This document shows positions 1 to 32,197 of a DNA stretch of 32,197 nt, piece by piece. Under the pieces are notes generated by a model. It was not told where the DNA came from and did not search any database. It saw only the letters and a program-made list of their open reading frames with translations. The stretch's first letter is position 1, and each line of letters starts with the position of its first letter. The stretch covers positions 79,104 through 111,300 of the forward strand of contig NZ_KI911634.1 of the NCBI RefSeq assembly GCF_000515355.1, given 5' to 3'. Source of the stretch: Promicromonospora kroppenstedtii DSM 19349 (GTDB lineage Bacteria > Actinomycetota > Actinomycetes > Actinomycetales > Cellulomonadaceae). The translations under genes and the position numbers were made by a program.

Positions 1-206
1 GCGCCGCCGCGGCCGGCGGTTCGCAGTCGGCCCCCCGCACCGCGCAGCCTGCGGACCGCGGGCCGGCGTCGGGTGACGGACAGGACTACTACGACGAGCC
101 GTCCGAGGACGACCCGGACATCGTCACCGGGGGTCTGGCGGGCGTGTCGCTCGTGGTGCAGGTGCTGGGCGGCACGGTGATCGACGAGATCGTGGAGCAG
201 TCATGA
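1..206 (+). CDS. dnaX: DNA polymerase III subunit gamma/tau, C-terminal fragment
   Basis: Only the last 67 codons lie in the window; the gene starts to the left. The open frame (codons from base 3) is Ala/Gly/Pro-rich, then acidic (DYYDEPSEDDPD), and ends with a conserved-looking module (TGGLAGVSLVVQVLGGTVIDEI). A low-complexity linker followed by a short hydrophobic module with a G-A/G-T-V-I-E/D-E-I ending is typical of actinobacterial tau C-termini, which bind other parts of the replisome; the ATPase core is not visible. Its stop codon overlaps the start of the Nudix gene (ATGA, 203-206), so the two are probably translationally coupled. The neighbourhood fits, since recR and lysC-asd occur 8-10 kb away. 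The call rests on this tail and context, not on catalytic motifs. Confidence 0.72.
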   Translation, partial: AAAAGGSQSAPRTAQPADRGPASGDGQDYYDEPSEDDPDIVTGGLAGVSLVVQVLGGTVIDEIVEQS

Positions 207-640
207 GCGGGAACGGGAAGAGCACGGGCGGGTCGGGCGGCCGGACGACGCTGCGGATCGTCGCGGCGGTCGTGGAGCGTGCCGACGGGCGGCACCTGCT
301 CGTCCGCAAGCGCGGAACCCAGGCGTTCATGCAGGTGGGTGGCAAGATCGAGCCCGGCGAGGAGCCGCTGGCGGCGCTGCTGCGGGAGTTCGAGGAGGAG
401 GTCGGGGTCCGGCTCGACCCGGCCGACGTCGAGAGCATCGGGCGGTTCGGCGCACCCGCCGCGAACGAGCCCGACCACGTGGTCGACGCGCACGCCTACC
501 GGGTGCGGCTGCGCGACGGCGAGCAGATCGCCGTCCAGGCGGAGCTCGAGGAGCTCGTCTGGGTCGACCCCGCGGACCCGGTCGCGAGCTACCCGCTCGC
601 GCCGCTGTCGCGCGACCTGCTGGCCGCGGCCGGGCACTGA
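203..640 (+). CDS. Nudix hydrolase
   Basis: The 145-residue protein carries a complete Nudix box: G47-x5-E53-x7-R61-E62-x2-E65-E66-x-G68-V69, with the metal-binding Glu residues in place. The fold starts at about residue 17 (LRIVAAVVERADG). Nudix enzymes hydrolyse nucleoside diphosphates linked to another group, and MutT-like members of this size often clean oxidised nucleotides or act on dinucleotide substrates; the substrate cannot be read from the sequence. The start overlaps the dnaX stop by four bases, suggesting coupling to the replication gene. About the first 15 residues are a Gly/Ser/Lys-rich tail. The gene converges on a small minus-strand gene with a 10-bp gap. Family is certain, substrate unknown. 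Confidence 0.9.
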   Translation: MSGNGKSTGGSGGRTTLRIVAAVVERADGRHLLVRKRGTQAFMQVGGKIEPGEEPLAALLREFEEEVGVRLDPADVESIGRFGAPAANEPDHVVDAHAYRVRLRDGEQIAVQAELEELVWVDPADPVASYPLAPLSRDLLAAAGH

Positions 641-650
641 GTTCTGGCCG

Positions 651-827
651 TCAGTCCTCGGCCTGCTGTGCCCGATACCGCGCGACCTTCTCGGCGCGCT
701 CGCGCTCGAGCCTGCGCCGCGGATCACGGTCCTCGGACTGCTCGGCCGGCCCTGCCACATGCAGCAGCAGCCAGTTGAGCCGCCACAGCACGCGGTACCC
801 CAGGGTGAGCCCGTCGCGGTTGCGCAT
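651..827 (-). CDS. small hypothetical protein (58 aa)
   Basis: I do not recognise a named family. The protein has a short hydrophobic, Trp-rich segment (LGYRVLWRLNWLLLHVAGP, about residues 8-26) followed by a highly charged Arg/Glu tail that may form a helix. This looks like a small membrane-associated protein. The start at 827 is chosen because GGAGG sits 7 bases upstream; the upstream in-frame ATG at 839 would include that ribosome binding site in its own coding sequence. It diverges from the OhrR-type regulator, and the inverted-repeat operator at 843-870 lies between them, so the regulator may control it. It could be a spurious frame, but the good ribosome site and position argue for a real gene. 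Confidence 0.6.
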   Translation of the reverse strand: MRNRDGLTLGYRVLWRLNWLLLHVAGPAEQSEDRDPRRRLERERAEKVARYRAQQAED

Positions 828-842
828 GCCTGCCTCCATTTG

Positions 843-870
843 ATTGGTGTACCAATAGTTTGCACACCAA
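843..870. promoter_or_regulatory. candidate OhrR/MarR operator between divergent genes
   Basis: Two nested inverted repeats are seen: ATTGGT/ACCAAT around a GT centre (843-856), and TTGGTGT (844-850) with its exact complement ACACCAA (864-870). A TAGTCT -10 candidate for the regulator is at 875-880, so the repeat would cover its -35 region. MarR-family regulators usually bind such palindromes and control their own divergent promoter. Binding by the adjacent regulator is an inference. Confidence 0.6.
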
Positions 871-918
871 CTGTTAGTCTGGTCAAGATCGAGCCCGGTC
901 ACGACCGAGAGGAGCCGC

Positions 919-1383
919 ATGACTGCCACGTCCCACGCCAGCGTTGCGCCCGACCCCGAGGACCTCCTGGCCCTCGACCGTCAGGTGTGCTTCGCCCTCG
1001 CCGTCGCCTCGCGCAGCGTCATCGCGCTCTACCGGCCGCTGCTCGAGCCGATGGGCATCACGCACCCCCAGTACCTGGTCATGCTCGCCCTGTGGGAGCA
1101 GTCGCCGCTCTCGGTCAAACAGCTCAGCGGGCTGCTGCAGCTCGATCCGGGCACCCTCTCCCCGCTGCTCAAGCGTCTCGAGGCGATCGGCTACGTGACC
1201 CGGCGCCGCGACCCGCGCGACGAGCGCGCCCTGGCGGTGCAGCTCACCGAGGAGGGCCGCGAGCTGCGCGAGCAGGCCCTGGGTGTGCCGCCCGCGATCA
1301 TGGAGCGCCTGGGCATGTCCGCCGAGGAGCTCGGCCTGCTCCACCGCAGCCTCACCCGCGTCATCGCGGCGGCCGCCCCGTGA
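919..1383 (+). CDS. ohrR: OhrR-type MarR family redox regulator
   Basis: The 154-residue protein matches the OhrR branch of MarR regulators: the N-terminal LDRQVCFAL with Cys24 corresponds to the peroxide-sensing cysteine of Bacillus OhrR, followed by YRPLLEPMGITHPQYLVMLALWE, the winged helix (LSVKQLSGLLQLDPGTLSPLLKRLE, about residues 69-93) and the wing RRRDPRDERA. No second sensing cysteine is present, so it is of the one-Cys type. OhrR proteins sense organic hydroperoxides and normally repress the peroxidase gene ohr, but no ohr is in this window. The start has GAGGAG 4 bases upstream. The stop overlaps the GTG start of a VOC-protein gene, which is its likely operon partner. The inverted repeat at 843-870 is the likely operator. 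Confidence 0.85.
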   Translation: MTATSHASVAPDPEDLLALDRQVCFALAVASRSVIALYRPLLEPMGITHPQYLVMLALWEQSPLSVKQLSGLLQLDPGTLSPLLKRLEAIGYVTRRRDPRDERALAVQLTEEGRELREQALGVPPAIMERLGMSAEELGLLHRSLTRVIAAAAP

Positions 1384-1772
1384 GTCGCGGGCGCCTGCAC
1401 CACGTCGAGCTGTGGGTGCCGTCCCTCGCGCGAGCCGAGGTGTCCTGGGGCTGGCTCCTGACGACGCTCGGCTACGCCGAGCACCAACGCTGGTCGGCCG
1501 GCGTGAGCTGGATCCTCGACGGCGCCTACGTGGTCGTCGAGCAGAGCCCCGCGATGGGGGCTGGTGCGCACGACCGCCTCGCGCCGGGGCTGAACCACCT
1601 CGCGTTCCACGGGGGCACGCGTGCCGAGGTGGACCGGCTCGCCGAGGCCGCGTCCGCGCACGGCTGGTCGCTCATGTTCGCTGACCGCCACCCGCACGCC
1701 GGCGGACCTGACCACCACGCGGCCTACCTGGAGAACGAGGACGGCTACGAGGTCGAGGTCGTCGCTAGCTGA
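1380..1772 (+). CDS. VOC (glyoxalase/dioxygenase) superfamily protein
   Basis: The 130-residue protein begins LHHVELWVPSLARAEVSWGWLLTTLGY and ends ENEDGYEVEVVAS, the typical beta-alpha-beta-beta-beta opening and closing strands of single-domain vicinal oxygen chelate proteins. Candidate metal ligands are the His near residue 6 and the Glu in YEVEVV; the second half has GLNHLAFH. Family members include glyoxalases, fosfomycin-type resistance enzymes and drug-binding proteins; the reaction is not predictable here. The GTG start at 1380 overlaps the regulator's stop (GTGA), so it is co-transcribed with the OhrR-type gene, hinting at a role in handling electrophiles or oxidants. It overlaps the convergent membrane gene by 8 bases at its 3' end. 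Confidence 0.82.
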   Translation: MSRGRLHHVELWVPSLARAEVSWGWLLTTLGYAEHQRWSAGVSWILDGAYVVVEQSPAMGAGAHDRLAPGLNHLAFHGGTRAEVDRLAEAASAHGWSLMFADRHPHAGGPDHHAAYLENEDGYEVEVVAS

Positions 1773-2271
1773 CCCGCTCGCCGGCCGGCTCGGCCGGGGC
1801 GGCGGAGGCGAACGGGCGGACCGCCAGGAGCACCATCATCCACAGCATGGTGAACGGGATCACCGTGATGTTCTTGATCGCGAGCTCCCACGCCAGCCAG
1901 GTCTCCCGGTCGATGCCGCCGACGCGCCCGGCGAGCGCGTCGGGGATCACCTTGAAGACGACGAGGAACAGCGCCAGCAGGCCCATGGACGCCAGGACCG
2001 TCGGCCAGTTCCGCGTGTTCCACGCCGACCACCGCGCCCCGGCGCCCTGCCAGGTGGTGCCGCGCAGGAGGGTGGCCGCCGCCCACGCGATGAAGGCGAT
2101 GCGGGCTGCCGCCGTGAAGATCTCGCCGCCCACGCCGCCTGCCCAGTCGGCGGTGCCGCTCACCGAGAGGAAGCGTTGCGCCGAGGCGAGCGCACCGAAG
2201 GCGAGCACGACCGGGTAGTGGCGGGCGAAGAACCGCCAGGTCTCGGTGAGGATCGCGACTGCTCCGGGCAT
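1765..2271 (-). CDS. hypothetical membrane protein, about four helices
   Basis: The 168-residue protein has hydrophobic segments near residues 14-28 (YPVVLAFGALASA), 46-65 (IFTAAARIAFIAWAAATLL), 88-105 (VLASMGLLALFLVVFKVI) and 132-152 (NITVIPFTMLWMMVLLAV), so it is probably an integral membrane protein. I do not recognise the family. The start at 2271 has GGAG 6 bases upstream; an alternative ATG at 2283 has no ribosome site. It diverges from a MarR-type regulator with a palindromic operator between them, so it is probably the regulator's target, as is common for MarR-controlled transporters or stress proteins. The 3' end overlaps the VOC gene by 8 bases, tail to tail. Confidence 0.7.
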   Translation of the reverse strand: MPGAVAILTETWRFFARHYPVVLAFGALASAQRFLSVSGTADWAGGVGGEIFTAAARIAFIAWAAATLLRGTTWQGAGARWSAWNTRNWPTVLASMGLLALFLVVFKVIPDALAGRVGGIDRETWLAWELAIKNITVIPFTMLWMMVLLAVRPFASAAPAEPAGERVS

Positions 2272-2290
2272 GACGAGCTCCATTCGCTGG

Positions 2291-2313
2291 ACTAAATGAT
2301 TTAGTGAACTAAA
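2291..2313. promoter_or_regulatory. palindromic MarR operator with three half-sites
   Basis: ACTAAAT and its exact complement ATTTAGT flank a single G (2291-2305). The right arm also pairs with ACTAAA at 2308-2313 (TTTAGT-GA-ACTAAA), giving three alternating half-sites. The region lies between the divergent membrane gene and the MarR gene and covers the position expected for the regulator's -35 box, 17 bases before the CACAAT hexamer. It is AT-rich against a very GC-rich background. Binding by the adjacent regulator is inferred. Confidence 0.72.
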
Positions 2314-2328
2314 CCATATCGTGGAGTG

Positions 2329-2334
2329 CACAAT
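2329..2334 (+). promoter_or_regulatory. -10 element of a probable leaderless transcript (marR)
   Basis: CACAAT lies exactly 6 bases before the ATG at 2341, the spacing expected when transcription starts at the start codon. This supports the ATG at 2341 over the GTG at 2326. Confidence 0.45.
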
Positions 2335-2340
2335 GGGTTC

Positions 2341-2796
2341 ATGTCAACACCCGCCGACCCTGGGGCCCGCCTCGGCGCCGAGCTGAGCGACGCCGTCGTG
2401 ATGTTCCACGAGGCGCTCGGCGCCCTGATGGGTCTCTCCGCCGCGGACAACAAGGCGCTCGGCGTCATCCGTCGCGAGGGCCCCATGTCGGCGCGCGAGC
2501 TCGCCGACCGGACAGGACTCACCGCGGGCGCGGTCACAGGTCTCGTGGACCGGCTGGAGCACGCCGGCTACGCCCGGCGCACCCGCCACGAGACGGACCG
2601 GCGACGGCTCGTGATCGAGGCCACCGCACCGGCGTCGCCGCAGGTCAACGAGGCTGTGGCCGAGATGGCGCGGGCCATGGGCCGGGTGACCGAGCAGTTC
2701 TCCCCGGACGAGCTGCTGGTGGTGGCGCGGTGGGTGGAGCTCACCACGGCGACCATGCGGGAGCAGGCGGTCCGCACCGCCGCCAGGACCGCCTGA
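2341..2796 (+). CDS. MarR family transcriptional regulator
   Basis: The 151-residue protein has the MarR winged-helix core: a dimerising helix (LGAELSDAVVMFHEALGALMGLSAADNKAL), the recognition region MSARELADRTGLTAGAVTGLVDRLEHAGYARR (about residues 50-82) and the charged wing HETDRRRL. MarR proteins are homodimers that repress nearby genes until a small ligand binds. It has no conserved sensing cysteine, so the signal is unknown. The gene diverges from a membrane protein gene across the palindrome at 2291-2313. Start at 2341: a CACAAT hexamer is 6 bases upstream and the only purine-rich stretch (GGAG at 2323) is too far away, so the mRNA is probably leaderless; a GTG at 2326 is the alternative. 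Confidence 0.88.
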   Translation: MSTPADPGARLGAELSDAVVMFHEALGALMGLSAADNKALGVIRREGPMSARELADRTGLTAGAVTGLVDRLEHAGYARRTRHETDRRRLVIEATAPASPQVNEAVAEMARAMGRVTEQFSPDELLVVARWVELTTATMREQAVRTAARTA

Positions 2797-2843
2797 CCGG
2801 CCCCGCGCGGGCGGTGTCAGTGGCTCCTGGCACACTTCCGGCC

Positions 2844-3422
2844 ATGTCCCACGACGTCCCGCTCCGGCCCGCGTCCGCCCGCTCCGTCGACGAGCTCCGG
2901 GCACTCGTCGACACCGGCGCGACACCGAAGTACCTGCACTTCTGGGGTCACCAGCCCCAGGCGGACGGCACCGTCGGCCCGAGCTGCCTGAGCCAGTGGT
3001 TCGAGACGCCGTTCACCGTGGACGGCGTGCACTACCGCACGGCCGAGCACTGGATGATGGCGCAGAAGGCCCGCCTGTTCGGCGACCCGGAGGCCGAGCG
3101 CGCGGCGGTCGACGCCCCGAACCCCGCACTGGCGAAGGCTGCCGGGCGCACGGTCCGCGAGTTCGACGACGCGGTGTGGGTGCGTGAGCGGTTCGAGATC
3201 GTGGTGCGCGGCAACGAGCACAAGTTCGCCTCCCGTCCCGAGCTGCGCGAATACCTGCTGCGCACCGGTTCCCGGGTGCTGGTCGAGGCCAGCCCGCGCG
3301 ACCGGGTGTGGGGCATCGGGATGGGTGCCAGGAACGAGAGCGCCGAGGACCCGGCCGGCTGGCGCGGCCTCAACCTGCTGGGCTTCGCCCTGATGGAGGC
3401 CAGGGAGCGGCTGCGCGGCTGA
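2844..3422 (+). CDS. NADAR family protein (YbiA-like)
   Basis: The 192-residue protein has the family's marks in order: YLHFWGH (near residue 32), LSQWFETPF, YRTAEHWMMAQKARLFGD (near 69), a GNEHKF motif and WGIGMGARNE, and it ends with the usual GLNLLGFALMEARERL helix. NADAR proteins act on N-glycosidic bonds: YbiA-type enzymes hydrolyse riboflavin-pathway intermediates, and other members remove ADP-ribose from guanine bases. Which applies here cannot be told. The start fits a CACACT hexamer 7 bases upstream, consistent with leaderless transcription, and no ribosome site is seen. A nucleotidyltransferase gene follows after 55 bp in the same direction. Confidence 0.88.
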   Translation: MSHDVPLRPASARSVDELRALVDTGATPKYLHFWGHQPQADGTVGPSCLSQWFETPFTVDGVHYRTAEHWMMAQKARLFGDPEAERAAVDAPNPALAKAAGRTVREFDDAVWVRERFEIVVRGNEHKFASRPELREYLLRTGSRVLVEASPRDRVWGIGMGARNESAEDPAGWRGLNLLGFALMEARERLRG

Positions 3423-3465
3423 GCGGGGCGGCGAAATGAGCACGACTCGGCGGTCGCCCGGCCGC

Positions 3466-3471
3466 TAGCTT
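3466..3471 (+). promoter_or_regulatory. -10 element of a probable leaderless transcript (nucleotidyltransferase)
   Basis: TAGCTT fits TANNNT and lies 6 bases before the ATG at 3478. No clear -35 box is visible. Confidence 0.45.
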
Positions 3472-3477
3472 CCGGGG

Positions 3478-4152
3478 ATGCGGAGCATCCCCGACTCGAT
3501 GGACCCGGACGTCGTCCGGGCCATCGACGTGCGCCTTGACCGGGTCGAGCAGGAGTACGACGTGCGGGTGCTCTGGGCGGTCGAGAGCGGCAGCCGGGCC
3601 TGGGGCTTCCCGTCACCGGACTCCGACTACGACTGCCGGTTCCTGTACGTGCGCCGCGTCGACGACTACCTGGGCCTGCGCGCGCGGCGCGACGTGATCG
3701 AGACGCCGCTGGACAAGGTCTTCGACGTCAACGGCTGGGACGTGCGCAAGGCGCTCGCCCTGATGGTGAAGGGAAACGCCACGGTCGGGGAGTGGCTGCG
3801 CTCGCCGATCGTGTATCGCGGTGATGCCGCCGTGCGCGACGACCTGCTGGCCCTCGCCGACCGTGCGGTGGACGGGCGCGCGCTGATGAACCACTACCTG
3901 CACATCGGTCGGAGCAGCCTGGGCCTGTACACCTCGACCGGGGTCGCCAAGAAGTTCCTCTACGCCCTGCGGCCGGCGGTCACGCTGCGCTGGATGCGGG
4001 TGCGAGGGAACGCCGCACCACCGATGGACCTGCCCTCCCTCGTGGCGGGCTCCGCGGTGCCCAGGCCGGCGCGCGAGGGTCGCGAGAGCGCCTGGTCACT
4101 CGCGGACGGCGCGTTCCGGCGGCTGGTCGACAGGCGCGAACCCGTGGGGTGA
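3478..4152 (+). CDS. predicted nucleotidyltransferase (YcgL/RlaP-like)
   Basis: The 224-residue protein contains the polymerase-beta-type nucleotidyltransferase signature: VLWAVESGSRAWGFPSPDSDYDCRFLYV (about residues 30-57), with the G-S pair and the D-x-D metal ligands. This is followed by a helical part (WDVRKALALMVKGNATVGEWLRSPIVY), as in the RlaP/COG3541 group often found near RNA-processing or ligase genes. The nucleotide and acceptor are unknown. A middle segment (HYLHIGRSSLGLY, KKFLYALRPAVTLRWM) agrees with the family's C-terminal domain; the extreme C-terminus looks short. A TAGCTT -10 box 6 bases before the ATG suggests its own leaderless promoter. An in-frame ATG at 3499 is a possible later start. 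Confidence 0.85.
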   Translation: MRSIPDSMDPDVVRAIDVRLDRVEQEYDVRVLWAVESGSRAWGFPSPDSDYDCRFLYVRRVDDYLGLRARRDVIETPLDKVFDVNGWDVRKALALMVKGNATVGEWLRSPIVYRGDAAVRDDLLALADRAVDGRALMNHYLHIGRSSLGLYTSTGVAKKFLYALRPAVTLRWMRVRGNAAPPMDLPSLVAGSAVPRPAREGRESAWSLADGAFRRLVDRREPVG

Positions 4153-4189
4153 GAATGTCGCGTCGCCCAGCGAAAGGATGTGCTCCAGC

Positions 4190-5617
4190 ATGTCGCCGAT
4201 CCTGCCCCGCTCCACCCCCGAGGCCGAGGGAGTCGACCCCACGGCGCTGCGGCGTCTCGTCGACCGCCTGGACGCGCTGGAGGACGTGCACAGCCTGATG
4301 GTGCTGCGCCATGGCCAGGTGATCACCGAGTCCTGGTGGCACCCGCACACCGCCGACCGCCCGCACGTCATGTTCTCGGTGAGCAAGAGCTTCACGTCGA
4401 CGGCGGTCGGCATCGCGGTCCACGAGGGGTTGCTCGCCCTGGACGACAGGGTCGTCGACCTCCTTCCGGACGACGCCCCCGCCGACCAGGGCGAGCACCT
4501 GCGCGCCATGCGCGTGCGCGACCTGCTGACGATGACCACCGGCCACAGCGCCTCCACGATGGAAGGCATCGACCGCACCATCTCGCTGCCGGGCGCGGGC
4601 TGGGCGCGCGCGATCCTGGCGCAGCCCGTGGAGCACGAGCCGGGCACGCACTTCGTCTACAACACGGGCGCGACCTACCTGCTGTCGGCGATCCTGCACC
4701 GGCTCACGGGTGAGCGGCTGCTCGACTACCTGACGCCGCGCCTGCTGGCGCCGCTCGGCATCACGCACGCCACCTGGGAGCAGGACCCGGACGGCATCGA
4801 CGCGGGCGGGTTCGGCCTGTCGATCACCACCGAGGAGATGGCCGCGTTCGGGCAGCTCTACCTGCAGGGCGGCGCCTGGGCGGGGCAGCAGCTCGTCCCC
4901 GCGGAGTGGGTGGCGGCGGCTACCGCCGCGCAGGTCCCCAACGGGCCCCACGACTGGCCCGACTGGAACCAGGGCTACGGCTACCAGTTCTGGCAGTGCC
5001 GGCACGGCGCCTTCCGGGCCGACGGCGCGTTCGGCCAGTACGTCGTCGTCTGGCCGGAGAAGGACCTGGTCGTCACCATGACCTCGGGCCTGTCAGACCT
5101 CCAGTCCGTGCTCGACGTCGTGTGGGAGACCCTGCTGCCGGACGACGTATGGGCTGTCCCCACCGAGACCGAGACCGGTCACCCGCCCCGCGAGACCGCC
5201 CTGCCGACGCCGGCGGGCGCGGCGTCGTCCCCGCTGGAGGAGTCTCTCCGGGGCGTGACCTTCGAGCTGGAGGCCAATCCGCACGGCCTGGGCACGCTGG
5301 CCGTCGGCCGGGCCGCGGACGGCGGTACGGAACTGACGTTCACGACGGCAGGCGCGGACCGGTCCGTCCGGTTCGGCCACGGAGAGTGGGTCTCCGGGAC
5401 CTGTGCGCTGCTGGGTACTCCGGCCGACGCCGCGACCGCCGCGGCCTGGGCCGACGAGTCGACGCTGCGCGGCCGGATCATCTTCCTCGGCACCCCGTTC
5501 GAGTGGCGCCTGGAGCTGAAGCTCTCCGGGGACGACGTCACGGTGACGATCGACCAGAACGTCGCCTTCGGCGAGCGCGAGCTGCTGCGGGTAGCCGGCA
5601 AGGCGCGCAAGGACTGA
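4190..5617 (+). CDS. serine hydrolase, beta-lactamase class C family
   Basis: The 475-residue protein has the class C/EstB-type fold: S63-x-x-K66 in FSVSKSF (nucleophile and general base), Y157 in HFVYNTGATYLL, and a third motif region HGAFRADGAFGQYVVVWPEKDLVVTMTSG near residue 280. Such proteins are esterases, D-aminopeptidases or weak beta-lactamases; the actual substrate is unknown. There is no signal peptide, so it acts in the cytoplasm. The last 120 or so residues form a beta-rich C-terminal domain (about 355-475) seen in the long members of this group. The start at 4190 has GAAAGGA about 11 bases upstream; the ATG at 4178 lies directly after it and so would not use it. It ends 2 bp from the convergent oxidoreductase gene. 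Confidence 0.87.
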   Translation: MSPILPRSTPEAEGVDPTALRRLVDRLDALEDVHSLMVLRHGQVITESWWHPHTADRPHVMFSVSKSFTSTAVGIAVHEGLLALDDRVVDLLPDDAPADQGEHLRAMRVRDLLTMTTGHSASTMEGIDRTISLPGAGWARAILAQPVEHEPGTHFVYNTGATYLLSAILHRLTGERLLDYLTPRLLAPLGITHATWEQDPDGIDAGGFGLSITTEEMAAFGQLYLQGGAWAGQQLVPAEWVAAATAAQVPNGPHDWPDWNQGYGYQFWQCRHGAFRADGAFGQYVVVWPEKDLVVTMTSGLSDLQSVLDVVWETLLPDDVWAVPTETETGHPPRETALPTPAGAASSPLEESLRGVTFELEANPHGLGTLAVGRAADGGTELTFTTAGADRSVRFGHGEWVSGTCALLGTPADAATAAAWADESTLRGRIIFLGTPFEWRLELKLSGDDVTVTIDQNVAFGERELLRVAGKARKD

Positions 5618-5619
5618 CC

Positions 5620-6108
5620 TCAGGCCTGGCCGGGCGGAGCGGGCCGGAACGCGACCAGCGGCAGCCGCCCGACCAGACGCCGCCGGTCCTCCTCGGTGCC
5701 GCGGTACTCGAACCCCGCGAACACGGTGAGGGTGCGGCGCAGCACCGGTCGCAGGATCCCGTACCGCCGTTCGTAGCCGGTCATGGCGTCGAACGCCTCG
5801 TCGGCGCCCAGGAACCGCACCGTCGCGCGGCGCGGGGCACGCCCGAAGCTGATCCGGGCGTCCTTGTTCGCGCGCAGGTTGCGCAGCCACTGGGCGTCCT
5901 CGCCGAACCCGGAGATCACGACGGCCTCGCCCGTCACCGGGTCGTACCGGACCACCTCCAGCACCACGGTGTGCTCGGCGCCGGTCCGGCGTCCGACGTG
6001 CGTGAGCTGCAGGAACCGCCGGCCGAGCACGCGGCCCAGGCCGTGCCGGTACAGGGCGTTCGGCGCGGCGAACGCCTGTCGGAGCCAGGGAGAGAGGGTG
6101 CGGGTCAT
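5620..6108 (-). CDS. Ddn-like F420(H2)-dependent nitroreductase family protein
   Basis: The 162-residue protein shows the split beta-barrel layout of the actinobacterial Ddn family: FLQLTHVGRRTGAEHTVVLEVVRYDPVTGEAVVISGFGEDAQWLRNLRANKDARISFG (about residues 35-90), where LTHVGRRTG and the W-x-x-N-L-x-A-N segment are characteristic. Family members use deazaflavin F420 or FMN to reduce quinones or nitro compounds, usually at the inner membrane face. Cofactor use is inferred from the family only. The start at 6108 is favoured because TACGGT (complement of 6116-6121) lies 7 bases upstream, as in a leaderless transcript; a GTG at 6117 is possible. It diverges from an ABC exporter. Confidence 0.86.
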   Translation of the reverse strand: MTRTLSPWLRQAFAAPNALYRHGLGRVLGRRFLQLTHVGRRTGAEHTVVLEVVRYDPVTGEAVVISGFGEDAQWLRNLRANKDARISFGRAPRRATVRFLGADEAFDAMTGYERRYGILRPVLRRTLTVFAGFEYRGTEEDRRRLVGRLPLVAFRPAPPGQA

Positions 6109-6115
6109 GCTCCCC

Positions 6116-6121
6116 ACCGTA
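6116..6121 (-). promoter_or_regulatory. -10 element of a probable leaderless transcript (Ddn-like gene)
   Basis: On the minus strand this reads TACGGT, with 7 bases to the ATG at 6108. Confidence 0.42.
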
Positions 6122-6198
6122 GGTGACCTGCGACGTCATCCCCAGGTCGTACGCGCGGTTCATCCCGGGGCCTGACGGCCCGGGTCCGCGGGGCGCGC

Positions 6199-6204
6199 TA
6201 GTGT
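6199..6204 (+). promoter_or_regulatory. -10 element of a probable leaderless transcript (ABC exporter)
   Basis: TAGTGT fits TANNNT and lies 6 bases before the ATG at 6211; no Shine-Dalgarno sequence is present. Confidence 0.45.
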
Positions 6205-6210
6205 CCCCGC

Positions 6211-7131
6211 ATGACACCAGACGGTGGTATCCGCGCGCAGGGCGTGCGGCGTTCGTTCGGACCGGTCCACGCCGTGGCCGACGTCGACCTGGTCGCCGCA
6301 CCGGGTCGGGTCACCGCGCTCATCGGCCCCAACGGGTCGGGCAAGACGACCCTCCTGCTCATGCTCGCGGGGCTGCTGACGCCCGACGCGGGCACCATCA
6401 GCATCGCCGGGGCCGACCCGGTGACCCAGAACTACGCCGCGCGCTCGCGGACGGGCTGGATGCCGGACGTCTTCGGCACCTGGGACTCGCTGACCGCGCG
6501 CGAGGTGCTGACCACGGTCGCGGCGGCCTACCGGATCGACGCCGCGACCGGCCGCGCCCGCGCAGGCGAGCTGCTCGAGCTGGTCCACCTCTCCGAGTTC
6601 GCCGACCAGCCCGCGCACGTCCTGTCCCGTGGCCAGAAGCAGCGGCTGGGTCTGGCCCGGGCGCTGGTGCACGACCCCGACGTCCTGCTGCTCGACGAGC
6701 CGGCCTCCGGGCTGGACCCGCGCTCCCGCGTGGACCTGCGCGTGCTCGTGCGTCGGCTGGCCGCGGAGGGCAAGACGGTGCTGGTCTCCTCGCACGTGCT
6801 CACCGAGCTCGACGAGATGGCCGACGACGCCGTGTTCATCTCGCGCGGGCGCACGGTCGCCACGCAGTCGGTGGCCGACGGCGACCGGCCGCGCGAGTGG
6901 CGCGTGACCGCGCTCGACCCCGCGGCGCTCACGGCCTGGCTGGACGAGAACGGCCCGGCCTACCGCCGCGAGGGCGACAGCCCTGCCGTGCTGGTCGAGC
7001 TCGCCGGGGACGCCGCGGCCGCCGCACTGCTGCGGTCGGCGGTCGAGGCCGGGATCGACGTGTCGAGCCTCGCCCCCGCGGGCGGCGTGCTGGAGCAGGC
7101 CTACCTGGCCCTTGAGGAGGAGCGGCGATGA
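6211..7131 (+). CDS. ABC transporter ATP-binding protein
   Basis: The 306-residue ATPase has Walker A GPNGSGKTT (residues 39-47), an ABC signature written LSRGQKQ (138-144) in place of LSGGQ, Walker B LLLDEP (159-164), the D-loop SGLD and the switch His195 in SSH. Residues after about 220 form the accessory C-terminal domain usual in ABC-2 type exporter ATPases. It pairs with the permease that starts within its stop codon (ATGA, 7128-7131), so the two make a complete exporter of unknown cargo. A TAGTGT box 6 bases before the ATG points to a leaderless transcript. The Arg for Gly in the signature is common in the CcmA/NatA-like branch and need not impair activity. Confidence 0.92.
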   Translation: MTPDGGIRAQGVRRSFGPVHAVADVDLVAAPGRVTALIGPNGSGKTTLLLMLAGLLTPDAGTISIAGADPVTQNYAARSRTGWMPDVFGTWDSLTAREVLTTVAAAYRIDAATGRARAGELLELVHLSEFADQPAHVLSRGQKQRLGLARALVHDPDVLLLDEPASGLDPRSRVDLRVLVRRLAAEGKTVLVSSHVLTELDEMADDAVFISRGRTVATQSVADGDRPREWRVTALDPAALTAWLDENGPAYRREGDSPAVLVELAGDAAAAALLRSAVEAGIDVSSLAPAGGVLEQAYLALEEERR

Positions 7132-8267
7132 GCGCTGACGTGGAAGTCGTGGAGCAGGCACCGGCCCCGGTGCCCGGCACGCGCGGCACGTGGTCCCTGT
7201 CCTGGCACGGACTGCGCACCGTCACGGTGCTGGAGCTGCGCCAGCGCGTGCGCTCCACGCGGTGGAAGACCGCGCTGATCGTCTGGTTCCTCGTGGTCGG
7301 CCTGATCACGATGCTGACCACCGGGGCGTTCGCCATCATCTCCGGCGACGGCAGCACCGACGAGACGTTCGGCGGGACGGTCTACAGCATCGTCGTCGGC
7401 TTCGTGCTGTTCCTCGGGCTGCTCGTGGCGCCCACCCTGTCGTCGGGCGCGATCAACGGCGACCGGAACGCGGGCACGCTCGCGACGCTGCAGGTCACCC
7501 TCCTGACGCCCGCCGAGATCGTGCTCGGCAAGCTCGCCGCCGCCTGGATCGCGGCGCTCGCGTTCCTCGTGGCCAGCATCCCGTTCCTGGTCTGGGCGCT
7601 GGTCGGCGGCGGCGTGTCCTGGTTCGCACTGCTCACCACGGTGCTCATGCTGGCGCTCGTGCTCGGCGTGGTGTGCGCCATCGGGCTCGGTTTCTCGGCC
7701 GTGGTCTCCAAGACCTCGGGGTCCGCCGTGCTCACCTACCTCACGGTCGGCGGGATCACCGCCGTGCTGCCGATCCTGTTCGGTCTGCTCGTCCCCGCAA
7801 CGACGACCACCGAGAGCGTGCGGGTGTGGGCCGTCGAGGCCGGGTACACCTGGGAGGAGACCACCGCGCCCGAGTGCGAGTGGCAGACCCAGGAGATCGA
7901 CGTCTGGCACAGCGAGCGCACGTGGTGGCTGCTCGCGCCCAACCCGTTCGTCGTGGTCGCCGACGCGCAGCCGCTCGGCGACCCGGAGACGCTCGGCGAG
8001 GACGAGAACATGCTCGCCGTCCTCCAGTACGGCGTCCGGTACGCGCGCACCGGCGACTCCGGACCGCGGGACTGGTGCACGGGCGTGTACATGGGCGAGG
8101 GCTCGCAGCCCGAGTCGCCCGTGGAGCCGGTCCAGGTCACCGACCAGCTCGTCTGGCCGTGGGGCCTCGGGTTCGACCTGTTGCTCGGCGCGGCCGGCGT
8201 GATCGTCGCCGTGAACCGGCTGCGGGTCCCGACCGCGCGACTCGCGCAGGGGACCCGCGTCGCCTGA
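7128..8267 (+). CDS. ABC transporter permease (ABC-2 type)
   Basis: The 379-residue protein has about six membrane segments: WFLVVGLITMLTTGAFAII, IVVGFVLFLGLLVAPTLSSG, WIAALAFLVASIPFLVWALV, LLTTVLMLALVLGVVCAIGLGF, LTYLTVGGITAVLPILFGLLV and a last one near the C-terminus (LGFDLLLGAAGVIVAV). Between segments five and six lies a polar outer loop of about 110 residues containing two Cys (PECEW and DWCTG) that could form a disulfide. It is an ABC-2 membrane protein working with the ATPase just upstream, with GGAGGAG before the start and a 4-base overlap. The transported substance cannot be inferred. It converges on DUF5063 with a 3-bp gap. Confidence 0.88.
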   Translation: MSADVEVVEQAPAPVPGTRGTWSLSWHGLRTVTVLELRQRVRSTRWKTALIVWFLVVGLITMLTTGAFAIISGDGSTDETFGGTVYSIVVGFVLFLGLLVAPTLSSGAINGDRNAGTLATLQVTLLTPAEIVLGKLAAAWIAALAFLVASIPFLVWALVGGGVSWFALLTTVLMLALVLGVVCAIGLGFSAVVSKTSGSAVLTYLTVGGITAVLPILFGLLVPATTTTESVRVWAVEAGYTWEETTAPECEWQTQEIDVWHSERTWWLLAPNPFVVVADAQPLGDPETLGEDENMLAVLQYGVRYARTGDSGPRDWCTGVYMGEGSQPESPVEPVQVTDQLVWPWGLGFDLLLGAAGVIVAVNRLRVPTARLAQGTRVA

Positions 8268-8270
8268 CCG

Positions 8271-8840
8271 TCAGGAGTGGAGGGCGTCGTACTCCGCCTC
8301 GGCGGCGACGTCGTCCTCCACGTCCAGGCGCAGGTGCGCCAGCAGCACCTGCAGCACCCGCAGGGCCGACGCCGCGCGCTCGCCCCACAGGGAGAAGTAG
8401 GAGAACTGCCACCACCACAGGGCCTCGAGCTCGTGGCCGCCGTCGAAGTGCTGCAGGCCCTTGGCCAGGGCCTCGGCGACGCAGGCCAGGTCGCCCGACA
8501 GCGACGCGGCGCCGACGTCCTCGCCCAGCACGGGGTCCACGACCTCGGTGTAGTCGTCGAACCCGTCGAACATCTTGGACAGGGCCTCGCGCAGCGGGTC
8601 GAGGTCGGTGTCGGGGCCGGCGTCCGGCTCGTAACGCTCCTTGGGCACCACGTCCACGATCGCCGCGAGCCGCGCCCCCGCGGCCAGCAGGTCCGACGTC
8701 GCCAGCACGAGCAGCGAGAGCTCCGCCCCCGGCATCCCGCCCGAGGCGACCTGCGTCACCGTCGACAGGAACGTCCGTGCCTGTACGGACACCTGGTCAG
8801 CGACCTCTCGGAGGTCCGACCCGGGCGTGATCTCGCTCAT
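8271..8840 (-). CDS. DUF5063 domain protein
   Basis: The 189-residue, mostly helical, acidic protein contains ELSLLVLATSDLLAAGARLAAI, DPLREALSKMFDGFDDYTEVVDP and LEALWWWQFSYFSLWGERAASALRVLQVLLAHLR, typical of the DUF5063 family found beside recR in many actinobacteria. Its function is unknown. It starts 12 bp after the recR stop with a GGTGGGG ribosome site, so recR and this gene form an operon; a role with recombination-repair is only a guess from this linkage. The ATG at 8840 is chosen over a GTG at 8852 because the purine-rich site lies correctly before 8840. Confidence 0.82.
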   Translation of the reverse strand: MSEITPGSDLREVADQVSVQARTFLSTVTQVASGGMPGAELSLLVLATSDLLAAGARLAAIVDVVPKERYEPDAGPDTDLDPLREALSKMFDGFDDYTEVVDPVLGEDVGAASLSGDLACVAEALAKGLQHFDGGHELEALWWWQFSYFSLWGERAASALRVLQVLLAHLRLDVEDDVAAEAEYDALHS

Positions 8841-8852
8841 CGTGATCCCCAC

Positions 8853-8888
8853 CTACTTGTCGTTGCCGATGCTCTTGTCGTTGGCGAT
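8853..8888 (-). repeat. 18-bp tandem duplication at the 3' end of recR
   Basis: Two successive 18-base units (8871-8888 and 8853-8870) agree at 14 positions, with 14 of 15 matching before the last codon. They encode IANDKS and IGNDK-stop. It appears to be a recent duplication that extended the protein. Confidence 0.7.
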
Positions 8889-9476
8889 AACGCGGCGGCC
8901 TTCGAACGCGCGACCGAGGGTCACCTCGTCCGCGTACTCCAAGTCTCCACCCACCGGCAGACCCGAGGCCAGCCGCGAGACAGTGATACCCATATGGCCC
9001 ATCAGTCGGGAAAGATAGGTCGCCGTGGCCTCTCCCTCGACGTTCGGGTCGGTGGCGAGGATGACCTCCTTGACCGTCCCGTCCGCGAGCCGGGCAAGGA
9101 GCTCGCTGATGCGCAGGTCGTCCGGCCCGACGTTCTCGATGGGATTGATGGCCCCGCCGAGCACGTGGTAGCGGCCCCGGAACTCGCGCGTGCGCTCGAT
9201 GGCGACCACGTCCTTGGGCTCCTCGACGACGCAGATCACCTCGTCGCTGCGCCGTGGGTCGAGGCAGATGCGGCAGCGCTCGGCCTCGGCCACGTTGCCG
9301 CACAGCTCGCAGAACCGCACGCGCAGCTTCACCTCGTTGAGCGCGTCGACCAGCCGCTTGACCTCGTGGTTGTCCGTGGCCAGCAGGTGGAACGCGATGC
9401 GCTGCGCACTCTTGGGCCCGACGCCGGGAAGCCGGCCGAGCTCGTCGATCAGGTCTTGGACCGCGCCTTCGTACAC
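8853..9476 (-). CDS. recR: recombination mediator RecR
   Basis: The 207-residue protein has the full RecR layout: an N-terminal helix-hairpin-helix ([22 protein letters not shown], residues 11-32), a four-cysteine zinc finger (C56, C59, C68, C71), a Toprim domain (VVEEPKD with the acidic pair near 85, [18 protein letters not shown] at 138-154) and [24 protein letters not shown]. RecR works with RecF/RecO in gap repair by helping load RecA. The protein is slightly longer than usual because of a repeated tail, [11 protein letters not shown], from an 18-bp tandem duplication. The GTG start at 9476 follows a minus-strand TAGGCT at 8 bases. It lies opposite in direction to dnaX and lysC. Confidence 0.96.
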
Positions 9477-9559
9477 AAGAGGTCAGCCTACGGGGCGGCA
9501 CCGACATGCGGGCGCGAGACGAGACCGGATGAAGCGCGCGGTTCACGCACAATGCACGG

Positions 9560-10333
9560 GTGCCCGAACTCGATCTGACGACCATCGCCCTGCTCCTGCT
9601 CGCCGGCCTCGCCGCCGGGTGGGTCGACGCCGTGGTCGGCGGGGGAGGGCTGATCCAGCTCCCCGCGCTGCTGCTCGTCCCCGGGATCAGCCCCGTGCAG
9701 GCCCTGGCGACCAACAAGCTCGCCAGCATCATGGGCACGTCCACCAGCGCCATCACCTTCTACCGGCGTGTCCAGCCCGACCTGCGCACCGCCGGGCCCA
9801 TGGCGCTCGCGGCCCTGGCCGGTGCCTTCGGAGGCGCGGTCGGGGCGTCGCACATCCCCGCCCAGCTCTTCAAACCGATCATCCTCGTGGTGCTCGTCGG
9901 CGTGCTGGCCTGGACCCTGCTCAAGCCGAACGTCGGGCAGCACGACGACCTGAGGTGGGTCGGCAACGGGCACCGGCGCATCGCCGCCCTGATCGGCCTG
10001 CTCATCGGCGCGTACGACGGGCTGCTCGGCCCCGGAACAGGCACATTCCTGGTGATCAGCCTGGTGAGCTTCCTCGGGTACTCGTTCCTTCCGGCGTCGG
10101 CCATCGCCAAGATCGTGAACTTCGCGACCAACCTGGGCGCTCTGCTCTTCTTCGTCCCGAGCGGTGCCGTGATCTGGGCCCTCGGCCTCGGGATGGGCGT
10201 GGCCAACATCATCGGCGCGTACATCGGCGCCCGGATGGCCGTGGCCAAGGGCTCGACCTTCGTGCGCATCGTCTTCGTCGTCGTCGTGGGTGCCCTGATC
10301 GCCCGCCTGGCCTGGGACGTCTTCGCGGGTTAG
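9560..10333 (+). CDS. TauE/SafE (TSUP) family membrane permease
   Basis: The 257-residue protein has seven to eight hydrophobic segments and two family-type repeats: GLAAGWVDAVVGGGGLIQLPALLLV (residues 15-39) with LATNKLASIMGTSTSAITF, and LIGLLIGAYDGLLGPGTGTFLVISLVSFLGYSFLPASAIAKIVNFATNLGALLFF in the second half. TSUP proteins export sulfite, sulfoacetate and related anions or carry other small anions; the substrate is unknown. The GTG start at 9560 is preceded by CACAAT with 6 bases between, suggesting a leaderless transcript. It diverges from recR and precedes lysC by 126 bp; no functional link to lysine synthesis is implied. Confidence 0.88.
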   Translation: MPELDLTTIALLLLAGLAAGWVDAVVGGGGLIQLPALLLVPGISPVQALATNKLASIMGTSTSAITFYRRVQPDLRTAGPMALAALAGAFGGAVGASHIPAQLFKPIILVVLVGVLAWTLLKPNVGQHDDLRWVGNGHRRIAALIGLLIGAYDGLLGPGTGTFLVISLVSFLGYSFLPASAIAKIVNFATNLGALLFFVPSGAVIWALGLGMGVANIIGAYIGARMAVAKGSTFVRIVFVVVVGALIARLAWDVFAG

Positions 10334-10385
10334 ACGCCGCCGTCCCGCACGGTGAACGCCGAAGCGCCCGGAATTCCCGCCGTCG

Positions 10386-10391
10386 TACCAT
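10386..10391 (+). promoter_or_regulatory. -10 candidate for the lysC-asd operon
   Basis: TACCAT fits TANNNT in the 126-bp gap before lysC and is followed by a leader of about 60 bases with a good ribosome site (GGAAGG) before 10460. No convincing -35 box is visible. Confidence 0.35.
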
Positions 10392-10459
10392 CGATGCGCA
10401 AACCCAACCACCCGGCGGGCCGTTGAGACAGACGGAGGCCGGCAACGGAAGGCAGGCGC

Positions 10460-12845
<2,386 letters not shown>

Positions 12846-12870
12846 GACGGTGCGGCGCGCACGCCTGCAG

Positions 12871-12910
12871 GGGCGGGACGGACCACGGTCCGTCCCGCCC
12901 TCTTTCGTCT
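12871..12910 (+). terminator. Rho-independent terminator after lysC-asd
   Basis: A perfect 14-base stem (12871-12884 with 12887-12900), very GC-rich, is followed by TCTTTCGTCT. The innermost pairs probably open to form a normal loop. Confidence 0.88.
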
Positions 12911-12937
12911 GCCCCTTGCGCGTCCATCTAGTTCTAT

Positions 12938-12961
12938 GGTTCATTAGTCGGGTAACGAACC
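12938..12961. promoter_or_regulatory. operator of the GntR/ABC operon
   Basis: GGTTCATTA (12938-12946) and TAACGAACC (12953-12961) form an inverted repeat with 8 of 9 pairs and a 6-base spacer, immediately before the ribosome site of the GntR gene. A TATGGT -10 candidate (12935-12940) overlaps the left arm, so binding should block transcription. YtrA-type GntR regulators normally repress their own operon this way; binding here is inferred. Confidence 0.68.
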
Positions 12962-12979
12962 AATGGAGGGGGTGAGCCG

Positions 12980-13354
12980 GTGTTCGACGGGCCCGAGCCG
13001 ATCTACATCCAGATCGCGCAGATGATCCGTGCACAGGTACTCGCCGGTGAGCTGAAGGAGGAGGAACAGGTCATGTCCACCACACAGTTCGCGACGACGT
13101 TCCGCATCAACCCGGCGACCGCCCAGAAGGCGTTCGCCGGTCTGGTCGAGGAGGGCGTGCTCTACAAGCGCCGCGGTCTGGGCATGTTCGTCGCGCCGCA
13201 GGCGCGGGAGCGTCTGCTCGCCGACCACCGCAAGCGCTACTTCGAGGAGGTCCTGGCGCCCGCGCTGCAGCAGGCGGACATCCTCGGCATCCCGACCGAG
13301 GACGTCGTCGCCTACGTCCTGGGTGCCGACAAGAAGAAGACGGAGGAGTCATGA
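12980..13354 (+). CDS. GntR family regulator, YtrA subfamily
   Basis: The 124-residue protein has only the N-terminal winged helix of GntR proteins (IYIQIAQMIRAQVLAGELKEEEQVMSTTQFATTFRINPATAQKAFAGLVEEGVLYKRRGLGMFV, residues 8-72) and a short helical tail of about 50 residues, as in the YtrA subfamily, which lacks a large ligand domain. Such regulators control adjacent ABC transporter operons, in Bacillus in response to cell-wall antibiotics. The GTG start at 12980 has GGAGGGGG 7 bases upstream. The stop overlaps the ATG of the first ABC ATPase (13351-13354). The inverted repeat at 12938-12961 is its likely operator. Confidence 0.92.
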   Translation: MFDGPEPIYIQIAQMIRAQVLAGELKEEEQVMSTTQFATTFRINPATAQKAFAGLVEEGVLYKRRGLGMFVAPQARERLLADHRKRYFEEVLAPALQQADILGIPTEDVVAYVLGADKKKTEES

Positions 13355-14301
13355 CGACGACCGCACCTTTCGGGGCCCGCCTGGACGACGTCGTCGTCCA
13401 CTTCGGCAGGAGCCACCGGGTGCTGCAGAACGGCACCATGGTCCGGGACGAGGCGAGCACGGCGCTCGACGGCGCCTCGCTCACGATCCGCCCCGGCGCC
13501 ATCACCGGAGTGCTGGGCCGCAACGGTGCCGGCAAGACGACGATGCTTTCGCTGCTGGCGGCGTTCACCCGCCCCACCAGCGGTAGCGTCCTGGTCGGGC
13601 CCGAGGGCGCGCAGGAGGACCCGTGGGAGAACCCGTGGATCACCTCCGGTACGCAGCTCGTCCGCGAGAGCGGCGACCTGATGACCGACGAGAAGGTCTC
13701 CACCTCGCTCAGGTACTACGCCGACATGCGGCCGAGCTGGAGCGCCGAGACGGCCGAGCGTCTGCTGGACCTGTTCGAGGTCGACGTCCGCAAGAAGCCG
13801 TCGGCGCTGTCGCGCGGCAAGCGGTCCGCGGTCGGGGCCAGCATCGGCCTGGCCACGCGCGCGCCGCTGACCATCTTCGACGAGGTCTACCTCGGCATGG
13901 ACGCCCCCACGCGGTACGCGTTCTACGACGAGCTCCTCGCCGACTACGCCGAGCACCCCCGCACGATCCTGCTGTCCAGCCACCTGGTCGAGGAGGTCGA
14001 GCGCCTGTTCGAGGACGTCGTCGTGATCGACCGGGGCCGGGTGCTCCTGGCCGAGCCCGCCGACGAGATGCGGGCGCGCGGGTTCAGCCTCACCGGCACC
14101 AAGGACGCTGTCGAGCGCATCGCGGGCGGACGCCGCGTGCTGCACCGCCAGCAGCTCGGCGCGACCGTGCAGGTCACGCTGGAGGGCGCGCTCGAGGACA
14201 CCGAGCGGGCCGCCGCGCGCGAGGCGGGCGTCGAGGTCGGCTCCGTGCCGGTGCAGGACCTCTTCGTGCGCCTCACTGGCTCCGGGAACGTGCCGTCATG
14301 A
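13351..14301 (+). CDS. ABC transporter ATPase, YtrB-like, with divergent motifs
   Basis: The 316-residue protein has Walker A GRNGAGKTT (residues 56-64), signature LSRGKRS (153-159) in place of LSGGQ, Walker B TIFDE (174-178) followed by V-Y where DEP is usual, D-loop GMD in place of GLD, and the switch His211 in SSH. Catalytic Lys, Asp, Glu and His are all kept, so it should bind and probably hydrolyse ATP. The signature ending APLTIFDE resembles the GntR-linked YtrB branch. An insertion (PEGAQEDPWENPWITSG, about 84-100) precedes the Q-loop area. It overlaps the genes on both sides by ATGA junctions and is thus part of one operon with the GntR gene and the membrane proteins. Confidence 0.9.
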   Translation: MTTTAPFGARLDDVVVHFGRSHRVLQNGTMVRDEASTALDGASLTIRPGAITGVLGRNGAGKTTMLSLLAAFTRPTSGSVLVGPEGAQEDPWENPWITSGTQLVRESGDLMTDEKVSTSLRYYADMRPSWSAETAERLLDLFEVDVRKKPSALSRGKRSAVGASIGLATRAPLTIFDEVYLGMDAPTRYAFYDELLADYAEHPRTILLSSHLVEEVERLFEDVVVIDRGRVLLAEPADEMRARGFSLTGTKDAVERIAGGRRVLHRQQLGATVQVTLEGALEDTERAAAREAGVEVGSVPVQDLFVRLTGSGNVPS

Positions 14302-15044
14302 GCGCGGCGACTGCCCTGGTGCGCGATGCCGACCAGCGCGGCGCCCGGCGGGCGGCCGGCGTCACGGTCCGCGTCGTCGCCACCATCGGTGCGTGGTACT
14401 GGGCGATCTTCGTGGTCGTGGCCGCCGCGGTCATCGTCGGCAACGACCGGTTCGGCTCCGGCCTGGACCAGGGCGTCCTCGACGCCCAGATGGGCGGCCC
14501 GTCCCGCTGGTTCCTCCTGGTGCTCGGCATCATCATCCCGGCGGCCTACCTCCGGCTGCACGTCGCGGCCGGCGGCACCCGCCGGTCCCTCGCGGTCGGC
14601 ACCGTCCAGGGCGCCCTCGTCAGCGGCGTGCTGATCGGGCTCGTCACGGCGTTCTACCTGCTCGGCGAGCGCGCGCTGTTCGCCGCGCTCGACCAGCCCT
14701 GGGTCCGCGAGTTCGGGCTGCCGGTGGACGGCGTCGCCGGTGTCGCCCTCACGGTGCTGTCCGAGGCGCTCGTCGCCGCCACGTACTACCTGGCCGGCGC
14801 CGCGATCTCGGCTGGCTACTACCGGCTCGGTGTGGTGCGCGGCTCCCTCTACCTGCTCGTCGCGCTCGTCCCGGCGGCCCTGGCCGACCTGTCCACCCAC
14901 ACCGGCGTCACCGCTCTGGTCGTGGGCCCGGAGAACCTGCCCGGCGTCCTGCTCGGGCTGGCGGGTGGCGCCGTCGCGGTCGCCCTGGCGGCCTGGCTGT
15001 TCAGCACGCCTGTCCGAACCGTCCACCTGCGGCCATCCCTCTGA
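14298..15044 (+). CDS. hypothetical ABC-associated membrane protein 1
   Basis: The 248-residue protein has six likely membrane helices: near residues 29-49 (IGAWYWAIFVVVAAAVIVG), 72-90 (WFLLVLGIIIPAAYLRLHV), 101-122 (VGTVQGALVSGVLIGLVTAFYLL), 150-170, 183-199 and 213-234. A conserved-looking loop, LHVAAGGTRRSLAVG, follows helix two. It starts inside the stop of the YtrB-like ATPase gene and is paralogous to the next gene (shared GG-T/S-RRSL, RGAL/QGAL and LLGER blocks). It is most likely the membrane partner of that ATPase. Cargo unknown. Confidence 0.8.
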   Translation: MSAATALVRDADQRGARRAAGVTVRVVATIGAWYWAIFVVVAAAVIVGNDRFGSGLDQGVLDAQMGGPSRWFLLVLGIIIPAAYLRLHVAAGGTRRSLAVGTVQGALVSGVLIGLVTAFYLLGERALFAALDQPWVREFGLPVDGVAGVALTVLSEALVAATYYLAGAAISAGYYRLGVVRGSLYLLVALVPAALADLSTHTGVTALVVGPENLPGVLLGLAGGAVAVALAAWLFSTPVRTVHLRPSL

Positions 15045-15055
15045 GGAGGACGACG

Positions 15056-15862
15056 ATGACAACACCGACCATCGAGGAGACCGCGATGAGCCGCAGCCGG
15101 CTCGCCCGGTCCGCGCACCTGCGGGGCGTCGCCGGCGTGGCCCGGAGGCTCCGCGTCTCGGGCCTCACCATCGGCATCTGGTTCTGGGGCGTCTACGCGC
15201 TGTACGCCGTGGGGATCAGCGTCGGCAACGCAGCGGCCGGCAACGACCTGGAGATCAGCGCGCTCGATGCGACGCTCGGCGCGGCGCGCTGGCCCATGAT
15301 CGCGCTCGGCGTCATGGTCCCCTCCGGGATCCTGGCGATGCACGTCTCCGCCGGCGGCAGCCGCCGGTCCCTGTTCGACGGCGTGCTGCGCGGCGCGCTC
15401 GTCGTCGGCGGCGTCCTCGGCGTCGTGACCACGCTCGCGCTGCTCGGCGAACGACTGCTGAGCACGTCGCTGGGCATGAGCTGGCGCCGCCTCGGCGCGC
15501 TGCCCTTCGACTCGCCCCTGGCCGTGCTCGGCACCGCCGTCGCCGAGGGCCTGGTGCTCGTCACGTACATCCTGGTGGGCGCCTGCATCGGCACCGGCTT
15601 CAGCCACGCCGGGGCCTGGGGCACGCTCCTGATCGTCCCGCTCGCCCTGCCCGCCGTGCTCACCGACGTCGCCACCCGGACCGGTGTCATCGGCGCCATC
15701 GCCAACGTCCAGCTCGTGCCCGACCTCGACCACGCCGAGGTACCGCCGGGCGAGGGCCTCGCAACCATGCTGATCGGCCTCGGCGGTTCCGCCCTCGCGG
15801 TCGTGATCGCCGCGGTCGTGCTCCGCGCGCTGCTGCGCACCGTCCCGGTACGTCCCGCCTGA
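15056..15862 (+). CDS. hypothetical ABC-associated membrane protein 2
   Basis: The 268-residue protein has six likely membrane helices and the same plan as the preceding gene: WFWGVYALYAVGISVGN, MIALGVMVPSGILAMHVSAGGSRRSLFDGVLRGALVVGGVLGVVTTLALLGERLL, LGTAVAEGLVLVTYILVGACIGTGF, GTLLIVPLALPAVLTDVATRTGVIGAI and a last helix near the end. The pair clearly comes from a tandem duplication and may form a heterodimer. GAGGAGG stands 6 bases before the ATG at 15056. An in-frame ATG at codon 11 is possible but has a weaker site. The stop is 28 bp before the next ATPase gene. Confidence 0.8.
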   Translation: MTTPTIEETAMSRSRLARSAHLRGVAGVARRLRVSGLTIGIWFWGVYALYAVGISVGNAAAGNDLEISALDATLGAARWPMIALGVMVPSGILAMHVSAGGSRRSLFDGVLRGALVVGGVLGVVTTLALLGERLLSTSLGMSWRRLGALPFDSPLAVLGTAVAEGLVLVTYILVGACIGTGFSHAGAWGTLLIVPLALPAVLTDVATRTGVIGAIANVQLVPDLDHAEVPPGEGLATMLIGLGGSALAVVIAAVVLRALLRTVPVRPA

Positions 15863-15890
15863 CCACCCCCACGATCTTGAAGGAGCGACC

Positions 15891-16874
15891 ATGACGTCCC
15901 CAGTCGTCGAAGTCCGCAACCTCCGCAAGACCTATCCCGGCGCCGGCCGCGGTGCCGCCCCCAAGACAGCCGTCGCCGACGTGTCCTTCCAGGTGGCCCG
16001 CGGCGAGATCTTCGGGATCCTCGGACCCAACGGGGCCGGGAAGACCACCACCGTCGAGTGCCTCGCCGGGCTGCGGCACGCCGACGGCGGCACCATCCGG
16101 GTGCTGGGCCACGACCCCCAGGCCGACCCCACCGCCGTCCGCGAGCACGTGGGCGTGCAGCTCCAGGAGGCCGCCCTGCACGACAAGATCACCGTCGGCG
16201 AGGCGCTCGACGTCTTCGGATCCTTCTACCCGCAGCGGGCGGACTCGGCCGAGCTCCTCGACCTGCTCGACCTGACCGCCCACCGCGACCAGCAGTTCGG
16301 CAAGCTCTCCGGGGGCCAGAAGCAGCGGCTCTCCATCGCGCTCGCCCTGGTGGGCCGGCCGCAGGTGGCGATCCTCGACGAGCTCACCACCGGCCTCGAC
16401 CCCGCGGCACGGCGCGCCACCTGGGACCTCGTCGAACGGGTCCGCGACTCGGGCGTCACCGTGCTGCTGGTCACCCACTTCATGGACGAGGCCGAACGGC
16501 TCTGCGACCGGCTCGTCGTCATCGACGCCGGCCGCGTCGTCGCCGAGGGCACGCCCGCCGCCCTCATCGAGGGCCTCGAGGGGCACCGCGGCGTCCGCCT
16601 CCGTTTCGCCGACGACGCCGCCCGCTCCCGCGCGGCCCAGCTGCTCACCGCGCTCTCCGAGCGGGACCCCGACGTCGTCGGCGTCGTCCCGGCCGGGGAC
16701 GAGATCGAGGTGACCGGCACCCGCAAGGTGCTGTTCGCCGTCGTGCAGGCGCTCGCGGCCGCCGACGTCGTCCCCGACGACGTGCGGACCGTCGAGCGCA
16801 CCCTGGAGGACGTGTTCGTGCAGGTCACCGGTCGTGCTTACCGGGCTGAGGAGAACGAGGAGGTGGCGGCATGA
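15891..16874 (+). CDS. ABC transporter ATP-binding protein (ABC-2 exporter type)
   Basis: The 327-residue ATPase has canonical motifs: Walker A GPNGAGKTTT (45-54), Q-loop VQLQEAALHDKITV, signature LSGGQKQRLSIALALVG, Walker B VAILDE with DELTTGLDP, and the switch His in LVTHFMDEAERLCDR. The region after about residue 225 is the accessory domain ending in TLEDVFVQVTGRAYR, as in DrrA/NatA-like ATPases. AAGGAG is 6 bases before the ATG. It overlaps the following permease gene (ATGA, 16871-16874). Unlike the first ATPase in this locus, all its motifs are standard, so the operon seems to hold two different ABC units. Confidence 0.93.
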   Translation: MTSPVVEVRNLRKTYPGAGRGAAPKTAVADVSFQVARGEIFGILGPNGAGKTTTVECLAGLRHADGGTIRVLGHDPQADPTAVREHVGVQLQEAALHDKITVGEALDVFGSFYPQRADSAELLDLLDLTAHRDQQFGKLSGGQKQRLSIALALVGRPQVAILDELTTGLDPAARRATWDLVERVRDSGVTVLLVTHFMDEAERLCDRLVVIDAGRVVAEGTPAALIEGLEGHRGVRLRFADDAARSRAAQLLTALSERDPDVVGVVPAGDEIEVTGTRKVLFAVVQALAAADVVPDDVRTVERTLEDVFVQVTGRAYRAEENEEVAA

Positions 16875-17674
16875 CCGCCGTCGAGACCACTGTCGCCCCG
16901 CGGGCCGGGATCAAGGCCCGGGGGTTCGGGAAGCTGTTCGCCACGGAGCTCAAGGTCTGGCTGCGCGACCCGGCAGCGGTCTTCTTCGCGCTCGTCTTCC
17001 CCAGCCTGCTGCTGCTCGGCCTCGGGCTGGCGATCCCCGACTTCTCGAAGCCGATGACCGACGCGCCGCCGCCCTGGAACGAGGCGCCCGGCGTGACCAG
17101 CTACCTGCCCACGATCATCGCGCTCGCGGTGGGGACCATCGCGCTGACCACCATGCCGGTGCAGTTCGCGACCTTCCGCGAGAAGGGCATCCTCAAGCGG
17201 CTCTCGACCACGCCGATGCCGCCGCAGAACCTGATCGGTGCGCACCTGGTGATCAACGTCCTGGCGCTCATCGTCTCCACGTGCGCGGCCGTGGTCGGCA
17301 GCATGGTGGTGCTGGGGGTCCCGTTCGCGGCCGATCCGCTGACGGTCCTGCTCGTGCTCGTGCTGTCGACGTCCGCCATGTTCTCGCTCGGGCTGCTCGT
17401 CGCGGCGCGGGCCGAGAAGGGCGCGACGGCGTCCGGGCTGGGCATGCTGCTCTACTTCCCGTCCCTGATGTTCTCCGGCGTGTGGGTCCCGCTGTCCGTC
17501 ATGCCGGACTGGATGGAGACGATCGGCCTCTACCTGCCGCTCGGCGCGGCGGCCCAGGGGCTCACCGTGGGCTGGTTCGGCACCGACGGGTTCCCGCTGG
17601 CCCAGGTGCTCGTGCTGGTCGGCTGGACCGTGGTGCTGTTCCCGCTCGGCGTCAAGCTCTTCCGCTGGACGTGA
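16871..17674 (+). CDS. ABC-2 type transporter permease
   Basis: The 267-residue protein fits the ABC2_membrane/DrrB-like plan: a cytoplasmic N-terminus (ARGFGKLFATELKVWLRDPAAVFFALVFP), a first helix (AVFFALVFPSLLLLGLGLAI), an outer loop, then TSYLPTIIALAVGTIALTTM, FATFREKGILKRLSTTPMPPQNLI (the typical inner loop), LVINVLALIVSTCAAVVGSMVVLGV, TVLLVLVLSTSAMFSLGLLVA, LGMLLYFPSLMFSGVWVPL and a final helix at VLVLVGWTVVLFPLGV. It partners the ATPase just upstream and ends the operon. The export substrate is unknown; DrrAB-like pairs often pump drugs or lipids. Confidence 0.92.
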   Translation: MTAVETTVAPRAGIKARGFGKLFATELKVWLRDPAAVFFALVFPSLLLLGLGLAIPDFSKPMTDAPPPWNEAPGVTSYLPTIIALAVGTIALTTMPVQFATFREKGILKRLSTTPMPPQNLIGAHLVINVLALIVSTCAAVVGSMVVLGVPFAADPLTVLLVLVLSTSAMFSLGLLVAARAEKGATASGLGMLLYFPSLMFSGVWVPLSVMPDWMETIGLYLPLGAAAQGLTVGWFGTDGFPLAQVLVLVGWTVVLFPLGVKLFRWT

Positions 17675-17699
17675 CCGCAGGTCAGGGGTCCCCTACGCT
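17671..17699 (+). promoter_or_regulatory. promoter of the glutamine amidotransferase gene (leaderless)
   Basis: GTGACC (17671-17676, four matches to TTGACA), a 17-base spacer and TACGCT (17694-17699) stand 6 bases before the ATG at 17706. No Shine-Dalgarno site is present. Confidence 0.55.
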
Positions 17700-17705
17700 C
17701 GTGTC

Positions 17706-18440
17706 ATGAAGCCGTTTCTGCTGCTCGCGACGCGTGCGGAGGACCTCGCCGCGGACGGTGAGTACGAGGCGTTCCGCCGCTACGGAGGCCTCGAACCAGA
17801 GCAGCTGCACCGGGTGCGCCTCGAGCGCGACCCGCTCCCGCCGGTCGACCTGGACGACTACTCGGGCGTCCTCGTCGGCGGGGGACCCTTCAACTCCTCG
17901 GACCCCGCGGAGCTGAAGGGTCCCGCGCAGCGGCGGGTCGAGGCCGAGCTGTCCGGGCTGCTCGACGAGATCGTGGCGCGCGACTTCCCGTTCCTGGGCG
18001 CCTGCTACGGCGTCGGCACCCTCGGGGCACACCAGGGCGCGGTGATCGACTCGACCTACGCCGAGCCCGTGGGACCCGTGACCATCGAGCTCGGCCCGGA
18101 CGCCGCGGACGACCCGCTGCTGGCCGGGCTCCCGCAGTCGTTCGCCGCGTACGTCGGCCACAAGGAGGCGGTCCGCAAGCTGCCCGACCACGCCGTGCTG
18201 CTCGCGTCGTCGGCCGGCTGCCCGGTCCAGATGTTCCGGATCAAGCAGAACCTGTACGCCACGCAGTTCCACCCCGAGCTCGACGGTCCCGGCATCGACC
18301 AGCGGATCGCCGTCTACCGCGACTACGGCTACTTCCCGCCCGAGGAGGCGGAGGCGGTCCGGGAGCGCTGCCTCGCCGTCGAGGTCACAGAGCCGCTGCG
18401 CATCATGCGGGCGTTCGTGGAGCGGTACGCACGTGTGTGA
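17706..18440 (+). CDS. class I glutamine amidotransferase-like protein
   Basis: The 244-residue protein has a complete GATase1 triad: Cys100 in FPFLGACYGVGTLG, and His189 and Glu191 in YATQFHPELDGPG, preceded by SGVLVGGGPFNSSD (the oxyanion-strand region, about 52-66). It resembles the stand-alone GMP-synthase-like amidotransferases of actinobacteria, which release ammonia from glutamine or act on gamma-glutamyl amides; no synthetase partner lies nearby, so the acceptor is unknown. The MFRIKQNLYATQFHPE segment is typical. The transcript is probably leaderless. The aromatic leader region follows. Confidence 0.88.
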   Translation: MKPFLLLATRAEDLAADGEYEAFRRYGGLEPEQLHRVRLERDPLPPVDLDDYSGVLVGGGPFNSSDPAELKGPAQRRVEAELSGLLDEIVARDFPFLGACYGVGTLGAHQGAVIDSTYAEPVGPVTIELGPDAADDPLLAGLPQSFAAYVGHKEAVRKLPDHAVLLASSAGCPVQMFRIKQNLYATQFHPELDGPGIDQRIAVYRDYGYFPPEEAEAVRERCLAVEVTEPLRIMRAFVERYARV

Positions 18441-18462
18441 CCGACCGCATCCTAAGACCCGG

Positions 18463-18491
18463 TGGACAGCCGCCAGGGCTGCGGCTACCGT
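18463..18491 (+). promoter_or_regulatory. promoter of the aromatic leader-DAHP synthase operon
   Basis: TGGACA (18463-18468, five of six matches to TTGACA), a 17-base spacer and TACCGT (18486-18491, TANNNT) are seen. Seven bases further is the GTG of the leader peptide at 18499, where transcription would be expected to start. This is the best-formed promoter in the window. Confidence 0.65.
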
Positions 18492-18498
18492 TTTGGCC

Positions 18499-18564
18499 GT
18501 GGACATCCGTTGGTATTGGCGCTTTACGTCGGCTCCTGGTGGAGCTCGGCGGGCGCACGCCTGA
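18499..18564 (+). CDS. aromatic amino-acid leader peptide (attenuator, 21 aa)
   Basis: A GTG-started reading frame of 21 codons plus TGA lies between the promoter and the terminator upstream of the DAHP synthase gene. Codons 5-9 read Trp-Tyr-Trp-Arg-Phe, an extreme clustering of the three products of the aromatic pathway. This is the hallmark of ribosome-mediated attenuation, in which lack of charged tRNA stalls the ribosome and prevents the terminator. The GTG lies 7 bases after the -10 hexamer, so the peptide mRNA is probably leaderless, and no Shine-Dalgarno site is needed or seen. Corynebacterium glutamicum is known to have such a leader before a DAHP synthase gene. Translation itself is inferred. 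Confidence 0.72.
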   Translation: MDIRWYWRFTSAPGGARRAHA

Positions 18565-18584
18565 CCAACTTTCCACCCGGAGCC
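18531..18584 (+). promoter_or_regulatory. complementary segments of the attenuator
   Basis: Segment 18531-18542, just downstream of the aromatic codons, and segment 18573-18584 pair at 11 of 12 positions. The second ends 2 bases before the terminator stem begins. A ribosome stalled at the Trp/Tyr codons leaves the first segment free; one that reaches the stop at 18562 would cover the start of the second. How this hairpin excludes the terminator is not clear from inspection alone. Confidence 0.6.
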
Positions 18585-18585
18585 A

Positions 18586-18625
18586 GGGCCTGGGACGCCG
18601 ATCGCGTCCAGGCCCTTCGTCTTTA
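18586..18625 (+). terminator. attenuator terminator upstream of DAHP synthase
   Basis: The left arm 18586-18598 (13 bases, one bulged G) pairs with 18604-18615 over a 5-base loop, followed by TTCGTCTTTA. It lies between the leader peptide stop and the DAHP synthase start, so it would end transcription before the gene unless prevented. Confidence 0.8.
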
Positions 18626-18710
18626 CCGAGACGGGCCGCTCCGGACAGGAGTCGGTGGCGGGCCGTCCGGTTCCTCGAACCAGACCCGCCAACTTGGAGC
18701 CCCGATCCCG

Positions 18711-19823
18711 ATGAGCATCACCCCTGCGGAACCCAGCACCGAGGCGACGACCGACCTCGGTACCCGCACCTCCGACCTGCGCATCCGCGCTCTCGACCCG
18801 CTGCCCGCCCCGCGCGGCCTGCTGGAGTCGATGCCGCTCGGCACGGCCCGCAGCGACCTCGTCACCACGTCCCGCCGCGAGGTGCGTGACGTCCTGACCG
18901 GCGAGGACGACCGTCTCCTGACGATCGTCGGCCCGTGCTCGGTGCACGACCCGGCCGCCGCGCTGGAGTACGCCGGACGGCTCGCCACGCTCCGACGCGA
19001 GCTCTCCGACGACCTCGTCGTCGTGATGCGCGTGTACTTCGAGAAGCCGCGCACCACCGTGGGCTGGAAGGGTCTGATCAACGACCCGCACCTGGACGGC
19101 TCGCACGACGTGCGGCACGGCCTGAACCTGGCTCGCGAGGTGCTGCTCGGGGTGCTCGACGCCGGGGTGCCCGCCGCGACCGAGTTCCTGGAGCCCACCA
19201 GCCCGCAGTACATCGCTGACGCCGTGACCTGGGGCGCCATCGGTGCCCGCAACGTGGAGTCGCAGGTGCACCGCCAGCTCGCCTCGGGCCTGTCGATGCC
19301 GGTCGGGTTCAAGAACGCGACCGACGGCGACGTGCAGATCGCCGTGGACGGCTGCATCACCGCCGCCAGCGAGCACACCTTCTTCGGGGCCGACGCCGAG
19401 GGCCGCGCCGCCGCCGTCGAGACGACCGGCAACCCCGACTGCCACGTGATCCTGCGTGGCGGCCGCTCCGGCCCCAACTACTCGCAGGAGGACGTCGCCG
19501 CCGCCCTGCGCGTGACGCGCGGCTCCGGCCTCGGCGGGGCCGTCGAGACCGGCGTGATCGTCGACGCGAGCCACGCCAACTCGGGCAAGGACCACGTGCG
19601 CCAGGCCGGCGTCGTGCACGAGATCGCCAACCGCATCGCGGACGGCGAGCACGGCATCACGGGCCTCATGATGGAGAGCTTCCTGGAGGCCGGGGCGCAG
19701 CAGCCCGGCCCGCTGTCGGAGCTCGTCTACGGCCAGTCGGTCACGGACAAGTGCATGGACTGGGAGACCACGGAGGACCTGCTCCGCGACCTGGCAAAGG
19801 CCGTGCGCGAGCGGCGGGGCTGA
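18711..19823 (+). CDS. aroG: 3-deoxy-7-phosphoheptulonate (DAHP) synthase, class I
   Basis: The 370-residue enzyme joins phosphoenolpyruvate and erythrose 4-phosphate in the first step of the shikimate pathway. It has the class I (AroG/AroF-type) motifs: LLTIVGPCSVHDPAAALEYA (PEP site, about residue 66), MRVYFEKPRTTVGWKGLINDP, EFLEPTSPQYIADAVTWGAIGARNVESQVHRQLASGLSMPVGFKN, HVILRGGRSGPNY, VDASHANSGKDH and GLMMESFLEAG. Length is normal. Its start at 18711 has GGAG about 10 bases upstream; an in-frame GTG at 18462 is excluded since it would translate the promoter and terminator. Expression is likely governed by the attenuator just upstream, and a strong terminator follows. Confidence 0.96.
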   Translation: MSITPAEPSTEATTDLGTRTSDLRIRALDPLPAPRGLLESMPLGTARSDLVTTSRREVRDVLTGEDDRLLTIVGPCSVHDPAAALEYAGRLATLRRELSDDLVVVMRVYFEKPRTTVGWKGLINDPHLDGSHDVRHGLNLAREVLLGVLDAGVPAATEFLEPTSPQYIADAVTWGAIGARNVESQVHRQLASGLSMPVGFKNATDGDVQIAVDGCITAASEHTFFGADAEGRAAAVETTGNPDCHVILRGGRSGPNYSQEDVAAALRVTRGSGLGGAVETGVIVDASHANSGKDHVRQAGVVHEIANRIADGEHGITGLMMESFLEAGAQQPGPLSELVYGQSVTDKCMDWETTEDLLRDLAKAVRERRG

Positions 19824-19831
19824 CCTCGCAC

Positions 19832-19870
19832 GAGACCGGCCGGGCCCTGTGGCCCGGCCGGTCTCGTCTT
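19832..19870 (+). terminator. Rho-independent terminator after DAHP synthase
   Basis: A perfect 15-base stem (19832-19846 with 19851-19865), a CTGT loop and a following GTCTT. It separates the gene from the next one, which has its own -10 box at 19877. Confidence 0.88.
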
Positions 19871-19876
19871 GCCGCC

Positions 19877-19882
19877 TATCCT
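19877..19882 (+). promoter_or_regulatory. -10 element of a probable leaderless transcript (anchored protein)
   Basis: TATCCT lies 6 bases before the ATG at 19889. Confidence 0.48.
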
Positions 19883-19888
19883 GGGCGG

Positions 19889-20512
19889 ATGGTGGATGTG
19901 GCGGCGGGGACGACGGAGTCTGAGCGACGGCGTCGGGGGCGGACCGCCTGGGTCGTGGGTGCGGTGGTCGTGGTGGCGCTGGTCGCGGGCATCGGCGGGT
20001 GGCAGTACGCGGCCCGCAACGCCCGGATCGTGGCGGAGGGCGCCACCCTGAGTGGAGGCATGGCGTTCCCGGACTGCCTTCCCCGGATGGCTCTGGCCGT
20101 GTACGGCACCAGCGACGACGTGGTCGTAGGGCAGACGGTGCGCAACCCGTCGCGGTGGCCGGTCACGGTGATCAGCTCCGATCCCGAGGTGTTCCGGTTC
20201 GAGGCGCCGAGCGATGATCCGGCGGACGACACCACGGTCTCGTCCGCCGATGGCGCCGCGCCCGCCGGCGCCTCCGGCACGGTCGTGCTGCCGCCGGGGC
20301 GGGGGGCCACGATGTGGATCGTGGACCCGCAGCGGTACAGCGCCCAGGACGCCTCTACCGTCTGGTACGAGTTCGACGAGGTACCCGTGACGCTGCGGAC
20401 GCTCGGCGTGGCGCGTGAGACGTCGATCCGGCTTCCCGGCACGCTCTACGTCGGCGGCGGCAAGGACGGCGAACAGCTCGGCGCGGCGCTGCAGGAGGCG
20501 TGTGGCGCCTGA
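19889..20512 (+). CDS. hypothetical membrane-anchored extracytoplasmic protein
   Basis: The 207-residue protein has an Arg-rich N-terminus (ESERRRRGRTAW), one membrane helix (VVGAVVVVALVAGIGGWQYAA, about residues 22-42) and a beta-rich outer domain. Two cysteines, in FPDCLPR and at the very end (EACGA), could form a disulfide joining the ends of the domain. Family not recognised. The positive-inside charge suggests an N-in, C-out anchor. It is transcribed separately from the DAHP synthase gene, judged from the terminator and its own TATCCT box. It converges with 4 bp on a lipoprotein gene that is also exported. Confidence 0.72.
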   Translation: MVDVAAGTTESERRRRGRTAWVVGAVVVVALVAGIGGWQYAARNARIVAEGATLSGGMAFPDCLPRMALAVYGTSDDVVVGQTVRNPSRWPVTVISSDPEVFRFEAPSDDPADDTTVSSADGAAPAGASGTVVLPPGRGATMWIVDPQRYSAQDASTVWYEFDEVPVTLRTLGVARETSIRLPGTLYVGGGKDGEQLGAALQEACGA

Positions 20513-20516
20513 CTGC

Positions 20517-21914
20517 TCAGTCGCCCTGCGTCCACGGCCCGACCCGGACCTCCGCGCCGTCGAGCACGTCGAGACCCGTCGCGGGGGTGCCGTCCGTCGT
20601 GACGTCGAGCGGCACCGGCTCGGCGCCCGGCACCGCGGTGACCTCGATCGTCGTGGTGGTGTCCGGGTCGTTCGCCGTGGACATGGCGTGCCAGAGCAGC
20701 GGGGCGAGCACCGTCCCGCCGTCGGGCACGACCACGCGGCCGGGCATGACGCCGGGCTCGTACGGTTCGATCGTGACGTCCTTCTGGGGCTGCCCGACCT
20801 CGTTCTCGAAGACGAGGTCGGGCACGTTCTCGACGGCGCACGGACCGCCCGACACGTTGGTCGCCCGGACCGACCCGCCGCGGGTGCCTGCCGCCGAGTC
20901 CACGGCGCCGAACGTGACTGCCAGGTCCGGGCCGGTGCAGTCGGGGGCGCTGGGGTCCTCGAGCCACGGCTCGGCGTCGCCGAACGGGTCGAGGGTGTGG
21001 GGCGCATACCCGGCGGGTTCCACGCCGGACACCCAGCCGGTCGTCTCGGCGTACGCGGCATCCATGACCGTGTAGGCGACCGGGTGGTCCGCCGTCGCGT
21101 AGTCCTGGGTGTCGAGCCAACGCCGCAGATCGGCGAGGTCCTGGCTACCGGCCTTGGCCTCCGACTGGAGCGTGATCCGCTGCTCCTGGGCGAGGTAGGT
21201 GGCGTCCACGACGCCGGGCCGGGCTGCCGCGGCGACGAGCAGCCGGACGGCGTCGACGTCGGGCACGCGGGTCGCCGCCCGGTAGAGGACACCGGGAGCC
21301 TGGAGCTCGACGCCGCGGTCCAGCTCCTCTGCTGCGCGGGCGATCTCGAGGAAGTCGTCGCGGGTCGCGGCGGACACGTGGGCGGTCGCGGCGAGCGGGT
21401 CGTCGTCCCATGAACCGTCGCCACGGCCGCCGAGGCTGAGGTCCACGGTGGTGGCTCCCGCCGCGAGGAGGCCGAAGCCGTCCTCCACGGCATCGGCCAC
21501 GACCTCCGAGGTCGTGGCCGGTCCGGCGCTGACACCGAGCCCTGGACCGCCGACGAAGCTCGACGCCATGGTGATGTTCTCCCGGTCGTCCACCCGTCCC
21601 GCAGCGGCGACCAGGAGGCGGTGGGCCTCCCCGGCGGCCTCGCCCGCGGCGCGGGGTTCGAGCGTCCCCGTCAGGGCGACCTCGACGCTCACGGTGCTCG
21701 GCGCCGGCTCGCTCCGCTGCCCGAAGTTGCCCTGGACCGGCTCGGCTCCGCGGGGAGTCCGGGTGACCGCGACGTCGTCGACGCCCGGAAGCTCACGGAC
21801 GGCGTCGGCCGCCGAGGTCACCTCGACGGGCGGTACGTCGGCGGACGGCGTGCATCCGGCCAGGGCCAGCACGGAGACGACGGCGAGCGACAGGACCCGG
21901 TGGAGTGGCGGCAC
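20517..21914 (-). CDS. lipoprotein with DUF4232-like C-terminal domain
   Basis: The 465-residue protein begins with a lipoprotein signal peptide (MPPLHRVLSLAVVSVLALAGC, lipobox LAGC with Cys21). The middle part (about 40-300) has repeated alpha/beta stretches (DAVRELPGVDDVAVT, SVEVALTGTLEPRAAGEAAGEAHRLLVAAAGR) that I cannot assign. Residues about 320-430 resemble DUF4232: DCTGPDLAVTFGAVDSAAGTRGGSV, TNVSGGPCAVEN and VVPDGGTVLAPLLWHA, with two Cys that may pair. It should be anchored to the outer face of the membrane. The GTG start at 21914 gives the signal peptide directly. It is a single-gene unit, tail to tail with the anchored protein gene. Confidence 0.82.
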   Translation of the reverse strand: MPPLHRVLSLAVVSVLALAGCTPSADVPPVEVTSAADAVRELPGVDDVAVTRTPRGAEPVQGNFGQRSEPAPSTVSVEVALTGTLEPRAAGEAAGEAHRLLVAAAGRVDDRENITMASSFVGGPGLGVSAGPATTSEVVADAVEDGFGLLAAGATTVDLSLGGRGDGSWDDDPLAATAHVSAATRDDFLEIARAAEELDRGVELQAPGVLYRAATRVPDVDAVRLLVAAAARPGVVDATYLAQEQRITLQSEAKAGSQDLADLRRWLDTQDYATADHPVAYTVMDAAYAETTGWVSGVEPAGYAPHTLDPFGDAEPWLEDPSAPDCTGPDLAVTFGAVDSAAGTRGGSVRATNVSGGPCAVENVPDLVFENEVGQPQKDVTIEPYEPGVMPGRVVVPDGGTVLAPLLWHAMSTANDPDTTTTIEVTAVPGAEPVPLDVTTDGTPATGLDVLDGAEVRVGPWTQGD

Positions 21915-21936
21915 CCCGCGATCGTCCCACCGGGCG

Positions 21937-23172
21937 TCAGCTCACGAAGGCGTCGAGCTCCTCGCGCGGAACCTTCCTCCGAGACCTGATCAGTTCCTCC
22001 ACACGGTCCATCTGTTCCCACACGTTGACGGCCATCCCGGCCACGACCTGACCGTCGAGCAGCCAGAACGCCACGAACTCGCGGGCGTTCAGGTCGCCGG
22101 AGACCACCACGTCGTCGTACCCGCCCGGCACGTCAACCCAGCCGGTGTACTCCATGCCGACGTCGTACTGGTCGCTGTAGAAGTAGGGCAGCCGGTCGAA
22201 CGGCTCGGTGGCGCCGAGCATCGCGCGCCCGGCGTGGGCACCGGTCCGCTCCGCCGTCGCCCAGTGCTCCACCCGCAGGGGGCGCCCGTAGTGGGGTGAG
22301 GGGATGCTGGCGACGTCGCCCGCCGCGAAGATGTCGGGGTGCGACGTCGCGAGCGTGCCGTCCACGACGATGCCGCCGCCCTCCGAGGCGGGCCGCAGGT
22401 CCAGCCCGGCGACCTCCGCGAGCCCGATGTTCGGCGTGGCGCCGACGCCGACCACCACGACGTCGGCCCCGATCCGGGTCCCGTCCGACAGGTCGACGCC
22501 GGTGACGCGGCCCTCCGCTCCCTGCAGCCCGGTGACGGAGGTGCGGCGTAGCAGGCGCACGTCGTGGTCGGCGTGCACGCCCGCGTAGAAGTCGCCCATC
22601 TCGGGTCCGAGCACGCGGCCCAGGGGGTGCGTCCCGCGGCCGACGATCGTGACGTCCAGCCCGAGGGTCCGGGCCGACGCCGCGACCTCGAGCCCGATCC
22701 AGCCGTCGCCGACGACGGCGATTCGGCCGACACCCTCCAGCGACGCCTCGAGCAGCATGCTGGAGATGCGGTCGGAGTCGTCGATGGTGCGGAGGTAGTG
22801 CACGCCGGCGAGGTCCGTGCCGGTGACGTCGAGCGGCCGCGGCGTGGAGCCGGGGGCGAGGAGCAGCTTCGCGAAGGGGAGGGTGGCGCCGTCGGAGAGT
22901 GTCAGGGTGTGCGCGTCCGGGTTCAGCCCCACCACGGTCTCGTTGGTGCGGACGGTGACCTCGTGCTCGCGGTACCAGGCCTGGTCCAACGGGAAGACGG
23001 CGTCGCGCTCGGCCTCGCCCCGCAGGTAGTCCTTGCTCAGGGGCGGGCGCTCGTACGGGTGGTGGGGCTCGCTCGTGACGACCACGAGATCGCCGCGGTA
23101 CCCCTCCTTGCGCAGCGCTTCCGCGGCGCGGGCGGTCGTCAGTCCACCACCGATCAGAACGTACGGGTTCAT
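21937..23172 (-). CDS. FAD-dependent ferredoxin/rubredoxin reductase family protein
   Basis: The 411-residue flavoprotein has two Rossmann motifs: the FAD site YVLIGGGLTTARAAEALR (residues 4-21) and the NAD(P)H site IAVVGDGWIGLEVAASARTLG (about 150-170), with HPYERPPLSKDYL and the second FAD contact ATSHPDIFAAGDVASIPSP (about 276-294). It matches the BphA4/ferredoxin reductase type, which moves electrons from NAD(P)H to a ferredoxin or rubredoxin; no CxxC disulfide motif is present, so it is not a thioredoxin-like reductase. AGGAGG is 6 bases before the ATG. No ferredoxin gene is nearby, so its partner is unknown. Confidence 0.9.
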   Translation of the reverse strand: MNPYVLIGGGLTTARAAEALRKEGYRGDLVVVTSEPHHPYERPPLSKDYLRGEAERDAVFPLDQAWYREHEVTVRTNETVVGLNPDAHTLTLSDGATLPFAKLLLAPGSTPRPLDVTGTDLAGVHYLRTIDDSDRISSMLLEASLEGVGRIAVVGDGWIGLEVAASARTLGLDVTIVGRGTHPLGRVLGPEMGDFYAGVHADHDVRLLRRTSVTGLQGAEGRVTGVDLSDGTRIGADVVVVGVGATPNIGLAEVAGLDLRPASEGGGIVVDGTLATSHPDIFAAGDVASIPSPHYGRPLRVEHWATAERTGAHAGRAMLGATEPFDRLPYFYSDQYDVGMEYTGWVDVPGGYDDVVVSGDLNAREFVAFWLLDGQVVAGMAVNVWEQMDRVEELIRSRRKVPREELDAFVS

Positions 23173-23325
23173 CGGACGCCTCCTGGGCTCGGACTCCTGG
23201 GTAGGCGATCAGTCTTGCACCCGAGATGGATGCGGGCAGTCTGTCCACAGCCGCGACGCGCGACCCGCCGCACGAGGTGCCACTGGACGACGTCGGCCCG
23301 CCCGACACCCGACGAAGGCGCCTCG

Positions 23326-23389
23326 CCTTGGAGGCCTAAGTTTCTTCGCTTGAGGTCGTCCCAGAGCGAAGAAACTTAGGCCTCGAAGG
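23326..23389. repeat. long perfect inverted repeat, possible palindromic element
   Basis: Bases 23331-23350 and 23365-23384 are exact complements (20 pairs) around a 14-base loop. After one mismatch the pairing continues for four more pairs (23326-23329 with 23386-23389). The arms have an AT-richer core (AAGTTTCTTCG) unlike the surrounding DNA, and there is no T-tract on either side, so it is not an obvious terminator. It may be a REP/MITE-like intergenic element. Confidence 0.75.
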
Positions 23390-23472
23390 AGAAGTGCCCA
23401 CGTAGTTCGGCGTCTGCCCGTCCCTCGGTTGGTCCGCCTGGTGGGTTGGGCGCAGGACTCGCCAGACGCGCG

Positions 23473-23513
23473 AAAAAGACCCTCCGATTCAGCATTTCTG
23501 CTGGCCGGAGGGC
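23473..23513 (-). terminator. terminator of tRNA-Pro
   Basis: Read on the minus strand, CCCTCCG (complement of 23506-23512) pairs with CGGAGGG (complement of 23480-23486). An inner stem CAGCA-GAAA-TGCTG lies between them, and TTTTT (complement of 23473-23477) follows. It starts about 10 bases after the tRNA 3' end. Confidence 0.85.
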
Positions 23514-23521
23514 CTTTCACA

Positions 23522-23598
<77 letters not shown>

Positions 23599-23648
23599 AT
23601 GGAGTCCACCGCGCATCGGGCACGAAGCCCTTCCGCGGAAGCCTGCTC

Positions 23649-23654
23649 AGAATA
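23649..23654 (-). promoter_or_regulatory. -10 candidate for tRNA-Pro
   Basis: TATTCT on the minus strand lies 50 bases before the tRNA 5' end at 23598. No good -35 box is seen. Confidence 0.4.
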
Positions 23655-23663
23655 GCCGACGCA

Positions 23664-23719
23664 TGGCCCGGAACGGAAACCGAATCCGTAGTGGCTCCGA
23701 TCACGCCCGTTCCGGGCCA
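23664..23719. repeat. 13-bp inverted repeat between ridA and tRNA-Pro
   Basis: TGGCCCGGAACGG (23664-23676) and its exact complement (23707-23719) are separated by 30 bases. It lies between the ridA stop and the tRNA promoter. It could be a weak terminator for ridA or a binding site; there is no T-run. Confidence 0.5.
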
Positions 23720-23731
23720 CCCGCAAGGGCG

Positions 23732-24199
23732 TTACGCGAGCTCGACGACGAGCTCGACCTCGACCGGCGAGTCCATCGGGAGGACCGCCACGCCGACCGC
23801 GGAGCGCGCGTGCAGACCGGCGTCGCCGAAGATCTCGCCGAGCACGGTGGAGGCGCCGTTGATGACGCCGGGCTGGCCCGTGAACGACGGGTCGCTCGCG
23901 ACGAAGCCCACGACCTTGACGATCCGGGAGATCGAGTCGAGCGAGCCGGTGATCGACCGGACGGCCGCCAGCGCGTTCAGGGCGCAGGTGCGGGCGTAGT
24001 CCGCGGCGGCGTCGGGGGAGACCAGGCCCTCGCCCTCACCGACCTTGCCGGTGGCCTGCAGCGTGCCCTCAGCGAAGGGGAGCTGGCCGGACGTGTAGAC
24101 GTAGCGGCCCGTCTGGACGGCCGGCACGTACGCGGCGACCGGGGCCGCCACCTCGGGGAGCGTGATGCCCAGCTCGGCGAGCCGCTGCTCGTGGTTCAT
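23732..24199 (-). CDS. ridA: RidA family protein (YjgF/YER057c/UK114)
   Basis: The 155-residue protein carries the longer actinobacterial RidA form: RLAELGITLPEVAAPVAAYVPAVQTGRYVYTSGQLPF (residues 6-42), YARTCALNALAAVRSITGSLDSISRIVKVVGFV and SAVGVAVLPMDSPVEVELVVELA at the end. RidA proteins form trimers and hydrolyse reactive enamine/imine intermediates from PLP enzymes. The canonical Arg in the RSAVG-V segment near the end is present. The start overlaps the stop of the DUF4177 gene by four bases (24196-24199), so they are co-translated; this pair beside a class A PBP gene is a common actinobacterial arrangement. Confidence 0.9.
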   Translation of the reverse strand: MNHEQRLAELGITLPEVAAPVAAYVPAVQTGRYVYTSGQLPFAEGTLQATGKVGEGEGLVSPDAAADYARTCALNALAAVRSITGSLDSISRIVKVVGFVASDPSFTGQPGVINGASTVLGEIFGDAGLHARSAVGVAVLPMDSPVEVELVVELA

Positions 24200-24363
24200 G
24201 CGTCACCGCCCGTGGGGCGCTTCAGGTAGGCGACGAGCCCGGTGCCGTCGGGTCCGGGGACCACCTGCACGAGCTCCCAGCCGTCCGAGCCCCATTGATC
24301 GAGGATCGCCTTGGTGTTGTGAATGAGGAGGGGGATCGTCGCGTACTCCCACTTCGTTGCCAT
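24196..24363 (-). CDS. DUF4177 small protein
   Basis: The 55-residue protein MATKWEYATIPLL...LDQWGSDGWELVQVVPG...LVAYLKRP has the DUF4177 core (KWEY near the start, WG-x-DGWELV in the middle). Function unknown. The start at 24363 is chosen because the minus strand has TAGCAT (24371-24376) 7 bases upstream, fitting a leaderless transcript, and because longer versions would run into the divergent PBP promoter region. It is coupled to ridA by a 4-base overlap. Confidence 0.85.
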   Translation of the reverse strand: MATKWEYATIPLLIHNTKAILDQWGSDGWELVQVVPGPDGTGLVAYLKRPTGGDA

Positions 24364-24370
24364 GCCGACG

Positions 24371-24376
24371 ATGCTA
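24371..24376 (-). promoter_or_regulatory. -10 element of the DUF4177-ridA operon (leaderless)
   Basis: TAGCAT on the minus strand lies 7 bases before the ATG at 24363. Confidence 0.5.
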
Positions 24377-24460
24377 GCCCGCGATCGGCGACGGCGATTC
24401 CGCACGAGACCTGCACACCGGTCGGGTCGGTTTTCGGCGTGCCCCGTCAGTGGCACCCCG

Positions 24461-24466
24461 TAACCT
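24461..24466 (+). promoter_or_regulatory. -10 element of the penicillin-binding protein gene (leaderless)
   Basis: TAACCT lies 6 bases before the ATG at 24473. It supports that start over the ATG at 24479. Confidence 0.5.
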
Positions 24467-24472
24467 GGGCGC

Positions 24473-26854
24473 ATGGCCATGGCGAACCCTCGCGAGCCGC
24501 GCCGGATCACTCGGACCATACCCGCGGCTCAGCTCATCGGACTCCTTCTCGCATTCGTGCTCTGGGCTGGTGCCGGTGGTGTGATCGCGGCCGGGCTGGT
24601 GATCCCGCTGGCGTCCGGCATGGACACCGCGGTCGACACCGGGGTCGAGGTGTTCGAGGAGGTGCCCGCCGAGCTTGTGCCGGGGCCCCTGTCGGAGCAG
24701 TCGCAGATCTACGCGGCCGACGGCAAGACGAAGCTGGCGACGTTCTACGCGCAGAACCGCATCGTCGTGCCGCTCGACAAGGTCTCCGACCACATGAAGA
24801 ACGCCGTCATCGCCATCGAGGACGAGCGGTTCTACACGCACGGCGGCGTGGACCCCGAGGGCATCTCGCGTGCCGCGCTGCAGAACTTCGGCGGCGGTGA
24901 CACCCAGGGCGCGTCGACGCTGACGCAGCAGTACGTGAAGAACGTGCTGATCGAGGAGTCCCTCCGGGCGGGCGACACGTTCGGCGTGCTGGAGGCCCGC
25001 GAGAGCTCGCTCACCCGAAAGCTGCGCGAGGCGAAGCTCGCGATCGCCATCGAGAAGGAGATGTCCAAGGACGACATCCTCCAGGGCTACCTCAACATCG
25101 CGCAGTTCGGCACGAGCGTGTACGGCGTCGAGACAGCCTCGCAGCACTACTTCAACAAGTCCTCGAAGGATCTGTCGGTCGTCGAGGCAGCGACGATCGC
25201 CGGCATCACCAAGGCGCCGAGCCAGTTCGACCCAGTGGCCAACCCCGAGGACGCAGAGGTGCGCCGCAACCTCGTGATCGGCAAGATGTGGCAGCTGGGC
25301 TACATCTCCACCGCCGAGCGCGACGAGGCGATGGCCACCAAGCTCGCGGACACGCTCGACGTCCAGCCCATCGACGTCGGCTGCGACTCGGCGGGCGGCG
25401 CGGCCTTCTTCTGCGACTACGTGATCAAGGAGATCATGGCGAACCCCGAGTTCGGGGAGACCCGTGACGACCGGTACGACCTGCTGTACCGCGGCGGCCT
25501 CCGGATCGTCACCACCATGGACGTCAAGATGCAGAAGGCTGCCGCGAAGACGATCCGCGAGGCGGTTCCGGCCGACAACGCCTACGACCTCGAGGCCGCG
25601 GTCACCTCGGTCGAGCCGGGCACCGGTCAGATCAAGGCGATGGCGCAGAACGTGCCGTACGACGCACGGTCCGAGGCCGGCCCCCGCACGACCGCGCAGA
25701 ACTACTCCGCGGACTACAACCACGGCAACTCACGCGGGTTCCAGGTGGGCTCCAACTTCAAGCCGTTCGTGCTCGCCGAATGGCTGCGCAGCGGGCACAC
25801 GCTCCAGGACCGCGTCAGCGCCAACTCCTTCTCGGCCTACGAGACGGAGTTCAAGGCCAACGGCTGCGTCCACGCCTTCACGCACCAGCCGTGGAACGTG
25901 TCGAACGTGGACGGGTCCGCCAGCGGGACGGTGAGCGTGCTCCAGGGCACCTTCCAGTCCCTCAACACGGTGTACGCCCGCATGTCGCAGCAGCTCGATC
26001 TCTGCCAGGTGCAGAAGACGGCCTGGGACGTCGGCTTCCGGCCGATGACGTCGGGCCTGACGTACGAGGGCGTCGGGCAGTTCCGCACGATCGACGACCC
26101 GAAGCAGAAGGACATCGACGTCCTGGCGTCGATGACCCTCGGCACCCAGGCCTCGACGCCGGTCAACCAGGCCGCCGCGTTCGCGACCTTCGCGTCGGGC
26201 GGCACCTACTGCAACCCCGTCGCGATCCTCGAGGTCAAGGACCACGAGGGCAAGAAGATCGACGTCCCGTCGGCCGACTGCAAGCAGACGCTGGAGCCCG
26301 AGGTCGCCAACACCGTGGCCTACGCCATGACCAAGGTCTTCCAGACCAGCCCGTTCGGTACGGCCTGGGCGCTGTCCCCGGGCCTCGGCGACGGCCGCCC
26401 CGTGGCCGGCAAGACCGGTACGACGAACGACGCCATGCAGAGCTGGTTCACCGGCTACACGCCCGAGCTCTCCACCTCGGTCTGGGTGGGCGAGGCCAGC
26501 GGCAACGTGCCGCACATGAACGTGTACCTGCCGGCGATGTCCTGGTACGACAGCTCGGCCAAGGTCGGCCCGATGTACGGCGGTACCATCGCCGCGCCAA
26601 CGTGGCGCCGGTACATGGACCAGGCCGTGGTCGGCCTGCCGAAGACGACCTTCCCCGCCCCCGACCCCAATCTCGTCGGCAAGGCGCCGGTCACGCCCAA
26701 GCCGAGCAACAGCAACGACGGCGGGAGCAACGGCGGCGGTGACAACGGCGGCGACAGCGACGGCGGCGACTCCGACACCGGCGGTGACGGCAACAGGGGC
26801 GGTGACAACGGCGGCGGTGGTGGCGGCGGTGGCGACAACGGCGGAGACGACTGA
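24473..26854 (+). CDS. ponA: class A penicillin-binding protein (transglycosylase/transpeptidase)
   Basis: The 793-residue bifunctional enzyme builds peptidoglycan outside the membrane. After a short cytoplasmic start and one membrane helix (about residues 22-47), the GT51 domain holds catalytic Glu116 in IAIEDERFYTHGGVD, QGASTLTQQYVKN, and KLAIAIEKEMSKDDILQGYLN. The transpeptidase domain has the acyl-enzyme Ser427 in GSNFKPF, a second motif in FQSLNTVYARMSQQ, and K647-T-G-T in VAGKTGTTNDAMQSWFTG. No PASTA domain is seen; instead a tail of about 50 residues of Gly, Asn, Asp and Ser ends the protein. The transcript looks leaderless. The next gene, a metallophosphoesterase, starts 5 bp after the stop. 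Confidence 0.96.
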   Translation: MAMANPREPRRITRTIPAAQLIGLLLAFVLWAGAGGVIAAGLVIPLASGMDTAVDTGVEVFEEVPAELVPGPLSEQSQIYAADGKTKLATFYAQNRIVVPLDKVSDHMKNAVIAIEDERFYTHGGVDPEGISRAALQNFGGGDTQGASTLTQQYVKNVLIEESLRAGDTFGVLEARESSLTRKLREAKLAIAIEKEMSKDDILQGYLNIAQFGTSVYGVETASQHYFNKSSKDLSVVEAATIAGITKAPSQFDPVANPEDAEVRRNLVIGKMWQLGYISTAERDEAMATKLADTLDVQPIDVGCDSAGGAAFFCDYVIKEIMANPEFGETRDDRYDLLYRGGLRIVTTMDVKMQKAAAKTIREAVPADNAYDLEAAVTSVEPGTGQIKAMAQNVPYDARSEAGPRTTAQNYSADYNHGNSRGFQVGSNFKPFVLAEWLRSGHTLQDRVSANSFSAYETEFKANGCVHAFTHQPWNVSNVDGSASGTVSVLQGTFQSLNTVYARMSQQLDLCQVQKTAWDVGFRPMTSGLTYEGVGQFRTIDDPKQKDIDVLASMTLGTQASTPVNQAAAFATFASGGTYCNPVAILEVKDHEGKKIDVPSADCKQTLEPEVANTVAYAMTKVFQTSPFGTAWALSPGLGDGRPVAGKTGTTNDAMQSWFTGYTPELSTSVWVGEASGNVPHMNVYLPAMSWYDSSAKVGPMYGGTIAAPTWRRYMDQAVVGLPKTTFPAPDPNLVGKAPVTPKPSNSNDGGSNGGGDNGGDSDGGDSDTGGDGNRGGDNGGGGGGGGDNGGDD
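26709..26854 (+). repeat. low-complexity Gly/Asn/Asp/Ser-coding repeat
   Basis: The 3' end of the PBP gene is built from short units such as GGCGG(T/C)GACAACGGC, coding for (G)n-D-N/S-G runs. It gives a flexible acidic tail outside the cell and may vary in length between strains. Confidence 0.8.
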
Positions 26855-26859
26855 TCCGC

Positions 26860-27798
26860 ATGGGGGCGCTGGGTAACGTCGGCAAGGCCCTCGGGATCGC
26901 CGGGGGCATCGCCGTCGCCGGTATCGCCTACGCGCACCTGGAGAGCAAGCTCTTCCGGGTGCGCCGGGTGACCGTGCCGGTGCTGCCCCCGGGGCAGCGG
27001 CCGATCCGGATCCTGCACGTCGCCGATCTGCACCTGACCCCGAGCCAGCGCACCAAGCAGGCCTGGGTCCGGTCGCTGGCGGCGCTCGAGCCCGACCTGG
27101 TCATCAACACGGGCGACAACTTCGGGCACCAGCAGGCGCTGGCCCCGCTGCTCGACGTCCTGGGCCAGCTCATGGACGTGCCCGGCGCGTTCGTCATGGG
27201 GTCGAACGACTACTACGCGCCGTCGTTCAAGAACCCGGCCCGGTATCTGCTGCCGGACGCCCGCGTCGAGGGCGGCGAGAAGGTTCCGCTGCCCACCGAG
27301 TCGCTCCGCACGGCGTTCACCGACGCCGGCTGGGTCGACCTGGACAACCGGCGCGGCCTCGTCGAGCTACGTGACGGGCGCACGGTCGGACTGGTCGGCA
27401 TGGACGACCCGCACCTCGACCTCGACGTCATGCCCGAGCCGGGCCGGGCGCCGGGCGAGGAGGACGCCGTGCTGCGCCTCGGCGTCGTGCACGCGCCGTA
27501 CCAGCGGGTGCTGAACCAGCTCAAGGACGACGACGTCGACGCGATCATCGCGGGCCACACCCACGGTGGGCAGCTGTGCCTGCCGTGGTACGGCGCCCTC
27601 GTGACCAACTGCGACCTGGACCGTGGTCGCGCGTCCGGCCTGCACGGCTGGCCCGGCCCGCGCCCCGACCGCGAGGGCGGCGAGGACTCGACGTGGCTGC
27701 ACGTCTCGGCGGGCGCCGGCACCTCGCCGTACACCCAGGTGCGGTTCGCGTGCCCCCCTGAGGCGACGCTGATGACCCTGACGGCACGCGGGGTCTGA
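26860..27798 (+). CDS. metallophosphoesterase, membrane-linked
   Basis: The 312-residue protein has the calcineurin-like motifs: D56-L-H58 in ILHVADLHLT, GD86-N in INTGDNFGH, GSN116-D in FVMGSNDYYAP, H in LGVVHAPYQRV and AGHTHGGQLCLPWYG. An N-terminal hydrophobic stretch (about residues 8-25) may anchor it. The YkuE/YaeI-like branch hydrolyses phosphodiesters or phospholipid heads; the substrate is unknown. It starts 5 bp after the PBP stop without a good ribosome site, so it is probably translated with the PBP gene, a linkage common in actinobacteria. A strong bidirectional terminator follows. Confidence 0.9.
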   Translation: MGALGNVGKALGIAGGIAVAGIAYAHLESKLFRVRRVTVPVLPPGQRPIRILHVADLHLTPSQRTKQAWVRSLAALEPDLVINTGDNFGHQQALAPLLDVLGQLMDVPGAFVMGSNDYYAPSFKNPARYLLPDARVEGGEKVPLPTESLRTAFTDAGWVDLDNRRGLVELRDGRTVGLVGMDDPHLDLDVMPEPGRAPGEEDAVLRLGVVHAPYQRVLNQLKDDDVDAIIAGHTHGGQLCLPWYGALVTNCDLDRGRASGLHGWPGPRPDREGGEDSTWLHVSAGAGTSPYTQVRFACPPEATLMTLTARGV

Positions 27799-27810
27799 TC
27801 GGACGGCAAA

Positions 27811-27844
27811 GAGGCCAGGTGATCCGAGCGGATCACCTGGCCTC
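27811..27844. terminator. bidirectional terminator between metallophosphoesterase and crp genes
   Basis: A perfect 15-base stem (27811-27825 with 27830-27844) around GAGC. It has CAAA on the left and CTGTTC on the right. It stands between two convergent genes and can serve both; the U-tracts are short. Confidence 0.82.
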
Positions 27845-27858
27845 CTGTTCGTCGCGCC

Positions 27859-28536
27859 TCAGCGCGCCCGACGCTCCAGCCGGTCGAGGTCCAGCAGCAC
27901 GACGGCGCGGCCCTCGCGGCGCACCCAGCCGCGGGTCGCGAAGTCGGCCAGGGCCTTGTTCACGGTCTCGCGGGAGGCACCGACGAGCTGCGCCAGCTCC
28001 TCCTGCGTGAGGTCGTGCGCCACGCGGATGCCGTCGTCGTTGGGCTCGCCGAACCTGGTCGACAGGTCCAGCAGCGCCTTGGCGACACGGCCGGGGACGT
28101 CGGAGAACACCAGGTCCGCGAGGGTCTCGTTGGTGCGGCGCAGCCGGCGCGCGAGCGCGCCCAGCAGCTGGGTCGCGACACCCGGGTGATCCGCGATCCA
28201 CTTCACGAGCGAGTCGTGACGCAGCTCGTAGACCACCGAGTCCGAGACGGACGAGGCCGACGCCGTGCGGGGGCCCGGGTCGAACAGGGACAGCTCACCG
28301 AACATCTCGCCCGGGCCCAGGATCGACAGCAGGTTCTCGCGGCCGTCACTCGACCGGCGACCCAGCTTGATCTTGCCCTGCGCGATGACATACAGCCGGT
28401 CGCCCGGTTCGCCCTCGCGGAAGAGCACGTCACCCCGGACCAGCTCCACGGGCACCATGGACTCGAAGAGCGCGTGCGTCTCCTCGCCTTCCATGTCCGC
28501 GAAGAGGGGGGCAGAGAGTACGACTTCGTCGTCCAC
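27859..28536 (-). CDS. crp: Crp/Fnr family regulator (GlxR/Crp type)
   Basis: The 225-residue protein has the cyclic-nucleotide fold (LFREGEPGDRLYVIAQGKIKLGRRSSDGRENLLSILGPGEMFGELSLFDPGPRTASASSVSD, about residues 38-99, with FGELSLFDPGPRTASA as the cAMP-binding cassette), the dimer helix (TQLLGALARRLRRTNETLADLVFSDVPGRVAKALLDL) and the C-terminal helix-turn-helix LTQEELAQLVGASRETVNKALADFATRGWVR. Sequence and length match actinobacterial Crp/GlxR, a global regulator of carbon metabolism. The GTG start at 28536 gives the family length and has AGG 9 bases upstream; ATG at 28572 would add 12 residues. The adjacent prp genes are plausible but unproven targets. Confidence 0.94.
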   Translation of the reverse strand: MDDEVVLSAPLFADMEGEETHALFESMVPVELVRGDVLFREGEPGDRLYVIAQGKIKLGRRSSDGRENLLSILGPGEMFGELSLFDPGPRTASASSVSDSVVYELRHDSLVKWIADHPGVATQLLGALARRLRRTNETLADLVFSDVPGRVAKALLDLSTRFGEPNDDGIRVAHDLTQEELAQLVGASRETVNKALADFATRGWVRREGRAVVLLDLDRLERRAR

Positions 28537-28710
28537 CAGTGGTGTCCTCACGTGTCGGGGACTTTCGTCCATCAGTCTTTTCCACCTCTCAGTCTGCCTC
28601 AATGTCACGAGATTGCCGGGTCATCGGTGTCTCTCGTGGCGTCCGCGTGGCGTGCAGCCCGACGCGATCGTCCGCCTCATGCGGGATGTCGGCTTTGCCC
28701 AGCACGAAGT

Positions 28711-28767
28711 AGGACGCCCGTCCATAAATCCTAGGGGTGCCACCTGGGAGTTCGGAACGGGCGTCCT
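28711..28767. repeat. 11-bp inverted repeat between prpC and crp
   Basis: AGGACGCCCGT (28711-28721) and its exact complement (28757-28767) are separated by 35 bases in the gap between prpC and crp. A minus-strand TAGGAT -10 candidate (28728-28733) lies in the loop. It may be a regulatory site or weak terminator; no T-run follows. Confidence 0.45.
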
Positions 28768-28776
28768 GGGAACCGG

Positions 28777-29892
28777 TCAGGGAACCTCGCGCTGCTCCGG
28801 TCCGACGTACTCGCACACCGGCCGGATCAGCGAGTTGGCGGCCCGCTGCTCCATGATGTGTGCGGTCCACCCCGTGATCCGGGAGGCCACGAACAGCGGC
28901 GTGAAGATGTTCGTGTCGAACCCGATCAGGTGGTACGCCGGCCCGGCGGGGTAGTCCAGGTTGGGCTTGATGTTCTTGCGGCTGACCATGGCGTTCTCAA
29001 GGGTGTCGTACAGCTCGATCACCGCGGAGTCGCCGTAGTGCGCGGCGAGGTCGCCGAGCACGGCCCGCATGGTCGGCACGCGGGAGTCGCCGTTCTTGTA
29101 GACCCGGTGGCCGAACCCCATGATCTTCTTCTTCTGCGCGAGCGCGTCCTCGAGCCAGGCCTCTGCCTTGTCGGCCGTGCCGATCTCCTCGAAGGTGGCC
29201 TGCACGGCCTCGTTCGCGCCGCCGTGCAGCGGGCCCTTGAGGGCGCCGATGGCGCCCGTGACCGCCGAGTGCAGGTCGGCGAGCGTCGAGGTGATGACGC
29301 GCGCGGTGAACGTGGACGCGTTGAACGAGTGCTCGGCGTACAGCACCATCGAGGCCTCGAACGCCTGCACGACGGCGGGTTCGGCTTCCTCCCCGAACGT
29401 CATCCAGAGGAAGTTGGCGGAGTAACCGAGGTCCTCGCGCGGGTGCACGATCTCCTGGCCCCGACGACGGCGCTGGTCGAGCGCGACCACGGCGGGCAGG
29501 ACCGCCCACAGCCGCAGCGCCTTGGCGAGCTCCGCCTCGGGCGACGAGTCCTCGGCCTGTGGGTCGTGCGCGCCCAGGATCGACACCGCGGTGCGGCACA
29601 CGTCCATGGGGTGGCAGTCGGTGGGCAGCTCGAGGATCGCGTCGCGGATGTTGTCCGGCAGCTCGCGGTGCACCCGCTCGGCCGCCGTCTGCTCGGTGAG
29701 CTGGGCGGGGGTCGGCAGCTCGCCGTGCCACAGCAGGTAGGCGACCTCCTCGAAGGACTTCTTCGCGGCCAGCTCCTGTACCGGGTAGCCCCGGTACAGC
29801 AGCGAGTTGGTGTCCGGGTTGACCTTCGAGATGGCCGACGTGTCAGCGACGACGCCGGCCAGACCCTTTCGGATCTCCGTGGTCTCGGTCAT
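28777..29892 (-). CDS. prpC: 2-methylcitrate synthase / citrate synthase family
   Basis: The 371-residue enzyme has the citrate-synthase catalytic set: His223 in GPLHGGANEA, His262 in MGFGHRVYKNGDSR, and Asp313 in KPNLDYPAGPAYHLIGF, plus His188 in YAEHSFNASTFTAR. The short form, with LLYRGYPVQELA near the start, and its place directly after prpB identify it as methylcitrate synthase, which joins propionyl-CoA with oxaloacetate. Activity as a second citrate synthase is possible. AAGGAG stands 5 bases before the ATG at 29892. It is the last gene of the prpD-prpB-prpC operon. It ends about 240 bp before crp. Confidence 0.93.
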   Translation of the reverse strand: MTETTEIRKGLAGVVADTSAISKVNPDTNSLLYRGYPVQELAAKKSFEEVAYLLWHGELPTPAQLTEQTAAERVHRELPDNIRDAILELPTDCHPMDVCRTAVSILGAHDPQAEDSSPEAELAKALRLWAVLPAVVALDQRRRRGQEIVHPREDLGYSANFLWMTFGEEAEPAVVQAFEASMVLYAEHSFNASTFTARVITSTLADLHSAVTGAIGALKGPLHGGANEAVQATFEEIGTADKAEAWLEDALAQKKKIMGFGHRVYKNGDSRVPTMRAVLGDLAAHYGDSAVIELYDTLENAMVSRKNIKPNLDYPAGPAYHLIGFDTNIFTPLFVASRITGWTAHIMEQRAANSLIRPVCEYVGPEQREVP

Positions 29893-29918
29893 GAGCACTC
29901 CTTCGTGTCGAGACTCAG

Positions 29919-30824
29919 TCAGGGCTGGTAGGTGAAGACGTTCGAGTCGAAGTGGTTGTAGGCCGCGTAGTCGGTCAGCTCGTACAGGCGCGCGCGGGTC
30001 TGCATCTCGGGAACCAGGTCCGCCTGGGTGCCCGACGCCGCGATCTGGTCCAGCGCCCGTTCGGCAGCGCCCATCGCGATGCGCAGCAGGGTGACGGGGT
30101 AGATCACGAGCCGCGCCCCGGCATCGTGCAGCTGCTTCGCCGTGAAGAGCTCGGACTTGCCGAACTCGGTCATGTTGGCCAGCACCGGTACGTCGAGGGC
30201 CGAGGCGACGGCCTCGAACTCGGCGAGGTCCTTCATGGCCTCGGGGAAGATCGCGTCCGCCCCGGCGTCGGCCAGGGCCTTCGCCCGGTCGATCGCGAGC
30301 CTGAGCCCGCGCTCGCCCGGCTCGGTGCCGCGCACGTCGGTGCGCGCCATGATGAGGAAGTCGGGGTCGCGGCGGCCGTCGACGGCGGCCCGGATGCGCC
30401 GGACGGCGTCGCCGAGCCCGACCACCTCCTTGCCGTCGAGGTGGCCGCATCGCTTGGGGTTGACCTGGTCCTCGATGTGGATGCCGGCCACGCCGGCGTC
30501 CTCCATGGTCTGGACCGTGCGGGCCACGTTCATGGGCTCGCCGAACCCGGTATCGGCGTCGGCGAGCACGGGCAGGTCGGTGACCCGGGCGATCTGTGCG
30601 GACCGGCCGGCCACCTCGGTGAGCGTGGTCAGGCCGATGTCGGGCAGGCCGAGGTCGGCGGACAGCACCGCGCCGGAGACGTAGACGCCGTCGAACCCCT
30701 TGTCCTGGATGAGCTTGGCGCTCAGCGGGTTGAACGCGCCCGGGAGCCGCAGCAGGTCCGGCCCGGCGAGGGCCTCGCGGAAGGCGCGGCGCTTCGCGGC
30801 GGGGGTGAGGTGCGAGTAGAGCAT
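29919..30824 (-). CDS. prpB: methylisocitrate lyase
   Basis: The 301-residue enzyme splits methylisocitrate into pyruvate and succinate, the last step of the methylcitrate cycle. It has the isocitrate-lyase/PEP-mutase barrel motifs: LPGAFNPLSAKLI, VYVSGAVLSADLGLPD, VLADADTGFGEP (metal site), IHIEDQVNPKRCGHLDGK with catalytic Cys126, and MARTDVRG. The KRCGH form and length are those of PrpB, not of isocitrate lyase AceA. Its ATG shares one base with the prpD stop (TGATG at 30822-30826), so translation is coupled, and prpC follows after 26 bp. Confidence 0.95.
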   Translation of the reverse strand: MLYSHLTPAAKRRAFREALAGPDLLRLPGAFNPLSAKLIQDKGFDGVYVSGAVLSADLGLPDIGLTTLTEVAGRSAQIARVTDLPVLADADTGFGEPMNVARTVQTMEDAGVAGIHIEDQVNPKRCGHLDGKEVVGLGDAVRRIRAAVDGRRDPDFLIMARTDVRGTEPGERGLRLAIDRAKALADAGADAIFPEAMKDLAEFEAVASALDVPVLANMTEFGKSELFTAKQLHDAGARLVIYPVTLLRIAMGAAERALDQIAASGTQADLVPEMQTRARLYELTDYAAYNHFDSNVFTYQP

Positions 30825-32197
30825 CAGGCACGCCCCAGCTCGAACAGGCCCGTCGGGGACTTGACGGTCTCCAGCAGGCCGGGGGCCGCGATGATCGTGA
30901 GCTCCCGAACCTCGGCGGGCGTGAGCTCGGGCAGCCGCTCGGCCAGGTCGAGGAAGCGCTCGATCTCGGCGTCCGTCAGGATTCCTGCGGCGAGCGTCCG
31001 GAACTTGCCCACGTAGTTCGCGCGGGCGAACGGGCGGGCGCCCAGCGGGTGGGCGTCTGCGACGGCGATCTCGCGGGTCACCGTCTCGCCGCTGGTGAGC
31101 GTGATCTCCACGCGGCCACCGAACGCCTTCTCCGCGGGGTCGGTCGAGTGGTAGCGGCGCGTCCACTCCGGGTCCTCGGCAGTGGTGACCTTGCGCCACA
31201 GCTCGACCGTGTCGGGGCGCTGCGCGCGCTCGGGAGCGTAGGAGTCCACGTGGTGCCAGCCACCGTCCTGCAGCGCGACCGTGAAGATGTACGGCACCGA
31301 GTGGTCGAGCGTCTCGCGCGACGCCGTCGGGTCGTACTTCTGCGGGTCGTTCGCGCCCGAGCCGATGACGTAGTGGGTGTGGTGGCTGGTGTGCAGCACG
31401 ATGCCCTGGATGTTCCTGGGGTCCCGCAGCTCCGGCCGCTCGTTGCCCAGCGCGCGGGCCATGTCGATGATCGCCTGCGCCTGGTACTCCGCGGAGTGCT
31501 CCTTGGTGTACGTGTCGAGGATGCCGGTGCGGGCCTCGCCGGCGGCGGGCAGCACGACGTCGTAGGCGGCGTCCGGCCCGTCCAGGAGCCAGGCGACCAC
31601 GCCGTCCTCGCCCTCGTAGATGGGCTCGGGGGAGGTCTGGCCGCGCATCGCGCGGTCCACGGCCTCGACCGCGAGCTTGCCCGCGAAGGCCGGCGCGTGC
31701 GCCTTCCACGTGGAGATCTGGCCCTTGCGGCTCTGCCGCGTGGCGGTCGTGGTGTGCAGGGCCTGGCCGATCGCCTGGAACACCGTCTCGGTGTCCAGCC
31801 CGAGCAGCGTGCCGATGCCGGCCGCCGCCGAAGGCCCGAGGTGCGCCACGTGGTCGATCTTGTGCTTGTGCAGGCTGATCGCGCGGACCAGGTCCACCTG
31901 GATCTCGTAGCCGGTCACGATGCCCCGCACGAGCTCCCGGCCCGAGCGGCCCGCGTGCTGCGCCACCGCCAGGATCGGCGGGATGTTGTCGCCCGGGTGG
32001 GAGTACTCGGCCGCGAGGAAGGTGTCGTGGAAGTCGAGCTCGCGGACGGCGACTCCGTTGGCCCATGCCGCCCACTCGGGGCTGCTCGTGGCCTCCGGGG
32101 CCAGGCCGAAGACCGTGGAGCCGGGCGTGTACGGGTGTGCCTGGGCCTGCGACCGGGCGGCGACGGCGGGGCCGCGGGTGAGGCTGGGGGCCGCGGG
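30824..32197 (-). CDS. prpD: 2-methylcitrate dehydratase, N-terminus outside the window
   Basis: The 457 visible residues belong to the MmgE/PrpD family; the first part of the gene lies to the right (about 40-50 residues by family length). The frame holds the PrpD marks [34 protein letters not shown] (visible residues about 49-82), [73 protein letters not shown] and [12 protein letters not shown]. PrpD dehydrates 2-methylcitrate in the methylcitrate cycle. The stop overlaps the prpB start. The reading frame is open to the right edge (base 32197 is the first base of a codon). Confidence 0.95.

Follow-up and report, generated by a model that had tools for sequence, protein, structure and literature searches.

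The region ahead of a class I DAHP synthase gene of Promicromonospora kroppenstedtii DSM 19349 raises the question of whether it acts as a ribosome-mediated attenuator and, if so, how a terminator could be controlled by a helix that shares no strand with it. Were both to hold, RNA- and ribosome-based feedback on entry into the shikimate pathway would operate in several families of Actinomycetes, with practical use for producers of aromatic compounds. An attenuator had been proposed here from the letters of the DNA (hereafter the original prediction). We followed this proposal in the window, that is, the whole stretch of 32,197 nucleotides that was analysed, and in related genomes. Features are numbered as in the window and lie on the plus strand unless stated otherwise.

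An aromatic leader frame precedes the DAHP synthase gene

The gene (18711-19823) encodes a class I DAHP synthase of 370 residues (PF00793, 1.8e-85; TIGR00034, 3.7e-143), with a predicted Shine-Dalgarno sequence, GGAGCC, at 18696-18701. Direct reading of the upstream DNA bears out the promoter of the original prediction (18463-18491), with a -35 box TGGACA at 18463-18468, a 17-nt spacer and a -10 box TACCGT at 18486-18491. A gene for a glutamine amidotransferase of the PRK07567 type (17706-18440) ends only 22 nt ahead of this -35 box. The GTG at 18499-18501 begins 7 nt past TACCGT and opens a frame of 21 sense codons closed by TGA at 18562-18564; the frame (18499-18564) is predicted to be leaderless and to yield the leader peptide VDIRWYWRFTSAPGGARRAHA. 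Its putative regulatory codons 5-9, TGG TAT TGG CGC TTT (18511-18525), read Trp-Tyr-Trp-Arg-Phe as had been stated, and are almost invariant within the host's family and variable outside it.

Several segments of the transcript can pair with one another. The 5' strand of a helix P1, S1 (18509-18521), lies over the aromatic codons, with GUUGGU at 18509-18514 and GGCG at 18518-18521, and its 3' strand, S1' (18558-18569), spans the stop codon, with CGCC at 18558-18561 and ACCAAC at 18564-18569. Segment A (GGCUCCUGGUGG, DNA GGCTCCTGGTGG; 18531-18542) is complementary at 11 of 12 positions to segment C (CCACCCGGAGCC; 18573-18584); a local hairpin A:B, GCUCC-UGGU-GGAGC (18532-18545), is a sequence-based candidate alternative to A:C. 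Directly 3' of C stands the terminator-like hairpin T (18585-18616), whose stem pairs 18585-18598 with 18604-18616; it is followed by TCGTCTTTA, and with the U-rich tail UCGUCUUUA the feature extends from 18585 to 18625. A:C therefore adjoins T without overlapping it, in agreement with the original prediction. Further downstream, segment F (GCUCCGG, 18638-18644) is complementary to C, which would reach it through 18577-18583, and a possible segment F2 (GUCCGGUUCC; 18665-18674) has as candidate partners, judged from the letters, CCGGAC at 18641-18646 or the Shine-Dalgarno sequence. Neither P1 nor the C:F pairing beyond T formed part of the original prediction. P1 and A:C cross each other, and the predicted A:C fold places S1' in the apical stem, which favours mutual exclusion of the two helices over a pseudoknot.

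The element recurs ahead of DAHP synthase genes in several families

An RNA model (R1) built from 29 relatives, the window excluded, scored the window at 123.6 bits. In the host's family, labelled through its named members Isoptericola L007 and Puerhibacterium L006, which share the leader, a close DAHP synthase (E <= 1e-100) was found in 45 of 61 sampled genomes, in 47 copies. The element is present at 45 of these copies, 44 of them recognised by the RNA model and one (L091) by its leader alone, which is that of L006. Both exceptions (L116 and L117) are extra copies in one genome, G283; the third copy of that genome has the element.

In a class-wide search, R1 matched 36 of 246 genomes at E <= 1e-3 and left 210 without a match. 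The window and 27 other matches precede a class I DAHP synthase motif (28/36), and six precede, by eye, a gene that combines a chorismate mutase domain with a weak DAHPS-like one; in the one of the six that was run against libraries, the DAHPS-like domain fell below the NCBIfam cut-offs. The matches L163 and L167 are probably false, because neither shows an aromatic leader or a DAHPS motif; L167 resembles a tRNA by eye. The six genomes with the fusion gene (7.4-9.2 Mb) belong to a single family, f35 (L161, L162, L164, L165, L166 and L168), and have leaders such as MGRYSSFTRPAPGGPVA.

Mycobacterium relatives (family f22, whose leader L156 is identical to that of the named Mycobacterium L017) carry 75 DAHP synthase copies in 74 of 91 genomes. 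R1 matched 38 of the 70 upstream regions that were covered (30 + 40 loci), and these form a first type; among the five further copies, those of G459 and G468 correspond to L158 and L160. A second type comprises 31 of the remaining 32, with a YFWF-like leader, related segments and, by eye, no T. Because R1 misses this type, the class-wide figure is a minimum. The labels Micromonospora-like (f38) and Corynebacterium-like (g200) used below were inferred, with the leader as part of the basis.

Searches with leader patterns were less productive. Of the 297 genomes of the order, just 4 had a match to a strict 20-letter leader pattern. When 40 of the 80 named loci were scanned for the leader, the actinobacteria in which the pattern was not seen were Bifidobacteriaceae L009, L010, L012 and L013, Nocardiopsis L015 and L020, a Streptosporangiales MAG (L022) and Gryllotalpicola L032; the pattern also missed three loci found by the model (L014, L019 and L030), and among the pattern-negative loci only L009 and L010 were negative with the RNA model as well, so these absences carry little weight. 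Streptomyces was sampled by a single locus, L008. In a phylum-wide sample, 3 of 198 genomes matched at E <= 1e-6, and all three belong to the host's class. Frame and stems are thus conserved among relatives, where the original prediction had proposed that they be sought. On comparative grounds, these findings confirm that the leader element is a real, conserved regulatory leader found in several actinobacterial families.

The leader is predicted to be leaderless and is rich in rare aromatic codons

Consensus scans of 18200-18900 returned neither promoter nor terminator; these scans require more consensus letters and five T in eight positions. In the comparative data, 89 of 92 elements have a TANNNT box 6-8 nt ahead of the start codon of the leader (62 of them at 7 nt), and one further element has it at 10 nt (90/92 within 4-10 nt); at 460 control places within genes, the same search gave one. 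The 92 elements include near-identical sequences. The U fraction is 0.50 in the tail of T and 0.12 downstream, and is higher in the tail in 91 of the 92, although the tail is weak, its best 8-nt stretch holding only four U in 63 elements and fewer in five. TANNNT spacing and the U-rich tail speak for a promoter and a terminator despite the negative scans. The position of the leader GTG at the expected transcription start, noted as unusual in the original prediction, proved to be a conserved feature of the element.

Among 89 leaders, Trp is found in 74, Tyr in 88 and Phe in 87; near the stall site, Trp is missing from most of the Micromonospora-like leaders, of which RRYPYFAQAPGG is an example. 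Tyr codons in these leaders are TAT rather than TAC (98:8, against 11:415 in the DAHP synthase genes compared), and Phe codons are TTT rather than TTC (87:8, against 16:567). Either slow decoding or a constraint at the RNA level could explain this preference for rare codons. An arrest peptide with a conserved APGG was also considered and set aside, because the RNA segment GGCUCCNGGUGGAGC necessarily encodes APGG.

Alternatively, the element might be a conserved RNA to which a protein or a small molecule binds, the short frame being incidental. Such an explanation would suit the high conservation at the RNA level, and protein binding was proposed for the LEU element in the accessible part of PMC1262725. 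However, the aromatic residues are kept while their codons and order vary (WYWRF, YWRF, RYPYF, YFWF, WRFYF), the promoter spacing is fixed relative to the start codon, and no Rfam family reaches its gathering score for the element (the best scored 15.8 bits, with the cut-off at 39). We regard a ligand-binding RNA as very improbable.

P1, A:C, T and C:F coevolve

Folding singled out T, since the hairpin 18585-18616 (-24.4 kcal/mol) had a z of -4.97 and was matched by 0 of 200 shuffles. The longer segment 18531-18616 gave z -6.34 (0/200), and 18499-18584, which contains the leader, A and C and omits T, was less striking (z -1.98, 7/200). We then compared pairing between strands of the same sequence with pairing after strands were exchanged among 32 dereplicated sequences (5000 permutations). 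By this swap test four pairings coevolve, each with 0 of 5000 permutations reaching the observed value: T (z -11.55), P1, whose strands lie over the aromatic codons and around the stop codon (z -5.90), A:C (z -5.48) and C x F (z -3.73). A:B shows no coevolution (z 0.51). The control S1 x C gave z -0.27, and an intended control, S1 with the region after T, gave z -2.16 (71/5000), so the method has some background. Pairing of the 3' arm of T with the region just after it, striking by eye, was rejected (z -0.60), as was that of A with the region after T (z -0.53). The segments A, C and T come from an alignment that had been fitted to A:C and T and not to P1, so those two are favoured in the tests, and both the swap tests and the pair counts below ignore the relatedness of the sequences.

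Pair counts over 60 distinct sequences gave 93.5% paired and a covariation of 0.226, against 0.091 when shuffled (0/500). For A:C and T on 90 distinct sequences the covariation was 0.241 against 0.095, in an alignment that contains two minus-strand partial matches, L137 and L128, excluded from the other analyses of the element. The 60-sequence set used for P1 stems from 61 rows chosen from the 92 full elements, mainly Mycobacterium-like rows being omitted because their P1 has another register; this omission favours P1. Counting only its outer part, P1 alone was 88.9% paired, with 18 cells changed on both sides against 6.1 when shuffled and a score of 0.194 against 0.111. Its two pairs with double changes were not above shuffles (377/500). 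When P1 was slid by 3 columns, four double-change pairs appeared against two in place, with 58.5% paired and 12 both-side-change cells. The A:C pair of the original prediction thus covaries, and its reading of the hairpin as a terminator gains from the fold, the covariation and the tail.

Ribosome position is predicted to govern A:C

The conserved parts, their order and the leaderless spacing, together with the covariation of P1, A:C and T, are established by comparison of sequences. We think it rather probable that they form a ribosome-mediated attenuator through which DAHP synthase output follows the supply of charged aromatic tRNA; leader translation, stalling, timing, termination and a steric link between A:C and T are what we infer. 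Transcription would start at the GTG, and a ribosome would load at the 5' end of the RNA. If Trp-tRNA or Tyr-tRNA were scarce, this ribosome would stall at codons 5-7, covering S1 and leaving A free; P1 would be blocked, and A would pair with C as C emerges from the polymerase. Touching or nearly touching the 5' arm of T, A:C might then hinder T from closing at its base, close to the RNA exit channel. With ample aromatic amino acids, the ribosome would reach the stop codon between A and C and mask S1' and the start of C; A:C would be lost, and T would end most transcription. The leader probably lets the cell switch on the first enzyme of the aromatic pathway when aromatic amino acids are short.

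Computed folds with the ribosome at different positions followed this scheme for A:C, which had 9.00 pairs with a stalled ribosome against 4.08 with one at the stop codon. A:C pairing went up on stalling in 38 and down in 7 of 45 family members; it likewise rose in 19 of 22 Micromonospora-like sequences and in 8 of 13 Mycobacterium-like ones. C:F moved the other way, with 1.13 pairs stalled against 3.00 at the stop (down in 30, up in 9 of 45). A:C also formed without a ribosome (9.44 pairs), and the computed pairing of T did not change across the three ribosome states (13.07, 13.00 and 13.05 pairs). The spacer between C and T is 0 nt in the window and 3-5 nt in 70 of the 92 elements, which weakens the steric link.

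A ribosome covers the A-site codon plus 12 nt. By this arithmetic a ribosome stalled at codon 5, 6 or 7 leaves A free and one stalled at Phe codon 9 hides most of the first half of A, so in this model Trp and Tyr are the expected signals for the window's leader. Joint sensing of three amino acids, as originally proposed, is a stretch with regard to Phe.

Tests reveal no conserved antiterminator that shares a strand with T

Swap tests, folding in different ribosome states and models of a part-transcribed T revealed no conserved antiterminator that shares a strand with T. Of the upstream segments set against the 5' arm of T (D), none coevolves clearly with it, the z values being 0.14 for mid, -0.78 for C and 2.01 for S1; the aromatic codons gave z -2.14 with D, yet this was no stronger than for shuffled codons. 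C x E, another candidate for a shared-strand antiterminator, does not hold either. When T was modelled as part-transcribed, with 8 nt hidden, it did pair upstream if S1 was free: 11.50 pairs formed with the ribosome at the stop codon against 0.98 with the ribosome stalled. This could be taken as a trace of textbook trp-type attenuation, with a strand-sharing antiterminator of T that our analysis missed. However, the pairing arises when the ribosome is not stalled, which is the wrong sign, it drops to 1.89 pairs with a fully transcribed T, and the aromatic codons are no better than shuffled ones at pairing with the arm of T. We consider a missed textbook antiterminator scarcely credible.

As none of the upstream segments tested competes for T in the right state, any genuine control of T would have to proceed without a shared strand, and interference by the abutting A:C helix is the proposed route. 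These data partly support a variant of ribosome-mediated attenuation without the textbook strand-sharing antiterminator, and agree with the earlier suspicion that switching here is not of the textbook kind. The statement that all elements of attenuation are present in the right order holds for the parts and their order and fails for such an antiterminator. Likewise, the attenuator reading as a whole keeps its aromatic leader, covarying stems and terminator-like hairpin before the DAHP synthase gene.

Start-site coevolution suggests a translational output in Mycobacterium relatives

The coevolution of C with F, which lies beyond T, fits a different output as well. In a translational relay, stalling would favour A:C and free F to pair with F2, leaving the Shine-Dalgarno sequence open; without stalling, C would capture F, and the released F2 would close the start site. 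T would then serve either as a spacer hairpin or as a terminator that is partial and not regulated. In the second Mycobacterium type, in which no T is seen, F2 coevolves with the start-site region, its partner lying between the Shine-Dalgarno sequence and the start codon (z -4.55, 0/10000, n=32), against z -0.58 (n=31) for a linker control. This set was drawn from 40 loci, including named Rhodococcus, Nocardia and Amycolatopsis, by removing L232, L236 and L237 (no C:F pattern) and L031 (no F2) and merging duplicates. In the first type, the region ahead of the start site also coevolves with it (z -4.68, 0/10000, n=33). This coevolution of the start-site region with upstream RNA suggests a translational output in Mycobacterium relatives, although F x F2 shows none in the second type (z 0.78).

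For the window itself the evidence is divided. Computed openness of the Shine-Dalgarno sequence in its genus is 0.38-0.55 with a stalled ribosome against 0.02-0.08 (4/4), opening goes up with stalling in 27 and down in 8 of 45 members of the host's family, and aroR of Corynebacterium glutamicum is termed a translational regulator of aroF in the accessible part of PMC7356990. On the other hand, computed opening does not depend on stalling in two other groups, where it goes up in 5 and down in 10 of 22 Micromonospora-like sequences, and up in 4 and down in 3 of 13 Mycobacterium-like ones. Within the window's family (n=36), the region ahead of the Shine-Dalgarno sequence does not coevolve with it (z -1.53 and 0.41). 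In the window's computed fold, the closed Shine-Dalgarno sequence is not paired with F2. Pairing of F2 with the Shine-Dalgarno sequence in this family was therefore dropped as a candidate. Coevolution of the Shine-Dalgarno region in Micromonospora-like sequences is marginal (z -0.60 and -2.07, n=14, with at least three start codons misplaced by the script). The Shine-Dalgarno sequence thus opens on stalling in the window's genus, though not through release of F2, and we retain the relay as a rival for the window, albeit a rather unlikely one.

A wider scheme, which we put forward tentatively as a possible one, would join both outputs. It assumes one ancient actinobacterial chain of mutually exclusive helices (P1, A:C, C:F, F:F2 and F2:start site), driven by the ribosome on aromatic codons, with two outputs (intrinsic terminator and start-site closure) and two genes (DAHP synthase and the DAHPS-like/chorismate-mutase fusion); the terminator would be an insertion between C and F, controlled by an abutting, non-overlapping helix.

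Relation to known actinobacterial leaders

This kind of leader is already known from aroR of C. glutamicum; the spread of the element, P1 and the abutting layout look new. Neshat et al. (2014) is said to be the original study of aroR, the leader of aroF. The window's element was compared with two Corynebacterium-like loci whose leaders contain FYF rather than with C. glutamicum, and R1 matched L189 at 26.6 bits (E 1.2e-5) and L199 at 33.8 bits (E 1.1e-7); both loci are presumed to be from Corynebacterium, partly on account of the FYF leader. Both loci have a WRFYF leader and, by eye, an A:C helix of up to 12 bp with a directly adjoining hairpin.

According to the accessible parts of PMC11802643, PMC4046766 and PMC7356990, aroR resembles the window's element in placing an aromatic leader peptide before a DAHP synthase gene, but it reads Phe-Tyr-Phe and is said to answer to Phe and not to Tyr, whereas the window has Trp-Tyr-Trp-Arg-Phe. 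The same partial view of the review PMC11802643 reports that aroR raises transcription of the aroF operon on Phe limitation. Together with the Corynebacterium-like layout seen by eye, this response indirectly supports, by analogy, control of T by an abutting helix. By gene context and leader type and, weakly, by the Corynebacterium-like model matches, the window's leader is related to aroR at the sequence level, as the original prediction had supposed.

The trpL leaders of Streptomyces and Corynebacterium share with the window a leader peptide and hairpins, and that of S. lividans is leaderless, like the predicted leader here; in trpL, however, antiterminator and terminator share complementary segments, whereas the window's helices abut (accessible parts of PMC1262725 and PMC8079986). 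The LEU element of actinobacterial leuA likewise combines a leader peptide with helices that possibly form a pseudoknot, but its codon run pairs with the Shine-Dalgarno box (PMC1262725, in part). A LEU-like stem between S1 and the Shine-Dalgarno sequence did not coevolve in our set (z -0.34, n=61) and was rejected. Polycysteine uORFs of mycobacteria, reportedly described by Canestrari et al. (2020), are leaderless sensing frames like the window's, with a different amino acid.

The accessible part of a comparative study of 2005 reports that no conserved RNA structures were seen for Phe or Tyr operons in Actinobacteria (PMC1262725), and the literature searched, partly accessible and with subscription journals mostly outside its scope, contained no description of a DAHP synthase leader outside Corynebacterium. 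Elsewhere in the window, the Rfam scan placed a tRNA gene on the minus strand at 23525-23598.
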